A DNA stretch of 64,000 bases from Phycisphaeraceae bacterium (GTDB lineage Bacteria > Planctomycetota > Phycisphaerae > Phycisphaerales > UBA1924), in contig JAHBXB010000002.1 of assembly GCA_019636655.1 (NCBI GenBank), forward strand, positions 632,537 through 696,536, read 5' to 3'. Below the pieces are notes generated by a model. That model searched no databases. It was given only the letters and a program-made list of their open reading frames with translations, and was not told the origin of the DNA. Below are positions 1 to 64,000 of this stretch, piece by piece (positions within the stretch are counted from its first letter, which is position 1; each line of letters opens with the position of its first letter). The position numbers and the translations under genes are program-made.

Positions 1-63
1 CACGTGTCGGACCTGATCGGCGAGTTGATGCTGGGGGAGCGGTACCGCAAGCCGGCGGAATAG
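1..63 (+). CDS. C-terminal end of an unidentified protein
   Basis: Only the last 20 codons of a gene are inside the window. They read in frame from base 1 to a TAG stop at 61-63 and encode a charged tail. The fragment is too short to assign a family. It precedes the HtrA-type protease gene by about 175 bases and is on the same strand. Confidence 0.5.
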   Translation, partial: HVSDLIGELMLGERYRKPAE

Positions 64-237
64 TCCGTGCAGCGCGGCGACCCGGCGGGTTCTTGCGAAT
101 CTCCGAATCTCTCGCGACCGAGTTCGGACTGTTACCTGTATACTCGACGCCGCGCGAACCAACATTGGCGTTGGTTCGGTGGAAGTGGCTCCGGCCTCCT
201 GGTCCGGCGCGGACGAAAACTGAAAAGGAGTGGCGCC

Positions 238-1644
238 GTGCTCCATCGAACGCATATAGCCCTTGGGGTCGCCTTTGCGCTCGGTGCCGCGACCGGGGGG
301 GTGGCGCAGCCTGTTCACGACAGCGGCGGGGCGGCCTCATCAGCCCTTCATGGGAGCGGGCAGCTTGACTTCCGGCAGGTTGTCCAGCAGGGCAAGTCGC
401 GGGTGTTCCCCGCGGTGGTGTTCATCAAGTGTGTCCGCGAGAACAACATGGGCGGGGAGAAGAAGTCCGCGGAGGTCTCAGGCTCGGGCGTGCTGATCTC
501 TCCGGAGGGGGAGGTGCTGACGAACTGGCATGTCATCGACAAGGCCGAGTCGGTCCGGTGCCTGCTGTCGGACGGGCGGCACTTCCCGGCGAAGGTGCTC
601 GGCTCGGACAAGGACACGGATCTGGCGCTCATCGCGCTGCAGACCGACGCAGGAACCGGCTCGCTGCCGTACGCATCGCTGGGGGATTCGACGGTGATAA
701 AGGAGGGAGATTTCGTGATGGCGATGGGGGCGCCGTGGGGGCTCAACCGATCGGTCTCGATCGGCATCATCTCGTGCGCCCGCCGCTTCCTCCCCGAGGT
801 CAGCGAGTACAGCCTGTGGTTCCAGACCGATGCGGCGATCAATCCCGGGAACTCGGGCGGTCCGATGGTGAACACCGCTGGAGAGGTCGTCGGCATCAAC
901 TCGCGGGGTATGTCGGGCTGGGCCGAGGGGATGGGGTTCGCGATCCCGTCGGAGACCGTGAAGTACATGGTGCCGCAGCTGCGCGAGCACGGGCACGTGG
1001 ACTGGACGTGGTTCGGGCTGCAGCTCCAGCCGCTGCGGGATTTCAACCGTGACATGTACTTCGAGGGGGTGGATGGCGTGATCGTGGCGGAGACCGATCC
1101 GGACAGCCCCGCGAGGTCGGCGGGTTTGCAACCGCGAGACCGCCTGCTGGCGGTGAACGGGACCCCGCTCAACGGCGTGACCGAAGAGGACCTGCCAGCG
1201 ATCCGACGCACGCTCGGCCTGCTGGCCAAGGGCGAACCGGCGACGTTCGCCGTGCGGCGGGGCACGGAATCGCTGTCGTTCTCGATCGTGCCGAGGGAGA
1301 AGGGGAAGGTTGAAGGGGAGGAACTTGCCTGCAAGCGGTGGGATCTGACCGCCAAGTCGATCAACCAGTTCGACAATCCCGAGTTGTACTTCCATCGGCA
1401 GACGGGCGTCTTTATCTATGCCGTGAAGTACCCGGGCAACGCGTCGTCCGGCGGGCTCAGGACGAATGACATCCTGCTCAAGATCGAGGGGAAAGACGTC
1501 GAGTCGCTGGCCGACGTCGAGGCGATCCACAAGGAGTCGCTCGCTTCAATCGAAAAGAAGAGCCGGGTGGTCTTTTCTGTGCTGCGGGGCGGGCTGATGC
1601 GCCAGGTGGTTGTCGACTGCACTAGGGACTACTCGAAGGAGTAG
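238..1644 (+). CDS. HtrA/DegP-type serine protease with two PDZ domains
   Basis: Predicted secreted or periplasmic trypsin-fold protease of the S1C (HtrA/DegP) family, acting in envelope protein quality control. The frame is open from 67, but the GTG at 238 is preferred because AAGGAG lies at 225-230 with a 7-base gap, and translation from there begins with a signal peptide (basic start, hydrophobic stretch, cleavage near VAQP). The catalytic triad is intact: His98 in TNWHVID, Asp128 in DTDLAL, Ser206 in PGNSGGP. Two PDZ-like domains follow, at roughly residues 262-350 and 390-460. The protein is 468 residues, normal for the family. A TATACT box at 139-144 could be the -10 of its promoter, giving an 85-90 base leader. 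The next gene, 90 bases downstream, encodes a related protein without the triad. Confidence 0.9.
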   Translation: MLHRTHIALGVAFALGAATGGVAQPVHDSGGAASSALHGSGQLDFRQVVQQGKSRVFPAVVFIKCVRENNMGGEKKSAEVSGSGVLISPEGEVLTNWHVIDKAESVRCLLSDGRHFPAKVLGSDKDTDLALIALQTDAGTGSLPYASLGDSTVIKEGDFVMAMGAPWGLNRSVSIGIISCARRFLPEVSEYSLWFQTDAAINPGNSGGPMVNTAGEVVGINSRGMSGWAEGMGFAIPSETVKYMVPQLREHGHVDWTWFGLQLQPLRDFNRDMYFEGVDGVIVAETDPDSPARSAGLQPRDRLLAVNGTPLNGVTEEDLPAIRRTLGLLAKGEPATFAVRRGTESLSFSIVPREKGKVEGEELACKRWDLTAKSINQFDNPELYFHRQTGVFIYAVKYPGNASSGGLRTNDILLKIEGKDVESLADVEAIHKESLASIEKKSRVVFSVLRGGLMRQVVVDCTRDYSKE

Positions 1645-1734
1645 CCTTGCCTCTCTCGTCCGCGTTGGAGTTGCCAGGAGCCCGATGGAACGCCAGCCGC
1701 GCGGGACCGCGCAGCGACCAATGGAGGTTCGACG

Positions 1735-4068
1735 ATGCGCCGATGGACACTTGTGCTCGTGCTCGCGGTCCTGACCTGCATGACAACGCCGGCACTGCGT
1801 GCGGCAGCGCGTGGCGACGACGACTCGCCCAAGGCGCGAGCGTTGGCGGAGGTCGGGGCGAGCCTCGCACCCTCGCTGGTCCAAGTCGAGATCACCGGCC
1901 AGTACGACAAGGGGGAGGCCCCGGGCCAGGACCGGATGGCGATGTGGCGCGCGTATTACAGCGCGATCGATTCCAGCGGCGGAGTCTCGGAATCAAATGA
2001 ACTGTGGGAGGAGTTGATCAAGCAGGAGCGGCCGCGGTCCCAGTGCGGCTACCTCGTGTCGCCGACACGGGTGTACACCTCGGACCCGATGTTGGACCCT
2101 CGCTTCATCAAGAGCATCCAGGTTCGGTTTGGGGATCGGGTGGTGGACGCGAAGCCCGCCGCGTACCCGTTGCTGGAGCACGGACTGTTCCTCGATCTGG
2201 CCGAGCCGCTTCCCGACACGAAGCCCCTGGTGTTCGACCCGTCGAAGCCGGGGCCGTACTACACCGTGTCGTACGGACGGAGCGGGGGCATCTGGGCCAC
2301 GCGGGTGAACGGGCTGCGCGCGGGGGTGCTCCTGACCGACGACGGGCGGCGGCTCGTGCCGAACCCGATCGAGACGCTCGTAGTAAGCAAGGACGGGGTA
2401 CCGGTCGCTCTGACGGGCTCCGGCGGGCTGGACGTCGACGACGCGTGGAAAGTCGATCCGTCCCAGTGGAAGGCCGAGACGTCGGCGGGCATGGATTCGG
2501 CGATCGAGCGGGTCAGGGCCGCCTCAGCTCGCGGCGTCCTTCGCGCCCAGCTTCTCTTCCGCAGCCCGCGTGTGGCTGACGGAGAGGCCTCCCGGTACGG
2601 CCGCTACATGCCACGGGGAGACGAGAGCGAGACGATGACGGAGTGGAACGGCTCGGCCGTTCTCGTGAACGACACAACCGTGCTGGTGCTTGCGAGCCTC
2701 AAGCCGAAGGTGACGGCGAGGCTGGAGAAGATCCGCCTGTTCACCGCCGACGGGCAGGAACTCGCGGCGACGTTCTCGGGCTCGTTGAAGGACTGGGGCG
2801 CCATCGTCGCGACGCTCGGTGCGCCGACAGCGGGCGCGGTCACCTTCTCGACGGCGCCGATCCGGCAGATCGAGGACCGGCTCCTGATCAAGTCCGAGGT
2901 GGCCGTCAAGGGGGAGACGCGGATCGAGCATCTCTGGCGGGACCGGATCGACGGGTTCTTCACCGGCCATCGGGGCGATGTGTTCCCCAACATGTCAGGA
3001 TCGCGCGAGTCGATGAGCAGTTACTACGGTCGCGGTGATACGAACCCGGCCCTGAACTTCCTGTACACGCTCGATGGGTCGCTCGTGGGCGTGCCGATGG
3101 AGCGCCGAGAACGGGTCGCCGCGGATGACCAGTATTCACGCGGGTACTCCCTCGGCTCCTCGCTTCCGACGCTGATCGTGCCTGCGGCGCAGGTTACGGC
3201 CGTGCTCGATGCGGGGAGCGCGAGCATCGACCAGGACAACCGGCCGCTGAGCGAAGAGCAGGAGAAGCGGCTCGCGTGGCTGGGTATAGAAATGCAGGGG
3301 ATGGACCCGGAACTGGCTCGCGCGAACGGTGTGACTGAGCAGACCAACGGCGGGCGGTCGGGCGGCATGGTGACCTTTGTCTACGAGGGATCGCCCGCGG
3401 CGGCGGCGGGGATTGAAGTGGGCACGATCCTGCTCCGGCTGCACATCGAGGGGCAGCCCAAGCCTCTGGAAGTCTCGGTGACGGAGAACCCGCTGGGCGC
3501 CATGGGCGACCAGTTCTGGCAGTACCTCGATCGCGTGCCGGAGGAGTACTTCGACAGCATGCCCCAGCCGTGGGGCAACGCGGAGACGCCGCTGACCCGG
3601 GCCCTGACCGACATCGGCTTCGGGACTCCGTTCACGGCGGATGTCTTCCGCGACGGGAAGGTCGAGCAGGTCGGCTTCACGGTCACGGAAGGGCCGTCGT
3701 ACTACGGCTCGGCGGCCCGCATCAAGTCCGAAGAACTGGGGCTGTCGGCGCGGGACCTGACCTACGAGGTGCGCCGCTACTTCCAGATCAAGCCCGATGA
3801 GCCCGGCGTCATCGTGGCCAAGGTCGAGGGCGGCACGAAGGCCGCCGTGGCGGGTATCAAGCCCTACGAAATCATCAGGTCGATCAATGATGAACCGATC
3901 CGCAACGTCGGCGATCTGGAGGCCGCCATCAAGAAGGGCGGCGAACTGCGTATCGCGGTGAAGCGGATGACCAAGGGCCGGACCGTCAAGATCACGCTCG
4001 GCGCCAAGGACAAGGAACCGATCCGGGACACCGACGATGAGCCCGCGCCCGCCAACGCCGGCAACTGA
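1735..4068 (+). CDS. exported protease-like protein with two degenerate HtrA barrels and PDZ domains
   Basis: A 777-residue exported protein. GGAGG at 1723-1727 sets the ATG at 1735, and a signal peptide follows. Two stretches resemble HtrA protease domains (about residues 35-230 and 290-420). The first has a GYLVSPTRVYTSD motif where HtrA has its catalytic-His segment, but the His is gone and no GNSGG serine motif is seen in either. PDZ-like domains lie at about 510-590 and 680-750. It is therefore probably a non-catalytic partner, substrate binder or regulator of the active protease encoded just upstream; that role is inferred from the tandem arrangement. An Asp/Glu-rich tail ends the protein. 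It converges with the dockerin-bearing gene, leaving only 9 bases between the two stops. Confidence 0.75.
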   Translation: MRRWTLVLVLAVLTCMTTPALRAAARGDDDSPKARALAEVGASLAPSLVQVEITGQYDKGEAPGQDRMAMWRAYYSAIDSSGGVSESNELWEELIKQERPRSQCGYLVSPTRVYTSDPMLDPRFIKSIQVRFGDRVVDAKPAAYPLLEHGLFLDLAEPLPDTKPLVFDPSKPGPYYTVSYGRSGGIWATRVNGLRAGVLLTDDGRRLVPNPIETLVVSKDGVPVALTGSGGLDVDDAWKVDPSQWKAETSAGMDSAIERVRAASARGVLRAQLLFRSPRVADGEASRYGRYMPRGDESETMTEWNGSAVLVNDTTVLVLASLKPKVTARLEKIRLFTADGQELAATFSGSLKDWGAIVATLGAPTAGAVTFSTAPIRQIEDRLLIKSEVAVKGETRIEHLWRDRIDGFFTGHRGDVFPNMSGSRESMSSYYGRGDTNPALNFLYTLDGSLVGVPMERRERVAADDQYSRGYSLGSSLPTLIVPAAQVTAVLDAGSASIDQDNRPLSEEQEKRLAWLGIEMQGMDPELARANGVTEQTNGGRSGGMVTFVYEGSPAAAAGIEVGTILLRLHIEGQPKPLEVSVTENPLGAMGDQFWQYLDRVPEEYFDSMPQPWGNAETPLTRALTDIGFGTPFTADVFRDGKVEQVGFTVTEGPSYYGSAARIKSEELGLSARDLTYEVRRYFQIKPDEPGVIVAKVEGGTKAAVAGIKPYEIIRSINDEPIRNVGDLEAAIKKGGELRIAVKRMTKGRTVKITLGAKDKEPIRDTDDEPAPANAGN

Positions 4069-4077
4069 GCGACGAGG

Positions 4078-5796
4078 CTACGGACAGCCGAGCGCGAGCA
4101 CCCATGACCGCACCATCAAGGCGATGTCGGCCGGGTCGACGGCGCCATTGCGGTCGGCATCGGCGACCAGCGTTCCGTCGTTGAGGTCCCGGAGCCAGGC
4201 AACGATGAACGCGGCGAGGTCGGCCGGGGTGACCTCGCCGTCCTGGCTCGCGTCGGCACGGGCGAGGAGGCCCGCGGCGATATCGCAGTCATCGGGGATG
4301 CCGTTGCCGTTGCAGTCCCGGGCGGCGCCGGAGGCGATCTCGGAGTCGTCGGGCTGGCCGTTGGCGTTGCAGTCGTCGGGGCCGATGCGGGCGAAGTAGA
4401 CGTCCTGCTCGCCGTTGTAGGTGGCGCAGAACGCAAGAGAGGCGCCGAGCAGGTCGGACTCCATGTCGAAGTAGTCGCCCATCTTGTTCTGATTGGGCCA
4501 GCCGACGTGGGAGTTGAACTCGACACCGAAGGGCCGCTCGGCGGACCATGTGTCGCCGCCGTCGGGGGAACTTCGGTAGCACATCGTGCCGCGGTTCGCG
4601 GTCTGGCTTGCGCGGGTGTCGATCCAGACGACGTCGAGCCGGCCGTCGGGGGCGACGGCGAGCGTCGCCATCCACTGCCAGGCGTTGGGGCCCGGCGGGT
4701 CGGTGTTCACGCGGATGGGGGGCGACCAGGTCTGGCCGTTGTCGGTGGAGCGGGAGAGCATGACATCGAGCGGGTCGACGCCGGGTGGGTCGACATTGGC
4801 GAGTAGGTAGATCCAGCCGCGGCGGAGGCCGTTGGAGTGGTCGATCGCGAGGTTGATCTGGCCAGGGAGGCCGCCGGGGTTGGGGCTCACGGAAAGCACC
4901 GCGTCGCCGCCCATGGGCACTGTGGCTACAAAGGAGAACGCGGGCGCCTGCTGAGCAATGCCGGCGTTGGCCGACCGGGCAACAAAGAAGAGACTGGTGC
5001 GCGAACTGTTGGGGATTCCCGCAACGAGCACCGATCCATCCGGGGCGACAGCGACCTGACCAAAGACGGGGCTCAGGGGAATCGGGGCCAGGTCGGTCCA
5101 GGTGACGCCGTTGTTGAAACATCGGTTGAAGGTGTTGGGGGCGTAGGGGTTCGCGGCAATGTTCCAAGCCTGGTAGATCGCGCCGCGGGCGGGCCCGGTG
5201 GTACGGTCAACGGCCATCCAGGCCTTATCGCCGCCGTAAGCGAGATAAGGGCCGCCGGCCCACGACTGGCCGGCGTTGTTCGACACGAAGATGTCGCAGC
5301 GGTAAGGTCCGCCGCCGGCGTAGAGCAGGTTCCAGAAGAGCACGCCGTCGGCGTTGAACCGCATGACCGGATCGGTCCGGAAGACTCCGGGCTGGATGGT
5401 GCGCGCCCGCCATGTCCGGCCGCCGTCGAGCGAGTGACCCCAGCCGCCCTGGCGGAAGTTGCTGGTGATGGTGTCGAACTGCCGCCATCCAATGACGACG
5501 CGGTTCGGGGCGGTGGGGTCGACGGCGATCGTCGGCTCGTTCGCCGCGTCACCAACCGTGTTCAGGCCAAGAGACGTGACGTTGACCTGGTGGATGCGGA
5601 CCGAGGGACCGGGGCCGCGGAGGCCGTCGGCGATGGCGGGAACAGAGAGGATAAGGGGGCCGGGCTTGCCCGGCGGATCGTCCGCCCGCTCGCGAGCGAT
5701 CTGCTGGGCCATGGCGGGCAGCGCGGCGCCAGCGATGATGATGCCGGCAACACACGGGCGACGACACAGAGCGGTGTTCATTGGTGCATTCATCAT
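4078..5796 (-). CDS. secreted Asp-box (sialidase-like) propeller protein with dockerin-like C-terminus
   Basis: A 572-residue secreted protein. At least four Asp-box motifs of the S-x-DGG-x-TW type (SLDGGRTW, SNNAGQSW, STDNGQTW, SPDGGDTW) are spread through the body, the hallmark of BNR/sialidase-type beta-propellers. The C-terminus carries DCNGNGIPDD-type segments and two EF-hand-like repeats with D-x-D/N-x-D calcium loops, the dockerin-like tail common in Phycisphaerae. The start is chosen at a tandem ATG (5796/5793) just before a signal peptide ending near AMAQ. The frame stays open further upstream, but that part overlaps the ABC ATPase gene and looks spurious. Enzymatic sialidase activity is uncertain: no Arg triad could be assigned by eye. 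Substrate unknown. Confidence 0.8.
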   Translation of the reverse strand: MMNAPMNTALCRRPCVAGIIIAGAALPAMAQQIARERADDPPGKPGPLILSVPAIADGLRGPGPSVRIHQVNVTSLGLNTVGDAANEPTIAVDPTAPNRVVIGWRQFDTITSNFRQGGWGHSLDGGRTWRARTIQPGVFRTDPVMRFNADGVLFWNLLYAGGGPYRCDIFVSNNAGQSWAGGPYLAYGGDKAWMAVDRTTGPARGAIYQAWNIAANPYAPNTFNRCFNNGVTWTDLAPIPLSPVFGQVAVAPDGSVLVAGIPNSSRTSLFFVARSANAGIAQQAPAFSFVATVPMGGDAVLSVSPNPGGLPGQINLAIDHSNGLRRGWIYLLANVDPPGVDPLDVMLSRSTDNGQTWSPPIRVNTDPPGPNAWQWMATLAVAPDGRLDVVWIDTRASQTANRGTMCYRSSPDGGDTWSAERPFGVEFNSHVGWPNQNKMGDYFDMESDLLGASLAFCATYNGEQDVYFARIGPDDCNANGQPDDSEIASGAARDCNGNGIPDDCDIAAGLLARADASQDGEVTPADLAAFIVAWLRDLNDGTLVADADRNGAVDPADIALMVRSWVLALGCP

Positions 5797-5887
5797 GCCA
5801 TCGCCCGACTGGCTATGCAAACTCATGTTGTATTGTTGCTCGCGGGTCATGCCCGGCGGGCACCCGCCCGGCGAGGCCTGGGCGTCC

Positions 5888-6742
5888 CTACCACTGGCCG
5901 TCGCGAGCGTGCAGGACCGGCATCGCCTGGAGGTACTCGCGTGCCGCCTTGGAATCGGCCTCCAGGAACTGCTCGTAGGGCCCGTCAAAGCAGACGGTGC
6001 CGCCGTCGAGCATGACGACCCGGGGCGCGAGCCGGCGGAGCAGGTCGCGGTCGTGGGTGACGATGATGGAGGTGCGCCGGTCGGCGCCGTCGGGGGCGGG
6101 GTTCTCCACCTTGCGGTGGTGGAAGTTCCAGATCAACTCGTGGATGTGGCCACCGATGATGGGGTCGAGACCGGTGGTGGGTTCGTCGTAGAAGACCACG
6201 ACCGGGTCGATGGCGATGGCACGGGCGATCGCGACCCGCTTGGCCATGCCGCCGGAGAGTTCCTCACGCGACTTGTTCATCACGTCCTCGGGGTCGAGGG
6301 CCGCGGCAGAGATGGCCTCGACCGCCCGCGAGCGGATCGTCTCTTCGGAGAGTTCGGTGTGCTCGCGGAGCCAGAGCGCGATGTTGTCGTAGACCGAGCC
6401 GGAGAAGAGGGCGTTCTTCTGGAAGACCACGGACCAGTGGAGGCGGATGGCGTCCATCGTGTCGGCATCGGCTTCGGCGATGTTGACCATCCGGCCGTCG
6501 GGCTGGTCGTGGTCGGTGACCTCGACGGTGCCGCTGGAGGCCAGGAGCAGGCCGTTGAGGTGGTCCAGGAGGACGGTCTTGCCGCCGCCGGAGGCGCCGA
6601 CGATCGCGATGATCTCGCCGGAGCGGATCTCGAAACTGATGCCCCGGAGGACCTCGTGGTCGTTGAAACTCTTGTGGAGCTTCTGCACCCGGATCTCCAC
6701 TGGTAAAATGGCCTGCCCGGGCGCTGGCTCGGCGTTGCTCAT
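5888..6742 (-). CDS. ABC transporter ATP-binding protein, MlaF-like
   Basis: A 284-residue ATPase with Walker A GASGGGKT, signature LSGGMAKR, and Walker B VVFYDEPTTGLDP followed by an H-loop in VTHDRD. The SGGM-A-(K/R)-R-V-A-(I/L)-ARA pattern and the overall sequence match the MlaF family, which powers phospholipid transport between inner and outer membranes. No MlaE permease or MCE-domain MlaD gene is adjacent in this window, so the partners must lie elsewhere. It is transcribed divergently from the cysteine desulfurase gene with 23 bases between the starts. A TATTCT box 5 bases before the ATG suggests a leaderless transcript. Confidence 0.85.
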   Translation of the reverse strand: MSNAEPAPGQAILPVEIRVQKLHKSFNDHEVLRGISFEIRSGEIIAIVGASGGGKTVLLDHLNGLLLASSGTVEVTDHDQPDGRMVNIAEADADTMDAIRLHWSVVFQKNALFSGSVYDNIALWLREHTELSEETIRSRAVEAISAAALDPEDVMNKSREELSGGMAKRVAIARAIAIDPVVVFYDEPTTGLDPIIGGHIHELIWNFHHRKVENPAPDGADRRTSIIVTHDRDLLRRLAPRVVMLDGGTVCFDGPYEQFLEADSKAAREYLQAMPVLHARDGQW

Positions 6743-6747
6743 GGCTC

Positions 6748-6753
6748 AGAATA
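6748..6753 (-). promoter_or_regulatory. -10 box of a predicted leaderless promoter for the MlaF-like gene
   Basis: On the minus strand the bases read TATTCT and end 5 bases before the ATG at 6742, so transcription would begin at or next to the start codon. No convincing -35 was found. The same geometry recurs before many genes in this window. Confidence 0.45.
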
Positions 6754-6765
6754 GCGGGTATCGCG

Positions 6766-8049
6766 ATGACAGGACCCGGACCGACCATCTACCTCGACTC
6801 GAACGCCACGACGCGGCCGGCGGATGAGGTTGTCGCCGCGATGACCGAGGCGCTCACCGGGTGCTGGCACAACCCGTCGTCCATCCACCGGCCCGGCCAG
6901 GGCGCCCGGCAGAAACTGGAACTGGCCCGCAAGGAGGTCGCCGGGCTAATCGGCACCAAGCCGCGGTTCATCACGTTCACAGGTTCCGGCACCGAGGCGC
7001 TGGACCTGGCCGTGCGCGGCACGCTGGGGATGACGACCCGCCGGACGATCGTCACCACGCAGGTGGAGCACGGGGCGCTGCGCGGGCTGTGCCGGAGCCT
7101 CGCGTCCCACGGCGGGTGCCAGGTGAGACACGTCGGCCTCGGCGCGGGCGGCGTGGTGGATACGCGGAGCCTCGAATCGCTGATCGACGACTCGGTGGCG
7201 CTCGTCTCGATCCAGTGGGCGAATAACGAGACCGGCGCGATCCACCCGATCGACGCCATCGGCGAGATCTGTCGACGCAAGGGGGTGACGTTCCACTGCG
7301 ACGGGACGCAGTGGGTCGGCAAGATGCCGACCAACGTCGAGGCGGGAACGGAAGCGGGGGCCGGGGCCGCGGGGGGAGGGGGTGTCAACGGTGCGGCGGG
7401 GCACACCGGCGCCGACCAGCACACGAGCGTGCAGGCGACCTGGGGCGGATCGGGGCGGTTCATCGACATCCTCACGTTCTCGCCGCACAAGTTCCACGGT
7501 CCCAAGGGCGTGGGCGTGGTGTACCTGCGGCAGGGCGTCAAGCTCGCTCCGGTGATCCATGGCGAGCAGGAGCTGGGCCGCCGCGGCGGGACAGAGAACG
7601 TGCCCGGGATCCTCGGGGCCGGCGCGGCGGCGCGGCTGGCGAAGCAGTGGCTCGCGGATCCGGCTCGCATGGCGGCGATGGAAGCGCTGCGGGACCGCTT
7701 TGAGCAGAGCCTGGTCCGGGCCGTTCCCGACGCGGTGCTCAACGGGCCGCCGGACCGCCGGCAGCGGCTGTGGAACACCTCCAATGTCGCCTTCCCGCGC
7801 CTGGAGAGTGAGGCGCTGCTGCTGCTGCTGAGCGAGCGCGGCGTGTGCGCCTCGGCGGGGTCGGCGTGCTCCTCGGGGTCGCTCGAGCCCAGCCCGGTGC
7901 TGCTGGCCTGCGGCGTGCCGCCGGAGCGCGCGCACGGCTCGCTGCGGTTCAGCCTCTGCCGGGAGACGAGCGCCGAGGAGATCGATCACGCCGTGCGGAT
8001 CGTTGCCGAGTGCGTGGACCGGCTGAAGAAGTCGATGGTGACGGCGTAG
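6766..8049 (+). CDS. cysteine desulfurase, NifS/IscS family
   Basis: A PLP-dependent enzyme that removes sulfur from cysteine for Fe-S cluster and thio-cofactor synthesis. The N-terminus (YLDSNATT), the FTGSGTEA region, the PLP lysine in SPHKFHGPKG (Lys242) and the mobile catalytic cysteine in SAGSACSSG (Cys368) are all present. Length is 427 residues against about 400 for the family. The excess is a Gly/Ala-rich insertion at about residues 191-230, just before the PLP-lysine segment and absent from typical members. No iscU, iscR or suf gene is nearby, so it may act in Fe-S assembly or in tRNA thiolation. Confidence 0.92.
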   Translation: MTGPGPTIYLDSNATTRPADEVVAAMTEALTGCWHNPSSIHRPGQGARQKLELARKEVAGLIGTKPRFITFTGSGTEALDLAVRGTLGMTTRRTIVTTQVEHGALRGLCRSLASHGGCQVRHVGLGAGGVVDTRSLESLIDDSVALVSIQWANNETGAIHPIDAIGEICRRKGVTFHCDGTQWVGKMPTNVEAGTEAGAGAAGGGGVNGAAGHTGADQHTSVQATWGGSGRFIDILTFSPHKFHGPKGVGVVYLRQGVKLAPVIHGEQELGRRGGTENVPGILGAGAAARLAKQWLADPARMAAMEALRDRFEQSLVRAVPDAVLNGPPDRRQRLWNTSNVAFPRLESEALLLLLSERGVCASAGSACSSGSLEPSPVLLACGVPPERAHGSLRFSLCRETSAEEIDHAVRIVAECVDRLKKSMVTA

Positions 8050-8080
8050 GGGCGGGGCGTGGCAAGAGAACCGTGCGTGC

Positions 8081-9310
8081 TCAGCCGCGAGCGGCCTTGT
8101 CGTTGCGGGCGAGATCGGTCCCATAGATCCGCACAACGGGGATGCGCCTGGGGGTCAACCACGCGTGGGCACGATCGAAGATCGCCTGCTCGAACGCGTC
8201 CGAAGAAATAACGACGGCGTCGACGTCGTCCAGGGGAAGCGCCTGGGGCCTGTAGACCGGCACGCCCCGGAGAGTCGAGACCTTGGGAGTGTCATCGATG
8301 ACGGCGACCACGCGAACATTGCAGGAGTTCCATGGCTGGCAGATGATCGGCTCGGTGTGCCGCCCGGCGCCGTAGAGAGCTATTCGGCGCCACCCAGAGG
8401 CGGCGCATCGCTCGGCGACTGACTCGATGAGCCGTCGGCGGATCTGCTCGGCACGTGCAGCCAGATCGCCGTGGTGGGCACGCAACGATCCGAGTTCCGC
8501 CATGGCCCGCTCCAGCGCCGAGGGAGGGGCGGGCGGCGCGGCGCTGGGGGCGGCGACCGTCTCCAGCCGTTGCGGCCGCGTCGCCTCGACGACCAATGCG
8601 ATCGATGGAATCCACGCGCGGCCGGTTTCGCCGCCATCGTGCTTGTCGATGCCTCGCAGCTCCGCATGGCGGCTCTCGCCGAACCTTGCACGCACCACGG
8701 AGTCAAACCCGGCCAGCCGCAGCGACTGCCCGATCGTCTCGAAGTCGTACACAAACTTGTGTCCATCGAGCCACATGCCGTGGTTGAGGACCATGGCGCG
8801 GGTCAGTTTCTCCCCAGGCTGGAACGCGTACCGCGTGTCTAGCCAGCGGAGACGGTGGGCGTCGATCACCTCATCGGGAGCAGGGTTCAGCTGCCGGAGG
8901 TAGATCCGGGCCTCGGCCTCGAGGTCGGGGGTGACGACGCGGACGACGCCGCCGGGACGGAGAATGCGAGCCCACTGGCGCAGGATCTCGTGCCCTTGCT
9001 GGAGCGTGAAGTGCTCGAAGACGTGCTCCGAGTACACGCACGAGGCGCATCGGTCGGGGAGCGCCGCGAGGGCTTCGAAGATGTCCAGAGCGACAACCGG
9101 TTCCTTTGCAGAGTCAACAGCCGGCGCGACGTACCACTCGCCGTCGCCGTTATCAATGTTGGTCCAGCCGGCGAGCGGGAACGTGCCGCACCCGAAGTTG
9201 AGCTTGTCGAGGCTGGAAGCGAGGAGCCTGGCGGTCTCTCGCTCGACACGGGCCGCGGATGTCGCGGGTGCCTGCAGTGCTGTGACGGTGGTGGCCATAG
9301 TGTCCTGCAT
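8081..9310 (-). CDS. SAM-dependent methyltransferase fused to a GAGxHT Rossmann-like domain
   Basis: A 409-residue two-domain protein. Residues ~25-250 form a class I methyltransferase: LNFGCGTFPLAGW is the SAM-binding motif, and YSEHVFEHF and LRPGGVVRVVTPD follow in the usual order. After an Ala/Pro linker, residues ~320-405 form a Rossmann-like domain (ALYGAGRHTEP ... VIDDTP ... VVISSDAFE). The same C-terminal domain recurs in two neighbouring glycosyltransferases. The ATG at 9310 is chosen; a GTG at 9334 that overlaps the upstream stop codon as GTGA is an equally reasonable, translationally coupled start. The context indicates modification of a cell-surface glycan. Substrate unknown. Confidence 0.75.
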   Translation of the reverse strand: MQDTMATTVTALQAPATSAARVERETARLLASSLDKLNFGCGTFPLAGWTNIDNGDGEWYVAPAVDSAKEPVVALDIFEALAALPDRCASCVYSEHVFEHFTLQQGHEILRQWARILRPGGVVRVVTPDLEAEARIYLRQLNPAPDEVIDAHRLRWLDTRYAFQPGEKLTRAMVLNHGMWLDGHKFVYDFETIGQSLRLAGFDSVVRARFGESRHAELRGIDKHDGGETGRAWIPSIALVVEATRPQRLETVAAPSAAPPAPPSALERAMAELGSLRAHHGDLAARAEQIRRRLIESVAERCAASGWRRIALYGAGRHTEPIICQPWNSCNVRVVAVIDDTPKVSTLRGVPVYRPQALPLDDVDAVVISSDAFEQAIFDRAHAWLTPRRIPVVRIYGTDLARNDKAARG

Positions 9311-9330
9311 GTTGCGGATCTGACGGGTGC

Positions 9331-10440
9331 TCACGCCGCGCGTGTCTCGCACGGGGCCGCTTCGGACGGCTGGTTTTCCGCGGCGACGCCGAAGGTCCAG
9401 ATCTCGGGGCTCGGCAGCCACGGCCCCACACCGCGGACCTGGTCCGCGAGGGTGCGAAGTTCCCGCTGCGCCCCGGCCTCGCCGCGAACAGACGGCCTCG
9501 GGTCCGAAGCGGGCGGTGCGAGTGCGCTCAAGGTGGAGAGCGGCCGCGCCTCCCGTATGAACGCCGCGAACTCCCGGAACACCGCCGGGTTCGAGCGGGC
9601 GAAGGCGATCGCGCTCTCGAGCTGTTCCGACGACCGGCAGACGGGGATCGGCACACCCGAGGCCTCGATCATGCCTTCGATCTTCCACGTGTTGCTCGGA
9701 AGAGCAACGAAGGGAATTCCGGCGCGGCCGGCGAGGCAGACGCCGTGGTGCCGCGCGGTGACCAGCAGTTCCGCCCGGGCGATGTTCGCCAGGGCCGACC
9801 GCCAGGTCGCATGGTGCGATCCGTGCGCAAACGGGTAGTAGAAGCTCTTCGACGCCGGGAGCGACCTCCAGTATCCCATCATGATTCGGCCGACGTCGTT
9901 GTTGCGCGCCGAGTGCCAGTCGGTGATGACGATCCTGCCGGAGAGATCGATCAGCGGCTGGTCGTCAAAGGACGCCTCGAAGAACGAATCCGGAACGACG
10001 CGGCAGCGGATGCCGCGAGACTTCATGTAGTCGGCTGATCGGACATCACGGAGGCACAGGTCCTCGACGGCGCTCAGAACCCCGTCGAAGCCCGGCACGT
10101 CCTCGAGCACGCCGTTGATGATGAGGGTGCGCTTTCCGAGCCGCTGGGCCGCGCCGAGGATGGCGAGCCATTGGAGGCCGAGGCCGTGGTGCACCGAGCC
10201 CTCCGCGTTCAGCACGACCGCGTCGCACGCCTCGATGTCGGCGACGACTTCGGGGTCGGAGAGCGCGGCATCGATCGCGGCGGCCTCATTCGGCCGCGAC
10301 AGGTGCGCGTGCGTAGCGACGAAGCGCCGGCGCACCACCTCGTGGCCCATCGCTCCGAGCATCCGGGCGTGGGCGTCGCCGACGGCCAGGCACCCGATGT
10401 GCGGGTAGATCGCGGTTTCGTTCAGGAGCACGATTCGCAT
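9331..10440 (-). CDS. polysaccharide pyruvyl transferase family protein
   Basis: A 369-residue GT-B-like protein. Landmarks include an N-terminal nucleotide-fold start (MRIVLLNET), the NAEGSVHHG segment equivalent to the family's G-E-G/N-x-x-H region, and the C-terminal TARHHGVCLAGRAGIPFVAL segment with the conserved R-x-H-G and downstream Lys. The family transfers pyruvate from PEP onto sugars, or acts as an unusual transferase in glycan assembly. The last ~90 residues are Ala/Pro-rich and not family-typical. The gene ends where a possible GTG start of the methyltransferase gene begins (GTGA), so the two are probably cotranscribed. Confidence 0.8.
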   Translation of the reverse strand: MRIVLLNETAIYPHIGCLAVGDAHARMLGAMGHEVVRRRFVATHAHLSRPNEAAAIDAALSDPEVVADIEACDAVVLNAEGSVHHGLGLQWLAILGAAQRLGKRTLIINGVLEDVPGFDGVLSAVEDLCLRDVRSADYMKSRGIRCRVVPDSFFEASFDDQPLIDLSGRIVITDWHSARNNDVGRIMMGYWRSLPASKSFYYPFAHGSHHATWRSALANIARAELLVTARHHGVCLAGRAGIPFVALPSNTWKIEGMIEASGVPIPVCRSSEQLESAIAFARSNPAVFREFAAFIREARPLSTLSALAPPASDPRPSVRGEAGAQRELRTLADQVRGVGPWLPSPEIWTFGVAAENQPSEAAPCETRAA

Positions 10441-10547
10441 GTGACGGGAAACCTCGGGCGACGGACTCAACGGCAACGCACGCGGGGAGGATCGGCATTT
10501 GCCCGAAAGAGGGGTGAGAAAGCCCGCGACTCGGCCGGGCGCCCGGC

Positions 10548-13445
10548 TCAGACCGCGGCGACGGGCTCCTCGTACGCCGCGTAGACCGGCAGCACACGGA
10601 CGCCGCGGTCCATCAGCGGCCGGCAGCGCTCCCACATCTGGCTCTCGAAGGCGTCGGAGGAAAGCAGCACCGCATCGGGCCTGAGTTCGTCGATGGCTCT
10701 CTCGGGGGTCAGCACCGGGAGTCCGAACATGTACTCCCACACCGGGGGGTGATCGTCCATGATCCCGACGATGGGGAGGCCGCGGACGAAGAGCCCGGCA
10801 ACCCGGCGGGTGTGCTTGCCCGCCCCGAAGACCACGATCCGGCCACACCCTTCCTGCTGCGCCCGGCGCGCGATCGCTTCCATTCGGCCGACGATGCGCG
10901 AGGCGCGGTGCCGGTCGGCGTCGCTCCAGTCCGGCGCCGTCAGCGACGGGGAGAAGACGACTGCAAGGCCGGCGTCCGCCCAGCCGCGGGACCGGGCGAG
11001 GATGTCGGCGTCGCGTGCCGCCTCCTCGGAGTCGATGATCACGGCATCGGAGGAGAGCGACGGCGAGCCGTGGGCGATGCGGGCGTAGCCGTTCTCGCGC
11101 AGGACCGCCTCGATGCGGCGGACCGCCGCCTGCGGCTCCTCCGCCCAGCGCTTGAACCAGCGCCATGTCTCCCTGAGATGGAGCCCCAGGGCCGACCGGG
11201 TGTTCTCCGCGGGGTGCGCGAGGGCCGAATCGAAGACCCGCCGGTACTGCCTCGCCATCGCCTGAAGGGAGGCATCGGCACGCGCCTTCTCCCACGCCGC
11301 GCGGGACATGGACGCCAGGCGGGCACGATCGGATGCGAGATCCGCCAGCCGCTGCGCCATCAGGCCCGGCTCGCCGACCGGGACGACGACGCCCGAAACG
11401 CCGTCGCGGACCCAGTCGTCCACGCCGCTGTTCACCGCGGTGACAGAGGGAACAACGCCGGCGCCCATCGCCTCGAGCATCGAGATGCTCGTCCCCTCGA
11501 ACTCGCTGACGAGCACGCTCACATCCATCGTCGGCAGGAACTCGCGGACCCACTCGGCGCTGCGGGCGCCGTGGATCGTCACCGTTCCGGAGCGGAGCGT
11601 CCGCCGCGCGAGCGACTCGCGCCACGCGCCCAGGTTCGGGCCATCACCCACCATGTGGAACTCGAACGGGGCGCGCCGGGACTCAAGGCCGTCGATCAGG
11701 GGCAGCAGGTCGTCGATCCGCTTCTGGGTCTGCACCATGCGGCCCAGGTAGGCCAGGCGCAGCGGGCCGCCCGCGGGAACCGGCCGGGGCTCCGGCGCGA
11801 CGGGAACGCCGTACGTGATCTGCGAGATCTCGCGAGGCTGGGCCGTCCCGCGTGTCGCCCGCTCGATCTCCGCCATCCACCGGGCGCACACACGCGACAC
11901 ACCGACGCCAGCGTCCCACTCCCGGTACGTGGCGATCATGTCGCGGTAGTAGGGCTCGTCGGTGTGCGCGATGGCGACGGTCCGGACCCCGGCGTGCCGG
12001 AGCTGCGCCGCCGCGATGTAGGTCAGGTCCGTGTAGTTGGGGAGGACGATCGAGGCGCCCATCCGCTGGAGCGAGTCGCGGACCGTGTGGATGATCTCGG
12101 TGTGATCCACGTACGGATCGATGAAGCACACTTCCGTGAGATCGTCCCGGTCGAGCGGCATCCTGCCGACCCGCCACGCATCGGGCTGGAGGACGATCAG
12201 CAGGGTTCGGACGTCGTAGCCGAGGTCCTCCTGCGCGAAGGCCCGTGCGAGGCGACCCGACCATGTCCGCACCCCTCCTACCGCCGACTCATCGCATACC
12301 ACGCAGCTGACGACCCTCGGACGCGAGGGCGGATCCAGCCGCGGGGCCGGCTGCATGGGCGAGTCGATGACCACTGTCGTGCGGCCTCCTCGGGGCCGGG
12401 CGATCAGATCGGCGAGCAGATCCGCAAGGGCCTCGGCCGCCGCAGCGCCGCCGCCGGCGGGCTCGTGAAGCTCGACCAGAGCTCCGAGCTGCCGGGCATC
12501 ATCGGCCCGCGTCGGCGAGAGCAGGCGACTGACCAGTTCGTCCGCCGTCGCAAGCCACTGGGTCTGCCCGGCGACGAGCTCGCGCGCGGCGCGGAGGCGT
12601 GCCAGTGTGGCTGGCGGCAGGGACGCCGCCGCGGACCAGTCCGGGCCCTCTTTGGAACCACCGCTCCACGCACACATCGCGGGCTGCCAGAGCGGAGTCG
12701 GGTGGACATGGAGAAGCCCGGTCGGGCATCCCGCGGCCATCGCCTCGACCATCAGCGTTGACGGGGTCGTGATCACCGCCGATGCGGAGGCCAGGGACTC
12801 GCCAAGGGGGAGTGTGTCGGGCGGGACGCCCAGGTCGGAGTCGAGGCCCGCCGTGAGGCGCCAACGGACACCCAGTCCGCGGGCCTCGAGGACCGCGCGC
12901 AACTCCCGCAGCGCCCCGAGCAGGCGGGCCCGCTCCGCCGGGGCAAAGGCGGGCTGGTTGGCGGTGGCAATCAGAACGGTCGGCCTTGAGCCGTCCCGGC
13001 GGCGCCCTTCGGGCAGCGATTGGACCATCCGATCGATCCGCGGCAGGCCTGCCGCAACCGCTTCGTTCCCCAGCGCACTGAGCACCTCCTGGTCGACACG
13101 CCCGGCGCACGCCACGATGTCGACCGGCGCTGGGCGCAAAAAGTGCGCACCAACGCGGGGGTTGACGAAGGTGTTGCGGTACTCGACCAGGCCGTCCATC
13201 AGCAGCACGGTCGTCGCCCCGATGCGGCGGGCCTGGCGGAGCGCCAGCGCGTTCGCCGCGGCGAACGCGTCGGAGATGACCACCACGCGAGTGCTCGGGG
13301 TGAGGGGCACGGGCGGTTGGTCTGGGAGGAGCCGGTCGCAAGCGAGGCTGTGTCGGACGAGGGCCCGCTCGAGCCCCGCGAAGTGGTCGACCACCGTACC
13401 GCACTGCACCAGCATGACCGGGAAGGAGTGGCGAGCATCACTCAT
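10548..13445 (-). CDS. three-domain protein: GT-B-like unit, GT4 glycosyltransferase and GAGxHT domain
   Basis: A 965-residue protein with three parts. Residues ~1-370 look like a GT-B glycosyltransferase (TTPSTLMVEAMAAGCP is a typical C-terminal GT-B nucleotide-sugar segment). Residues ~380-750 are a GT family 4 enzyme (YLGRMVQTQKRIDDL, VSEFEGTSISMLEAMGAG, with the E-x7-E pattern). Residues ~860-960 are the Rossmann-like domain shared with two neighbours (VVFGAGKHTRR ... IMDDHP ... VLLSSDAFE). Two sugar-transfer modules in one chain suggest consecutive steps in building a surface polysaccharide; this is inferred. It is divergent from the GT4 gene at 13499, 53 bases away. Donor and acceptor sugars are unknown. 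Confidence 0.8.
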   Translation of the reverse strand: MSDARHSFPVMLVQCGTVVDHFAGLERALVRHSLACDRLLPDQPPVPLTPSTRVVVISDAFAAANALALRQARRIGATTVLLMDGLVEYRNTFVNPRVGAHFLRPAPVDIVACAGRVDQEVLSALGNEAVAAGLPRIDRMVQSLPEGRRRDGSRPTVLIATANQPAFAPAERARLLGALRELRAVLEARGLGVRWRLTAGLDSDLGVPPDTLPLGESLASASAVITTPSTLMVEAMAAGCPTGLLHVHPTPLWQPAMCAWSGGSKEGPDWSAAASLPPATLARLRAARELVAGQTQWLATADELVSRLLSPTRADDARQLGALVELHEPAGGGAAAAEALADLLADLIARPRGGRTTVVIDSPMQPAPRLDPPSRPRVVSCVVCDESAVGGVRTWSGRLARAFAQEDLGYDVRTLLIVLQPDAWRVGRMPLDRDDLTEVCFIDPYVDHTEIIHTVRDSLQRMGASIVLPNYTDLTYIAAAQLRHAGVRTVAIAHTDEPYYRDMIATYREWDAGVGVSRVCARWMAEIERATRGTAQPREISQITYGVPVAPEPRPVPAGGPLRLAYLGRMVQTQKRIDDLLPLIDGLESRRAPFEFHMVGDGPNLGAWRESLARRTLRSGTVTIHGARSAEWVREFLPTMDVSVLVSEFEGTSISMLEAMGAGVVPSVTAVNSGVDDWVRDGVSGVVVPVGEPGLMAQRLADLASDRARLASMSRAAWEKARADASLQAMARQYRRVFDSALAHPAENTRSALGLHLRETWRWFKRWAEEPQAAVRRIEAVLRENGYARIAHGSPSLSSDAVIIDSEEAARDADILARSRGWADAGLAVVFSPSLTAPDWSDADRHRASRIVGRMEAIARRAQQEGCGRIVVFGAGKHTRRVAGLFVRGLPIVGIMDDHPPVWEYMFGLPVLTPERAIDELRPDAVLLSSDAFESQMWERCRPLMDRGVRVLPVYAAYEEPVAAV

Positions 13446-13498
13446 GGGCGTCTAGATCGGTTGCGGGGCGATCCTGGTCGCGAAATCGAGAGGCCGTC

Positions 13499-15214
13499 AT
13501 GGGGTCGGCGCGTGGGAGTCGATTCCTGCGCACTGTTCGCGTGCGGGGCTCCGGCGGGCCGATTGACACTACCTCATCGATGACCCTGGCACCCACGACA
13601 TCGCCGGCCCCGATCCCGAGCCGGACGCCCGCGCCTGCACCGTCGCGCGCGCCGGTGGTGATCTCGCTGCCGGACGGCGTGTCGGTCTCCGGGGTCACCA
13701 CGTGGGCGCTCAGGCTTGCCGGAGCCCTGGCGACCGCGGGGCGGCAGGTCGTGCTCGCCGCGCACGCGGAGCCCGACGGGATCACCCGGTTGGAGGCCCG
13801 TCTGCCCCGCGGCGTGCACACCGTCCGGCTCGATTCGCTGCCTCCCCTGCGCTCCGCCGGCGGGAACCTGGGGCCGTTCATCGACGCGTACCGGGACGTG
13901 TTCCGCACCGTCTCGGACGCGGTCGGATCGCCGGTGGTGTTCGCCCCATCGCTGCTGGGGGATTGCTACGGGATCGGCGCGGCGATCTGCCTCGTCGAGC
14001 CCGAACTGGTGCGACTACTCGCGGTTCAGCACTCCGACATCGAGTACGACTACCGCGTCCTCGGGCGCTACGAGCCGGTGATCGCCCGGTTCGTCGGCGT
14101 CAGCTCCAGGGTGACGACGACGCTGCGGTCGCGCCTGGCCAAGTCGGGGGCGGCCCGCAGCGCGGACACGATCCATGTGCCCTACGGCGTTCCGGTGTCC
14201 CCCGCGCTCCCCGGCCGCGCCCCGGTGATGATGCGTCCATCGCGCCCGCTGCGGCTGGTGTACACGGGCCGGATGGAGCACGCGCAGAAGCGGGTCGGGG
14301 CCCTGGTCCTGCTGTCGGATGAACTGCACTCGCGCGGCATGCACCATGTGCTCACCCTGATCGGCGATGGCCCCGCCGCGCCGGAGATTGACGCGGCGTG
14401 CGCGGAACGCGCCGGGCGGATGAAGAGGATGGCCGGCGTCAACCCCGACGATGTGCTGCAGCACGTCGCCGCGTCGGACGGGTTCGTGCTGGCGTCGAGG
14501 TACGAGGGGCTGAGCGTGTCGATGCTCGAGGCCATGTCGCGCGGGTGCGTGCCGATCCTGACACGGGTCGCGTCCGGGGCCGCGGAGGCTGTCGTCGACG
14601 GCGAGAGCGGGTTCTTCGCCGACGTGGACGCGGCCGATCCCGACGACCGCGCTGTCGCCCGGGCCCTGGCCGACGCGATCGAACGCTGGCTGGGGTGCGA
14701 TACCGCCGGGGCGGCGCACGCGGCGTGGCAGACCGTCCGCGAGCGGTTCAGTCTCGATCGCCACGCCCAGGTGATGAGCGAAGTGATCGACGATGCGGCC
14801 ACATCGGAGCCGCGACGATGGCCCGCCGACAGGCCGTGCGCCTACTCGGCGATGCCCGGCGGCGAGGGCGCCTCGGGGAGCATCCCCGCGGACGGCGCGG
14901 CCCGGCTTCAATCACTGCTGGGCTCGCTCGCCGGCCGGACGGTGGTGCTGCACGGGGCCGGCGAGCACACGGTCGGGCTCTCGCGGGTTCTCGCCGCGTC
15001 GCCGGCCCGCATCGTCGCGGTGTGCGACGACGACCGGGCGCGGTGGGGAGGATCGCTGCTGGGCTGGCCGGTCATCGACCCGGCCAACGCCGCGGCGACC
15101 GGGGCCACCGACGTCGTGCTCTCCTCCTGGCTCCACTCGGGCGCCCTGTGGGCCCGACGCGGGATCTACGAGCGACAGGGCCTGCGCGTGCACCGCGTCT
15201 ACCCGGCCGATTGA
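13499..15214 (+). CDS. GT4 glycosyltransferase with C-terminal GAGxHT domain
   Basis: A 571-residue glycosyltransferase. The GT4 core spans residues ~50-430 (DGVSVSGVTTWALRLA at the N-lobe, VYTGRMEHAQKR and SRYEGLSVSMLEAMSRG at the C-lobe). Residues ~475-570 repeat the shared Rossmann-like domain (VVLHGAGEHTVGL ... AVCDDD ... VVLSSWLHS). GAGAGG at 13488-13493 supports the ATG at 13499; a second ATG at 13580 would remove a Ser/Thr/Pro/Ala-rich leader. Its last 16 bases overlap the end of the convergent GT2 gene. Likely works on the same glycan as the three genes to its left. Confidence 0.82.
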   Translation: MGSARGSRFLRTVRVRGSGGPIDTTSSMTLAPTTSPAPIPSRTPAPAPSRAPVVISLPDGVSVSGVTTWALRLAGALATAGRQVVLAAHAEPDGITRLEARLPRGVHTVRLDSLPPLRSAGGNLGPFIDAYRDVFRTVSDAVGSPVVFAPSLLGDCYGIGAAICLVEPELVRLLAVQHSDIEYDYRVLGRYEPVIARFVGVSSRVTTTLRSRLAKSGAARSADTIHVPYGVPVSPALPGRAPVMMRPSRPLRLVYTGRMEHAQKRVGALVLLSDELHSRGMHHVLTLIGDGPAAPEIDAACAERAGRMKRMAGVNPDDVLQHVAASDGFVLASRYEGLSVSMLEAMSRGCVPILTRVASGAAEAVVDGESGFFADVDAADPDDRAVARALADAIERWLGCDTAGAAHAAWQTVRERFSLDRHAQVMSEVIDDAATSEPRRWPADRPCAYSAMPGGEGASGSIPADGAARLQSLLGSLAGRTVVLHGAGEHTVGLSRVLAASPARIVAVCDDDRARWGGSLLGWPVIDPANAAATGATDVVLSSWLHSGALWARRGIYERQGLRVHRVYPAD

Positions 15215-16278
15215 GGCCCCCGTCCCGGCTCGGACCCCGAAGCCTCGAGAAAGCCCCGCCGCCACTGCCACCGCTTGAGAAGCAGGTGCTGCTGGTAGAT
15301 CGCATCGATCAGCGTGCGCGCCGCCGGGGAATCTCCCGAGGGCGGGAGCGTCGCCGCGGGCGTGGTCGCGAGCGAGGCGAACGTCTCGCGGACCCGGGCC
15401 GCCGCGCCGGCTTCCCGCTCGACAAACTGGCGGGAGTACTCGACCTCGGCCGGGGCCGTGATGTCACGCCCGAACGTCGCTCGGGCGCAGTCGGGAGACA
15501 TCCGCGCGAACCCCCACGCGGCGAGCCCGAGCGCGTGCTCGCGTGCGAGATACCCCTGCGTGCTCTGGTGGTGGTCGTGCCACACCCGAGCGGCGGGCCG
15601 GAAGAGCACCGGCATGCCGAACCTCGCGTGAAGCCGGAAGGCGATCTCGATGTCCTCGTAGCCGTACTTCTCGGGATAGACGGTGAAGCACCCGGCCTCG
15701 CGCACGCGGTCCAGCGGGTAGGAGACGTTCAGACCAAACGCGTGGCGGAAGCCCCAATCGCGCTCCGGGTCCGACGCCGCATCGACCCCGTGCCGCTCGC
15801 GCCAGGCGTGCGAGCCGGGCATCTGGTCGTGGAAGAAGATCATGGACGTCTCTCGCACCAGGCGGTCGAGGAGCGTGTCGTCCTCGCCTCGCAGCCGCAC
15901 CCACGGCGAATCGCCGACGACCGTCGCGGGTCCGAGCCCCGCGCCCTCCCGCGCCCGGTGCGCCTCGATGTGCAGCCGGCACAGGGGCGGTTCGGCGAGC
16001 ACATCGTCGTTGAGCGACAGCAGGATCCGGCCGCGGGCATGCTCGATTAACCGGTTCCGCACGGCGGTGTAGCCGCAGCGCGGGTACTCGAAGATCGACG
16101 CCCGCAATGCCCCCGAGGCGTTCCGCGCGATCGCCAGGGTTTCGCCGTCATCGGGGCCGTCGATCCCGACCAGGACCTCAAACCGCGCCGAATCCAGGTC
16201 CTGCCGCTGCAGGCACCCGATGCACGCGGCGAGTTTCTGCGGCCGGGCCCGGGTCGGGATGATGACTGAGAGATCCAT
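15199..16278 (-). CDS. glycosyltransferase family 2
   Basis: A 359-residue GT-A enzyme. The start SVIIPTRARPQKL, the LVGIDGPDDG segment, the LLSLNDDVLAEP metal-binding region (DxD-like NDD) and a C-terminal EDIEIAFRL segment (ED motif) are standard for family 2. No transmembrane segment is evident, so it is probably cytoplasmic and uses a soluble nucleotide sugar. It closes the glycan cluster and converges with the GT4 gene, overlapping it by 16 bases. AGGA lies a short distance before the ATG. Confidence 0.88.
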   Translation of the reverse strand: MDLSVIIPTRARPQKLAACIGCLQRQDLDSARFEVLVGIDGPDDGETLAIARNASGALRASIFEYPRCGYTAVRNRLIEHARGRILLSLNDDVLAEPPLCRLHIEAHRAREGAGLGPATVVGDSPWVRLRGEDDTLLDRLVRETSMIFFHDQMPGSHAWRERHGVDAASDPERDWGFRHAFGLNVSYPLDRVREAGCFTVYPEKYGYEDIEIAFRLHARFGMPVLFRPAARVWHDHHQSTQGYLAREHALGLAAWGFARMSPDCARATFGRDITAPAEVEYSRQFVEREAGAAARVRETFASLATTPAATLPPSGDSPAARTLIDAIYQQHLLLKRWQWRRGFLEASGSEPGRGPQSAG

Positions 16279-16402
16279 GCGAGTCCTGCGAAAGGGTCGG
16301 TGGGGTCGTTTTTGCCGTCTGGGAGCCGCCTGACGTTAAGCCGGCCGGTTATCCGGCCGATTCGATAACCACCGGCACGTCGGCCAATGAAGGAGATCGG
16401 CC

Positions 16403-16771
16403 ATGGACAGCGTCCCGCAGCGCGACACGTTCCCGTTCCCGACCTTCGGCCCCTCGGCCATGGAACGCCGTCGGCACGAGCGAGTGGTGATCAGCAGGGC
16501 CTGCAAGATCTTCCGGCCGCTCACCCGCCGGTACACCGCCGCGCTCACCCGCGACCTCTCCGAGGGCGGGGCCATGATCGAGATCGAATCGGCACGCCCT
16601 CTCGCGGTCGGCGAGCAGATCGGGGTCGGGGTGTCGTGGACCGACTCGCCGGTGCTCCGGGAAGAATCCCTGATTGAGGGGGTCGTGGTCCGCGTTGTCG
16701 AGACCGACGACGACCGGCAGTACGTGGCTGTGCGGTTCTCCGACGCGTGCGCCCTGGTCGCCGCGGCGTAG
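16403..16771 (+). CDS. PilZ-domain protein
   Basis: A 122-residue single-domain protein. It carries an Arg-rich ERRRHERV segment matching the c-di-GMP-binding RxxxR motif, followed by RDLSEGGAMIEI, matching the (D/N)xSxxG motif. The ATG is set by AAGGAG at 16389-16394. It would bind cyclic di-GMP and act as an effector on surface or motility functions. It lies between the glycan cluster and rpiB, and its target is not evident. Confidence 0.82.
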   Translation: MDSVPQRDTFPFPTFGPSAMERRRHERVVISRACKIFRPLTRRYTAALTRDLSEGGAMIEIESARPLAVGEQIGVGVSWTDSPVLREESLIEGVVVRVVETDDDRQYVAVRFSDACALVAAA

Positions 16772-16775
16772 TCGC

Positions 16776-17237
16776 CTACTCAACCTTGGCCGGGTCCTCC
16801 CCCTGCTCGATCGATTCGATCTTGCGGAGACGCCGCTCGTGCCTGCCGCCCTGGAAGGGGGTCGCGAGCCAGACCTGGACGATCTTCTCGATCAGCCGCT
16901 GCCCGAGCAGGTCCGCGGAGAGGCAGAGCACGTTGGCGTCGTTGTGGCTTCGGCTCATCTCGGCCGTCAGTTCGTCGTGCACCAGCGCGGCCCGCACACC
17001 CTTGACCTTGTTCGCCGCGATCGTGGACCCCACGCCGGTGCCGTCCAGCAGCACGCCGCGATCCGCCTGCGCCGATGCGATCGACGTGCCCACGGCGAAC
17101 GCCGCATCCGGGTAGTCGGTGGTCTCCCCGCCCAGCGACCCGGCGACGGTAACGTCGTGCCCGTCGGACCGGAGCCGGTCGGCAAGCTGCTTCGCCGCCG
17201 CGGCACCACGGTGATCGGCCCCGATGCACAGCCTCAT
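16776..17237 (-). CDS. rpiB: ribose-5-phosphate isomerase B family protein with Asp at the usual catalytic Cys
   Basis: A 153-residue sugar-phosphate isomerase of the RpiB/LacAB family, interconverting ribose-5-phosphate and ribulose-5-phosphate. Characteristic segments are GADHRG at the start, the GTGVGSTIAANK loop and SHNDANVLCL. At the position of the catalytic Cys of E. coli RpiB (ICGTG) this protein has Asp65 (LDGTG). A variant general base is known in the mycobacterial enzymes, so activity may be retained, but this should be treated as an open point. The ATG overlaps the upstream gene's stop by 4 bases (17234-17237), indicating translational coupling. Confidence 0.88.
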   Translation of the reverse strand: MRLCIGADHRGAAAAKQLADRLRSDGHDVTVAGSLGGETTDYPDAAFAVGTSIASAQADRGVLLDGTGVGSTIAANKVKGVRAALVHDELTAEMSRSHNDANVLCLSADLLGQRLIEKIVQVWLATPFQGGRHERRLRKIESIEQGEDPAKVE

Positions 17238-18382
17238 GCGTCCGCCTCCCTCAATCGCCGCTCGATCGCGGCCTTGATCGCCCCGGCCGTCTGAGTGTAC
17301 ACGTGCGGCGGAAGGCCCATCGGGTCATCGATCTCCCGCCCGTCCGGGTCGAGGAGGGCGGTCTTCGCGTCGGCCTCCGGGTCCAGGGAGAGCACGGCCC
17401 GCAGGTGGGACGTCGTCATGACATAGATCACATTGGCCTGCGCAATCAGCCCGCGGGTCAGGGGACGGGAGCCGCGGAGCATCGACGAATCGACCCCGAG
17501 CGAATCCAGGGCCGCAACCGCCTCCCGGGTGGGCCTCGCGCCGGTCGTCGCCCCCGTGCCGGCGGACAGCACCACGGTCTTCTCCCCCGCCGCGACCCCG
17601 ACCCCCCGGCCGATCAGGTCGTCGGCAATCGCCTCGGCCATCGGGCTGCGGCAGGTGTTGCCGGAGCAGACAAAAAGGATGGTCCGCTGCATCTGCTTGG
17701 CCACGAAACGCTCCTCGTACGCCCCCTCCCGCACCACCTCGTATCCGCCCGCGGCAGGCAGGCGGAGCACCGTCGCCGGACGCGATCCGGGCAGGCCGTC
17801 ATCGAGGACGTACGTTACGTCCGCCCCGAGTTCGGCAGCCGCCCGGGCGGCATCGTCAGCACTCGTCGCAAACCGCCCCGGCCCCACTGGCATCTCCGCG
17901 ACCAAGAGAGACCCGCGCGCCTCGGAAAGCACCCGGGCCGCGGCGGGGTGGCGGATGCGCCAGATCGCGGCCTCGGGCCCCCGATCCGCCACGATGGTTC
18001 CGCCAAAGGCCTCGCGGACGCGATTGGCCATCGGGTCCGGCACCGGAAGCAGGACCACGACCGGCCCCGGGCTAAGCCGACGAACCACCCTCTTCTGGGA
18101 AGGCCGCAGCCCTGAAGTCACGCCAGCCACAATCTCGTCGTCGTCGGCGCTGCCGGGGTTCGCCGCGGCCACCGCTGTCGGATCTCGCTCGCGGCGAGCC
18201 CGATCGACCACCCCCCGCAGGGCCGCCGCGGATCCTCCCCCGGCGAGGGCAGCAATGGCATACACCCCGTCGGTCGGGATCACGATGCACCCCCCGGCAA
18301 GCGCGGTAACAGCCTCGGAGATCGCGCTGGAACGCTGCGAGGCGGTCATCGTTCGCAGAATGGCCGCCGGGGTCGCCCTCAT
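17234..18382 (-). CDS. Sua5/YrdC-like domain fused to a YwlE-like protein-arginine phosphatase
   Basis: A 382-residue fusion. Residues ~15-215 resemble Sua5/YrdC (VIPTDGVYAI, SPGPVVVLL, GSRPATVLRL) but lack the family's K-x-R and YGL signatures, so threonylcarbamoyl-AMP synthase activity is doubtful. Residues ~232-382 are a low-molecular-weight phosphatase: P-loop CSGNTCRSP with Cys239 and Arg245, and the general-acid Asp in IDDPMG (~353). The Thr at 243 (N-T-C) is the residue that gives B. subtilis YwlE its phospho-arginine specificity; tyrosine phosphatases usually have Ile there. The ATG at 18382 is fixed by a TTGAAC-N17-CATACT promoter ending 6 bases upstream. In Bacillus ywlC, ywlE and ywlF(rpiB) are neighbours in the same order; here the first two are one gene, overlapping rpiB by 4 bases. 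Confidence 0.85.
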   Translation of the reverse strand: MRATPAAILRTMTASQRSSAISEAVTALAGGCIVIPTDGVYAIAALAGGGSAAALRGVVDRARRERDPTAVAAANPGSADDDEIVAGVTSGLRPSQKRVVRRLSPGPVVVLLPVPDPMANRVREAFGGTIVADRGPEAAIWRIRHPAAARVLSEARGSLLVAEMPVGPGRFATSADDAARAAAELGADVTYVLDDGLPGSRPATVLRLPAAGGYEVVREGAYEERFVAKQMQRTILFVCSGNTCRSPMAEAIADDLIGRGVGVAAGEKTVVLSAGTGATTGARPTREAVAALDSLGVDSSMLRGSRPLTRGLIAQANVIYVMTTSHLRAVLSLDPEADAKTALLDPDGREIDDPMGLPPHVYTQTAGAIKAAIERRLREADA

Positions 18383-18388
18383 ACCGGG

Positions 18389-18417
18389 AGTATGGACGTC
18401 CCGGGGGCGAAGTTCAA
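18389..18417 (-). promoter_or_regulatory. sigma-70-type leaderless promoter of the Sua5-phosphatase/rpiB operon
   Basis: On the minus strand TTGAAC (18417-18412), a 17-base spacer and CATACT (18394-18389) stand 6 bases before the ATG at 18382. Both boxes and the spacing fit a housekeeping promoter. The predicted transcript would start at the initiation codon, and no Shine-Dalgarno sequence is present. Confidence 0.65.
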
Positions 18418-18656
18418 AGGCGAACCATATATACTCCGAACACGTGTCGCTGGGCGATACTGTGTACTCTTTGGTAAGGTTCCCCGGTACGGGGATCATC
18501 GCCGCGTTCGCGGACGAATAGGTCGGCGCAGCACACGCCGGACCGCCAGGCGGCGGAGCGTCCCCGGTTGGGTGGGCTGGTTGGTTCCGGCGTACCGGGC
18601 CGACGGTTGCGGCTTCAACACTGGCGTGTGTGGTGGCGTACAGGAGCAAGGGCACA

Positions 18657-19715
18657 ATGGCACACGGCAAGGGTTCGGATTCGCTCCGCGGGTTCACGAT
18701 CGTTGAGTTGCTGGTCGTGATCCTGATCATCGGGGTCGTGGTCGCGCTGGTCTTCCCGGCGATCACCGGATCTCAGCGGGCCGCAAAGAAGGTTGCCACA
18801 ACGGCGATGCTTGCGGACCTGTCATCCGCCGCGTCGGCGTTCTCGATCGACAACAAGCGCACCCCGGGGTACTTCACGACGGCGGACATGGGCGATCAGG
18901 CCAACGTCGATCGCGGGTTCACGGGGATGAACAACGTGCTGCTCGACCTGGCTGGCGGGATCGTTGCTGCCGGGGGCGGCGGGCCGGGCGCGGGCGACAT
19001 CGTCGTGGTCGGACCGACGGCGGCCAAGACCGTCACCGTTGACGTGGGCCGCATCGGCGCCACGGGCGGGAACCAGAAGGCCTACTACTCGCCCCCGGCC
19101 AAGAACTGGGTCGTCAACGGTCTTGTGGCGCAGAAGCAGACCAACGTCGCCGACCACTCCAAACTCCCGGACCTCGTCGACTCCTTCGGCGACCCGATCC
19201 TGGCATGGTCCGAGGACTCGACGGCGGGGAACTCGAACTTCTCCAGCAAGGCCCGCATCGCGGGCACACCGGGCAGTTACGCCAGGTTCTACTGGGCGGA
19301 GAACGCGGCCTTCCTCCAGGCAACGAACCTTGGCAGACTGGGTAAGACCCAGGCGTACACCGCTGCGAATACTCCGAGCAGCCTTCTCGGCGGCGGCCGG
19401 TCCGATGTGGACCTGGCGACCTCCCTCGCAGGCCTGCTGGGTAACCCGGCGTTCCCCGAGTCGACGGCCGCGGGCGTGGCTCCGAAGCCGGCCGCGGCTC
19501 GCGGCGGGCTGGTGTTCCACTCGGCCGGTGCTGACGGGTTTTACGTTGGGACCACGGACGACGGCGGCAAGTTCGCCGCGTCCAATGCGGGGCCTTTCAC
19601 GCCGAACACGCTGGCGTACAACAACCCGGTCGCGACCCAGGCCGGGCAGGCCCAGGTCGATGCAATGTCTCGCTTTGACGACATCATCTTCAAGGGCGAC
19701 GGCAGCGGCGGCTGA
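18657..19715 (+). CDS. type II secretion/type IV pilin-like (pseudopilin) protein
   Basis: A 352-residue protein beginning with a short basic leader, the prepilin cleavage site G-FTIVE and a ~20-residue hydrophobic helix (LLVVILIIGVVVAL). A prepilin peptidase would cut after the Gly and methylate the Phe. AGGAG at 18642-18646 supports the ATG at 18657, although the frame opens slightly earlier. The body is Gly/Ala/Asn-rich and unlike major pilins; planctomycetes carry many such large prepilin-like proteins of unknown role. It is followed by a perfect intrinsic terminator, so it is probably a single-gene transcript. Confidence 0.88.
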   Translation: MAHGKGSDSLRGFTIVELLVVILIIGVVVALVFPAITGSQRAAKKVATTAMLADLSSAASAFSIDNKRTPGYFTTADMGDQANVDRGFTGMNNVLLDLAGGIVAAGGGGPGAGDIVVVGPTAAKTVTVDVGRIGATGGNQKAYYSPPAKNWVVNGLVAQKQTNVADHSKLPDLVDSFGDPILAWSEDSTAGNSNFSSKARIAGTPGSYARFYWAENAAFLQATNLGRLGKTQAYTAANTPSSLLGGGRSDVDLATSLAGLLGNPAFPESTAAGVAPKPAAARGGLVFHSAGADGFYVGTTDDGGKFAASNAGPFTPNTLAYNNPVATQAGQAQVDAMSRFDDIIFKGDGSGG

Positions 19716-19748
19716 TCGCACGCGGTTCCGAACTCCAATGCAACATTC

Positions 19749-19775
19749 GAGCCGGCCGGCGGGCCGGCTCTTTTT
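19749..19775 (+). terminator. Rho-independent terminator after the pseudopilin gene
   Basis: A perfect 9-base stem, GAGCCGGCC (19749-19757) with GGCCGGCTC (19762-19770), a 4-base GGCG loop, and five T residues immediately after. It sits 34 bases beyond the stop codon. Confidence 0.9.
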
Positions 19776-19803
19776 CTGCGCCCGAGTCACTTGACGTTCC
19801 CCT

Positions 19804-22494
19804 GTGGATCCGGGATCGTCTGGCCCCGTGGGCGGCATGCCGAGCGTGCATTCGTGGGCCGATTCCGCCGGCGCAGCGCCGGGGCGAAGTGCGCCCGCGC
19901 GCCGGTCGCTGGTAGCACTCGCTGCGTTTGCAACGGGCCTCGTGTTGGCACGGGGCATCCCGACGGTCCCTGCCTCGGCGTGGTTCGCGGTCGCATGCGG
20001 GGCGATGGCCGCGGCGAGTGCGCTCGGATGGCGAGTCGGCGCGCCGCGGGCCGCGCTCTCGGCGTGGGCCTGCCGCGCCGCGCTGGTCGCCGCGGCGGTT
20101 GCCTTCGGTGCCGGATGGCTGGACGCACGGGTTTCCCAATCGCCCGCAGGATCGCTCGCGGCGCTGCTCGCCACGGGCGATGACACCGATGGCGAAGACG
20201 AATCGCGGCCCGTGATCGTGACCATAGAAGGGATCGTGGCGGCGCCGGCCCGTGCCGAGCCGCCGATCCGTGGGGCGCTCGCCGAGTTCGCATCGACGCC
20301 GCCCTCTCGGCTCCAGACCATCGAGATCGCGGTGTACGCGGCGATCTCGGATTCGGGCCCGCAGCACGCCTCGGGCTCCGTCCTTGTGCGGGGACCCCGC
20401 GAGGCCATCTCGCCGCTGCCGGTCGGCTCCGCGGTGCGCGTGACGGGCGAGTTCCTCCCCATCGAGCACGCACGCAACCCGGGCCAAGTGGACCGCGCCC
20501 TGATCGCGGCCCAGGAGGGGATCGCCGGGACGATCACGTCGCCCGATGCATCGCTCCTTGCTCCGGCAGAACTGCCCGTCCCCGCCTCGGCCAGACTCGG
20601 CGAGCTCTGGTCCCGCGTGATCTGGAGGCTTCGATCCGGCGCCGCATCGGCGCTCGACGCGGCGCTCGCGGATACGGGCGATCCCGGGACCGCCCGCACG
20701 ACTCGGCAGCGCGGCGTGCTCCGCGCCCTGCTGCTGGGGGACTACGACCCCGCGGCCGGGGACGTGACCTCCGCGTTCACGCGCCAGGGGCTCGTGCACC
20801 TGCTGGCCATCTCCGGGTTCCACCTTGTCGTCATGGCCGCGGTGGCGATGTCGCTACTGCGGCTCCTGGGCGACCTTGGGTGGCTCGAGCCGGCGATCAC
20901 CGCGTCGCTCGTGCTGCTGTACCTCCTGGTCGTGCCCGCCCACGCGCCGGTGCTCCGCGCCGGCATCACGGTCCTGGCCATCCTCCTCGCGCAGGCGATG
21001 GGACGCCGCTACGACCCGCTGAGCGTGCTGGGGTGGACGGCGATCGCGCTGCTGCTGTGGCGTCCGCTGGACCTGTGGTCGCTGGGGTGGCAGCTGAGTT
21101 TCGGCATCGTCGGATCGCTGCTGTGGCTCGGCCGCGACGCCCACGGGCTGCTCTTTGGATCCCCCCTCAAGGGGACCGTTCCCACCCGGCACAAGACCCA
21201 GCTCGGCGCGGCGGCGGCGTGGGCGATGGCGGCCCTCTCCCGCCTGCTGGCCACCAGCCTGCTCTGCTGGGCCGTGGCGGCGCCGGCCATCGCGCTGCAC
21301 GCGGGCCTGCTCAGCCCCCTGGCCGCCGTCACGGGGCTGGTCGTGCTCCCGCTGATCGTCCTGATGATGTGGATCGGGTACGCGGCGGTCGTGCTCGCGC
21401 TCGTCTCGCCGGCGGCGGCCCATCCGCTCGGATCGGTGCTGGCATGGCTGGCCGACCAGACCGTCGCGATGGTCATGGCGCTTGATTCGATTCCCGGACT
21501 GGTCGTGCGCTTGCCGAGCGTGAGCGTGGCCTGGACGTTCGCCGCGACAGGGCTGGCGCTCGCCTGGTTCCGGTTCGGGCGTACACGGTTCAGATTTCTC
21601 GCGCTGGCATCGATCGTGGTCGGCGCGTGGTTCGCGGGCGAGGCGCTGCTGGGTCCGCGACTGGCCGCCTCCGGGTGGCTGGGACGCACCGTGCTCTCGG
21701 TCGGTGTCCTCGACGTCGGCGATGGATCGTGCACCCTGATCCGGTCCGGGTCGGACAGCGTCCTGGTCGACTGCGGCTCATCGCGCACGGGGATCGGAGA
21801 GCGGGAGATCCCGAGGTCGCTCCGCGCCCTCGGCTCGGCGCGCGTCGGCACGCTCGTGCTCACCGGATCCGACATGGCCCGCGTGGCAGGCTCCGTCGAC
21901 CTCTTCGACACAACGGGGGTGCGCACCCTGGTCGTCGGCGAGACCTTCAACCGCGTGGCGACGCTGATGCCAGGCTCGACCCCCGCCGCGGTGCTGCGGG
22001 CGGCAAGAGAACGCGGGATCCGCGTCCACACCGTCGCCGCGGGAGACCGGATCCAACTCGGGCGAGCCACCCTCGAGATCGTGTCGCCCGCGCGCGGCTC
22101 CGCGGTGCTCGATGGCGAGGATGGCTCGCTGGTGGTGGTCGCCGTCGTCGAGACCGACGCCGGCCCCCGGCACGCGGCGGTGATGCGCGGCGTCGGCGAC
22201 GCGACGGCCCGGTCGCTCCTCCAATCCGGCGCCATCCCGCACCCCGACCTGCTCGTGCTCGGGACCCGCACCAGGGCCAAGGAGGCGACCGGGGCGCTCC
22301 TGCGTTCCCTCGGGGCGCCCGCGACGATCATCTCGACCGGCCGCACCCAGGTAGGCCGGCGCGGCGCCTCGTCGCTGTTGTCATCACTCCCTCACGCCCG
22401 GGTGTGGACAACCGCGCGGCACGGCGCGATCGAGGCGCGGTTCGACCGCGATGGAAGCATCGGGGTTGTCCCTCTGGTTCGCACCCGGGAGTAA
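19804..22494 (+). CDS. comEC: ComEC/Rec2-family DNA-uptake channel with a degenerate C-terminal hydrolase domain
   Basis: An 896-residue polytopic membrane protein. Order: N-terminal helices, an OB-like domain (~130-240), the competence domain with LVHLLAISGFHLVVMA at ~320 and many membrane helices to ~610, then a beta-lactamase-like domain (~630-890). ComEC carries incoming DNA through the inner membrane. The C-terminal domain keeps the VGVLDVGDGSCTLI start, but the metal-binding T-H-x-H-x-D-H motif is replaced by TGSDMARV and the later HHGS motif is also gone, so it should not be an active nuclease. GTG at 19804 and ATG at 19837 are both possible starts; the first Shine-Dalgarno-like signal is weak. 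Confidence 0.85.
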   Translation: MDPGSSGPVGGMPSVHSWADSAGAAPGRSAPARRSLVALAAFATGLVLARGIPTVPASAWFAVACGAMAAASALGWRVGAPRAALSAWACRAALVAAAVAFGAGWLDARVSQSPAGSLAALLATGDDTDGEDESRPVIVTIEGIVAAPARAEPPIRGALAEFASTPPSRLQTIEIAVYAAISDSGPQHASGSVLVRGPREAISPLPVGSAVRVTGEFLPIEHARNPGQVDRALIAAQEGIAGTITSPDASLLAPAELPVPASARLGELWSRVIWRLRSGAASALDAALADTGDPGTARTTRQRGVLRALLLGDYDPAAGDVTSAFTRQGLVHLLAISGFHLVVMAAVAMSLLRLLGDLGWLEPAITASLVLLYLLVVPAHAPVLRAGITVLAILLAQAMGRRYDPLSVLGWTAIALLLWRPLDLWSLGWQLSFGIVGSLLWLGRDAHGLLFGSPLKGTVPTRHKTQLGAAAAWAMAALSRLLATSLLCWAVAAPAIALHAGLLSPLAAVTGLVVLPLIVLMMWIGYAAVVLALVSPAAAHPLGSVLAWLADQTVAMVMALDSIPGLVVRLPSVSVAWTFAATGLALAWFRFGRTRFRFLALASIVVGAWFAGEALLGPRLAASGWLGRTVLSVGVLDVGDGSCTLIRSGSDSVLVDCGSSRTGIGEREIPRSLRALGSARVGTLVLTGSDMARVAGSVDLFDTTGVRTLVVGETFNRVATLMPGSTPAAVLRAARERGIRVHTVAAGDRIQLGRATLEIVSPARGSAVLDGEDGSLVVVAVVETDAGPRHAAVMRGVGDATARSLLQSGAIPHPDLLVLGTRTRAKEATGALLRSLGAPATIISTGRTQVGRRGASSLLSSLPHARVWTTARHGAIEARFDRDGSIGVVPLVRTRE

Positions 22495-22510
22495 GCGCCG
22501 CGACCGAGAC

Positions 22511-24544
22511 TCAGTGCGTCGCCGCGTCCAGCTCGGCCTTCGCGTTGTCGTCGGGCATCTTCGACCGAACCGAGTCGGCAAACGACCGCGCCGCGCCGGG
22601 GCCCTGCACGAGCCGGATCGCCCTCGCCGCCTCCGCCGCGTCACGCGCGATCTGCTCCGGCCGGAGCGACAACTTGATCAGTTCCACCTCGGAGGTCCGC
22701 AGCGTGCTCATCGTCGGTGCCAGCGTCTGCCACACGATGTCGCGCACGAGGGGGACCTGGTCAAGCCGCCCGGCGTCCGCGATGATCCGCGCCGCCTGCA
22801 GCGTCTCGTTGAACCGCCCGGCCAGGTACGCCGGAACGATCCCCGCCAGGGCCACATCCACATCGACGGCGCTCGCATCGTCGCTCAGGAGCGAGACGAG
22901 CAGCCGCGCCGCGTCATCCCCCCGCCCTGCCAGGGAAAGGGCCGTCATGGCGTCGGCGAACTTGCGGCTCTTGATGGCCGGGGCCACCTGGTCCTGCACG
23001 TTCGCAGCGCCCTCGAGCGGAACATCGGTGGATTCGTTCCGTTTGGCCGGCGGCCCGAAGGTGATCAGCGGGTCGCCGACGACCGCGATCTTCCACACGG
23101 GCGCGACATCGAGCCGCCCCGCCACGCCCCATGGGAACCCCGCCAGCAGTCGCTTGGCCATCAGCGGTGTCGGCACGAACGCCTGCAGGAACGGCTCGTG
23201 CACCGAGCCGATGTAGGCGTACGCCCCGTGGTCGATCCACCGCCCCCCCACTCCCGCCCGCTGCCCGGGCCGCATCAGCGACCAGGAGTGCACGAAGTGC
23301 ACCATCGCTGGGTGGGCGAGCACGGGCGCATCGCCGGCAAAGCCCTTGCCGGGCTTGAGATCGAAGTAGTCCCAGTACCCAGACGAGTTGACGAAGACCA
23401 GGTCGCAGTCAAGCCCGCCGCGGTAGGCGCCGTCCTTCTCGTCCGCGTTGGCGCCGCGCACGCGTCCCGCCGCGCTGCGACGAAAATCCTCGATGCCCTG
23501 GCGGCCGCTGTCGTTGACCATCGACTTGATGCCGGCCTTCTCCAGCTCCGTCGCCGCGGCCGTGCAGTCGAACGCGTTCCAGGGGGCGGAATCGTCGTAG
23601 CCGTCAAACAGCCACGCCCGGCTCGGCTGCAGGAACAACCCGCACATCCCGCGGTACGCCGCCCGCGGCTCGGAGCCGAACACCTGCCCGGCCCACGCCC
23701 ACCTCGCGCCGCGCTGGCCCTCGAGCGAGCGGCCCACCAGGTCGGTCGTCGCCAGCCGCTCGCGCTGGTCGCCGGCCGGGAGCGCGGCCTTCGCCGGGAC
23801 GTCCATGCAGAGCGTGACCGCGTCGATGTCGTCGCCCAGCGCGCTCCAGCGATACCCGGTCGCCTCGAGCCCCTTCTCGATCGCGGCGCTCAGCGAATCG
23901 ATCTCGCTCAGCGGCGCATCATGGTCGACGCCGCCGCGAGGAACATCGGCCCAGATGATCGGCTCGCCCCGCCCCGCCGCGATCGCCAGCGCCGCGGTCC
24001 ACGCGGGATCCCGCGTCGACGAGACCACAACCCCCGGCGGCACAAACCCCAGGTGCTTCCATTGAGCGGCAAGCCCCGTCGCGTCCGCGGCGCCCCAGGC
24101 CCGTGCCACGGCGTCGGCCACCGCCGCCTCGCGTGCCGCGGGCTCCTCAGGGAAGCCCGCCGAATCGGCCGGGCGCTTCCACCGCACCACCCTGGTTGGC
24201 TTGAACGCCCTGACAAACCTCGCGATGTCCTCTCGCGCGGTAAAACTCCCGTCGTCGATCAGCACGGGGAACCGGCTCGCGAGCGACCACGACCCGATCG
24301 CCGCCACGTACGACGCGGCATCGGGCACCAGGACGACCACGGGCGTGACCGCCAGTTGCCGTCTCGCAAACTCGACCCTCGCCCCGAGCCGCACTTGAGG
24401 CGGCAGGCTGTCAATGCTGATCTGCTGCCCGTCGGCCGGCGGAGCGGGCGGAGTGGCGGGGCCGGGTGAATCGGGGGGCTGGCCCACGACCGCCACGCAG
24501 GGAGCCACCAACAACACCGCCGCCCAGGCATGGAGCATGGCCAT
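22511..24544 (-). CDS. exported protein of unknown function, C25/TIGR03790-like C-terminal half
   Basis: A 677-residue protein with an N-terminal signal peptide (cleavage near VVGQ). The N-terminal half has alternating hydrophobic strands. A central region has GAYAYIGSVHEPFLQAF followed by LAGFPWG and VVGDPLITF, the order seen in gingipain-like (C25) and TIGR03790-type secreted proteins, where a G-A-x-x-x-I-G-x-x-x-E-P segment precedes W-x-x-x-x-x-G-D-P-L. No catalytic Cys-His pair was identified with confidence. The last ~170 residues are helical and repeat-like. A TAGACT box lies 5 bases before the ATG, suggesting a leaderless transcript. Function unknown. Confidence 0.65.
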   Translation of the reverse strand: MAMLHAWAAVLLVAPCVAVVGQPPDSPGPATPPAPPADGQQISIDSLPPQVRLGARVEFARRQLAVTPVVVLVPDAASYVAAIGSWSLASRFPVLIDDGSFTAREDIARFVRAFKPTRVVRWKRPADSAGFPEEPAAREAAVADAVARAWGAADATGLAAQWKHLGFVPPGVVVSSTRDPAWTAALAIAAGRGEPIIWADVPRGGVDHDAPLSEIDSLSAAIEKGLEATGYRWSALGDDIDAVTLCMDVPAKAALPAGDQRERLATTDLVGRSLEGQRGARWAWAGQVFGSEPRAAYRGMCGLFLQPSRAWLFDGYDDSAPWNAFDCTAAATELEKAGIKSMVNDSGRQGIEDFRRSAAGRVRGANADEKDGAYRGGLDCDLVFVNSSGYWDYFDLKPGKGFAGDAPVLAHPAMVHFVHSWSLMRPGQRAGVGGRWIDHGAYAYIGSVHEPFLQAFVPTPLMAKRLLAGFPWGVAGRLDVAPVWKIAVVGDPLITFGPPAKRNESTDVPLEGAANVQDQVAPAIKSRKFADAMTALSLAGRGDDAARLLVSLLSDDASAVDVDVALAGIVPAYLAGRFNETLQAARIIADAGRLDQVPLVRDIVWQTLAPTMSTLRTSEVELIKLSLRPEQIARDAAEAARAIRLVQGPGAARSFADSVRSKMPDDNAKAELDAATH

Positions 24545-24549
24545 AGAGG

Positions 24550-24555
24550 AGTCTA
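24550..24555 (-). promoter_or_regulatory. -10 box of a predicted leaderless promoter for the exported protein gene
   Basis: TAGACT on the minus strand, 5 bases before the ATG at 24544. There is no clear -35 box. Confidence 0.4.
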
Positions 24556-24598
24556 CGTCCGGTGGACCGCGATGTTCCGAACAATGGCCGAGCGACGG

Positions 24599-24868
24599 CT
24601 ACAGCGATTCCTTCATCTGCGTCGCCGGCTTGAACGTGCAGGTCGTCGACGCCTTGATCTCGATGGGCTGCTTCGTCGCGGGGTTGATCCCCTGCCGGGC
24701 CCCGCGGTGCTTCTTGGCGAAGGTGCCGAACCCGGCAATGGCCACCTTGTCGTCCCGCTTCACGCCCAGGGAGATGCAATCCAGCACCGTCTCGAGGGCC
24801 TTCTGAGCCTCGGGACGGCTCACCTTCAACTCCGACGCCACCGCCTCGATCAAGTCGCCTTTGTTCAC
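24599..24868 (-). CDS. HU-family histone-like DNA-binding protein
   Basis: An 89-residue protein with the full HU/IHF fold. It starts NKGDLIEAVA, and GFGTFAKKHRGARQGINPATK matches the GFGxF-x4-R-x4-G-x-NP core that inserts into the DNA minor groove. The start is GTG at 24868, fixed by AAGGAG on the minus strand at 24880-24875 with a 6-base gap. HU bends and compacts DNA as a dimer. It is divergent from clpS. Confidence 0.93.
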   Translation of the reverse strand: MNKGDLIEAVASELKVSRPEAQKALETVLDCISLGVKRDDKVAIAGFGTFAKKHRGARQGINPATKQPIEIKASTTCTFKPATQMKESL

Positions 24869-25004
24869 ACGTCACTCCTTTATTCCGGCCCGGCCCGGGA
24901 GGCGCGGTCCGTCGCGCCGGTCCCGGAGGGGCTCGGTGCACAATAGATCTCCAACGCCGCAAGTCCAGCCTCCGCGGCAAGGCCCACCGCGGGCGCCGCC
25001 GGCT

Positions 25005-25010
25005 TAGCAT
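25005..25010 (+). promoter_or_regulatory. -10 box of a predicted leaderless promoter for clpS
   Basis: TAGCAT ends 5 bases before the GTG start at 25016. No Shine-Dalgarno sequence precedes the start. Confidence 0.4.
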
Positions 25011-25015
25011 TCCCC

Positions 25016-25378
25016 GTGGCCCAGGCCCAATCGACCAAGCCGGCGCCCCGACCGAAACTCGATCCCGAGCAGCCCAGGCTCTGGAACGTGGTGCTCCTCA
25101 ACGACGAGGAGCACACCTACGAGTACGTCATCAAGATGGTCCAGGAACTCTTCGCCCACCCCGTTGAGAAGGCGTTCAAGATCGCCAAGACCGTCGACAC
25201 CGACGGCCGCGCCGTCTGCCTGACCACCCACCGCGAGCACGCCGAACTCAAGCAGGAGCAGGTCCACGCCTACGGGCGCGACCCGCTCATGGTCGAGAGC
25301 AAGGGCTCCATGTCCTGCATCATCGAGCCCGCGGACCTCGGCAGCGACGACGACGAAGACCGGGACGCCGACCGTTGA
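25016..25378 (+). CDS. clpS: ATP-dependent Clp protease adaptor ClpS
   Basis: A 120-residue N-degron adaptor that delivers substrates with Leu/Phe/Tyr/Trp N-termini to the ClpA or ClpC unfoldase. The core WNVVLLNDEEHTYEYVI, VDTDGRAVCLTTHREHAELK and the closing KGSMSCIIEPA strand are conserved. The D-D/E-x-H-T-x-x-Y/F-V pocket is intact. An Asp-rich tail follows. The start is GTG. The stop overlaps the TTG start of the next gene (TTGA). No Clp unfoldase or protease gene is in the window. Confidence 0.93.
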   Translation: MAQAQSTKPAPRPKLDPEQPRLWNVVLLNDEEHTYEYVIKMVQELFAHPVEKAFKIAKTVDTDGRAVCLTTHREHAELKQEQVHAYGRDPLMVESKGSMSCIIEPADLGSDDDEDRDADR

Positions 25379-26352
25379 GCACCGCCCCGCCGCCCGCCGC
25401 CGCGCGCCCGGTCGTCATCCAGACCGAGCACCTTGACGCCTCCGCCGCGGCGTGGCTCGCCGAACGCTGCGAGATCGTCCGCTGCTCCAGCGACGATCCC
25501 GGCTTCGCCCGCGAACTGGCCCGCGCCGATGGCCTCGTCATCCGCACCTACACCCAGATCACGGACTCCCTGCTCGCCCAGGCGCCCCGCCTGCGCGTCG
25601 TCGGCCGGGCGGGCGTCGGCGTAGACAACGTGGATCTCGCCGCGTGCGCCGCTCGCGGTGTCGCCGTCGTCAACACCCCCGCGGCGAACACCCGGGCGGT
25701 CGTCGAGTTCGTCACCTCGCTCCTCTTCGATGCCATCCGGCCACGCGTGGCCCTCGACCGGGCGCTCCCCACCTCCCAATGGAAGGCCCTCCGGTCCGAG
25801 TTGATCGCCCCGCGCCAGGCGAGCGACCTCACGCTGGGCATCCTTGGCCTGGGCCAGATCGGCTCCCAGGTCGCCCGTGTCGGCGCCGCCCTCGCCATGC
25901 GCGTGATCTACCACGACCTGGCCGAGATCCCAGAGCCCGGCCGGCACGGCGCCGTTTCGGTGCCCCTCGCCGACCTGCTCGCACAGTCCGACGTCCTCAC
26001 CCTCCACGTCGACGGCCGGCGCTCCAACCGGCACTTCATCGCCGCTCCACAACTCAACCTCATGAAGCCGGACGTGGTGCTCATCAACACCTCGCGGGGG
26101 TTCGTCGTCGATCCCGCCCCGCTCGCCGCGTTCCTGAAAGCCAACCCCGGTGCCGCCGCCATGCTCGACGTCCACGACCCCGAGCCCTTCGACCCCTCGT
26201 TCCCGCTGCTCGGGCTGGCCAACGCCAGGCTCTCGCCGCACATCGCCGCGGCCACCGCCACCGCCCACCGGAACATGTCGATGGTGGTGCGCGATGTCTG
26301 GCGGGTGCTGCAGGGCCTCGCTCCGGAGTTCCCCGCCCGTTCGGACGACTAG
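25375..26352 (+). CDS. D-isomer specific 2-hydroxyacid dehydrogenase (phosphoglycerate dehydrogenase-like)
   Basis: A 325-residue NAD-dependent dehydrogenase. Substrate-domain segment GRAGVGVDNVDL, NAD-binding LGILGLGQIGSQVA, the catalytic Arg in NTSRGFVVD, an acidic catalytic residue in DVHDPEPF and the catalytic His in LSPHIAA are present in order. It has SerA-like features but no C-terminal ACT domain, so the substrate (3-phosphoglycerate or another 2-hydroxyacid) is not settled. The start is a TTG overlapping the clpS stop as TTGA, so translation is likely coupled. Confidence 0.85.
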   Translation: MSTAPPPAAARPVVIQTEHLDASAAAWLAERCEIVRCSSDDPGFARELARADGLVIRTYTQITDSLLAQAPRLRVVGRAGVGVDNVDLAACAARGVAVVNTPAANTRAVVEFVTSLLFDAIRPRVALDRALPTSQWKALRSELIAPRQASDLTLGILGLGQIGSQVARVGAALAMRVIYHDLAEIPEPGRHGAVSVPLADLLAQSDVLTLHVDGRRSNRHFIAAPQLNLMKPDVVLINTSRGFVVDPAPLAAFLKANPGAAAMLDVHDPEPFDPSFPLLGLANARLSPHIAAATATAHRNMSMVVRDVWRVLQGLAPEFPARSDD

Positions 26353-26424
26353 GCCCGCCCGGGGGCGGCGCCGCCTCGGACCGCCCCGGCGCGCCTACAC
26401 AACTCCGCCGCCACGGAGTCCCCG

Positions 26425-26943
26425 ATGTTCCTCTCGCCGCTGCTGTCCGCCGTCCTGATCTTCCTCGCCCGCATCGCGGACGTCTCGCTCGATACGCTCC
26501 GGCTGGTCTCCATCATCCAGGGCCGTCGCGGCGCCGCGTGGGTGCTCGGGTTCCTGCAGGTCCTGATCTGGCTCTACGCCGTCTCCAGCGTGCTGAGCCA
26601 CATCCAGCAGATGCCCTGGCTCGCCCTCCCCTACGCCCTCGGCTACGCCACCGGGAACTACGTCGGCGTCACCATCGAGCAGTGGCTCGGCTACGGCGTG
26701 CAGGTCGTCCGCATCTTCACCCGGCGCGGCGCCCAGACCGCCGCCATCCTCCGCGGCGACGGCTTCGGCGTCACCGAGATCGACGGCCGCGGCAAGGATG
26801 GCCCCGTCTCCATTCTCACGATCGTCACCCGCCGCCGCGCCGCGACGACCGTCACGGTCCGCGCCCGCGAACTGGATCCCGCCTGCTTCTTCACGATCGA
26901 TGATGTCCGCTTCAAGTCCGCCCCGGTCCCGGCCTCGCCCTGA
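26425..26943 (+). CDS. UPF0316/DUF2179-type membrane protein
   Basis: A 172-residue protein with about three N-terminal membrane helices, RIADVSLDTLRLVSIIQGRR between the first two (the conserved D-x-x-x-x-x-R core of the UPF0316 family) and GYATGNYVGVTIEQWL after the third. A soluble DUF2179-like alpha/beta domain follows (~105-165). The function of the family is not established. A CGGAG sequence lies about 6 bases before the ATG. Confidence 0.8.
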   Translation: MFLSPLLSAVLIFLARIADVSLDTLRLVSIIQGRRGAAWVLGFLQVLIWLYAVSSVLSHIQQMPWLALPYALGYATGNYVGVTIEQWLGYGVQVVRIFTRRGAQTAAILRGDGFGVTEIDGRGKDGPVSILTIVTRRRAATTVTVRARELDPACFFTIDDVRFKSAPVPASP

Positions 26944-27006
26944 GAACCCGCGGCCGCGCGACACCGCCGGCCTCGCTAGGCTTTCTTTCACGATTGGAGG
27001 CCCGCG

Positions 27007-27612
27007 ATGCGCAAAGACGCCCCGACCGAGCACCCCGTGCACGAACTGGTCCGCCAGCGCTGGAGCCCGCTCGCGTTCGATCCCGCCCGCTCGATCGATC
27101 TCCCCACCCTCGCCTCGCTCTTCGAGGCCGCCCGCTGGTCGCCCAGCGCGTACAACGAGCAGCCTTGGGCGTTCATCTACGCCCGGCGGGAGGATGCCAA
27201 GGCCTTCGACCGCATCATCTCGTGCCTGGTTCCCGGCAACCAGACCTGGGCGAAGCGCGCCTCCGTGATCATGATCACCGCCGCCAGGCAGGCCTTCGAA
27301 CGAAACGGCAAGCCCAACCGGCACGCGGGCCACGACATCGGCCAAGCCGCCGCGTGGATGACCGTGCAGGCCGAGTCCGTCGGCCTCCGGGTCCACCAGA
27401 TGGCGGGGATCGACCCCGAGAAGTGCCGCACGGAACTGGGTATCCCCGCGGGGTGGGACGCCCTCACCGCGATCGCCATCGGCTTCCCCGACAGCGCCGA
27501 GACCCTGCCGCCGGACCTCCAGGCTCGAGAGACCGCGCCGCGCTCCCGCAAGCCGATGAGCCACGTGGCCCACGCCGGGACCTTCGACGCTCCGCCCAAC
27601 TTCGCGGGCTGA
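27007..27612 (+). CDS. nitroreductase-family FMN oxidoreductase
   Basis: A 201-residue protein. The N-terminal RQRWSPLAFDPARSI segment has the R-x-S/R FMN-phosphate pattern, ARWSPSAYNEQPW is the family's characteristic S-x-x-N-x-Q-P-W motif, and a GIPAGWDALTAIAIGFP segment closes the fold. It probably reduces nitro or quinone compounds using NAD(P)H; the substrate is unknown. GGAGG at 26996-27000 sets the ATG, and TAGGCT at 26977-26982 could be its -10 box. Confidence 0.88.
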   Translation: MRKDAPTEHPVHELVRQRWSPLAFDPARSIDLPTLASLFEAARWSPSAYNEQPWAFIYARREDAKAFDRIISCLVPGNQTWAKRASVIMITAARQAFERNGKPNRHAGHDIGQAAAWMTVQAESVGLRVHQMAGIDPEKCRTELGIPAGWDALTAIAIGFPDSAETLPPDLQARETAPRSRKPMSHVAHAGTFDAPPNFAG

Positions 27613-27650
27613 GCCTCCCCGGCGGGCGTGCAGCCGGGCGGCGAGGCGTG

Positions 27651-27656
27651 TACATT
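27651..27656 (+). promoter_or_regulatory. possible -10 box close to the manC start
   Basis: TACATT ends 8 bases before the ATG at 27665. The resulting transcript would be leaderless or nearly so. No -35 box is recognised. Confidence 0.35.
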
Positions 27657-27664
27657 CCGCTGCT

Positions 27665-28813
27665 ATGCGATACGCGATGATCATGGCCGGTGGATCGGGC
27701 ACCCGCCTGTGGCCGATGAGCCGCAAGGAGCGCCCGAAGCAACTCCTGCCGCTGATCCCGCGCGACGGCGGAGCCCCCGTCTCGCTCCTCGAACTCGCCG
27801 CCCACCGCCTCGAAGGCCTGATCCCCGCCGAGCGCCGCTACATCTGCACCGGCGAGCAGTACCGCCACGCCATCAAGAGCGTCCTCCCCGAGTTCTCGGA
27901 TGACCGGATCCTCGGCGAGCCCACCGGCCGCGACACCGTCAACGCCGTCGGCTTCGCCGCCGCGGTCTTCAACAGGATCGACCCCCCCACCGCCAAGGAC
28001 CCCGGCGCCATCTTCGCCGTCCTCACCGCCGACCACATCATCGAGCCCGAGAACGCCTTCCGCGAGCGGATGGACCTCGGCTTCCGCCTCGTCGAGGCCG
28101 ATCCCGCCCGCCTGGTCACCTTCTCGATCAAGCCCACCTACGCCGCCACGGGCTTCGGCTATGTCGAGCGAGGCGCCCCGATCACCGACACCGCCGACCC
28201 CGCCCGCGCAAGGAGCCCACAGGCCTTCCGCGTCGCCCGGTTCGTCGAGAAGCCCAACGCGCAGCGCGCCCAGGCCTACGTGGAATCGGGGCACTTCGGC
28301 TGGAACAGCGGGATGTTCGTCTTCAGCGCCGCCACCGTGCTCGACTGCCTCAAACGCTTCAAGCCCGAGAGCCACGCCGGCGTGATGCGCATCGCCGAGG
28401 CGTGGGGAACGCCGCGCCAACGAGCCGTCCTCGACGAGGTCTACCCCACGCTCCCGAAGATCAGCGTCGACTACGCCATCATGGAGCCGGCCTCACGCGA
28501 CCACGCCGTCTCCATCGCCACCGTCGTCATGGACCTCTCCTGGATCGACGTCGGCTCCTGGCCCAGCTACGGCGAGACCCTCCAGCCCGACGCCACCGGC
28601 AACCGCCGCGGCGGCGAGGGCGGCTCCTCGTCGATCATCCTCCAGGGCCGAAACAACCTCGTCGTCAGCGACAACCCCGGCCACACCGTCAGCATCCTGG
28701 GCGCCGACGACCTCATCGTCGTGCACACCAGGGACGCGACGCTGGTCATGCCCCGGAGCAAGGCCGAGGAACTCAAGTCGCTGCACGCCGTGGTTGATGA
28801 GAACCTCAAATAG
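27665..28813 (+). CDS. manC: mannose-1-phosphate guanylyltransferase
   Basis: A 382-residue enzyme making GDP-mannose from mannose-1-phosphate and GTP. The nucleotide-binding MAGGSGTRLWPMSRKERPKQ start, LTADHIIEP, the FVEKP motif, GHFGWNSGMFVF and WIDVGSWPSYGE are all typical. It ends after the nucleotidyltransferase domain and a short beta-helix-like tail, so it lacks the phosphomannose isomerase domain of bifunctional ManC/AlgA. GDP-mannose would feed the glycosyltransferases elsewhere in the window; that link is an inference. Confidence 0.93.
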   Translation: MRYAMIMAGGSGTRLWPMSRKERPKQLLPLIPRDGGAPVSLLELAAHRLEGLIPAERRYICTGEQYRHAIKSVLPEFSDDRILGEPTGRDTVNAVGFAAAVFNRIDPPTAKDPGAIFAVLTADHIIEPENAFRERMDLGFRLVEADPARLVTFSIKPTYAATGFGYVERGAPITDTADPARARSPQAFRVARFVEKPNAQRAQAYVESGHFGWNSGMFVFSAATVLDCLKRFKPESHAGVMRIAEAWGTPRQRAVLDEVYPTLPKISVDYAIMEPASRDHAVSIATVVMDLSWIDVGSWPSYGETLQPDATGNRRGGEGGSSSIILQGRNNLVVSDNPGHTVSILGADDLIVVHTRDATLVMPRSKAEELKSLHAVVDENLK

Positions 28814-28893
28814 GTGAACCTCTATCCGGTGCAGCCGCGATCCCGCCCGCCGCCCCGGAGCGTCTCGCACCGCCCCGCAACCCCCTCGAACAC

Positions 28894-28922
28894 TTGCCCC
28901 CGCCACCGCAACCCGGTGTAAT
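28894..28922 (+). promoter_or_regulatory. sigma-70-type leaderless promoter of ruvX
   Basis: TTGCCC (28894-28899), a 17-base spacer and TGTAAT (28917-28922) stand 6 bases before the GTG at 28929. This favours 28929 over an in-frame GTG at 28923, which would lie inside the start-site region. Confidence 0.6.
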
Positions 28923-28928
28923 GTGCCC

Positions 28929-29402
28929 GTGCGCTACCTCGCGATCGACCTCGGCGACAAGCGGACCGGCCTCGCCGTCGGCGACGACGAGACCCGGATC
29001 GTCTCCCCCTTCGACGTGATCCAGGTCCCTCTCTCGGTCAACGGCGGCGATGCGCTCCTGGGCGCCCTCGCCCGCGCAATCGAGGAGATCCTCGGCTACT
29101 CCGCTCAATCCAAGGGCGAACTGATCGTCGGCCTCCCGCTCAACATGGACGGCACCGAGGGCCCGCGGTCCAAGGTCGTGCGCTCCTTCGCCGCGCGCCT
29201 CGGCGCCCGCGTCAAACGCCCGATCCGCTTCCAGGACGAACGCCTCTCCTCCGCCGCCGCCGACTGGTCGATGGCCGGCTCCGGCTTGACCCGCGGCGAG
29301 AAAAAGGAAAAGCGCGACGCCCTCGCCGCCGCGGCGATCCTCAACGACTTCCTCGCGACCATCCCGCCAAAGCCCCGCCCCAACCCGCCGCCGGGCCCTT
29401 AG
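28929..29402 (+). CDS. ruvX: Holliday-junction resolvase-like / pre-16S rRNA nuclease RuvX (YqgF)
   Basis: A 157-residue RNase H-fold nuclease. YLAIDLGDKRTGLAVGD carries the first catalytic Asp, IVGLPLNMDGTEGPRS is the conserved G-L-P-x-x-x-D/N-G region, and FQDERLSS with KRDALAAAAIL supplies the later acidic residues. The family matures the 5' end of 16S rRNA in E. coli and is essential in many bacteria. The start codon is chosen from the promoter geometry. The stop overlaps the convergent AsmA-like gene by 4 bases. Confidence 0.9.
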   Translation: MRYLAIDLGDKRTGLAVGDDETRIVSPFDVIQVPLSVNGGDALLGALARAIEEILGYSAQSKGELIVGLPLNMDGTEGPRSKVVRSFAARLGARVKRPIRFQDERLSSAAADWSMAGSGLTRGEKKEKRDALAAAAILNDFLATIPPKPRPNPPPGP

Positions 29403-30301
29403 TTCTTCTTCTTCGGGATCAGGTCCCCGATGCCCTTCTTCGCGTCCTCGAGGCCCTTCTTCAGATCGTCCCCGGTCTTCTTGATGTCCTCGACCGCCTT
29501 CTGCGCCTCCGCCTTCACATTCTCCACCGTCCCCTTTGCATCACCGATCACCTGCATCCCCAGCCCCTTGAGGTCGTCCAGCTTCGCCAGCGAACCCTGG
29601 AGGTCGCTCAGCACATCCGCCGGGATCAACCCCCCGCCCCGCTCCACCGCCGCGTTCATCAACGCCTGCACCACGATCCCCGCCAGTTCCGAGATCGTCA
29701 CCCCCGTCCCGCCCACGCCTGTCCCCGTCTTTCCCACGTTCTTGAGCGCGATCTCGTCGATGGGCACCTCCACCTTGCCGATCCCACCCGGAGCATCAAG
29801 CAGTTCCAAGTGCACCTTCACGTTGCGGATCGTCAACTCGTTGATCACCAACTTTTTGTCCGATCCCGACGACGACGGCTTGGGCTCTGCGCCCTTTGGC
29901 CCGGAGACCTTCTGGATGTTGTCCAGGATGACGTTGTAGTTCCCCTTCCCGTCCTTGCGTTGCAATCGGACGTCGATGTCCTCCAGCCTGAACTGCGGCA
30001 CCTCGATCACGTCACTGGTCAGCGAAGCCAGCGACACCTTCACCCCTCCCTCGCCCAGCGCCAGGAAGTGCGGCGCCGAGTACCCCGCGGGGGAGCCGAC
30101 GCTCAGACCCGTCAGCGAAAACCGCCCCGAGAGAAGCCCGAGGCTGACCCCGTCCACCCTCGTGGGAACCCCAAGGGCATACGTCCCGCCCTTCTCGATA
30201 CCCGACTTCGCCAGCGACCCCGCGAAGTACACCACCCCACCCACGGCCACCATGAGGAGAACGACCAGCACCACCACGGCGATCAGCAGTTTCTTGATCA
30301 T
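29399..30301 (-). CDS. AsmA-like membrane-anchored protein
   Basis: A 300-residue protein with one N-terminal membrane helix (LLIAVVVLVVLLMVAVGGVV). A beta-rich region follows (SLGLLSGRFSLTGLSVG, FRLEDIDVRLQRKDGKGNYNVIL, LVINELTIRNVKVHLEL) typical of AsmA/DUF748 envelope proteins. The last ~80 residues are a Lys/Asp/Glu-rich helix, probably a coiled coil. AsmA-like proteins are linked to lipid transport and outer-membrane assembly; the specific role here is unknown. It converges with ruvX with a 4-base overlap. Confidence 0.75.
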   Translation of the reverse strand: MIKKLLIAVVVLVVLLMVAVGGVVYFAGSLAKSGIEKGGTYALGVPTRVDGVSLGLLSGRFSLTGLSVGSPAGYSAPHFLALGEGGVKVSLASLTSDVIEVPQFRLEDIDVRLQRKDGKGNYNVILDNIQKVSGPKGAEPKPSSSGSDKKLVINELTIRNVKVHLELLDAPGGIGKVEVPIDEIALKNVGKTGTGVGGTGVTISELAGIVVQALMNAAVERGGGLIPADVLSDLQGSLAKLDDLKGLGMQVIGDAKGTVENVKAEAQKAVEDIKKTGDDLKKGLEDAKKGIGDLIPKKKN

Positions 30302-30477
30302 GCACCAACTGTATCAAGCCGGCCCGGTCCGACGGCACGCCACCCACCCCTATCACCACCTCCCGTCCCACCCCGTTTCAGCGTAGAATCGCCCTTCGTT
30401 CGGTCACGGAACGGTCAGTCCGCTCGTGCGGCCCGGCCTCCTCCGCGGCCGCAGTCCCCGCGATGCACGGAGGCTTG

Positions 30478-31284
30478 ATGGCGACAACGACTCCCGCACC
30501 GGTCTTCGGCGGCGCCCTCCGCGCCCCGGTGCGCGTCGAAGTCCCCGTGCACCGCGCCGCGGTCATGGCCGTCCTCATGCCCGTCTACAACGAGGGCGAA
30601 CAGGCCGCCCAGGTCGCCCGCGACGTCACCGCCTTCGCGCAGACCCGCCCGCAGCACGACTTCACCTTCGTCCTCGACGGCTGCAGCGACAACACCGAGC
30701 AGGTCATCCTCGACCACCTCGCCGGGTACCCCGGGGGCAACGTCCACGTCCTCGCCCTCCGCCGGAACCGCGGCAAGAACGGCGCCATCCGCGCCGGTCT
30801 GCGCCGGACAAACGCCCGCCTCGTCTGCTACCTCGACGGCGATCTGGCCTACTCCCTCGACCACCTCGATGCGCTGGAGTCCGCCCTCGCGACCCACGAC
30901 GTCGCCATCGGCTCCCGCAGCCTCGTCGCCCGCGAGGAGGGCCGCCCCGGCCTGCTCCGCCGAATCCTCGGCTCTACCTTCAACACCATCGCCCGCGCCA
31001 TCCTCGGCATCCCCTTCCGCGACACCCAGGCCGGGCTCAAGGGCTTCCGCATCGACGCCGCCCGCCGGCTCTTCGCCCAGCAGCGCATCCGCAACTTCGC
31101 CTTCGATGCCGAACTGCTCTACCTCGCGTGCCGGGACGGCCTTTCCGTCGCCGAGATCCCCGCCCGCGTGAACCCCGGGCACGCCGCCATCGGCTCCAAC
31201 GTCCGGCTCGTCCGCGACTCGCTCCGCATGCTCGCCTCCCTCATCCAGGTGCGCCTCGACGACTGGCGCGGCCGGTATGACTGA
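30478..31284 (+). CDS. glycosyltransferase family 2, polyprenyl-phosphate sugar transferase-like
   Basis: A 268-residue GT2 (VLMPVYNEGEQAAQVA; VLDGCSDNTEQ; RNRGKNGAIRAGL; CYLDGDLAYSLDHL with the D-G-D metal site; DTQAGLKGFR). The pattern is that of dolichyl/undecaprenyl-phosphate mannosyl- or glucosyltransferases, but no membrane helices follow the catalytic domain. GGAGG at 30469-30473 supports ATG 30478 over an in-frame ATG at 30463. TAGAAT at 30384-30389 may be the -10 box. It overlaps the following deacetylase gene by 8 bases, so the two form an operon. Confidence 0.87.
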   Translation: MATTTPAPVFGGALRAPVRVEVPVHRAAVMAVLMPVYNEGEQAAQVARDVTAFAQTRPQHDFTFVLDGCSDNTEQVILDHLAGYPGGNVHVLALRRNRGKNGAIRAGLRRTNARLVCYLDGDLAYSLDHLDALESALATHDVAIGSRSLVAREEGRPGLLRRILGSTFNTIARAILGIPFRDTQAGLKGFRIDAARRLFAQQRIRNFAFDAELLYLACRDGLSVAEIPARVNPGHAAIGSNVRLVRDSLRMLASLIQVRLDDWRGRYD

Positions 31285-32095
31285 CCGCGCGGTCCTGACA
31301 TTCGACGCTGAGGAGTTCGACATCCCCCTCGAGTTCCGGCGGCAGATCTCCGACGCCGATCAACTCCGCATCGGCGCCGACGGCTTCGCCGCGGTCCTCG
31401 ACATGCTCGACCGCACCGGCGCCCCGGCCACGTTCTTCATCACCGCCCGCCTCGCGCTGCACAGCCCCGACCTGGTCCGCCGCGCCGCCTCGCGCCACGA
31501 GATCGCCTCGCACTCCTGGAGCCACACCGGCTTCGCCCCCGACCACCTCCGCCGCTCCCGCGAAACGCTGGAGTCTGTCTCGGGCGCTCCGGTCATCGGT
31601 TTTCGCATGCCTCGCATGGCGACCGTGGACCACGCCGCCCTCGCCGAAGCCGGGTACACCTACAACTCCTCCGAGAACCCCACCTGGCTCACGCGCCGCG
31701 CCTCGCGCACCGAGGGCCCCCTGGGCGCCTATTTCTCCGGCCCCCTGCTGAACATCCCCGCCACCGTCACGCCCATCCTGCGGCTCCCTCTCTTCTGGCT
31801 CGCCTTCAAGCGGATGCCCACGCGCCTGTTCCGGAGCTGGACCACCGCGTCGCTCCGGTCCCGCTCCTACGCCAGCCTCTACATGCACCCGTGGGAGTTC
31901 ACGGATCTCGCGCACTCCGGGCTCCCCTGGTGGATCCGCCGCCCCGACGGCGCCCGGCTCCTGGACCGCCTCGCCGCCTACGCCCACTGGCTCCGCGAAC
32001 GCGCGACCCTCGTCACCATGGCCTCACTCGCCGAATCGATCCGGCGCGGCAACCTCGCCGCGCCGGACCGCGAATCCGCGCTGCGATCCCGCTAG
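31277..32095 (+). CDS. polysaccharide deacetylase-family (NodB-like) protein
   Basis: A 272-residue carbohydrate esterase family 4-like protein. LTFDAEEFD is the first metal/catalytic motif (T-F-D-x-E), ATFFITARLA follows, HEIASHSWSHTG carries the His-x3-His metal ligands, and MHPWEF near the end matches the final motif. Such enzymes remove N-acetyl groups from peptidoglycan or polysaccharide. It partners with the GT2 gene it overlaps, suggesting joint action on one glycan lipid. No signal peptide is seen, so it is probably cytoplasmic. It converges with the flotillin gene with a 4-base overlap. Confidence 0.85.
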   Translation: MTDRAVLTFDAEEFDIPLEFRRQISDADQLRIGADGFAAVLDMLDRTGAPATFFITARLALHSPDLVRRAASRHEIASHSWSHTGFAPDHLRRSRETLESVSGAPVIGFRMPRMATVDHAALAEAGYTYNSSENPTWLTRRASRTEGPLGAYFSGPLLNIPATVTPILRLPLFWLAFKRMPTRLFRSWTTASLRSRSYASLYMHPWEFTDLAHSGLPWWIRRPDGARLLDRLAAYAHWLRERATLVTMASLAESIRRGNLAAPDRESALRSR

Positions 32096-33723
32096 GCGCG
32101 GCGCGACGGCGCCGCGCTCTCGCCGTCGTCCTCCGGTCCGGCCGCGTCGATCCGGTCCCCGCTGGGCTTCACACGCCCCAGCGCGCCCGGCAACTCGATC
32201 CCCGCCTGCATCGCCAGCTCGTGCAGCCGCGGCAAGGCGTTGACCATTCCGGCCAGGAAGTCGCTCGTCGCGTTCCGGCCCGCGCCGTTCGTGCCCGTGT
32301 CCCACACGGTGATCTTGTCGATCTTCAGGTTCTGGATCGCCTTCACCTGCTCCGAGACCAGCTTCGGCAACTGCTCGATCAGCAGCAGCGTCGGGCCCAC
32401 CGCCGGATCGACGCCGCACGCCTCGATCAGCTTGCGGTACCCCTCCGCCTTGGCCTCCATCACCTTCTGCACGCCCGCCGCCTCCGCCTCGTACTTGGCC
32501 AGGATCGCGTCCGCCTCGCCCTGCGCCTCGATGCGCCGCTTCTCGGCCTCCGCCATCGCGGCGATCTCGATCCTCCGCTTCTCGATCTCCTGCGGGACCA
32601 CCGTCTCCTTCGCCAGCCGGGCCGTCTCCTGCTCCCGTTCCGCGATCAGGATCGCCTCGGCCGCCTTCGCCGCCGCGGTCTGCGCCCGCCGCTTCGCCTC
32701 GGCCTGGATCTCGCCCAGTTTCGCGTTGACCTCCGCGATCCGCCCGCGCGCCTCGTTCTCGCCGGTGGTCGCCGCCGCCTCCGCCTGGGCCACCTTGACA
32801 CGCTGCTCCTGCATCGCCTGCGCCTTCGCCGAGGCCGTCTCCGCCTCGCGCTGCGCGATCGTGATCTCCCGGTCCCGCTTCGACTGCGCCTCGCCCTGCA
32901 CCGCCTGGGCCTCCAGCGCCGCCACGCGGATCCGCTGCTCCTGCTCCGCCTCCTTCTCGCCCTGGGCCGACGCCGCGGCCTCCTTCGCCACGCCGATCGA
33001 CTTCTCGCGCAGCGCCGTCGCCTCGCCCGTCGCGCCCTCCCGTTCCTGCTGCGCCACGTCCACCTTGGCCCGGTTGATCGCCTCCGCCGCGGCGCGCCGG
33101 CCGATCGCCTGGATGTACCCGCTCTCGTCCGTGATGTCCCGCACGTTCACGTTGATCAGGTCCAGGCCGATCTTGTTGATCTCCTGCCCCACGTTCTCGT
33201 TGATCAGCATCATGAACTTCTCGCGGTCGCGGTTGATCTCCTCGATCGTCAGCGTCGCGATCACCAGGCGCAGCTGCCCCAGGATGATGTCCTGCGCCTG
33301 CTCGCGTATCGCCTGCGTCGTCAGGTTCAGCAGCCGCTCCGCCGCGTTGTTCATCAGCACCGGGTCCGTCGAGATGCCCACCGTAAACGTCGACGGCACG
33401 TTCACCCGGATGTTGTTCTGCGACAGCGCCCCCTCCAGGGGGATCTCGATCACCAGCGGCTCCAGGCTCAGGTACGCGTAATCCTGCACCAGCGGCCACA
33501 CGAACGCGCCGCCGCCGTGCAGGCACCGGCTCGCCTTCCCGCCCCCCACCTGCCCGTAGATCACCAGGATCCGGTTGCTCGGGCAGCGCCGGTACCGCTG
33601 CACGATGAACACCAGCATGAACAGCACCAGCAGCAGCAGCCCGCCGACCACCGGCAGCCAGAGCCACGTCGCCGAAGACGATTGCTGCGCCAGCGTGCCC
33701 GACATCATGAGCGTCGTGAACAT
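32092..33723 (-). CDS. flotillin-family (SPFH) membrane protein, YqiK-like
   Basis: A 543-residue protein. An N-terminal membrane helix (~residues 20-42) is followed by the SPFH domain (~50-240) and then a long Ala/Glu/Gln/Lys coiled coil (~240-440), ending with the flotillin C-terminal region and an acidic tail. It would form membrane scaffolds. AGGAGG about 9 bases upstream supports the ATG at 33723 over a start further out. The NfeD/YqiJ-like gene lies 134 bases upstream on the same strand, matching the conserved yqiJ-yqiK pairing. Confidence 0.9.
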   Translation of the reverse strand: MFTTLMMSGTLAQQSSSATWLWLPVVGGLLLLVLFMLVFIVQRYRRCPSNRILVIYGQVGGGKASRCLHGGGAFVWPLVQDYAYLSLEPLVIEIPLEGALSQNNIRVNVPSTFTVGISTDPVLMNNAAERLLNLTTQAIREQAQDIILGQLRLVIATLTIEEINRDREKFMMLINENVGQEINKIGLDLINVNVRDITDESGYIQAIGRRAAAEAINRAKVDVAQQEREGATGEATALREKSIGVAKEAAASAQGEKEAEQEQRIRVAALEAQAVQGEAQSKRDREITIAQREAETASAKAQAMQEQRVKVAQAEAAATTGENEARGRIAEVNAKLGEIQAEAKRRAQTAAAKAAEAILIAEREQETARLAKETVVPQEIEKRRIEIAAMAEAEKRRIEAQGEADAILAKYEAEAAGVQKVMEAKAEGYRKLIEACGVDPAVGPTLLLIEQLPKLVSEQVKAIQNLKIDKITVWDTGTNGAGRNATSDFLAGMVNALPRLHELAMQAGIELPGALGRVKPSGDRIDAAGPEDDGESAAPSRRA

Positions 33724-33857
33724 GGACCGTGCCTCCTCTTCCCTTCTGGTCCGGCCGCGCCCCATCGGGCCCGCCCGGATCGTGCGACCACCTCAGCCCG
33801 TGCAGACTACCACCTCCCCATCCCACATGGCGTTGTTCGCGTGCCCCCCGCCGCCTG

Positions 33858-34466
33858 CTACGTCGCCGCCACCGTCACCGTGTTGTCCTCGTTCACCCGA
33901 GTGACGCGGACCCGCGTCCTGGTCGGCAACTCCCCCGCCTCCGAGACCGCGTTCACAATCCGCTCCCGCGAGCCGATCACCAACCGCACCTGTCCCCGCC
34001 CGGCCCCCGCCGCGGGAACCCCCACATACACATCCCCCTCCGCGCCCATCGTCGCCTGCAGCGGAACATTGCCGCTGCTCTGCAGGTCGTGCATCCCCTT
34101 GAGCATCAGCGCCAGCGCCCACACCATCGCCACTCCCGCCGCGCAGCCGATCAACACGCTCACCGGCACCGACAGCCCCGACCCCTTGTACGCCGCCAGC
34201 GCCGCCCAGCCGAACCCCATCATGAACGCGCAGATGCTCTGAAACGACAGCACCTCGAACGCGTGCGTCGAGCCGTGATCCCCCGCATCCGATGCGTGCC
34301 CGCTCAGGCTCCCGTGCGCCCCGCCGTCCGCAAAGTCCGTATCCAGCCCCAGGTGCCCGTCCCCGCCCACCAGCATCAGCAGCAGCCGCACCACGAAAAT
34401 CCCCGTCCCGAACAGCGCCGGCACCGAGAACCACGCCGCACCGTTGTCGAACAGCAGACTCATCAT
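33858..34466 (-). CDS. NfeD/YqiJ-like membrane protein with OB-fold domain
   Basis: A 202-residue protein. It has an N-terminal hydrophobic helix, a His/Asp/Gly-rich loop (~35-68), two further membrane helices (~75-120), and a C-terminal soluble beta domain (~130-200; QATMGAEGDVYVGVP ... TRVRVTRVNEDNTVTV) with OB-fold character. Proteins of this kind accompany flotillins and are thought to work with them in the membrane. GAAAGGGGTG precedes the tandem ATG start. Confidence 0.8.
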   Translation of the reverse strand: MMSLLFDNGAAWFSVPALFGTGIFVVRLLLMLVGGDGHLGLDTDFADGGAHGSLSGHASDAGDHGSTHAFEVLSFQSICAFMMGFGWAALAAYKGSGLSVPVSVLIGCAAGVAMVWALALMLKGMHDLQSSGNVPLQATMGAEGDVYVGVPAAGAGRGQVRLVIGSRERIVNAVSEAGELPTRTRVRVTRVNEDNTVTVAAT

Positions 34467-34578
34467 GGCACACCCCTTTCGAAACCCATGGAATGGTATC
34501 GAAGCCTTCGCACAAGGGTATTAGGACCGGACTCATTCCGGTTTCGCAGCAACGCCCCCCGCTTTCCCCTCTCCCCCG

Positions 34579-37485
34579 CTACTTCGCCACGATGTTCACC
34601 ATCTTCCCCGGCACCACCACCACCCGCTGCACCGTCTTCCCCGCCAACAACTCCTGGATCTTCGGCTCCTCCAGCGCCGCCGCTTCGATCGCCTTCGCAT
34701 CCGCGCCCGCCGCCACCACGATCTTCCCCCTGACCTTCCCCATGATCTGGATCGGGATCTCCACCGACGAATCCGCCGCCAGGCTCATGTCCGCCACCGG
34801 GAACGCCTCGTCGCACGCCAGCCTCGAATACCCCAACCGCGACCACAACTCCTCCGCGATGTGCGGCGCAAACGGGCACAGCATCAGGATCAGCCCCTCC
34901 CCCGCCTTCCGCGCCAGCCCCTTCCCCTTCGCCACCACCGTCGTCAAGTGGTTGTTGAACTCGATCAACTTCGCGATCGCCGTGTTGAACGCCAGCCCCT
35001 CGATATCCCTTCTCACCCCCGCGATCGTCTTGTGCAGCAGCCGCAGCGTCGCCTCGTCCGGCTCGTCCGCCACCACCGTCGCCGCGCCCGTCCCCTCATC
35101 AACCACGTTCCGCCACACCCGCTGCAGGAACCGGAACAGCCCGATCATGTCCCTCGTGTTCCACGGCTTCGAGGCGTCCAGCGGCCCCATGTACATCTCA
35201 TACAACCTGAACGTGTCCGCCCCGTACTGCGCGATCACATCATCAGGGTTCACCACGTTCTTCAACGACTTGGACATCTTCGCCACGACCTGCGTCACCC
35301 GCTGCCCCGTCGCCTTCTCCACGAACGCCCCCTCCGACACCTCCTCCACCTGGTCCGTCGGCACCAGCGTCTTGTCCCCGCGCTGGTACGAATACGCCGT
35401 GATCAGCCCCTGGTGGAACAACGTCTTGAACGGCTCCGGCGTCGACACGTGCCCCAGGTCGAACAGCACCTTGTGCCAGAACCTCGAATACAGCAGGTGC
35501 AGCACCGCGTGCTCCGACCCGCCGATGTACAGGTCCACGCCCCCCGCCTCCCCCTCACCCATCCAATACCGCTCCGCCTCCTCCGAGATGAACTCCCCCT
35601 GGTTCTTCGGGTCGCAATACCGCAGGTAATACCAGCAACTCCCCGCCCACCCCGGCATCGTGTTCAACTCCCGCCTCACCGGCGTCTCCGCGGCCAGCAC
35701 CTCCGCCGACACCCCCGCCGCGCCCGCCGTCGTCTCCGCCCACGCCGTCGCCTTCGCCAAGAGCGGCCGCGGTTCCTCCGACTCCTCCGGCTGATAGTCC
35801 GCCAGTTCCGGCAGCACCACCGGCAGCGCCCCCTCGCCCACCGGGTAGTGGTTCCCCGCCGCGTCCCACACGATCGGGAACGGCTCGCCCCAATACCGCT
35901 GCCGCGAGAACAGCCAGTCCCGCAGCCGGTACACCACCTTCCCCGACCCGATCCCCTTCTCCTCCAGCCACTCGATCATCCGCGCCTTCGCCGGCCCGAT
36001 CTCCATCCCATCCAGGAACTCCGAGTTGATCGCCTGCCCCTCCCCCGTGTACGCCTTCCCGCCCGCCGCCTCGAACCCCTCCGGCGGCCTCACCGTCCGC
36101 ACGATCGGCAGCCCGAACCGCTCCGCGAAGTCCCAGTCCCGCTGGTCCTGCCCCGGCACCGCCATGATCGCCCCAGTCCCGTACCCCATCAGCACATAGT
36201 CCGCCACCCACACCGGGATCGCCTTCCCCGTCGCCGGGTTGATCGCGTTCACCCCCGTGTACACCCCCGTCTTCTCCTTCGTCTCCGCCATCCGGTCCAC
36301 ATCCGACCGGTTCCGCGCCTCCCTCACATACGCCTTCAGCCCCGCCGTCTCCGCGGCGTGCGCCCGCTTCGACACGATCCGCTCCACCAGCGGATGCTCC
36401 GGCGCGATCACCATGTACGTCGCCCCGAACATCGTGTCCGGCCGCGTCGTGTACACCTGCAGCGACCGGTACTCCGCGATCTCCTCCGCCAGATCGAAAT
36501 CGATCAGCGCCCCCTCCGACCGCCCGATCCACTCCGTCTGCTGCGTCCGCGTCGATTCCGGCCACGACACCAGCGCCAAATCCCTCAGCAGCCGCTCCGC
36601 GTACGCCGTGATCCGGAACATCCACTGCTTCAGCGGCTTGCGCAGCACCGGGAAGCCCCCGCGCTCCGACCGCCCGTCCACCACCTCCTCGTTCGCCAGC
36701 GCCGTCCCCAGTTTCGGACACCAGTTCACCACCTGCTCGTCCACGTACGCCAGCCGCTGGCGATCGATGAACGCGCGCCGCTCCTCCTGCGTCAGTTCGT
36801 GCCACCGCCGCACCCCCACCGCCTCCCCCGTGATCGCCGGCGCCACCGCCTGCTCCACCCCGAGCCCCGCCACCTCGCCGAACACATCCACCCCGTACCG
36901 CCCCCGCTCCAGCCCCTCCACCAGTTCCCCGATGGGCCGCGCCCGGTCCTGCTCCCTGTCGTACCACGCGTTGTACACCTGCAGGAAGATCCACTGCGTC
37001 CACCGGTAATACTCCGGATCGATCGTCGCGAACTCCCGCGACCAGTCGTAGCAGAACCCGAAGCGCTGCAACTGCCGCCGGAACGTCTCGATCGCCCGCC
37101 GCGTCGTCACCGCCGGGTGCACCCCCGTCTGGATCGCGTACTGCTCCGCCGGCAGCCCGAAGGCATCCCACCCCATCGGGTGCAGCACGTTGCACCCCGT
37201 CATCCGCTTGTACCGGCACACGATGTCCGTCGCCGTGTACCCCTCCGGATGCCCCACGTGCAGCCCCGCCCCCGATGGGTACGGGAACATGTCCAGCGCG
37301 TAGAACTTCGGCCGCCGCCCGTCAAACCCCGCCTCCCCAGGCCCCGCCACCTTGAACGTCCCCCGTTCCTTCCACACCCTCTGCCACCGCCCCTCGATCT
37401 CCTCCGCCATCGCCGCGGAATACCGCTGCGCCGGCTCATCTCCCGCGGCGGACCCAGAACGCTCATCGCCAGTTCGTTGCTGCAT
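34579..37485 (-). CDS. leuS: leucyl-tRNA synthetase
   Basis: A 968-residue class I aminoacyl-tRNA synthetase. The HIGH-type motif is H-V-G-H at residues 76-79 within FPYPSGAGLHVGHPEGY, the editing domain contains TTRPDTMFGATYMVIAPEHP, a GSCWYYLRY segment is in the catalytic core, and KMSKS is at ~736-740. A tRNA-binding helical domain and the small C-terminal domain close the protein. It is slightly longer than E. coli LeuRS (860) because of inserts around the editing domain and a longer N-terminus. A TAGACT box 8 bases before the ATG suggests a leaderless or near-leaderless transcript. The frame remains open upstream of the ATG, but that part is low-complexity intergenic sequence. Confidence 0.95.
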   Translation of the reverse strand: MQQRTGDERSGSAAGDEPAQRYSAAMAEEIEGRWQRVWKERGTFKVAGPGEAGFDGRRPKFYALDMFPYPSGAGLHVGHPEGYTATDIVCRYKRMTGCNVLHPMGWDAFGLPAEQYAIQTGVHPAVTTRRAIETFRRQLQRFGFCYDWSREFATIDPEYYRWTQWIFLQVYNAWYDREQDRARPIGELVEGLERGRYGVDVFGEVAGLGVEQAVAPAITGEAVGVRRWHELTQEERRAFIDRQRLAYVDEQVVNWCPKLGTALANEEVVDGRSERGGFPVLRKPLKQWMFRITAYAERLLRDLALVSWPESTRTQQTEWIGRSEGALIDFDLAEEIAEYRSLQVYTTRPDTMFGATYMVIAPEHPLVERIVSKRAHAAETAGLKAYVREARNRSDVDRMAETKEKTGVYTGVNAINPATGKAIPVWVADYVLMGYGTGAIMAVPGQDQRDWDFAERFGLPIVRTVRPPEGFEAAGGKAYTGEGQAINSEFLDGMEIGPAKARMIEWLEEKGIGSGKVVYRLRDWLFSRQRYWGEPFPIVWDAAGNHYPVGEGALPVVLPELADYQPEESEEPRPLLAKATAWAETTAGAAGVSAEVLAAETPVRRELNTMPGWAGSCWYYLRYCDPKNQGEFISEEAERYWMGEGEAGGVDLYIGGSEHAVLHLLYSRFWHKVLFDLGHVSTPEPFKTLFHQGLITAYSYQRGDKTLVPTDQVEEVSEGAFVEKATGQRVTQVVAKMSKSLKNVVNPDDVIAQYGADTFRLYEMYMGPLDASKPWNTRDMIGLFRFLQRVWRNVVDEGTGAATVVADEPDEATLRLLHKTIAGVRRDIEGLAFNTAIAKLIEFNNHLTTVVAKGKGLARKAGEGLILMLCPFAPHIAEELWSRLGYSRLACDEAFPVADMSLAADSSVEIPIQIMGKVRGKIVVAAGADAKAIEAAALEEPKIQELLAGKTVQRVVVVPGKMVNIVAK

Positions 37486-37493
37486 ATCCCCGC

Positions 37494-37499
37494 AGTCTA
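37494..37499 (-). promoter_or_regulatory. possible -10 box close to the leuS start
   Basis: TAGACT on the minus strand ends 8 bases before the ATG at 37485. No -35 box is obvious. Confidence 0.35.
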
Positions 37500-38031
37500 A
37501 GTCGCCCCCACCGCCCCAGTGTGAGCCAGGCGCCCCGCCTCCCCCACTCTCCACGTCCCCGCCCCCTTGTCGCCCCGCTCCCCCAGATACTCCGGTGGGG
37601 CAGGCGTCCCGCCTGCCATCTTCCCCTCCCCTCCTCCTTCCTCCCTCATCCTCCCTCTTCCTTTTCTCTTCCTCTCTCTTCTCACCCCTCTCCCCCTCCT
37701 CTCCTTCCGGCCCCGAAGGGGCCGAGGCCTGTAGCCACGGGTGAAGCGACGCCGCCCCGGCGTCGCGCAACCCGTGGACCCCGACCCTCAATCTCCCCCG
37801 CCCCGGAGGGGCGGAGGAACGCCCACCCTCCCCGCCCCCTTGGGGCACACGCCCCTTTGCCAGAGGCGCACGAGCAACACGAGCAGCCTCTGATCACGCC
37901 CCCCAAACTCCTCCCCGCCCGAGGCGGCTCGATGCCGCCAAGGGCGTGCAGCCGATGAACTGGCCGCCCGCGGAGCGACCGGCTGCCTCACCAGCGTTGA
38001 AACAACACGCCTCCTTCCTCCATCGCCTCTT
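37500..38031. other. non-coding, low-complexity and hairpin-rich stretch
   Basis: About 530 bases with no credible gene. The first ~200 bases are C/T-rich on the plus strand. The middle holds several inverted repeats, including a GGCCCC-gaa-GGGGCC hairpin at ~37709-37723 and a long imperfect hairpin annotated separately. The right part is mixed sequence up to the stop of the putative endonuclease. All frames crossing it read as Pro/Arg/Gly-rich low-complexity protein, which argues against coding. Confidence 0.6.
37735..37777. repeat. long two-part inverted repeat (REP-like element)
   Basis: CCACGGGT (37735-37742) pairs with ACCCGTGG (37770-37777), and inside it GCGACGCC (37746-37753) pairs with GGCGTCGC (37759-37766). 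This leaves a symmetric 3-by-3 internal loop and a 5-base loop. It is flanked by simple GC hairpins. There is no T-run, so it is not an ordinary terminator. From memory, similar hairpin blocks are scattered through planctomycete intergenic regions; copy number in this genome cannot be seen here. Confidence 0.6.
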
Positions 38032-38778
38032 CTAATCGACAGTGGGCAGCAACGAAACGAATGGAGCACGCGAAAACGACGCCTTCAGCGTGGTGGCCTT
38101 GGTCTTGGGCTCAGTGATCCGATAGTCCGCGTACCGCAGAAACGCGACCAAGACATCATCCACCACGACACGATCGCCAGTTGTAATAAACGAGAGCATC
38201 AAATGCAACCCAACGTGTGGATAGTGGCAATCTATGTTGGCATTATCGCGCGATGTCTTGATTTCCAGACCATCCGGAACGCGTACTGGCTTCTTCTCCT
38301 TGCCACGGACCGCTGCTCCGAGTTCTTTATCAGATCGCGTCCTCGTAGGTAGTTTCGAGTAGTCAAGCGTCTTGATGTACAGGTCCGGGTAATCACTCTT
38401 GCTATTCCCGACGAGTTCTCCGCTCGGATACCTAGATCGCAATCGTCCCGTAACGACGATGCTGACCGTATCCCCGGCAACAAAATCGAGGAGCACCCCT
38501 TCCATAGCTAAGAGCTCGTCGATGCGTGCCACCTCAGACGGCGCGTCGATCTGCAACCTCAGTGCTGCCCACACATCACGGAGCTGAGCGGGCGAGTTTA
38601 AGACCTCCTCTACATAGAGTCGCAAGCTAGGCGCTTCCTTGGCAAGCCAAGGCACGAGTGTCTTTGCCGCCAGCATTGCTCGATCGTACCACGCGAGTTC
38701 AACGGGCGCGTAGGATTCCAGTTCAGGCTGCGCCGCCTTGATTTGCTCGATTACGTGTGCGAGCGGCTCATTCGCCAT
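38032..38778 (-). CDS. putative type II restriction endonuclease
   Basis: A 248-residue protein not recognised from sequence alone. It is called from context: its start overlaps the controller gene by 11 bases, and a cytosine methyltransferase and Vsr gene are divergent next to it. A possible PD-(D/E)xK nuclease core is visible: SDYPDLYIK (~138) followed by PDGLEIKTSRDN (~178) with the E-x-K triad. The preceding ~120 residues are helical. It is less GC-biased in codon use than the neighbouring chromosomal genes, which fits acquisition. Recognition sequence unknown. It might instead be another nuclease-fold protein. Confidence 0.6.
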   Translation of the reverse strand: MANEPLAHVIEQIKAAQPELESYAPVELAWYDRAMLAAKTLVPWLAKEAPSLRLYVEEVLNSPAQLRDVWAALRLQIDAPSEVARIDELLAMEGVLLDFVAGDTVSIVVTGRLRSRYPSGELVGNSKSDYPDLYIKTLDYSKLPTRTRSDKELGAAVRGKEKKPVRVPDGLEIKTSRDNANIDCHYPHVGLHLMLSFITTGDRVVVDDVLVAFLRYADYRITEPKTKATTLKASFSRAPFVSLLPTVD

Positions 38779-39001
38779 TCTCGCCCTCTCCACCGAAGAG
38801 GTCCGCCGCCGGGACGCCGAGGGCATCCGCGATCCGCCAGACGTTCTTGATCCCCGCGTTCCGCTCGCCACGCTCAATCCCACCGATGTATGTCCGATCA
38901 ATCTTGGCGAGACGCGCCAACTCCTCCTGACTCAGCCCCTTCTGTCCGCGGATCTCCCGCACGCGCTTGCCGAACGACTTGAGGACATCCCGCTTCGCCA
39001 T
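38768..39001 (-). CDS. restriction-modification controller (C) protein, HTH/Xre type
   Basis: A 77-residue helix-turn-helix protein (FGKRVREIRGQKGLSQEELARLAKIDRTYIGGIERGERN). Its size and sequence match C proteins of type II systems, which first activate their own and the endonuclease gene and later repress them, delaying cutting until the methylase has protected the DNA. The start at 39001 is preferred over two in-frame ATGs 18 and 36 bases upstream. The gene overlaps the putative endonuclease start by 11 bases, the usual C-R arrangement. A candidate C-box lies 38 bases upstream. Confidence 0.82.
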   Translation of the reverse strand: MAKRDVLKSFGKRVREIRGQKGLSQEELARLAKIDRTYIGGIERGERNAGIKNVWRIADALGVPAADLFGGEGENGE

Positions 39002-39038
39002 CAGCAGAATCGTGACCATGGAGGTCGATCCGTCCACG

Positions 39039-39106
39039 GACTATGAGTACCATCTGACGCGTGTCTACCCACGATCCATCCTGCCCGATACGATCGACCA
39101 CTAGTC
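39039..39106. promoter_or_regulatory. candidate C-box operators between controller and methylase genes
   Basis: The 128-base divergent region contains GACTATGAGTAC (39039-39050), close to the GACT-N3-AGTC form of C-protein operators, and GACCACTAGTC (39096-39106), an inverted repeat with GAC/GTC ends. The first would sit in front of the controller gene and the second in front of the methylase gene. Assignment is by pattern only. Confidence 0.35.
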
Positions 39107-39129
39107 CCAACGGGAGATGACAGAAGACG

Positions 39130-40341
39130 ATGGGCAAGGTCAATCCATCCAAGCGTTTCGCAGAGTTCTTCGCTGGGATCGGCTTGGTCCACGAGGCGTT
39201 GAGGGGCTCGGGTTGGGAGTGCGTCTATGCCAACGACATCGATGCCAAAAAAGAGGCGATGTACAAGGGCCATTTCGGTGACAGCCCGTACTTCCATCGC
39301 GAAGATGTATGGGAAACGGAACGGATCGTGGCCGGAATGGCCGAACGGCCATTCCTCGCTACAGCGTCGTTCCCCTGCACTGACCTTTCGCTTGCCGGGC
39401 GCTGGCAGGGCTTTGAGGGCGACCAGTCTTCCACATACTTCGGGTTTATTCGCGCCCTGCGAGCACTCAATGCGGACAAGCCCAAATTGGTCATGCTGGA
39501 GAATGTGACCGGCTTCCTCACGTCGAAAGATGGGGCTGATTTTGTTCGTGCCGTCACGACGCTGGCGGGCGAAGGTTACTGGATCGATAGTGTTGTGCTG
39601 GATGCCAAGGCATTCGTCCCACAGAGTCGCCCGCGAGTCTTCGTAGTTGGATTTCATGATTCCCTCCACTCGAGTCGAATCATTCGGCAGGGAAACGGCG
39701 GGTTGTTCGGCGACGGCTGGCAAGCCGCGATCGACGAAGGGGGCTCGCTTCGACCCGATTCACTTCTTCGACTTATGGCGAAGACTCGGTTGCCAACAGG
39801 TTGGGCGACGGTGGCGCTTCGCCCTCCCAAGCAGGCTGAGTACTCGCTTAGGTCTGTTATTGACACCGACGATGAACAAAGTTGGTGGGATGGTGCGGCG
39901 ACCAAAAAGCACTACGCGATGCTCTCCGACCTCCACCGGACCGAAGTGGAGCGCCGCCGAAAGTCGGGTGGCCTGCACGTCGGAACTGTGTACCGCCGCT
40001 GTCGCTATGACGAGATGCGGGCAGAGGTTCGCTTTGACAATCTGGCGGGTTGCTTACGCACGCCCCGAGGAGGCAGTGCGCGGCAAATCGTGATGGTAAT
40101 CGATGACGGGCGAGTTCGCTTCCGCTGGATGTCTCCGCGTGAGTATGCGAGACTGCAGGGAGCTCCTGATTTCACGCTGGCGGAGAACACGATCCAATCG
40201 CTATTTGGGTTCGGGGACGGTGTGTGCGTGCCGGTGATCCGTTGGATGGATCAGAACATCCTGACGCCCCTTTTTGAGGACGCGCTGACCAGGGAGAGTG
40301 CCGGAAAAAGCGGCGAGATATCGAAGAAGGCGACGGTGTAG
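39130..40341 (+). CDS. DNA (cytosine-5) methyltransferase
   Basis: A 403-residue C5-cytosine methylase. Motif I is FAEFFAGIGLVHEAL, motif IV SFPCTDLSL with the catalytic Cys83, motif VI MLENVTGFL, motif VIII PQSRPRVFVVGF, and motifs IX-X near the end (YARLQGAPDF, FGFGDGVCVPV). The target-recognition region lies at ~210-320. It would protect host DNA from the adjacent putative endonuclease. It is followed 3 bases later by vsr and is presumably cotranscribed with it. Base composition is less GC-rich than the chromosomal genes on either side. Confidence 0.93.
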   Translation: MGKVNPSKRFAEFFAGIGLVHEALRGSGWECVYANDIDAKKEAMYKGHFGDSPYFHREDVWETERIVAGMAERPFLATASFPCTDLSLAGRWQGFEGDQSSTYFGFIRALRALNADKPKLVMLENVTGFLTSKDGADFVRAVTTLAGEGYWIDSVVLDAKAFVPQSRPRVFVVGFHDSLHSSRIIRQGNGGLFGDGWQAAIDEGGSLRPDSLLRLMAKTRLPTGWATVALRPPKQAEYSLRSVIDTDDEQSWWDGAATKKHYAMLSDLHRTEVERRRKSGGLHVGTVYRRCRYDEMRAEVRFDNLAGCLRTPRGGSARQIVMVIDDGRVRFRWMSPREYARLQGAPDFTLAENTIQSLFGFGDGVCVPVIRWMDQNILTPLFEDALTRESAGKSGEISKKATV

Positions 40342-40344
40342 GTC

Positions 40345-40749
40345 ATGCCCGACAACCTCACTCACGCTCAGCGACGCGCGTGCATGCAGGCAGTAAAGAG
40401 TCGGAACACATCGCCCGAGCTCGCGGTCCGTTCGATCCTCCATCGTATCGGTCGTAGATTCGCCGTGCATCGTATTGACCTGCCCGGCAAGCCTGACATC
40501 GTAATGCCAGCGAGGAAATGCACAATCCTTGTGCATGGATGCTTTTGGCACGGGCACGCGTGCCGGCGAGGAAGGCGACAGCCCGCGACGAATTCGCTGT
40601 ATTGGCAGTCGAAGATAAGGCGAAACCGGGCTCGAGATCGGCGGGTGGCGATTGCCCTCAAACAACTAGGTTGGCGTGTTGTGATCGTGTGGGAATGCGA
40701 GCTACGGGATCCTGCACGTCTAACACGGCGGCTTGCGAAGCTGTCGTGA
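40345..40749 (+). CDS. vsr: very short patch repair endonuclease
   Basis: A 134-residue Vsr-family nickase that cuts next to T:G mismatches produced by deamination of 5-methylcytosine. The MQAVKSRNTSPEL start, DLPGKPDIVMPARK with the catalytic Asp, VHGCFWHGHAC with zinc-binding His/Cys residues, and the closing GWRVVIVWECEL strand are conserved. It begins 3 bases after the methylase stop, which shows that the two belong to one unit and supports a 5-methylcytosine product. Confidence 0.92.
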   Translation: MPDNLTHAQRRACMQAVKSRNTSPELAVRSILHRIGRRFAVHRIDLPGKPDIVMPARKCTILVHGCFWHGHACRRGRRQPATNSLYWQSKIRRNRARDRRVAIALKQLGWRVVIVWECELRDPARLTRRLAKLS

Positions 40750-40837
40750 TTCGTTGACTCCGAGCGACCAGAGCAGCGATTCAAGTGCTGATTTGGACAC
40801 GAGTTATGAAAATCACAGGGCTCCTATCAAAACCCTA

Positions 40838-40865
40838 TTGACATGCCGTCAAAAACCCGTATCCT
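40838..40865 (+). promoter_or_regulatory. strong sigma-70-type promoter
   Basis: A consensus -35 TTGACA (40838-40843), a 16-base spacer and TATCCT (40860-40865). The ATG of the downstream gene is only 9 bases after the -10 box, so the message is leaderless or carries a leader of a very few bases. This is the closest match to a consensus promoter noticed in the window. Confidence 0.65.
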
Positions 40866-40874
40866 GCTCGGGTC

Positions 40875-41582
40875 ATGCTCAACCTCCCCTCCTCCTTCAA
40901 CCCCTCACTCGACCTCGCGGCCAAGATCCTCGACTCCGTCACCGACCCCACCCTCACCCTCCGCGACGTCGCCGAACTCCACCACACCACCGTCGAAGCC
41001 CTCGTCCTCTGGTTCGCCGAGCCTGAGATCGCTGAACGCCTCGACCAGATCGAGTCCACCATCGCCCGCCGCACCCGCATCGTCGCCAGCAACTTCCTCC
41101 CCGCGGCGACCATCGCCCTGGGCCGCTCCATCGACGAGCACAACGCCGACGAAGCCCACTTCCCCGTCCGCCCCGGCGACCAGCGCGGCCTGGAACTCCG
41201 CCGCCGTTCCAGAGAGACCGCCCGCCGCGCCGCCGCCCTCCTCCTGCGCCTCGCCAACTTCACCCCCGGCCCGCGCCGCTATTCCTACTCCTCCCGGCCC
41301 ACCCCCACCCAGCCCTCAACCCCCTCCTCCCCACCGTCCGCCGCTCCTCCACCAGCGCCCACCTCCGCCGCCCCATCCCCCGCCGCGCCGACCGCGCTCT
41401 CCCCCGCCCCCCACTCCGCCATCCCCTCTCGCGCCCCGGCACCGACCCCTCTCGCCCCGGCCGTCCGCTCCGCCGCCGGGCGCGACGCCGGCCATCCCGC
41501 GCCGCACCGCCCCGCCTCTCCCGGCTCCATGCACCTCGCCGCCGCGGCAACCCTCCGCGACACCACCGACCCCCCGCTCTGA
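40875..41582 (+). CDS. protein of unknown function with Pro/Ala/Ser-rich tail
   Basis: A 235-residue protein, not recognised. Residues ~10-65 have a helix-turn-helix-like pattern (LTLRDVAELHHTTVEALVLWF), residues ~65-135 are helical and Arg-rich (RRRSRETARRAAALLLRLANF), and the final ~100 residues are almost entirely Pro, Ala, Ser and Thr. The strong TTGACA promoter directly upstream indicates real expression. A DNA-binding role is possible from the N-terminus but unproven. It sits between the restriction-modification island and nuoF. Confidence 0.65.
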   Translation: MLNLPSSFNPSLDLAAKILDSVTDPTLTLRDVAELHHTTVEALVLWFAEPEIAERLDQIESTIARRTRIVASNFLPAATIALGRSIDEHNADEAHFPVRPGDQRGLELRRRSRETARRAAALLLRLANFTPGPRRYSYSSRPTPTQPSTPSSPPSAAPPPAPTSAAPSPAAPTALSPAPHSAIPSRAPAPTPLAPAVRSAAGRDAGHPAPHRPASPGSMHLAAAATLRDTTDPPL

Positions 41583-41679
41583 CTCGGCTCCGGGCGGCGG
41601 CGTCCGGCGGCAGCACGGGGTGTTCCGTCTACAATCGCCCCCAAGCGAGGCCGCTGCCGGCGCTCGACGAGAGCCACCC

Positions 41680-43092
<1,413 letters not shown>

Positions 43093-43147
43093 CCTGAGGA
43101 AGGGGAAGGGGGAGGGGCAGATGGGACATCCTGTGCCGGTCGAGCCG

Positions 43148-45349
43148 CTACGCGCGGGCTTCCGCCTTGGCGCGCTTCTTCATCGCCAGCGCCACCGCCT
43201 TCTCGACACCCTCCGCCTCGCCCACCAGTTCCCCCAGCACGCGCCGGTAGGTATCGCCGAAACGGTCCACGAAGGTGTCGCCTGCGAGGATGATCTCCTC
43301 GATGTCGCGCCACGCGGGCGTCGCGCCGACCAGGGTTTCGCCGAGGTTCTGCGAGGCCTCGGAGCGCGAGACCGGATCGCGCACGCCGCCGCCGATGCGG
43401 CGGGCGCTGTCGAGTTCGTCGCGCACCTGGTCGCTGACGGGGCGGACGAACGCCTTGAGTTTCTCGAGAGCCTTCTCGGAGTTGATCTTGTCCCCGATCC
43501 CGGACAGGGTTCCGACGTGCAGGCGGACTCGCCGGGCGATCGGAAGGATGTCGCGGAGCGGGCCGGAGGTGGCGAGCAGCGCATCGGCACGGGCCCGGCG
43601 CGTGGGGGCGTCGGGGATGAGCTGCTCGATGCCCTTGGCGCCGAGCAGGGCGAGCGCGGCGGCCATTCGCCGCATCGCCGCGTCGCCGGCCTCGTCCATC
43701 ACCATCACGTGCTCGGTGGACTTCTCGCCGAGGGTGTCGAGGCGCTGGCTGACGCCGGCGCGGGTCGTCGCCTTGAGGCCCAGGGACTTGAAGTCGACGG
43801 TCATGCCCGAGTCCATGATCGCGCGGGCCTGCTCCCACTTGCCGATCTCCTCGCTCATCGACCGGAACTGGGTCGCCGCGGCGCCGGCGCGGCCGGCGGC
43901 GGCTTTCAGATCGGCCTTGGCGGCCTTGAGCCGGTCGAGGATGGCGCGGGCGTCGCCGCCGGCGGGGACCTTGGAGATGGCGGGGAAAATCGGCCGCCAG
44001 GTCGGGGGCTCGAAGCCGAAATAGCGGGAGGTGGCGTCGCCGCCGGCCTGAGCGTCGCCCGAGGCCCGCAGCAGGGGGCCGGTGGGGACGAAGGTCACGC
44101 CCGCGGGGTATCCGCCGAGGACGCCGCTGAAGTGGCCGTAGGTGGCCTTGCGGCAGGCGGCGAAGAAATCGGTGAAGAGTTCGCTGGCGGGGGACTCGTC
44201 GGTATACAGGCCGGGGTCGTTCGCGTTCGCCGCGGCGGCGAGGCGAGCGGCGGTGCTCGGGTGGGTGGAGAGGAGGGTGTTGGACTTTTCCTCGCTGCGG
44301 CGGATGAGTTCGTCGCGGGCCTCGGGGGTGAGGCGGCGGGCGTAGTCGGCGACGAGGGCGGGGAAATCGTCGGGGAGTCGGGAACCGGAGTTGAACATCC
44401 GGCGGCTCTCCTCCATCGCCTTGGGGTAGGCCTCGCCAAGTTCGGCAAGGCGGCGGAAGGCGCTGGGGAATGACGCGGAGCCGGCCATCTGCACCTCGTA
44501 GCGGTCGGCGTCGAACTCCATCTGCTTGAGGAGGACGGAGCAGAAGGCCATCGCCGCGAGCGCCAGCACCTTGATCGCCAGCCGGCCAAGTCCGATGCAC
44601 GCGCGGGCGAACCACGCGAGGAGGCGGTAGAGGATGTCCGTGGAATAGGACATCTGGTAGAGCAGCACGTCCCAGCCGTCGCGCCGGTAGGCGGCCTCGA
44701 GGAACCACTGGACCATCCGCATGCCGAGGTAGCTGACGCGCAGGCCGGTGCCCTGGGAGAAGTGGCCCAGTTCGTGGGCGAGCACGCCGGCGAACTCGCG
44801 CTTGGACATGCCGGCGACCAGCGGCAGGCCGATGGTGAGGACCATGTCGCCGCGCTGGAAGACGCTGACGAGGCCGGAGCGGAACGAGGCGGAGGCGTTG
44901 ACGTCGCAGTTGATATCGATCCGCTTCGGGGCGGGGGCACCCATCGCAGCGCAGACGTTGCCGACAAAGGTGTGCAGACGGGATTCTTCGAACTCCTCGA
45001 GCACGATCGGGTCGCCGGCGTCTCCCCTGGGGGCGACCAGGGGCTTGAGCATCAGCAGGATGAGCGCGATGCCGCCCGCGGCGGGGAGGATGTAGAGGAA
45101 GATCGAGACGAGGTTCACCCGGGGGCGGCCCATCACGGCCGCGGCGATTTTCTCGGGCGAGTTGTTCGCGAGGTGCCAGTAGACCCCGTAGCCGACGGAC
45201 GCGACGATGGCGAAATACAGCAGGGGGAGCAGGATGACGCCGGCCCCGAGGACGATGACGCCCAGGGCGTAGCCCGGCCGCTTGGGGACCGGCTTCCAAC
45301 GAGCCGCCAACTCGGACCAATCGGGTTCACCCACCGCACCAGTTGCCAT
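43148..45349 (-). CDS. large M48-family (HtpX-like) membrane metalloprotease
   Basis: A 733-residue protein. Two N-terminal membrane helices flank a short loop (~20-110). The zinc site is HELGH at ~192-196 in GVLAHELGHFSQG, with the third ligand in MEFDADRYEV after two more hydrophobic stretches. That is the M48 order, and the protease active site probably faces the cytoplasm as in HtpX. The C-terminal ~400 residues are soluble, helical and far beyond the ~290-residue HtpX, so the protein carries an uncharacterised extension. Likely role: membrane protein quality control. Confidence 0.85.
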   Translation of the reverse strand: MATGAVGEPDWSELAARWKPVPKRPGYALGVIVLGAGVILLPLLYFAIVASVGYGVYWHLANNSPEKIAAAVMGRPRVNLVSIFLYILPAAGGIALILLMLKPLVAPRGDAGDPIVLEEFEESRLHTFVGNVCAAMGAPAPKRIDINCDVNASASFRSGLVSVFQRGDMVLTIGLPLVAGMSKREFAGVLAHELGHFSQGTGLRVSYLGMRMVQWFLEAAYRRDGWDVLLYQMSYSTDILYRLLAWFARACIGLGRLAIKVLALAAMAFCSVLLKQMEFDADRYEVQMAGSASFPSAFRRLAELGEAYPKAMEESRRMFNSGSRLPDDFPALVADYARRLTPEARDELIRRSEEKSNTLLSTHPSTAARLAAAANANDPGLYTDESPASELFTDFFAACRKATYGHFSGVLGGYPAGVTFVPTGPLLRASGDAQAGGDATSRYFGFEPPTWRPIFPAISKVPAGGDARAILDRLKAAKADLKAAAGRAGAAATQFRSMSEEIGKWEQARAIMDSGMTVDFKSLGLKATTRAGVSQRLDTLGEKSTEHVMVMDEAGDAAMRRMAAALALLGAKGIEQLIPDAPTRRARADALLATSGPLRDILPIARRVRLHVGTLSGIGDKINSEKALEKLKAFVRPVSDQVRDELDSARRIGGGVRDPVSRSEASQNLGETLVGATPAWRDIEEIILAGDTFVDRFGDTYRRVLGELVGEAEGVEKAVALAMKKRAKAEARA

Positions 45350-45384
45350 CGGGACGCTTCCACATAAGGTCCGACGCAAGGTTT

Positions 45385-45485
45385 GGTGCACCCGCACCCG
45401 GCCCCCGCGCAGGGGGAGGCACAATATCACAAACAGAATCGGAGAGCAATGGGCTGGGCGCCGTTTCGGGCTCGGGAATCGGCAT
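45385..45485. repeat. intergenic element, copy A
   Basis: A ~100-base segment that is about three-quarters identical by eye to 47435-47535. Shared blocks include GCACCCGCACCC near the left end and GAATCGGAGAGCA followed by GGGCGCC in the middle. Neither copy is coding. This copy lies in the gap between the M48 gene and the dockerin-like gene. Confidence 0.6.
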
Positions 45486-45502
45486 TGGAGGTGGGGCCAG
45501 AC

Positions 45503-46117
45503 TCAGACAGTGGCGGAGGCGATCCAGATGGCGATGAACGCGGCGAAGTCGGTCGGGTCGGTGACGCCGTCCGCGTTGACATCGACGTTCAGGTCGCCGC
45601 GGAGCAGGCTGGCGTTCCACTCAAGGGAGAAGGCCGCGATATCGGCGGGGGTCACGGCGCCGTCCATGTCCCAGTCGCCGGGGCTGTGCACCACGAACTG
45701 CCGATCGCCGGAGGAGTAGAACCCCAGGCTCACCAGGCAGCCGACCAGTTCCCAGGTGTACGTGCCCGGTGGAAGTGCGTGCTCGGCCGGGATTGTGAAC
45801 GGCGACGACGTGATGTGAGCGAACGTCAGTGGATCGGTGTCTGGCGGGAGCCGGTCCGGGTCGGAGCCCTTGAAGATGTTGATTGCGTAGGACTCGCTGT
45901 TTGTTGTGGTATCGGTCCACACGAAGGTGACTCGACCCGAGCGCAGCCGAGCGCCCTGGGCCGGCGATACAGCAATCGGCGGAGGAACCCCTACGCCTGC
46001 GGCCGGTGCGCCGGCTCGCGATCCTCTTGCTACCGGTGTCAGACCGAGGCCGAGCGCCAGCGCGGCGGCGCTCAGCATCACTTGACGGCAGTTCCTGACT
46101 GGCCGCGAGTTCTCCAA
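45503..46117 (-). CDS. small secreted protein with dockerin-like EF-hand tail
   Basis: A 204-residue protein. It begins with a TTG codon preceded by GGGAGG on the minus strand (46129-46124, 6-base gap), and a signal peptide ends near ARGS. Residues ~45-145 form a beta-rich, fibronectin-like domain (PIAVSPAQGARLRSGRVTF). The C-terminal ~60 residues contain two EF-hand-like calcium loops (DWDMDGAVTPADI, DVNADGVTDPTDF). This dockerin-like pattern matches the end of the larger propeller protein at 4078-5796. No cohesin domain was recognised in the window. Function unknown. Confidence 0.75.
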   Translation of the reverse strand: MENSRPVRNCRQVMLSAAALALGLGLTPVARGSRAGAPAAGVGVPPPIAVSPAQGARLRSGRVTFVWTDTTTNSESYAINIFKGSDPDRLPPDTDPLTFAHITSSPFTIPAEHALPPGTYTWELVGCLVSLGFYSSGDRQFVVHSPGDWDMDGAVTPADIAAFSLEWNASLLRGDLNVDVNADGVTDPTDFAAFIAIWIASATV

Positions 46118-46221
46118 TGCTTGCCTCCCGTGGCATCTTGCAATCGGACCGAGGTCTGATTGACTGTTTCATCGGCTGGGGCTACGGGCTGGCTCGAACC
46201 ACTGTCCGCCACCATCCCGTT

Positions 46222-46247
46222 GCCCGGCGGCTTCTGCACTCGCGGAT
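46222..46247. repeat. 26-base copy of the mqnA promoter/start region
   Basis: Identical to 47565-47590 except for one base (G for A in the -10 box, giving TGCACT instead of TACACT). In this copy the start codon position reads ATA after the last matching bases, so it should not initiate a gene. Confidence 0.6.
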
Positions 46248-46336
46248 ACGCCGCGCGTTGGCCCCTGAACGCGGCGCGTGGGGCCTTCGACGGCCAGTGT
46301 CAGCCCTTCTACGGAGCGCGTCGAGACCCTGCTCAA

Positions 46337-47299
46337 TCATCCTGTCAGGTGCGGGCCGACGCAGAACGCGGTCAGGGCCAGCACCAGCACACCGCCCAAC
46401 GCCCAGCCCAGCACTCCCGCTGCGCGGAATCTCGCACGCCGAAGATGGCCTGTCGCACCGGGGCGTGCCCCGCACTCGGAACATGGGGTCATCCAACGAC
46501 GAACGCTGCCCGATGTCTTCGGATACCCGCACACCTGACAGCGCTTGCCGATGCGGGCCTCCCTGGCCATGAACGCCTCGCGCGTGGTGAGCCACACGAT
46601 CCCCAGCGGCAGGACGATCGCCCACGCGATCACCGCGATTGCGTCTGGCGTTGCCAGGCATCCCAGTACCGGCTTCATGTAGACCACGCTTCCCGGCGCG
46701 CCCCTCGCCCACGCGGCTTCGAGGCGGAGGTGCCCGACGGTCCTAGCCCAGGCATCACCAAAGAGCGCGATGCTGAGCCCCCCGACAGTTGCCGCCCCCA
46801 GCCACAGCCAGCGCGGTATTGTGCGGCGGCATGGTGGAGAGCGACGGAGCATGACGCCCCACTCACGGCCCGCGCGCCGCCGCTCGCTGGAACGCACGCC
46901 GCGAAGGTGCGGCAGCGCCGCGGCCGCCGGGATCCACGCTGAGGCAAGGAACCCGGCGGTCGCGCCCCCGAGCACGACCAACAGCACCGTCTCATAGAAG
47001 CCCGGGTTGGTGAGCATCCAGCTGGGATAGCGATAAAAGGCATACGCACTGAACTCCGGCACGAGCCACGTCAGCGACTCAGGCACACGCACAAGATGCC
47101 ACGGCAGCGGCTCGCCGGCCTGGTAACCCATATTAACGGGGTTGTATTGGTAGTAACGTGCCTCGCTCAACTCGTTGCGCCAGCAGACCGCCACGAGGCC
47201 TGCGCCGTACGCGATGAACATGATCACACCGAAGGCCAACGCCCGGCTGAGCAGCCAAGCGTGGCGAAAAAGCACTCTCCGTACGCGGGTCGGTCCCAT
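46337..47299 (-). CDS. membrane protein with a cytoplasmic zinc ribbon
   Basis: A 320-residue protein with about five membrane helices (near residues 20-40, 105-125, 165-185, 220-240 and 295-315). A CQVCGYPKTSG ... CSECGA zinc-ribbon-like four-cysteine motif lies at ~255-280, between the last two helices. Small membrane proteins with this kind of C-x-x-C-G ribbon are frequent in Phycisphaerae and are uncharacterised. No enzymatic motif is seen. Confidence 0.65.
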   Translation of the reverse strand: MGPTRVRRVLFRHAWLLSRALAFGVIMFIAYGAGLVAVCWRNELSEARYYQYNPVNMGYQAGEPLPWHLVRVPESLTWLVPEFSAYAFYRYPSWMLTNPGFYETVLLVVLGGATAGFLASAWIPAAAALPHLRGVRSSERRRAGREWGVMLRRSPPCRRTIPRWLWLGAATVGGLSIALFGDAWARTVGHLRLEAAWARGAPGSVVYMKPVLGCLATPDAIAVIAWAIVLPLGIVWLTTREAFMAREARIGKRCQVCGYPKTSGSVRRWMTPCSECGARPGATGHLRRARFRAAGVLGWALGGVLVLALTAFCVGPHLTG

Positions 47300-47434
47300 C
47301 GGCGTTGGTCAATAGACGGGGCTGCGGTTGTGTGGTTCCTTCCACGTCCAGGGGCTCGCGCGGCAAACGCATGATATTACGAGGGGCGTTTCATTTGGAG
47401 ATCGAGTGTGGACAACCTAACGCTCGACCGCGGT

Positions 47435-47535
47435 TGGCGCACCCGCACCCAGCCCCCCGAGCGGGCGGACGTGCATCGCAAACCGAATCGGAGAGCACCG
47501 GGATCGGGCGCCAGTCGCGACAGGAGTTGGCATCC
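47435..47535. repeat. intergenic element, copy B
   Basis: The second copy of the ~100-base element at 45385-45485, about 2 kb away in the same orientation. It lies upstream of mqnA, 30 bases before the 26-base segment that is also duplicated. Confidence 0.6.
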
Positions 47536-47577
47536 TCGCGGCGGTACACGGACCCGCATCCTTCGCCCGGCGGCTTC

Positions 47578-47583
47578 TACACT
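47578..47583 (+). promoter_or_regulatory. -10 box of a predicted leaderless promoter for mqnA
   Basis: TACACT ends 5 bases before the ATG at 47589. No Shine-Dalgarno sequence is present. Confidence 0.45.
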
Positions 47584-47588
47584 CGCGG

Positions 47589-48458
47589 ATGCTTTCTACG
47601 ACTTCCACTCCGGCCGCGGAGCGGCCGATCCGGATCGGCTGCGTGCAGTACCTCAACACCCTCCCGCTGATCGAGGGCTTGCGGTCGTGGCGGGATGCGG
47701 CGCTGGTGTCGGCCGTGCCGGCGCGGCTCATCGACCTGCTGCTGGCCCCGCCGCCGCCGGAGGGGGAGGGGGTTGACCTTGCCCTGGCGTCGATCATCGA
47801 CTTTGCCCGGTCGCCCGAGCCGCTGGTGATGCTGCCGGTGGGGATGATCGGGTCCGACGGGCCAACGCTGACGGTGCGGCTGTTCAGCCGCGTGCCTATT
47901 GATCGTGTCACGCGGGTGCACGCGGACACGGAGAGCCACACGTCGGCGACGCTGGTGCGGATCATCCTTTCGCGACTGCACGGCCGGCCGCCGGTGCCGC
48001 TGGTGGAGTTCGACGCGGCGGGCGGGTGGGAGGGGGCCGAGGCGGTGCTGCTGATCGGCGACAAGGTGGTGGCGAACCCGCCGCCTCCGGAGCAGTTTCC
48101 GCACCAGCTCGACCTTGGGCAGGCGTGGAAGGACCTCACGGGGTTGCCGTTCGTGTACGCCGCGTGGATGTGCCGGGCGTCGGTGTGGGATGCGGAGGGT
48201 TCCGCATCGCAGCGCGTGCGCGATGCGGCGATGGTGCTGGAGCGGGCCCGGATGCACAACGCCACGCGGGCGGACTGGCTCGTGAGCGTGCACGCGGGGG
48301 CCCGCGGCTGGGGCGACGGCGAGGCGCGGCAGTACCTGGGGCGGTCGCTGCGGTACGAGATCGGGGGGCGCGAGCGGGAGGCGGTCGACCGGTTCTTCTC
48401 CGATGCGGCGGACCTTGGGCTGGCGTCGCGGCGACCGGCGCGGTGGGCGGAGTTGTGA
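47589..48458 (+). CDS. mqnA: chorismate dehydratase MqnA (futalosine pathway of menaquinone synthesis)
   Basis: A 289-residue periplasmic-binding-fold enzyme converting chorismate to 3-enolpyruvyl-benzoate, the entry step of the futalosine route to menaquinone. Family segments IRIGCVQYLNTLPLIEGL, the central DLALASIIDFAR, SHTSATLVRIIL, AVLLIGDKV and LTGLPFVYAAWMCR are all present. No signal peptide is seen, so it is cytoplasmic as expected. The other mqn genes are not in this window. The result implies that the organism makes menaquinone through futalosine. Confidence 0.92.
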   Translation: MLSTTSTPAAERPIRIGCVQYLNTLPLIEGLRSWRDAALVSAVPARLIDLLLAPPPPEGEGVDLALASIIDFARSPEPLVMLPVGMIGSDGPTLTVRLFSRVPIDRVTRVHADTESHTSATLVRIILSRLHGRPPVPLVEFDAAGGWEGAEAVLLIGDKVVANPPPPEQFPHQLDLGQAWKDLTGLPFVYAAWMCRASVWDAEGSASQRVRDAAMVLERARMHNATRADWLVSVHAGARGWGDGEARQYLGRSLRYEIGGREREAVDRFFSDAADLGLASRRPARWAEL

Positions 48459-48485
48459 TGATTGCCAGTCGGACTGCGTTGCCGG

Positions 48486-48671
48486 TCAGAACAGGAACCG
48501 CCACGCGAGAATGCCGAGCCCGATGAGGAACATGATGATCAGGATGGTGTAGAACACCACCCGTGGATCGGCGCGGTGCACCGTGACGTCGGCGATGTGA
48601 ACCAAGAAGTTCAGCAGTACTTCAAGCACGCGCGATACTCCGTCTGCCGCCTCTAGTTTGCCTTCCGCCAC
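48486..48671 (-). CDS. small single-helix membrane protein
   Basis: A 61-residue protein of unknown function. The GTG start at 48671 is preceded by GGGAGG on the minus strand (48681-48676) followed by TGAC, one of the best ribosome-binding sites in the window. Residues ~38-60 form a hydrophobic helix (FYTILIIMFLIGLGILAW) running to the C-terminus, giving a tail-anchored topology, and an amphipathic helix precedes it. Its end lies 27 bases from the end of mqnA on the opposite strand. Confidence 0.55.
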   Translation of the reverse strand: MAEGKLEAADGVSRVLEVLLNFLVHIADVTVHRADPRVVFYTILIIMFLIGLGILAWRFLF

Positions 48672-48766
48672 GTCACCTCCCGGTTCGCGGTCAACATTAT
48701 TCCGGAATCGCGGTAGCGGTGTTTCGGGGTCGTGCGAACCAGATGGGTGTTCGCGGGCGGTTTCGC

Positions 48767-48772
48767 TACGCT
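48767..48772 (+). promoter_or_regulatory. -10 box of a predicted leaderless promoter for the sigma-like gene
   Basis: TACGCT ends 6 bases before the ATG at 48779. There is no clear -35 box and no Shine-Dalgarno sequence. Confidence 0.4.
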
Positions 48773-48778
48773 TGATCG

Positions 48779-50491
48779 ATGCCCCCGCTCCCGCGACTTC
48801 GGATCCCGGCGCTTGCGGACCTTGCGAAGCAACTGCGCTTCCAGCCGGCCAAGTCCGCGCTGCGGCAACTGGAGAGCACCGAGCGGCTCGCCGCGGAGAT
48901 CGACCCGAACCGGGCGTATCCGCAGGACTGGGTGGTCTTTCGCATCACGGGGTATCGGGCGGATTCGGGGGCGGAGGACGAGCACGCGGGCAACCTGATC
49001 GTCGGGCAGGCGCTGCTGGCGGACCTGACCGCGCTGGCGGAGCGGCTGAGCGTCACCGCGCAGATCGGCCCGGCGCAGCACCCGGAGGGGGCGTGGCTTG
49101 ACGCGGCGGCGCTCGGGGCACGCTGGGGGGTGAGCCGGAAGACGATCGACCGGTATCGCCGGAGGGGGCTGCTGGCGCGGCGGCTGATCGGGGACGACTC
49201 TCGGCATCGGCTCGTGTTCGCGCGGGAGGCGGTGGAGGCGTTCGAGAGGGCGCACGCGGCGGCGCTCGCGGAGGCGCGGGGGTTTTCCAGAGTGGACGCT
49301 TCGGTGGAGGCGCGAATCGTTCGGCGGGCGGGGGTGTACCGGCGGCGGCTGGGGTGCTCGCTGAACCAGGCGGCCCGGAGGCTCGCCGCGCGGTTTGGCC
49401 GGAGCCAGGAGGGGGTGCGGCAGGTGCTGCGACGGCACGATGCGGCGCTGGTCGGGCGGGGCGGGGCGCCGATCTTTGATGACCCGGCGCCGCTGCGGCC
49501 CGGGGATCGGGCGGCGATTGCGCGGGAACTCGATGCGGGGCGGCCCGCGCGCGAGGTCGCCCTGGGGCACCGGAAGAAGCCGGCGGATGTGCAGCACGCC
49601 GGTGTGCTGGCACGGGCCGAGCGGCTGCGGGGCCTCGGTCTTGCCGAGCCGCCGTCGCCGCCCGCGGCGGGGAAGAAAGCGGCGGCGCTGCTCGCATCGC
49701 CGGAGGTGATGCTCGGTCTTGGGAGCCCGGGGCCGGCGACGCTGGCGGAGTTGCTGGCGTATTGCGCCAGCGCGCCGCCGCCGGATGCCAGGGCCGAATC
49801 GGCGCGCGGGGCGGCGTACTGGGTGCTGCACGACCGGGCCCGGTCCGAGATCGAGATGCTGGACCGACACCGCCCGTCCGCGGCGGCGGTGGACGAGATC
49901 GAGACGTCGCTGCGGTGGGCCGCGCGGCTGCGGGCCGAACTGGTGCGGTCGCTGCTTCCCCTGGCGCTGCGGTCGATCGTCGGGCGGCTGGAGCGGGAGG
50001 TGACGGCGCTTCCGGGTCCGGCGGCACGCGACGTCGTGGTGACGTCGATCAGCGTGCTGGTCGAGTCGCTCGACAGGTTTGACCCGCACAAGGGCGGGCG
50101 GGCGGCGGCGCCGGCGGGGCTGGCGCTGAACAGGGCGCTCTCGGCGTGGGCCCGCGGCGCGGGGGCCACGTGGCTCGCCGCGCCGAAGGCGGGCGCCGGC
50201 CGGGCTTCGCCGCGGGCTGATCCCGGCGCGGTGGCTCTGGAGGACTTCACCCGGCGCGTCTGCCCCTGGCAGGAGGTCCTGGAGCCGGATTCGCGCGTGC
50301 GGGGCGCTCTTGCCCGGCTCGAGGCGAAGCACCGCGACATCCTTGTTTCGCGCCACGGCTGGGGGGGGCGGCCGCCCGCGACGCTTCGAGATCTGGCGCA
50401 GGCCCGGCGGGTGACGCCGTCGCAGATCGTGCGGCTTGAGCGCTCGGCGGTCCGGGCCGCGCTCGCGATGGCCGCGGGGGGCTCACGGTGA
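48779..50491 (+). CDS. divergent sigma-70-like factor with a MerR/excisionase-type helix-turn-helix
   Basis: A 570-residue predicted transcription factor. Residues ~103-165 contain a MerR/excisionase-like helix-turn-helix (WLDAAALGARWGVSRKTIDRYRRRGLL), and ~183-224 may be a second. Residues ~380-460 resemble sigma region 2 (a long helix, then VESLDRFDPHKGG followed by ALNRALSAWARG, compare A-x-x-x-FDP-x-x-G). Residues ~505-562 resemble sigma region 4 (ARLEAKHRDILVSRHGW ... TLRDLAQARRVTPSQIVRLERSAVRAAL). The gene overlaps the GT9 gene as GTGA. Activity as a sigma factor is an inference; it could also be a sigma-derived regulator. Confidence 0.65.
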   Translation: MPPLPRLRIPALADLAKQLRFQPAKSALRQLESTERLAAEIDPNRAYPQDWVVFRITGYRADSGAEDEHAGNLIVGQALLADLTALAERLSVTAQIGPAQHPEGAWLDAAALGARWGVSRKTIDRYRRRGLLARRLIGDDSRHRLVFAREAVEAFERAHAAALAEARGFSRVDASVEARIVRRAGVYRRRLGCSLNQAARRLAARFGRSQEGVRQVLRRHDAALVGRGGAPIFDDPAPLRPGDRAAIARELDAGRPAREVALGHRKKPADVQHAGVLARAERLRGLGLAEPPSPPAAGKKAAALLASPEVMLGLGSPGPATLAELLAYCASAPPPDARAESARGAAYWVLHDRARSEIEMLDRHRPSAAAVDEIETSLRWAARLRAELVRSLLPLALRSIVGRLEREVTALPGPAARDVVVTSISVLVESLDRFDPHKGGRAAAPAGLALNRALSAWARGAGATWLAAPKAGAGRASPRADPGAVALEDFTRRVCPWQEVLEPDSRVRGALARLEAKHRDILVSRHGWGGRPPATLRDLAQARRVTPSQIVRLERSAVRAALAMAAGGSR

Positions 50492-51414
50492 CCGCCGCGG
50501 TCGAGGCGGGATCGGCTGCGTGGGTGGTGCATGCCGGGGCGCTCGGCGACTTTGTGATGACGTGGCCGCTGCTGCGGGCGATGGTCCGGCTCGGTATTGA
50601 GACGACGGTCGTGGCGCGGGCGTCGCACGCGCGGCTCGCCGCGGGGCGGCTTGGTGTTCACGCGGTGGACATCGAGCAGCCGGTGTTCAACCGGCTGTGG
50701 ACGGGTGAGGCGGGAGGTCCGGCGGGGGCGATAGGTGGAGCCCGGGCGCCAAGCGTTATTGTTCACTTTGTGGCCGACCCGGCGACGCCGGCCGGGCGGG
50801 GGTGGGGCGAGGCGGCGGCGCGGGCGTTCGGCGCCGAGGTCATCTACGGCGGGGCGCCTGGGTCGCCGGAGCGTGGCGCGGTGTGGCGGCGATTTGGTGT
50901 TGCGTCGCTTGGTGGGGCGCCGGCGGCGGAGGGGCTGGGTTCGGCCGTGCTCCTCCATACAGGCGCGGGGGCGAGAGCGAAGCGATGGCCGGTCGATCGA
51001 TGGGTCCTGCTCGCGGAGCGGCTGAGGTCCGAGGGGCACGATGCGCGGCTGGTGGCGGGCGAGGCGGAGCTGGAGCGGGACACCGATGCGGAGCGGGCGG
51101 GGTTCCTTGGGGCGCTGGGGGAGTATCTGGAGGGGCTTGAAACCCTCGAGGGCCGCATCGCTTCGGCGCGGGTGGTGATCGCGGCGGACACAGGGCCGGC
51201 GCACCTGGCCGCGCAGATGGGCGTCCCCACGATCGCGCTTTTTGGTCCGACGGACCCGGGCGTGTGGTCGCCGATCGGGCCGGGCGTGGTCGTGCTCGCG
51301 CCGCCTGAGCCCGGCGCGGAGATGACGTGGCTCGCGGTCGAGACCGTGGCGCGGTGCGCGGCGGCGGTCGCTGGTCGCCAGAACACCTTGAGGAGCGGTG
51401 CACGCCGCGACTGA
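50488..51414 (+). CDS. glycosyltransferase family 9 (heptosyltransferase-like)
   Basis: A 308-residue GT-B enzyme. The N-terminal HAGALGDFVMTWPLLRAM is the family's G-x-x-G-D-x-x-x-T-P-x-L motif, HTGAGARAKRWPVDRWVLLAERL is the P-loop-like segment with the K-R-W donor contact, and ADTGPAHLAAQMGVPTIALFGPTDP is the C-terminal donor-binding signature. It would add a heptose or related sugar to a lipopolysaccharide core or similar glycolipid. GTG start overlaps the upstream stop by 4 bases; lptB follows, supporting an outer-membrane glycolipid role. Confidence 0.87.
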   Translation: MTAAVEAGSAAWVVHAGALGDFVMTWPLLRAMVRLGIETTVVARASHARLAAGRLGVHAVDIEQPVFNRLWTGEAGGPAGAIGGARAPSVIVHFVADPATPAGRGWGEAAARAFGAEVIYGGAPGSPERGAVWRRFGVASLGGAPAAEGLGSAVLLHTGAGARAKRWPVDRWVLLAERLRSEGHDARLVAGEAELERDTDAERAGFLGALGEYLEGLETLEGRIASARVVIAADTGPAHLAAQMGVPTIALFGPTDPGVWSPIGPGVVVLAPPEPGAEMTWLAVETVARCAAAVAGRQNTLRSGARRD

Positions 51415-51501
51415 ACGCGGGCGCGGCCGCCCGCATAAACTCCCGACTACGCTCGCGGAGAACCAGGCCGCGATGCCCGCGGAGCCCTCGCCGTTCCCAC
51501 C

Positions 51502-52347
51502 ATGCCACTGCTCTACTGCACCAACCTCAAGAAGACGTTCGCGGAACGGACCGTGGTCAACGGCGTGTCGTTCTCGGTGGACCCGGGGGAGATCGTCGGG
51601 CTGCTGGGCCGGAACGGGGCGGGCAAGACGACGTCGTTCCGCATGGCGATCGGGATGATCGCGGCGGACGACGGGCAGGTGTTCTTCGACAACCAGAACA
51701 TCTCGGACCTGCCGATGTACAGGCGGGCGCGGCTGGGGATGGGCTACCTCTCGCAGGAGCCGTCGGTGTTCCAGCGGCTGACGTGCGAGCAGAACCTGCT
51801 GGCGATTCTCGAGACGCTGCCGCTGTCGCGCGCCAACCGGCGGGCCCGCGCCGCGTCGCTGCTGGATCAGTTCGGGCTGCTGAAGAAGGCGCACCACCAC
51901 GCGCGGACCTGCTCGGGCGGGGAGCGGCGCAAGCTCGAGATCGCGCGGGCGCTGGTCACCGATCCGAAGATCATCCTGCTTGACGAGCCGTTCTCGGGGG
52001 TCGACCCCATCGCGGTCGAGGACCTGCAGCGCGAGATCGTTGCGCTGGCCGAGCGCGGCATCGCGTGCCTGGTCACCGACCACAACGTGCAGCAGACCCT
52101 GCGGGTGTGCCACCGCGTGTACATCATCGATGAGGGGAAGGTGCTGCGCGAGGGGACGCCGGCCCAGCTGGTCAAGGACGAGATGGTCCGGCGGGTGTAC
52201 CTCGGCTCGCTGTTCCGGGGCGATGAGTTCGACGACCACGATCCGATCACGAACCTCCAGGGCCCGAGGCGTCAGCCCGCCGCGGCGGCGAGCCACGGCG
52301 CGAACGGCGCTCCGGGCCCGCGTGTCCCCGCCCCCAAGAGGCCCTGA
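51502..52347 (+). CDS. lptB: LPS-export ABC transporter ATP-binding protein LptB
   Basis: A 281-residue ATPase. Walker A is LLGRNGAGKTT (~35-45), the Q-loop is in YLSQEPSVFQRLT, the signature CSGGERRKLEIARAL, and Walker B IILLDEPFSGVDPIAVEDLQ. The last is the LptB-specific form, with D-H-N-V supplying the switch His. It would power extraction of lipopolysaccharide by LptFG. The final ~40 residues are Pro/Ala-rich and beyond the E. coli length of 241. The lptF, lptG, lptA and lptC genes are not in this window. Confidence 0.92.
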   Translation: MPLLYCTNLKKTFAERTVVNGVSFSVDPGEIVGLLGRNGAGKTTSFRMAIGMIAADDGQVFFDNQNISDLPMYRRARLGMGYLSQEPSVFQRLTCEQNLLAILETLPLSRANRRARAASLLDQFGLLKKAHHHARTCSGGERRKLEIARALVTDPKIILLDEPFSGVDPIAVEDLQREIVALAERGIACLVTDHNVQQTLRVCHRVYIIDEGKVLREGTPAQLVKDEMVRRVYLGSLFRGDEFDDHDPITNLQGPRRQPAAAASHGANGAPGPRVPAPKRP

Positions 52348-52363
52348 TTTGCCGGTGAACACC

Positions 52364-52963
52364 ATGCCGAATGTTGGACCGCGCCCGTCACTCCATGCAC
52401 TTCGACTTCGAGCCTGCATCCTGGCCGTCGCGGCAGTGAGCGCCTGCGGGCTGGCCGGGTGCGTCGAGCGGACGCTGCGCATCACCTCCGATCCGCCGGG
52501 GGCGTTGGTGTGGCTCAACGACGTGCAGGTTGGGAGGACGCCGGTCGAGACGGATTTCACCTATTACGGCTCGTACGACGTGCGGGTCCGGCTTGATGGG
52601 TATGAGCCGCTATCGACGGTGCGGGACGCGAAGATCCCGGCGTACGAGATCCCGCCGATTGATCTTGGGGCGGAGATGGTCCCGACCAAGATCTCGTCAA
52701 CGATCGACTGGCACTTTGTGCTCGAGCCGACGCTGGAATCGCGCGCCGAGAAGTCCGGCAAGGAGGAGGATGCGGCTCGGGCACGGGCGGATCTGATGAT
52801 GCGGGGCCGCAACCTCGCGGCGCAGGCGGGGCTGTCGACCATCGGCGTGCGCCCGGGCATCGACGCTCAGCCGTCCAGCGGCGATGCGGGCACACCGGCC
52901 ACGACGGAACCCTCGTCGACCGAGTGGAGGACGACGGACCCTGCCCCGACGACCCCGCGCTGA
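52364..52963 (+). CDS. PEGA-domain lipoprotein
   Basis: A 199-residue lipoprotein. The signal peptide ends in the lipobox L-A-G-C (Cys ~31). A PEGA repeat follows (ITSDPPGALVWLNDVQVGRTPVET ... YDVRVRLDGYEP), a beta-sandwich motif of surface-layer and lipoprotein proteins. The C-terminal ~75 residues are charged and then Thr/Pro-rich. A GTG at 52355 is an alternative start. Its last 97 bases overlap the convergent acyltransferase gene, an unusually long overlap. Confidence 0.82.
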   Translation: MPNVGPRPSLHALRLRACILAVAAVSACGLAGCVERTLRITSDPPGALVWLNDVQVGRTPVETDFTYYGSYDVRVRLDGYEPLSTVRDAKIPAYEIPPIDLGAEMVPTKISSTIDWHFVLEPTLESRAEKSGKEEDAARARADLMMRGRNLAAQAGLSTIGVRPGIDAQPSSGDAGTPATTEPSSTEWRTTDPAPTTPR

Positions 52964-53505
52964 CCGATCGACAGGTTCGGCAGGACCCTGCACCCCATCC
53001 CGATCAGGGAGTGAGGCCCGACGCGCACGCGGCCGCCGAGGATGGCCCCGGGCGCGATGTGCGTGTTGGCGCCGACGTGGCACTCGTGCTCGATGATGGC
53101 GCCGGTATTAATGATCGCATGGTCGCCGACCACCGCCCGCGTGTGGACGACGGCTCCGGGTCCGACAAACACCCCGGCGCCCAGGCGGGCGGTCGGGGAG
53201 ACGACGGCATCCGGGTGCACCACCGCCGCGGCGGGGGGCAGACCGGGCAGGAGGCCGGCCGCGGAGATGAGGCGTTCGCGGAGGGAGAGGTCGCCGACGC
53301 CGATGATCCAGGCCCGCGGGCCGATGAGGTCGAAGCGGTCCATGGCGCCCAGGCGGGCGGCGTGGGGCTCGCCCTGGGAGAGGGCGGATGCGGGCGAATC
53401 GTCGAGGAAGCCGGCGAGCGTCAACCCGGCACGCAGCGCGGCCTCGGCGACGACCAGCGCATGGCCCCCACCACCGATCAGGATGAGGTCGCCCCGGTGC
53501 GGCAC
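52867..53505 (-). CDS. NeuD/PglD-like sugar O/N-acyltransferase
   Basis: A 212-residue protein with an N-terminal Rossmann-like domain (LILIGGGGHALVVAEAA) and a C-terminal left-handed beta-helix of hexapeptide repeats (VVSPTARLGAGVFVGPGAVVHTRAVVG ... GCRVLPNLSIGQRGVVGAGSVV). The NTGAIIEHECHVG segment with the catalytic His and the D-H-A-I-I-N pattern are those of the NeuD/PglD family, which acetylate amino- or nonulosonic sugars. GTG start at 53505 with a TAGGCT box 6 bases upstream. It fits the surface-glycan theme; the sugar is unknown. Confidence 0.88.
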   Translation of the reverse strand: MPHRGDLILIGGGGHALVVAEAALRAGLTLAGFLDDSPASALSQGEPHAARLGAMDRFDLIGPRAWIIGVGDLSLRERLISAAGLLPGLPPAAAVVHPDAVVSPTARLGAGVFVGPGAVVHTRAVVGDHAIINTGAIIEHECHVGANTHIAPGAILGGRVRVGPHSLIGMGCRVLPNLSIGQRGVVGAGSVVLHSVDEGSVVAGVPASPLDG

Positions 53506-53511
53506 GAGCGA

Positions 53512-53517
53512 AGCCTA
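53512..53517 (-). promoter_or_regulatory. -10 box of a predicted leaderless promoter for the neuD-like gene
   Basis: TAGGCT on the minus strand ends 6 bases before the GTG at 53505. Confidence 0.45.
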
Positions 53518-53555
53518 TCCGGTCGTCACTTCGCAGCGGAGAGGGGCGGTGGCGG

Positions 53556-53561
53556 TACACT
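53556..53561 (+). promoter_or_regulatory. -10 box of a predicted leaderless promoter for the lipoprotein gene at 53568
   Basis: TACACT ends 6 bases before the ATG at 53568. It is divergent from the neuD-like promoter, with 38 bases between the two -10 boxes. Confidence 0.45.
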
Positions 53562-53567
53562 CGCCGG

Positions 53568-54161
53568 ATGCCGCCGCGTGCCGCCATGGTTGTTGCTGTT
53601 CTTGCGTTGAGCCTGACGGGGTCGTGCGCCTACTCGCCGGACTCGTTCTCGGGGCCGGGGGAACTGGCGGTGGAGCGTTCCCCGGGGGGCGAGCGGTATG
53701 TGGCGACCCTGACGCCGCTGGAAACATCGCGGGAGGGGGAGTCGCAGTGGGCGCTTTCGGGGATGCCGGGGGCGTTTTTTGAACTGCAACTTGGTGTAGA
53801 GGATGGCTCGGTGCCCGCCCTGGTTGGGGGGGAGTTGTTGTTCAAGGCGTGGGTCGAGGAGGCGAAGGGGGGTGGGCGGGTTTTTGAGGCCACGCAGGGG
53901 GCGGCCACGATGCAGCCGATCGAGGCGCCGACGGATCGGGGGGTGGCACCGATCTGGATGAGGTTTGACGGGGCAGCGGGCCTGCTGGCGAAGGGGGACG
54001 CGTATGTCCTTGTGATAGCCGTCGTGCACCCGACGGAGGTGCCGGTGGTGGTGACTCCGAGGCTGGTGAGCGTGCCGGAGCCGCCGGGGGCGTGGATCTG
54101 GGGGAGCCTGCATGATGGGGAGGAGGCGCCGCCGGCCGAGGGCGCGGGAGGCGGGGAGTAG
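53568..54161 (+). CDS. putative lipoprotein of unknown function
   Basis: A 197-residue exported protein. The signal sequence ends in L-T-G-S-C, a plausible lipobox with the Cys at residue 20. The rest is beta-strand-rich (ELAVERSPGGERYVATL, FELQLGV, YVLVIAVVHPTEVPVVVTPRLVSV) and ends in an acidic Gly-rich tail. No family recognised. It has its own predicted promoter and is separated by 274 bases from the next start, so it is probably monocistronic. Confidence 0.65.
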   Translation: MPPRAAMVVAVLALSLTGSCAYSPDSFSGPGELAVERSPGGERYVATLTPLETSREGESQWALSGMPGAFFELQLGVEDGSVPALVGGELLFKAWVEEAKGGGRVFEATQGAATMQPIEAPTDRGVAPIWMRFDGAAGLLAKGDAYVLVIAVVHPTEVPVVVTPRLVSVPEPPGAWIWGSLHDGEEAPPAEGAGGGE

Positions 54162-54435
54162 GATTGCGGGCTTCCGGAGCGAGGGAACCGGGGTACGTAC
54201 GGGTGCGAAAGAGGCTCGGGGGTCTTGCTTGAGGCGCCTCGTCCTTGACGTAGGCTCCTGATTCGGCGAGACTTGCCGCCCCCTCCGTCTCCCGCTGCTG
54301 AGTCACCCGGCCTGAGCCGGAACCACGTGCCGTCGGCAAACGGGAACCCCCGCGGTGGACTGCCATGGCGGCGGGCCGGCGGTGGACGGGGGCGGAGCCT
54401 CGGAAGCGGTCTGTCACGAAACGGGAGTGCGAGTC

Positions 54436-55815
54436 ATGGCGGTACGGAGCGGTGGCGGAACGGGGATGATCGTCGCGGTGGTGATTCTGAGCGTGCTCAC
54501 GCTGGGCCTGTTCATCACCACGATCGTGTTCCTGAGCCAGAAGCAGTCCGCCGAGCAGAAGTACGCCACGTACTCGGACGAGGTGAAGGAGTTCGTCCGC
54601 GAGGACGAGCGCCGGCGGGACGACATCGGGGCGATCAGGGCCGCGGCGAAGGCGAAGAACAAGTCGGCCATCGGCTACATGAGCGACTCAATGCAGGACC
54701 TGGGGCAGGCGGTGGCCGGCAGCCGGCGCGTGGCGGCCGATGCGCTGCTGGAGCAGATCCGCAAGGTGGAGGGCGCGGAGTCGTCGAACCTGCTCGCGGT
54801 GCTGCGGGAGCGTGACGCGAAGGTCACGGCGCTGGCGTCGCAGCTCAAGGACGCCGTGGAGGCGCGGCAGCGGGCCCAGAAGGACCTGGAGAATGAGGCC
54901 AAGCGGACCCTTGCCATCGAGACTGCCAAGAACGAGACGGTCGCCGCGCTGACGGCGGAGGTCGACAAGTACAAGGACGAGATCGAGAAGTACCGCGAGG
55001 ACATCAACGTCACCAAGGACCGGATGGACCAGGAGATCGACAAGACCCGCGAGGCGGCGCGGGCCCGCGAGGCGGAGCTGATCGGCCAGGCCCGGGAGTC
55101 GCAGGAGAAGGCGGCGATCGCGGGCGAGACCGTCAAGCGTCTGCAGGAGCAGCTGCGGGGCAAGGTCTTCAAGCCGGGTGAGGAGTTCGCCCTGGTTGAC
55201 GGGCAGATCGTCGGCGCCGACGCCGGCCTCGGGCAGTACTTCATTAACCGGGGGCGCAAGGACAACGTGGTGCTGGGGATGACCTTCGAGGTCTACTCGG
55301 ATGCGAACCAGATCCGCCCCGACCCGCAGACGGGCGACTACCCCGCCGGCAAGGCGACGCTGGAGGTGATCAAGATCGATGACACCACCTCCACGCTCCG
55401 GATGATCCGCGAGCGGCGGGGCAACCCGGTGGTCAAGGGCGACGTCATCGCGAACGCGATCTACGACCCGAACAAGGTGTACAAGTTCCACATCTACGGC
55501 CTGTTCGACGCCAACCGCGACGGCCTGGCGACCCAGCAGGAGCAGGCGGACATCGAGGCCCTGATCAAGGAATGGGGCGGCGAAATCGCCACCGACCTCA
55601 CCGGCGACGTCGACTTCCTGGTCCTGGGCCAGAAGCCGACGCTCCCCCCCGCCCCCCCGAGCACGGCGCCCCCCGCGGTCGTCCAGAACTACGTGAACCT
55701 CCGCAACTACGTGCAGCAGTACGACCGGCTGTGGGAGCAGGCGAACGCCACGAGCATCCCGATCCTCAACGAGAACCGGCTGCGGACGCTCACGGGCATC
55801 GGCGTGCGGAACTAA
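54436..55815 (+). CDS. membrane-anchored coiled-coil protein with C-terminal beta domain
   Basis: A 459-residue protein. One N-terminal membrane helix (IVAVVILSVLTLGLFITTIVFL) is followed by a long charged coiled coil (~40-255). A compact beta-rich domain (~270-370; FALVDGQIVGADAGLGQYFINRGRKD ... VVKGDVIANAIYDP) resembles the bacterial rod-shape or FlgT-like small barrel domains but is not firmly identified. An EF-hand-like FDANRDGLATQQE lies at ~375, and the rest is a BRCT/flavodoxin-like stretch. GGGAG at 54423-54427 supports the ATG. A strong terminator follows. Likely an envelope structural protein; function unknown. Confidence 0.65.
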   Translation: MAVRSGGGTGMIVAVVILSVLTLGLFITTIVFLSQKQSAEQKYATYSDEVKEFVREDERRRDDIGAIRAAAKAKNKSAIGYMSDSMQDLGQAVAGSRRVAADALLEQIRKVEGAESSNLLAVLRERDAKVTALASQLKDAVEARQRAQKDLENEAKRTLAIETAKNETVAALTAEVDKYKDEIEKYREDINVTKDRMDQEIDKTREAARAREAELIGQARESQEKAAIAGETVKRLQEQLRGKVFKPGEEFALVDGQIVGADAGLGQYFINRGRKDNVVLGMTFEVYSDANQIRPDPQTGDYPAGKATLEVIKIDDTTSTLRMIRERRGNPVVKGDVIANAIYDPNKVYKFHIYGLFDANRDGLATQQEQADIEALIKEWGGEIATDLTGDVDFLVLGQKPTLPPAPPSTAPPAVVQNYVNLRNYVQQYDRLWEQANATSIPILNENRLRTLTGIGVRN

Positions 55816-55845
55816 GGGATCTGGTCCACTGAAGGAAACTTTGCA

Positions 55846-55875
55846 CCGCGCCGGCCTCCCGGCGCGGCTTTTTTT
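55846..55875 (+). terminator. Rho-independent terminator after the coiled-coil gene
   Basis: A perfect 9-base stem, CCGCGCCGG (55846-55854) with CCGGCGCGG (55859-55867), a CCTC loop, then C and seven T residues. It lies 31 bases beyond the stop codon. Confidence 0.9.
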
Positions 55876-55929
55876 CCGGCGGCCGCTCTCCGGCGCGGAT
55901 CGCGCACCGGCGGCGCTGTCCGGTGCGAC

Positions 55930-55935
55930 TAGGAT
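55930..55935 (+). promoter_or_regulatory. -10 box of a predicted leaderless promoter for mcsA-mcsB
   Basis: TAGGAT ends 6 bases before the GTG at 55942 and lies just after the preceding gene's terminator. No -35 box is obvious. Confidence 0.45.
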
Positions 55936-55941
55936 TCGCCC

Positions 55942-56526
55942 GTGAAGTGCGACAAATGCGCCAGCGAAGCGACCGTGCACGAGGTGCGGATCCAGGGGGG
56001 CAAGAAGGTCGAGCGCCACCTCTGCGAGAAGTGCGCGCGCGAAGAGGGGTTCGCCGTGCAGTCGCACGTCACGGTCCCGGAACTGCTCGGGCAGTTGATC
56101 GCCGAGCAGGCCGCCGCGGCCAAGTCCGAGATCGGGGTCCCCACGGCGCCGATCGATCCCACGAAGATCCAGTGCCCGACGTGCGGCACGACGTACGGCC
56201 AGTTCCGCCACAGCGGGCTGCTGGGGTGCGCGGTGTGCTACGAGGCGTTCGAGGCGCCCCTGTCGCCGCTGCTTCAGCGCGCGCAGGAGGGGGGCACGCA
56301 CCACACCGGCAAGGTGCCCAAGCGGCTGGGCGGCCAGCGGGCAGCGCCGCCGGCCCCGGCGAAGGCACCAGCCGCGGCGTCGGGTCTTGAGGAGCGGCTC
56401 CGCCGGCTCGAGACCCTGAAGAAGCAGCTCAATGCCGCGGTCGCGGCGGAGCAGTACGAGCAGGCGGCGAGCCTGCGCGACCAGATCCGCAGGATCGAGA
56501 GCCCGGCCCAGGAATCGAAGGGGTAA
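55942..56526 (+). CDS. mcsA: McsA-like zinc-finger activator of protein arginine kinase
   Basis: A 194-residue protein with four C-x-x-C pairs. CDKCASEA and CEKCAREE form the first zinc finger (residues 3-35), and CPTCGTTY and CAVCYEAF the second (~74-97). A Pro/Ala-rich linker leads to a C-terminal UvrB/UvrC-type helical hairpin (~150-185; LKKQLNAAVAAEQYEQAASLRDQIRRIE). This architecture is that of McsA, which binds and activates McsB. GTG start. The stop is 4 bases before the mcsB start. Confidence 0.9.
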   Translation: MKCDKCASEATVHEVRIQGGKKVERHLCEKCAREEGFAVQSHVTVPELLGQLIAEQAAAAKSEIGVPTAPIDPTKIQCPTCGTTYGQFRHSGLLGCAVCYEAFEAPLSPLLQRAQEGGTHHTGKVPKRLGGQRAAPPAPAKAPAAASGLEERLRRLETLKKQLNAAVAAEQYEQAASLRDQIRRIESPAQESKG

Positions 56527-56530
56527 CCCG

Positions 56531-57775
56531 GTGAGCGGTGCGTTCGAATCCGCGTTTTCGGCGGCGGCGCTGCGTCGCGGTGCGCCGTGGCTCCGCGGCA
56601 CGGGTCCGGACAGCGACGTCGTGGTCTCGTCGCGTGTGCGGCTGGCGCGGAACCTGGCGGGGCTCCCGTTTGTCCGCAAGGCCGGTCGGGAGCAGCGGGA
56701 CCGGATCCTGTCGCTGGTGCGCGAGCGCGCGATGAGCGCCGGCGTGGCGCGGTGCGCGGCGACCGGCGGGGGCGGGCAGACCGAGCGGATGCTCTGGCTC
56801 GACATCCACCGCTGCCCGGCCCTCGAGCGGACGCTGCTGGTCGAGCGGCACCTGATCAGCAAGGAGCACGCGAAGCAGGGTGGTGGCGGGGCGACCGCCG
56901 CGACGCCCGGCCAGCCCGCGCCGAAGGAGGCCGCCGAGGCCGCGACCGAGGCCGCCGCCGCATCGGCCAGCGCCGGGGGCGAGCCCCGCGCCGTCGCCAT
57001 CACGCTCCCCGACGAGCAACTCTCGATCATGGTGAACGAGGAGGACCACCTGCGCATCCAGGTGCTGCGCAGCGGCATGGACCTCGACTCCGCGCTGGAC
57101 CTGACCGACTCGGTCGACGACGCCCTCGAGGGCGCCGGGGAACCGGCCCACGGCGCGGACGGGCCGGGCCTGGAGTACGCGTACTCGGCGCGGTTCGGCT
57201 ACCTCACCGCGTGCCCCACGAATGTCGGCACGGGGCTGCGCGTGAGCGTCATGCTCCACCTGCCGGCGCTCAAGCTCACGGGCGAGATGGAGAAGGTGAA
57301 GCGTGCCACGCGCGACCTCTCGCTCGCCGTCCGCGGCTATTACGGCGAGGGCTCGGACGCTGCGGGGGACTTCTACCAGATCTCCAACCAGACCACGCTG
57401 GGGCGGACGGAGCGGGCGATCCTCGACCAGTTCGAGCACCAGATCATCCCGCAGGTCATCCAGTACGAGCGGCACGCGCGGCGCGTGCTGGTCGAGCGTC
57501 GACGGCGCGTGATCGAGGACCAGGTCCTGCGGGCGCTGGGGGTGCTCCGTCACGCCCGGCTGCTCACGCCCGAGGAGGCGCTGACGCTTCTCTCGCAGGT
57601 TCGCCTGGGCATCTACACCGGGCTGATCTCCAATGTCCCGGCGCAGACGGTCAGCCAGCTCATGCTCCTCACCCAGCCCGCGCACCTGCAGCGGCTCCTC
57701 GACCGGGAGATGGACCAGAACGAACGTCGGGAGGCGCGCGCCGACCTGGTCCGTCAGCACCTGGCCGGCGAGTAG
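56531..57775 (+). CDS. mcsB: protein arginine kinase McsB
   Basis: A 414-residue phosphagen-kinase-fold enzyme that phosphorylates arginines in proteins and so tags them for Clp-dependent degradation in Bacillus. SSRVRLARNL (33-42), NEEDHLRIQVL (169-179), CPTNVGTGLRVSVMLHLPAL with the active-site Cys, and YGEGSDAAGDFYQISNQTTLGRTE are family signatures. A ~38-residue Ala/Gly/Pro/Glu insertion (about 114-152), not found in typical McsB, precedes the NEEDH segment. The GTG at 56531 is preceded by an AAGGGG-type site, though the frame is open upstream. It pairs with mcsA. A YwlE-like phosphatase is encoded at 17234-18382, and ClpS at 25016. Confidence 0.92.
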   Translation: MSGAFESAFSAAALRRGAPWLRGTGPDSDVVVSSRVRLARNLAGLPFVRKAGREQRDRILSLVRERAMSAGVARCAATGGGGQTERMLWLDIHRCPALERTLLVERHLISKEHAKQGGGGATAATPGQPAPKEAAEAATEAAAASASAGGEPRAVAITLPDEQLSIMVNEEDHLRIQVLRSGMDLDSALDLTDSVDDALEGAGEPAHGADGPGLEYAYSARFGYLTACPTNVGTGLRVSVMLHLPALKLTGEMEKVKRATRDLSLAVRGYYGEGSDAAGDFYQISNQTTLGRTERAILDQFEHQIIPQVIQYERHARRVLVERRRRVIEDQVLRALGVLRHARLLTPEEALTLLSQVRLGIYTGLISNVPAQTVSQLMLLTQPAHLQRLLDREMDQNERREARADLVRQHLAGE

Positions 57776-57786
57776 CCCGGATCGAC

Positions 57787-57792
57787 TATTCT
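57787..57792 (+). promoter_or_regulatory. -10 box of a predicted leaderless promoter for plsY
   Basis: TATTCT ends 6 bases before the ATG at 57799, inside the 23-base gap after mcsB. Confidence 0.4.
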
Positions 57793-57798
57793 GCCGGG

Positions 57799-58503
57799 AT
57801 GCCCGTCTTCATCTGGCCGCTGCTGTCCTACCTCGCCGGCTCCATTCCCTTCGGCCTGCTGATCGGCCTGGCGCGGGGCATCGACATCCGAAAGCACGGC
57901 TCGGGGAACATCGGCGCGACCAACGCGGGACGGGTGCTCGGGCGCAGGATCGGCTTGCTCTGCTTCGCCCTGGACGTTCTCAAGGGCTTCGGGCCGACGC
58001 TGGCGTTCGGCCTGTACAGCGGCTCGGCCGGCCGGTTTGCGCTGGCGCCCGAGGCGTGGGCGTGGTGGCTGGCGGTCGCCGCCGCGGCGGTCCTGGGGCA
58101 TGTGTTCCCGGTGTGGCTCGGGTTCAAGGGTGGCAAGGGGGTCGCGACGGGGTTCGGAGCGATGCTCGGGGTGTTCCCACTCCTCACGATCGCGGGGGCG
58201 TTGTCGATGATCGTCTGGATCGTTTCGGCGCGGGTGACGCGGTACGTCAGCGTCAGTTCGTGTCTCGCCGCGGCGAGCCTGCCGGCGTGGACCGTCGTCA
58301 CCGGCCTGGCCGCATCGCGCGGGACGATCGAGGGCGTGCAGTGGCCCTGCGCCGGCGCGGCGTTGCTGCTTGGGGTGCTGGTGATCTGGACGCACCGCGG
58401 CAACCTGGCCCGGGTCCGCGCGGGGACCGAGCCCAAGATCGGCGCACGCCGCACGCCGCCAGACGGCGGCGCCGCCGGCGCGTCGTCGGGCGCCACGCCC
58501 TGA
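57799..58503 (+). CDS. plsY: acyl-phosphate:glycerol-3-phosphate acyltransferase PlsY
   Basis: A 234-residue integral membrane enzyme that makes lysophosphatidic acid from acyl-phosphate and glycerol-3-phosphate. About five membrane helices are visible. The three PlsY motifs are present: SYLAGSIPFG near the start, KHGSGNIGATNAGRVLG, and GHVFPVWLGFKGGKGVAT. A Pro/Gly/Ala-rich tail extends ~25 residues beyond the usual length. Probably transcribed from its own leaderless promoter directly after mcsB. Confidence 0.93.
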   Translation: MPVFIWPLLSYLAGSIPFGLLIGLARGIDIRKHGSGNIGATNAGRVLGRRIGLLCFALDVLKGFGPTLAFGLYSGSAGRFALAPEAWAWWLAVAAAAVLGHVFPVWLGFKGGKGVATGFGAMLGVFPLLTIAGALSMIVWIVSARVTRYVSVSSCLAAASLPAWTVVTGLAASRGTIEGVQWPCAGAALLLGVLVIWTHRGNLARVRAGTEPKIGARRTPPDGGAAGASSGATP

Positions 58504-58743
58504 TTGACCGATCGGTCGCGGCGGATGATCGGACCATGACCGGCTCGGGGTTTCCGCGGGGCCGAGCGAGGCCTACGCAGTTCGCGAGGGCCGGTTGCGG
58601 CAACCGCAACGGAGAGTTTGGTCCGCAGTCTGTGTAACCCGAATATGACGCTCAGACCGATTCATCTCAGAGCGTGGAGGGCCGATGAACGGGGGTCCGG
58701 GATCAGGGTCTGTCCGGCCCTCGCCCGGACCTGGAGTGACCAC

Positions 58744-59052
58744 ATGGTGACCAAGCTCAGGCTCATCGGCGATCGGTCGCCGACCCAGGAGAGAGAGCGG
58801 GACCACGGCCGTCGGCTGGTTTTCCCGGTCGAGGCGGCGCGCCAGCTCGGCGCCCGCCCGAACCGGCCGGAGGCTCGCGCGCCGGGGCGAGAGGCCCAAT
58901 CGGACATGCTCCGCACGGACGACATCGTCCATGAGGTGGAGCGGCACCTCGACGTGCTGCAGCAGAAACTCGACCGGGTCAAGAAGGAAGTAGCCGGCGC
59001 TATCGGGCGCGAGGGCGGGGGCGATCGGACCGATCGCCCGAGCGCCGCGTAG
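58744..59052 (+). CDS. small basic protein of unknown function
   Basis: A 102-residue protein. GGAG at 58733-58736, 7 bases before the ATG, is a good ribosome-binding site, although the frame is open to 58618. Residues ~1-50 are Arg-rich, and ~55-90 form a predicted amphipathic helix (DDIVHEVERHLDVLQQKLDRVKKEV). No family recognised. It is followed by a possible terminator. The 240-base gap before it contains short palindromes (GACCGATCGGTC at 58506-58517) of no clear role. Confidence 0.5.
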   Translation: MVTKLRLIGDRSPTQERERDHGRRLVFPVEAARQLGARPNRPEARAPGREAQSDMLRTDDIVHEVERHLDVLQQKLDRVKKEVAGAIGREGGGDRTDRPSAA

Positions 59053-59093
59053 GGCCCGGCCAACAGGTCTCACAACACATCTCCGTGCGCCAG

Positions 59094-59122
59094 CGCCCCG
59101 GGCCTTTTGCCCGGGGCGTTCT
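59094..59122 (+). terminator. probable Rho-independent terminator after the small basic protein gene
   Basis: A perfect 10-base stem, CGCCCCGGGC (59094-59103) with GCCCGGGGCG (59109-59118), a CTTTT loop and a short TTCT tail. The tail is weaker than in the other two terminators. Confidence 0.6.
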
Positions 59123-59188
59123 CGTTGGCGGCCTCGCGGACCGGTTAGGATGAACACGGAACGGGCGCCCGAGCGCGTGGAGGTGGCG

Positions 59189-60376
59189 ATGAAGGTCCGC
59201 GATCTGATGGAGGCGATGCAGCAGATTGCACCGCTGCGGTACGCCGAGTCGTGGGACAACGTCGGGCTGCTGGTCGGCTCGGCGCGGAAGGAGATCCGCG
59301 GACCGGTCCTGCTCACGATCGACCTGACGGAGGCGGTGGTGCTCGAGGCCGCGGGGATGCGGGCCTCCGCGGTGGTGGCGTACCACCCGGTCATCTTTCA
59401 CCCCATCCGGCGGATCGCCGACGAGGGCCTCGGCGGGCACGCCGCGATCCTGCTCAAGGCGATCGAATCGGGGCTGGCCGTGTACTGCCCGCACTCGGCG
59501 CTCGACGCGGCCCCGGGGGGGATGACGGACTGGCTTGCCGACGGCCTGCTGGACCGCAAGGGCGTGGTCAAGGCGGACCGGCGGGCCCTGGTGCCGCACA
59601 TCCACCGCCACGACAGCCAGCAGGTCAAGGTCGTGACATTTGTTCCCGCCAAGGACGTCGAGCAGGTCCGTCTCGGGATGGCCACGGCCGGGGCGGGGCT
59701 GATCGGCAACTACGAGGTCTGCTCGTTTGCCTCGGATGGGCGCGGCACATTCCGGGGGCTCGACGGGTCCAAGCCGTCGGTGGGCGAGGCCGGCAAGCTG
59801 GAGGAGGTCACCGAGGTGCGGCTGGAGATGGTCTGCTCCAGGCACGCTCTTCCCCTCGCGGTGGAGACGCTGCGGCAGTTCCACCCCTATGAGGAGCCGG
59901 CGATTGACGTCTACGAACTCTCGGGCGTGCCCGAGAGGAGCGCGGGCGCCGGGCGGAGGCTGGTGCTGGACCAGCCCGTCAGCCTGGAGCGGCTCGCCGA
60001 CCGGCTCAAGACGCACCTGTTCGGGCGCGGGCGCGGATCGGGCCCGCCCGGGGCGGTGCAGATCGCCGCGGCGGCGGGCGCGGAGGGCGCCCCGGTCTCG
60101 TTCGTCGGGATCTGCCCCGGCGCGGGGGCGTCGCTGGCGGGCGTCGCCAAGGCCGAGGGATGCCAGGTCTTCGTCACCGGCGAGATGAAGCACCACGAGG
60201 TGCTCGAGGCCATCGAACCCGCCGAGCGGACGCCGGGGATGAGCGTGATCGTCGCCGGGCACACGGCGACCGAGCGGGGCTACCTGCCGCGACTGGCCGA
60301 GCGGCTCCGCGAGATGCTCGACGGGGTCAAGGTTGAGGTCAGCGCCGTCGACCGCAGCCCGTTTGTGCTGCAGTAG
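59189..60376 (+). CDS. Nif3-like dinuclear metal-binding protein
   Basis: A 395-residue member of the Nif3/YqfO family, whose reaction is not settled (a GTP cyclohydrolase I type 2 annotation is common). AESWDNVGLLVG is at the N-terminus, VVAYHPVIFHPIRR and AVYCPHSALDAAPGG carry metal ligands, and the C-terminal TGEMKHHEVLEA and GHTATERGYLP supply the rest. A PII/CutA-like middle domain (~120-270) is present, as in Bacillus YqfO. The start is ATG 59189, with GGAGG at 59179-59183. The in-frame ATG at 59150 lies within a TAGGAT box (59146-59151) that is probably the -10 promoter element, so it should not be the start. Confidence 0.87.
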   Translation: MKVRDLMEAMQQIAPLRYAESWDNVGLLVGSARKEIRGPVLLTIDLTEAVVLEAAGMRASAVVAYHPVIFHPIRRIADEGLGGHAAILLKAIESGLAVYCPHSALDAAPGGMTDWLADGLLDRKGVVKADRRALVPHIHRHDSQQVKVVTFVPAKDVEQVRLGMATAGAGLIGNYEVCSFASDGRGTFRGLDGSKPSVGEAGKLEEVTEVRLEMVCSRHALPLAVETLRQFHPYEEPAIDVYELSGVPERSAGAGRRLVLDQPVSLERLADRLKTHLFGRGRGSGPPGAVQIAAAAGAEGAPVSFVGICPGAGASLAGVAKAEGCQVFVTGEMKHHEVLEAIEPAERTPGMSVIVAGHTATERGYLPRLAERLREMLDGVKVEVSAVDRSPFVLQ

Positions 60377-60387
60377 GCGCGGCGGCG

Positions 60388-60978
60388 TCACGGCTGTTCG
60401 GGCTCGGGGTCCGTCGGCACGGACTCGTCGGGAGAAGGAAGCGGTCGCGTCGGCAGCGTCGTCGGGATCCCCGGGCCGATCGGGGCCGGCCCTTCGCCGA
60501 AGTTCAGCAGCCCGGACTCGTTGTAGGAAACGACCGGCCGGCGCACGCCGGTGTCGAACAGCACGTTGGCCAACGCCCCGGGGGTGATGTAGGTGAGATT
60601 GACGGCGAGGCGGTAGCGGTGCTCCCCGGTCGGCCGTTCGGGGAGCGCATCGGACGCGTCGGAGCCGGGGCCGATCGCGAGGGCCACCGGGATGACCATC
60701 CGGTGCGAGCCGTCGGCGCGGACGGTGCCCTCGGGGGAGCGGGTGCCCTCGAAGACCCGCTTGTTGTCGAGGTCCAGGGCGTACCGGACCTCGCGCAGGG
60801 GGAGCGCCACGTTGTTCTGGTTCTCAGCGAGGACGGTGAAGGCGATCACCAGCCCCTCGGGCGACTCCTGGGCGACGGCCACGTTCGCGACGGAGAGCCG
60901 GGGCTCCTTGTAGTCGGAGCACCCTGCCAGCAGGGCCGCCAGCAGTGCGAGAAAACCAATCGTCGGGCCTTGTCCCAT
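60388..60978 (-). CDS. LEA type 2-like lipoprotein
   Basis: A 196-residue lipoprotein. The signal sequence ends in the lipobox L-L-A-G-C (Cys20). The beta-sandwich body has the pattern of LEA14/WHy domains (LSVANVAVAQESPEGLVIAFTVLAENQNNVALPLREVRYAL), which shield membranes or proteins under stress or act as export partners. The tail is Pro-rich. It converges with the Nif3 gene, 11 bases apart. A TACATT box stands 6 bases before the ATG. Confidence 0.75.
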   Translation of the reverse strand: MGQGPTIGFLALLAALLAGCSDYKEPRLSVANVAVAQESPEGLVIAFTVLAENQNNVALPLREVRYALDLDNKRVFEGTRSPEGTVRADGSHRMVIPVALAIGPGSDASDALPERPTGEHRYRLAVNLTYITPGALANVLFDTGVRRPVVSYNESGLLNFGEGPAPIGPGIPTTLPTRPLPSPDESVPTDPEPEQP

Positions 60979-60984
60979 GCCGAG

Positions 60985-60990
60985 AATGTA
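60985..60990 (-). promoter_or_regulatory. -10 box of a predicted leaderless promoter for the LEA-like lipoprotein gene
   Basis: TACATT on the minus strand ends 6 bases before the ATG at 60978. Confidence 0.45.
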
Positions 60991-61075
60991 GCGACCGGGC
61001 GGACCGGGTGCTCAGGGCGCGGCCGGGGGCTGATTGGGGCGTTGGGGGCGGGGACCCAACCGCGCGGGGGCGGGG

Positions 61076-61522
61076 TCAGTTCGGCAGGGAGACCCACCGG
61101 GCGGTCTCGGCCTGGGTCAGGGTGTACAGGGCCGGTGTGACCGTGGTGATCTCATGGATGTACGTCGTCCACTGAAGGGTCAGCCAACCCAGGATGGCGA
61201 AGCAGATCCAGGCCCCGATCTCGGCCGATCGCGTCTTTCGTGCGTAGATGAGGATGAGGCAGGCCAGCGAGACACTGGTGAGTTTCCACCAGATCAGCAG
61301 GGACGATGAGCCGTGCTCCATGATGAAGCGGGCGATCGGGTTGCCCTCGGACATGCCCACCGAGCGGAGGTAGGTCAGCGTGATCACGAGGTCGGCGATA
61401 CTCATCAGCGCCACAGCCGCGGTGAGCCCGAGAACCCGGGTGGTCCGCCGGCGGATCGCGCTGTCTTTGCCGGGTGCGGCGAGGATCGGCGCGGCGGGTA
61501 TGAAGACCGGGGTTGAACGCAT
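61076..61522 (-). CDS. DUF5658-like small membrane protein
   Basis: A 148-residue protein with an N-terminal cytoplasmic stretch and about three membrane helices. LSIADLVITLTYLRSVGMSEGNPIARFIM has the D-x-x-x-T ... E-x-N-P pattern of DUF5658 membrane proteins. GGAGG about 9 bases upstream on the minus strand supports the ATG at 61522. Function unknown. The gene is divergent from the PQQ-repeat gene. Confidence 0.65.
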   Translation of the reverse strand: MRSTPVFIPAAPILAAPGKDSAIRRRTTRVLGLTAAVALMSIADLVITLTYLRSVGMSEGNPIARFIMEHGSSSLLIWWKLTSVSLACLILIYARKTRSAEIGAWICFAILGWLTLQWTTYIHEITTVTPALYTLTQAETARWVSLPN

Positions 61523-61698
61523 GGAGCGGGGCCTCCGATCGGTCGATCGGACCCTGGGGTCCCGCAATCAAGGGATGCAGCATGCCCGGCGGATCTAGAG
61601 TGATGCGTGTGCCGGGCGTGCCGTCTGGGCAGGGCGGGCCACTCGCCGCCACGGCGGGGTGTGCCGGCGGAAGCGGCTGGGTAAACCGGAGGGCCGGG

Positions 61699-64000
61699 AT
61701 GGGTGTGCTCGCGACAACGGTGGTCCTGTGGCTCGGCGGCGTGGCGGCCCCGGCGTCGCTCGGCCAGCCCGAGCCCCAGAACAACCCGGTGTATGTCGAC
61801 GACGCCCCCGCCGCGACCGAGTCGCTCGCGGGGGTCCCCTCGCAGCTGGCGACGGGGAACATTGATGCGGCGGTCCGGGTGCTGCAGCGGCTGCTTGACG
61901 AAGAGGGCGAGCGGGTGGCGTTGGCGCCGTGGGGCGACCCTGACCTGTTCGTGTCCGTCCGCTCCCGGGCGCACGACACGCTCTCCAAGACTCCGGCGCT
62001 CTTGGCGCGGTACCGCGAGGTGCAGGGCCCGGTTGCCGACCGCATGCTGGAGGAGGGGGCCGACGACGCGGTGGAGCGGACGCGGCTGCTGACCCGCGCC
62101 GGGTTCGAGGCCGCGCTGCGCGTGGCCCAGCGGGAGCTCGAGGCCGCCCGCTTTGAGTCCGCACTCCTCACGCTCCGCCAACTCGAGACCCACCCGGACC
62201 GCACCGGCGAGGCCGGTCGCGACGCGGCGGAACTGCTCCAGGTCGTCGCCCGGTACGTCAACCGCAGCGACGTCTGGGACCGAGCGGAGCGGTGGGCCCG
62301 GCAGGCCGGGGCGCCGACGGGACTCCGGGGAGCCGAGACGTGGCCCGAGGCGACGCTGCGGCGCGGCCTGAGCCCGCTCGATCACCAGGCGCCGGTGTCG
62401 CTCACTGGGATGCTGCTGAGCCCGCTCTGGTCCGTGCCCGTGGGCACCGGGCCGGTGGCGCCCATCGGCGGCCGGTCGATCGGCGACGTGCCCGCGTTCG
62501 CGCAGGGCCTGTGGATCCTCCCGACGCTGAGCGACGAGACGGTCTACGCGAACGATGGGAACACCATCAGCGCGTGGGACCGCTTCACTCTTTCTCGCCT
62601 GTGGTCGACGACGCCGCAGGTCGAGCTCGACCAGGGCCTCGCTGCGAGGGAGTTGGAGGGAAGGCGGACCCGCTTCCCGCTGCGTCCGCGCGGCGCACTG
62701 GGGATCGAGGATGCGGCGACTGTCACCGTCGCGGGGCGCGACATTCTGACTGTCACGGGGGTTGCCGGGCCCGGCATCCTGCCGGGCGCGCAGGAATCGC
62801 GCCGAACGTCCGAGGGAATCCACGCCATCGATTCCAAGACGGGCCAGGTCCGCTGGAGCGTGGCCCCGATCGAACTGGACCAGGTGCTTACGGACACGAG
62901 CGTCCGGGGGCCGCTGGCGGTCAGCGAGGGCACGGTGATCGCCGGGGCCCGGCGCGCCAGCCAGTCCCAGCGGCTTACGAGCCTCTACCTGCTCGGCCTG
63001 GAGCAGGGGACCGGGCGGCTGCGGTGGAAGCGACTGGTCGGCAGCGCGGGGTCGCTCCCGTATGGCAGCCCGCCCTCGCTGCGCGATGGGAGCGAGGTCG
63101 TCGAGGGCGTTGTCTATCGCGGGGACCAGCTCGGCGTGATCGGCGCGTACGAGGCGGGCACGGGACGCTGCGTCTGGGTCCGCCGGATGGGGGCCCCGGC
63201 CTACGGCACGTCGGAAGCGTCATCGCCGTGGGAGATCAACCAGCCGATCATCGACGGCCCGACGATCGTGATGCTCACGCCCGACCGCACCGAGGTCGTG
63301 CGGCTGGATCGCGAGTCCGGGCGGATCCTCGGCCGGCGTCCCGCGGCGGACTTCAGCACACCCGGCCCGGCGTACCTGCTCCGCGTGGGGGACACGCTCG
63401 TGGGTGTGGGCTCGCTGCGCCTGTCGATGGTCCCGATCGGCGCGTTCGAGACCGACGGCATCCGGCAGGAACGGCTCGAGGAGCCGGGCGCCCGGGGGCG
63501 GGTGGTGGTCTCCGGCGATCGGCTGCTCGTGCCGACGGCCACCGGGGTGACGCTGGTCTCGATCCCGGATCAGAAGTCCGCGCGGGTGCCGCCGGAGACA
63601 CTGGCGCTCGCCAGCCCGGGCAACGTGCTCCCGGCGACTAGTCAGCTGCTGGTGGTCGACGACAGCCGGCTCCACGCGTACCTGCTCTGGGACGAGGCCG
63701 AGCGGGTGCTCCGGCAGCGGATGGCCCGCGACCCGGCCGATGCCGGGCCCGCGGTGACGTTCGCGGAGTTGGCGTATCGAGCGGGCAAGGCGGGGCAGAT
63801 TCTCGGGGCCGTTGATGCCGCGCTGAGCGCGCTGGACCGGGGCGCGGACGGGCCGCACCGGAAGGAGAACGAGGCCGCGCGTCGGCGGCTCTGGGACTCC
63901 GTGCTGGGGATGCTGAACGCGAGTCAGGAGCCTGATCCCAGCGCGATCGTGAGCGCCGACTCCGGCCGGCTGGCCGATTCGGAACTGGTCGGCGAACTGG
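61699..64000 (+). CDS. secreted PQQ-like beta-propeller protein (cut by window end)
   Basis: The reading frame stays open from ATG 61699 to the last base, so at least 767 residues are encoded and the C-terminus is missing. GGAGGG at 61688-61693 (5-base gap) supports the start, and a signal peptide ends near SLGQP. Residues ~35-220 are helical and TPR-like (ALRVAQRELEAARFESALLTLRQLE). From ~230 on there are PQQ-type propeller blades (VYANDGNTISAWDRFTLSRLWS; GIHAIDSKTGQVRWSV; GLEQGTGRLRWKRLV). Such proteins are common in planctomycetes, where the ligand is usually unknown. No PQQ-dehydrogenase catalytic Asp/Cys ring was identified. Confidence 0.8.
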   Translation, partial: MGVLATTVVLWLGGVAAPASLGQPEPQNNPVYVDDAPAATESLAGVPSQLATGNIDAAVRVLQRLLDEEGERVALAPWGDPDLFVSVRSRAHDTLSKTPALLARYREVQGPVADRMLEEGADDAVERTRLLTRAGFEAALRVAQRELEAARFESALLTLRQLETHPDRTGEAGRDAAELLQVVARYVNRSDVWDRAERWARQAGAPTGLRGAETWPEATLRRGLSPLDHQAPVSLTGMLLSPLWSVPVGTGPVAPIGGRSIGDVPAFAQGLWILPTLSDETVYANDGNTISAWDRFTLSRLWSTTPQVELDQGLAARELEGRRTRFPLRPRGALGIEDAATVTVAGRDILTVTGVAGPGILPGAQESRRTSEGIHAIDSKTGQVRWSVAPIELDQVLTDTSVRGPLAVSEGTVIAGARRASQSQRLTSLYLLGLEQGTGRLRWKRLVGSAGSLPYGSPPSLRDGSEVVEGVVYRGDQLGVIGAYEAGTGRCVWVRRMGAPAYGTSEASSPWEINQPIIDGPTIVMLTPDRTEVVRLDRESGRILGRRPAADFSTPGPAYLLRVGDTLVGVGSLRLSMVPIGAFETDGIRQERLEEPGARGRVVVSGDRLLVPTATGVTLVSIPDQKSARVPPETLALASPGNVLPATSQLLVVDDSRLHAYLLWDEAERVLRQRMARDPADAGPAVTFAELAYRAGKAGQILGAVDAALSALDRGADGPHRKENEAARRRLWDSVLGMLNASQEPDPSAIVSADSGRLADSELVGEL

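What the first reader, a model, noticed from the sequence alone, without database searches (positions are those of the whole stretch)
8081..15214. One C-terminal GAGxHT Rossmann-like domain shared by three different glycan enzymes
A methyltransferase (8081-9310), a double glycosyltransferase (10548-13445) and a GT4 (13499-15214) end in homologous ~90-residue domains: hydrophobic strand, GAG(R/K/E)HT, then V-x-D-D, a G-x-P-V segment and a V-(I/L)-(I/L)-S-S motif. The same domain attached to unrelated catalytic modules in neighbouring genes suggests a shared ligand or docking function, for example binding a nucleotide-linked intermediate or holding a multienzyme complex together. It resembles PglD-N or C-methyltransferase C-terminal folds, but the GAGxHT motif is not one I recognise as described.
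Basis: partly seen in the sequence, partly recalled or inferred. Interest (0 to 1): 0.72.

Follow-up and report, generated by a model that had tools for sequence, protein, structure and literature searches.

The report
Shared nucleotide-binding-like tail on glycan enzymes
Several sugar-chain-building enzymes in a planctomycete gene cluster share one small add-on domain that looks like a known nucleotide-binding fold, which suggests that one small-molecule signal or handle may coordinate the pathway.

Summary
Tails of the methyltransferase (MT), the double GT and the GT4 align over about 90 residues, with 0 of 2000 shuffles reaching any pair's score, and are the only three strong copies in the 3.66-Mb genome. 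One correction: the GT and GT4 are not unrelated; their GT4-type parts are homologous (31.7% over 401 aa).

The domain showed no Pfam or NCBIfam model of its own. By profile it is a distant relative of PglD_N, Methyltransf_14 and CoA_binding_3 (WbaP DUF) (96-98% probability; reversed control under 0.3%). Its model (pLDDT 89.6) best fits the C-terminal domain of sugar C-3'-methyltransferases (Z 10.6). The invariant residues (G-x-G-x-H, DD) align with the UDP site of PglD-type enzymes.

Relatives sit on GT-A, GT-B, several methyltransferase types, a sulfotransferase, a GDSL-like, a deacetylase and B12-radical-SAM proteins, often several per cluster, in three phyla. The pocket is as conserved on non-GT as on GT carriers, so a donor-sugar role cannot be general.

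Most likely (about 0.4) it is a nucleotide-sensing accessory module, as published for the WbaP DUF. A shared substrate handle or docking remain rivals. No ligand was tested.

The parts
8081..9310 (-). Methyltransferase (Methyltransf_11/23-like) with the tail at its C-terminus; 409 aa
   Evidence: ORF; Pfam Methyltransf_11 E 4e-6; no blastp match to residues 1-270 at E up to 1e-5 among ORFs of 54 fetched loci
8096..8443 (-). Tail domain of the MT; GAGRHT 8354-8371, DD within 8291-8299, SS within 8189-8209, Y within 8120-8131
   Evidence: preceded by a predicted 40-residue helix, protein residues 265-304
9331..10440 (-). Polysaccharide pyruvyl transferase family gene between the tail genes; no tail
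   Evidence: Pfam PS_pyruv_trans E 1.4e-10, the only family listed; start codon
10548..13445 (-). Double glycosyltransferase: N-terminal half without a Pfam match + GT4-type half + tail; 965 aa
   Evidence: Pfam Glyco_trans_1_4 E 2e-21 at residues 563-706; N-terminal half has relatives in other genomes
10554..10898 (-). Tail domain of the double GT; GAGKHT 10809-10826, DD within 10752-10760, SS within 10644-10664
   Evidence: AlphaFold2 model pLDDT 89.6, pTM 0.83
13446..13498 (.). 53-bp gap between the divergent start codons of the double GT and the GT4
   Evidence: a divergent GT/GT4 tail pair also in L076, L077, L078 and L081 (coordinates, classes)
13499..15214 (+). GT4 glycosyltransferase with the tail at its C-terminus; 571 aa
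   Evidence: Pfam Glyco_trans_1_4 E 5e-18
14882..15211 (+). Tail domain of the GT4; GAGEHT 14954-14971, DD within 15023-15031, SS within 15119-15139 (here the E of SSxxxE is S)
   Evidence: falls in a clade of 21 GT4 tails, support 98/97
15199..16278 (-). GT2 glycosyltransferase next to the cluster, overlapping the GT4 end by 16 bp; no tail
   Evidence: Pfam Glycos_transf_2 E 2.5e-10

Best explanation
The tail is a Rossmann-like nucleotide-binding accessory module, an apparently unnamed subfamily of the superfamily that holds PglD_N, the C-terminal domain of sugar C-methyltransferases and the CoA_binding_3 domain (the DUF of WbaP). I think it most likely works like the WbaP DUF: it binds a free uridine nucleotide at the edge formed by GAGxHT, DD and SS, and so tunes the enzyme it is fused to. 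The same module on several enzymes of one glycan cluster would let glycosylation and tailoring (methylation, sulfation, deacylation) answer together to one nucleotide level; tail-to-tail pairing may be part of it. Shown: homology, predicted fold, conservation of the pocket edge, spread and clustering. Inferred: the ligand, its uridine identity, and the regulatory effect.
For: Profile-profile matches: CoA_binding_3 97.6% (E 2.7e-12), Methyltransf_14 96.7% (3.4e-10), PglD_N 96.1% (3.2e-9); the reversed profile gives 0.06-0.29%. Profile search of solved structures: 3nkl E 2.8e-7, perosamine N-acetyltransferase E 2e-4. Model pLDDT 89.6; best structural fits are the C-terminal domains of KijD1, MtmC and TcaB9, Z 9.4-10.6, from residue 1 to 108-115 of the model; 3nkl 8.7, WbaP 8.2, PglD-type 7.5-8.1. 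The eight most conserved positions all lie within six residues after a strand, and 10 of the top 12 (such positions are 29 of 92). The second G and both D are in 64 of 64 tails. In Pcryo_0637, Asp40 contacts ribose and Asp41 uracil, kept in PglD as Asp35/36 (passages of PMC8040287); the tail's DD and H align with that motif. WbaP DUF: UMP, UDP and UTP stabilise it, UMP inhibits the enzyme with an IC50 of 4.1 uM, and the authors assign nucleotide sensing and dimer contacts (passages of PMC10942596). Pocket residues are as conserved on 18 non-GT tails as on 61 GT tails, as a signal common to the pathway predicts.
Against: No ligand or regulatory effect was tested. DD is not strict in the wider family: 7 of 13 matches in the second phylum (read by eye) and 0 of 3 in Azospirillum (DR). 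Ser11/Ser13 of the UDP site is Gly in 64 of 64 tails. UDP-Gal destabilised the isolated WbaP DUF. The closest structural fit is to a substrate-binding domain, not a sensor, and succinyl-CoA synthetase (CoA-binding) chains and an uncharacterised protein (2g6t) score nearly as high (Z 9.2-9.8). The profile search also rings for designed proteins at E 0.001-0.007. In the edge test 12 of 91 circular shifts did as well on the mean, so the result rests on the top-ranked positions. A nucleotide sensor on a sulfotransferase, GDSL-like protein or B12-radical-SAM enzyme would be unusual.
Confidence: 0.4

Rival explanations
1. Substrate-handle binding: the tail holds the nucleotide (or other pyrophosphate) end of a common intermediate while the catalytic module works at the far end, as the homologous domain does in PglD-type enzymes and, as I understand it, in sugar C-3'-methyltransferases.
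For: The best structural match, over the whole tail, is the C-terminal domain of KijD1/TcaB9/MtmC; several of these entries are TDP, dTMP or dTDP-sugar complexes by title (which residues bind them was not seen in any call). In PglD-type enzymes the homologous domain binds UDP of the sugar being modified. Carriers include modifying enzymes as well as GTs, and the pocket is conserved on both.
Against: GTs, sulfotransferases and deacetylases usually act on lipid- or polymer-linked chains, not nucleotide-linked ones (established knowledge). The MT tail follows a Pro/Ala-rich stretch and a 40-residue predicted helix, which does not suggest the tight packing of a C-methyltransferase; the inter-domain arrangement could not be modelled.
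Confidence: 0.22
2. Docking: tails pair with each other and hold the enzymes of one cluster in a complex; the pocket is structural or ligand-gated.
For: Tail genes cluster: all three in the window lie in 7.1 kb; in 25 genomes with more than one match, 49 of 70 matches have another within 20 kb; three consecutive genes in an Azospirillum plasmid. The homologous DUF mediates dimer contacts in WbaP, and structural models place the regulator EpsW in a complex with EpsZ in which the DUFs pair.
Against: The most conserved positions are the ligand edge of the fold; no surface patch was looked for. Glycan genes cluster anyway. No interaction was tested.
Confidence: 0.2
3. Ordinary hitchhiking: an ancestral GT4+tail fusion was duplicated, and the tail is a stabilising appendage with no shared function.
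For: GT and GT4 in the window are homologous; tails mostly follow their catalytic class: 21 GT4 tails and 8 GT2 tails each form one clade; with the unassigned rows left out, 19 label changes for 15 classes, minimum 14.
Against: Five changes beyond that minimum, and about seven unrelated catalytic folds among the carriers. Near-invariant pocket residues across carriers.
Confidence: 0.13

Closest known systems
C-terminal domain of sugar C-3'-methyltransferases (Pfam PF08484 Methyltransf_14; KijD1, TcaB9, MtmC)
   Same: Same fold over the whole tail, including the helix before the first strand (Z 9.4-10.6); profile match 96.7%; 18 of 64 tails give a weak Pfam match at E up to 1; fused to an MT in the window.
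   Different: Mostly DR/DK where the tail has DD: 1 of 16 rows is DD; no GAGxHT in the rows seen; known as part of one enzyme type (recalled), not shared among many.
CoA_binding_3 (PF13727), the DUF of WbaP-type phosphoglycosyl transferases
   Same: Highest profile-profile score (97.6%, E 2.7e-12); a non-catalytic module on a glycan enzyme; published nucleotide-sensing and dimer role.
   Different: No PGT catalytic domain in the three window proteins; no GAGxHT in the 14 rows printed; DD in 9 of 19 rows.
PglD_N (PF17836), the UDP-sugar-binding domain of PglD/NeuD-type acetyltransferases
   Same: G-x-G-x-H and DD align; 42 of 64 tails give a Pfam match at E up to 1.
   Different: Window tails score 13.6-14.9 bits against a cut-off of 23.4; nothing follows the tail; it has SSxxxE where PglD_N has a G and later R.

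Membership tests
PglD_N (PF17836) | Score over the Pfam gathering cut-off (23.4 bits) | tested here: not met
   14.9, 14.3 and 13.6 bits for the three window tails; relatives L048:13356-14447 (26.7) and L217:1877-3529 (29.3) are over it
PglD_N (PF17836) | G-x-G/S-x-H loop and uridine-contacting D-D | tested here: met
   residue roles from PMC8040287 passages
PglD_N (PF17836) | Followed by an acetyltransferase beta-helix | tested here: not met
   No such family in the Pfam scans of the three proteins; the tail ends each protein
Methyltransf_14 (PF08484) | Score over the Pfam cut-off (23.5 bits) | tested here: not met
   No match listed at E up to 1 for the three window tails; best among 64 relatives E 5.5e-5
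Methyltransf_14 (PF08484) | Fold of the C-terminal domain of KijD1/TcaB9 | tested here: met
   Z 10.6, rmsd 2.9, 106 residues, on a predicted model
Methyltransf_14 (PF08484) | Binds the nucleotide end of the sugar substrate | not testable with these tools
   no ligand assay
CoA_binding_3 / WbaP DUF (PF13727) | Score over the Pfam cut-off | tested here: not met
   No match listed for the three window tails at E up to 1; 2 of 64 relatives match, best E 0.11
CoA_binding_3 / WbaP DUF (PF13727) | Profile-level homology | tested here: met
   97.6%, E 2.7e-12; reversed control 0.29%
CoA_binding_3 / WbaP DUF (PF13727) | Fused to a phosphoglycosyl transferase domain | tested here: not met
   Pfam scans of the three window proteins
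CoA_binding_3 / WbaP DUF (PF13727) | Binds UMP/UDP/UTP and regulates the fused enzyme | not testable with these tools
   published for WbaP, not for this domain

The most novel reading that the evidence does not exclude
The tail is a cluster-wide address label: glycan clusters in several phyla build and decorate a chain on a common nucleotide- or pyrophosphate-linked handle, and many enzymes of the cluster, whatever their chemistry (GT-A, GT-B, methyl, sulfo, acyl, B12-radical SAM), grip that handle with the same domain. This would be assembly-line recognition by a shared binding domain, comparable in logic to carrier-protein recognition in polyketide synthesis.
Probability: 0.18. Interest if true: 0.82.

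Novelty: new variant of a known kind. Interest (0 to 1): 0.57.

Why it matters
Accessory domains of glycan enzymes are common, but one module repeated across chemically unrelated enzymes of the same cluster points to a pathway-level signal or handle. If it senses uridine nucleotides, the WbaP type of control would extend from the first enzyme of a pathway to many later ones. If it holds a shared intermediate, it would reveal an unknown carrier logic. It also gives a simple sequence tag (GxGxHT ... DD ... SSxxHE) for finding enzymes that may work on the same glycan, including unannotated families.

Tried and rejected
Rejected: chance motif similarity (0 of 2000 shuffles for each pair; reversed-profile control; 0 matches in reversed ORFs of the Azospirillum locus). 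Rejected as a general role: binding of the NDP-sugar donor, because 18 of 18 non-GT tails keep the second G, H, T/S, both D, S, S/A/T, E and Y, and 17 of 18 the first G. That count used 79 of 89 tails (7 unassigned and 3 of unknown class left out); class labels rest on Pfam and blastp and, for the labels 'GTA_novel' and 'GT77like', on my reading of the sequence. Two of the four 'GT77like' proteins also match Methyltransf_24 but were counted as GT. Rejected: 'three unrelated catalytic modules' within the window.

Led nowhere: the full-length MT model has a poor catalytic part (mean pLDDT 58.5, pTM 0.42), so domain packing against KijD1 could not be judged. One search of phage records and one pattern scan of viral contigs (18 stretches, no relative) gave nothing. 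Paper searches aimed at PglD and TcaB9/KijD1 gave 0 papers, unrelated listings plus one natural-product review or one methyltransferase review that I did not open. A first regex count of the residue pair at the DD site was unreliable for the comparison families and was replaced by a count of alignment columns. The neighbour survey (80 of 144 candidate ORFs, chosen to stay under the size limit, plus the pyruvyl transferase) showed mostly GTs, sulfotransferases and methyltransferases among the top families, and PfkB and cytidylyltransferase domains in two members each; only 25 of 63 families are listed.

Rows dropped: from the 75 domains, 11 were left out of A2 (degenerate, distant or truncated), so the 64-of-64 counts hold for a set chosen as clear members. 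L080, L081, L086 and L087 were dropped from the tree as copies of contigs already held as L048, L043, L040 and L063. The tree has few columns and its bootstrap had not settled. In one search two matches of one split domain and a few tandem copies within one protein were counted as separate matches. In one search only about 11 candidates per genome were scored, so its counts may be low.
Full report
What is there. The three ORFs and their tails are at the stated coordinates. The tails are homologous over the whole ~90-residue domain: pairwise 30-34% identity, z-scores 8, 13 and 20 against 2000 shuffles, none of which reached the real score. A profile of the three finds three matches at E up to 1e-3 in the window's 3.66-Mb, 98%-complete genome, these three, all within 7.1 kb (two weak extra matches, E 0.12 and 0.15, with one tail as query). 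Between them lies a pyruvyl transferase gene without a tail and next to them a GT2 without one. The double GT and the GT4 are read divergently from a 53-bp gap, an arrangement also seen in L076, L077, L078 and L081 (coordinates, classes). One part of the finding needs correcting: the GT4-type part of the double GT and the GT4 are homologous (31.7% over 401 aa, E 4e-21), so within the window only the MT is an independent carrier.

Relatives. In 61 genomes (the window's own and 60 relatives), 36 have a match at E up to 1e-3, 81 matches in all. In 392 genomes drawn across the phylum, 77 match at E up to 1e-6; of the 13 with a best E under 1e-12, 9 are in the window's family, 1 in its order and 3 elsewhere in the phylum. 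A named-genome scan gave 12 loci, 11 titled Phycisphaerales, Phycisphaeraceae, Phycisphaerae or Planctomycetota and one titled Deltaproteobacteria (Myxococcota by NCBI ranks). The group treated as the phylum of that last genome has matches at E up to 1e-12 in 6 of 7 genomes. An Azospirillum oryzae plasmid carries three consecutive genes with the domain, one of them a B12-binding radical SAM protein. So the tail is abundant in one planctomycete family and present in at least two other phyla.

Carriers. Per-protein Pfam scans and a tally over 69 ORFs place the domain on GT-B enzymes (Glycos_transf_1 in 28 of 69), GT2 (10 of 69), FkbM, Methyltransf_11 and Methyltransf_24/TylF methyltransferases, a sulfotransferase (L058:6589-7911), a GDSL-like protein (L054:10709-11809, below the family cut-off), a capsule-synthesis/methyltransferase/polysaccharide-deacetylase protein (L082:4980-8315), GT9-GT2 fusions (L209, L210) and B12-radical-SAM proteins (L206, L212, L217). 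Nine further proteins share an N-terminal part that matches no Pfam family at E up to 1e-3. The domain is C-terminal, N-terminal, internal or tandem. In 25 genomes with more than one match, 49 of 70 matches have another within 20 kb.

History. A tree of 89 tails (few columns, bootstrap not settled) shows that tails mostly follow their catalytic class: 21 GT4 tails form one clade (98/97), 8 GT2 tails another (100/99). The 16 labels, 'unassigned' included, need 24 changes, minimum 15; without the unassigned rows 19, minimum 14. So tails have moved between modules more than once, but not freely. The window's MT tail groups (100/81) with tails at the N-terminus of three other methyltransferases, and is 56% identical to a tail fused to a TylF-type enzyme; no relative of the MT's own catalytic part was found in 54 fetched loci.

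What fold it is. The three window tails reach no Pfam cut-off; PglD_N is the best match (E 0.04-0.1). Among 64 relatives, 42 match PglD_N and 18 Methyltransf_14 at E up to 1; in NCBIfam 42 match the NeuD family at E up to 1, far below its cut-off in the one member shown. Profile-profile comparison gives 96-98% probability for PglD_N, Methyltransf_14 and CoA_binding_3, against under 0.3% for the reversed profile. An AlphaFold2 model of the GT tail (pLDDT 89.6, pTM 0.83) fits best the C-terminal domain of sugar C-3'-methyltransferases (Z up to 10.6), then, among the candidate families, 3nkl (8.7), WbaP (8.2) and PglD-type enzymes (7.5-8.1), while succinyl-CoA synthetase chains reach 9.2-9.8. Foldseek alone gives three matches at E up to 0.001: 3nkl, 2g6t and KijD1.

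The pocket. The eight most conserved positions all lie just after strands, at the edge where Rossmann-like domains bind nucleotides (permutation p 0.005 for the mean, but 12 of 91 circular shifts do as well). The motif has H in 60 of 64 and T in 57 of 64; both D in 64 of 64; the late Y in 62 of 64. In the PglD-type enzyme Pcryo_0637 the matching Asp pair holds ribose and uracil, and the loop residue matching the tail's H is Cys13, His15 in PglD (passages of PMC8040287; alignment, residue matching by me). The DD pair is present in 23 of 24 PglD_N rows, 9 of 19 CoA_binding_3, 1 of 16 Methyltransf_14 and 1 of 12 partial Methyltransf_14 rows; perosamine N-acetyltransferase (a GDP-sugar enzyme by the title) has DA, VioB DN and PglB DD at this place. 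That VioB uses dTDP and PglB UDP I recall; no call showed it. DD therefore hints at uridine, weakly: in the second phylum 7 of 13 matches have DD (by eye) and the Azospirillum tails have DR.

How it may work. The closest relative with a published accessory role is the WbaP DUF: UMP, UDP and UTP stabilise it, UDP-Gal destabilises it, UMP inhibits WbaP with an IC50 of 4.1 uM, and its authors assign it nucleotide sensing and dimer contacts (passages of PMC10942596). In EpsZ the same DUF takes part in a modelled complex with a regulator (passages of PMC12802240). The tail's pocket is kept as strictly on 18 non-GT tails as on 61 GT tails, so the ligand is not simply the donor sugar; it should be common to the pathway. 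That favours a nucleotide sensor (0.4) over a grip on a shared nucleotide- or pyrophosphate-linked intermediate (0.22), docking (0.2) or no function of its own (0.13). None of the functional steps was tested.

Novelty. A full-text search for 'GAGxHT' found 0 papers. Two searches for the domain combination gave one listing and 8 listed of 700, none of whose titles or shown abstracts describes it; these papers were not opened, and the library is partial. No dedicated Pfam or NCBIfam model appeared in the listed matches. I file it as a new variant of a known kind: a new subfamily and a new use (one module shared through a cluster) of a known nucleotide-binding domain superfamily.

Noticed in passing
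window 52867-53505 (-): NeuD/PglD-type gene with a true PglD_N domain (E 1.1e-9, over cut-off), the only such match at E up to 1e-8 in this genome; it lies about 38 kb from the tail cluster.
   Followed up: partly
L217/L218, Azospirillum oryzae plasmid NZ_CP054615.1, record 237708-244307: Three consecutive genes (two hypothetical, one B12-binding radical SAM) each carry a related GAGxH-type tail with DR instead of DD, beside carbamoyltransferase, ketoacyl-ACP synthase and methyltransferase genes.
   Followed up: partly
G000:C1:328736-331667 (own genome, loci L146, L163, L167): Three neighbouring matches to Methyltransf_14, one over the full family length and two over its C-terminal part only: perhaps a parallel case of a related domain repeated within a cluster.
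   Followed up: no
L044:10104-11246, L053:9383-10735, L053:10497-12017, L054:9455-10705, L057:9333-10541, L059:4395-5594, L059:7151-9412, L064:7730-9043, L044:8647-10626: Nine tail-bearing proteins share an N-terminal module of very roughly 250 residues with no Pfam family at E up to 1e-3 (apart from a sub-cut-off PglD_N match to the tail of one); by eye it looks like a GT-A-type glycosyltransferase.
   Followed up: partly
window about 8399-8518 (-), MT residues 265-304: A 40-residue helix predicted directly before the tail, at high confidence in most of its length, a possible stalk or coiled coil.
   Followed up: no
window 4078-5988 (-): Protein with BNR/Asp-box repeats (below family cut-offs) upstream of the cluster.
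   Followed up: no
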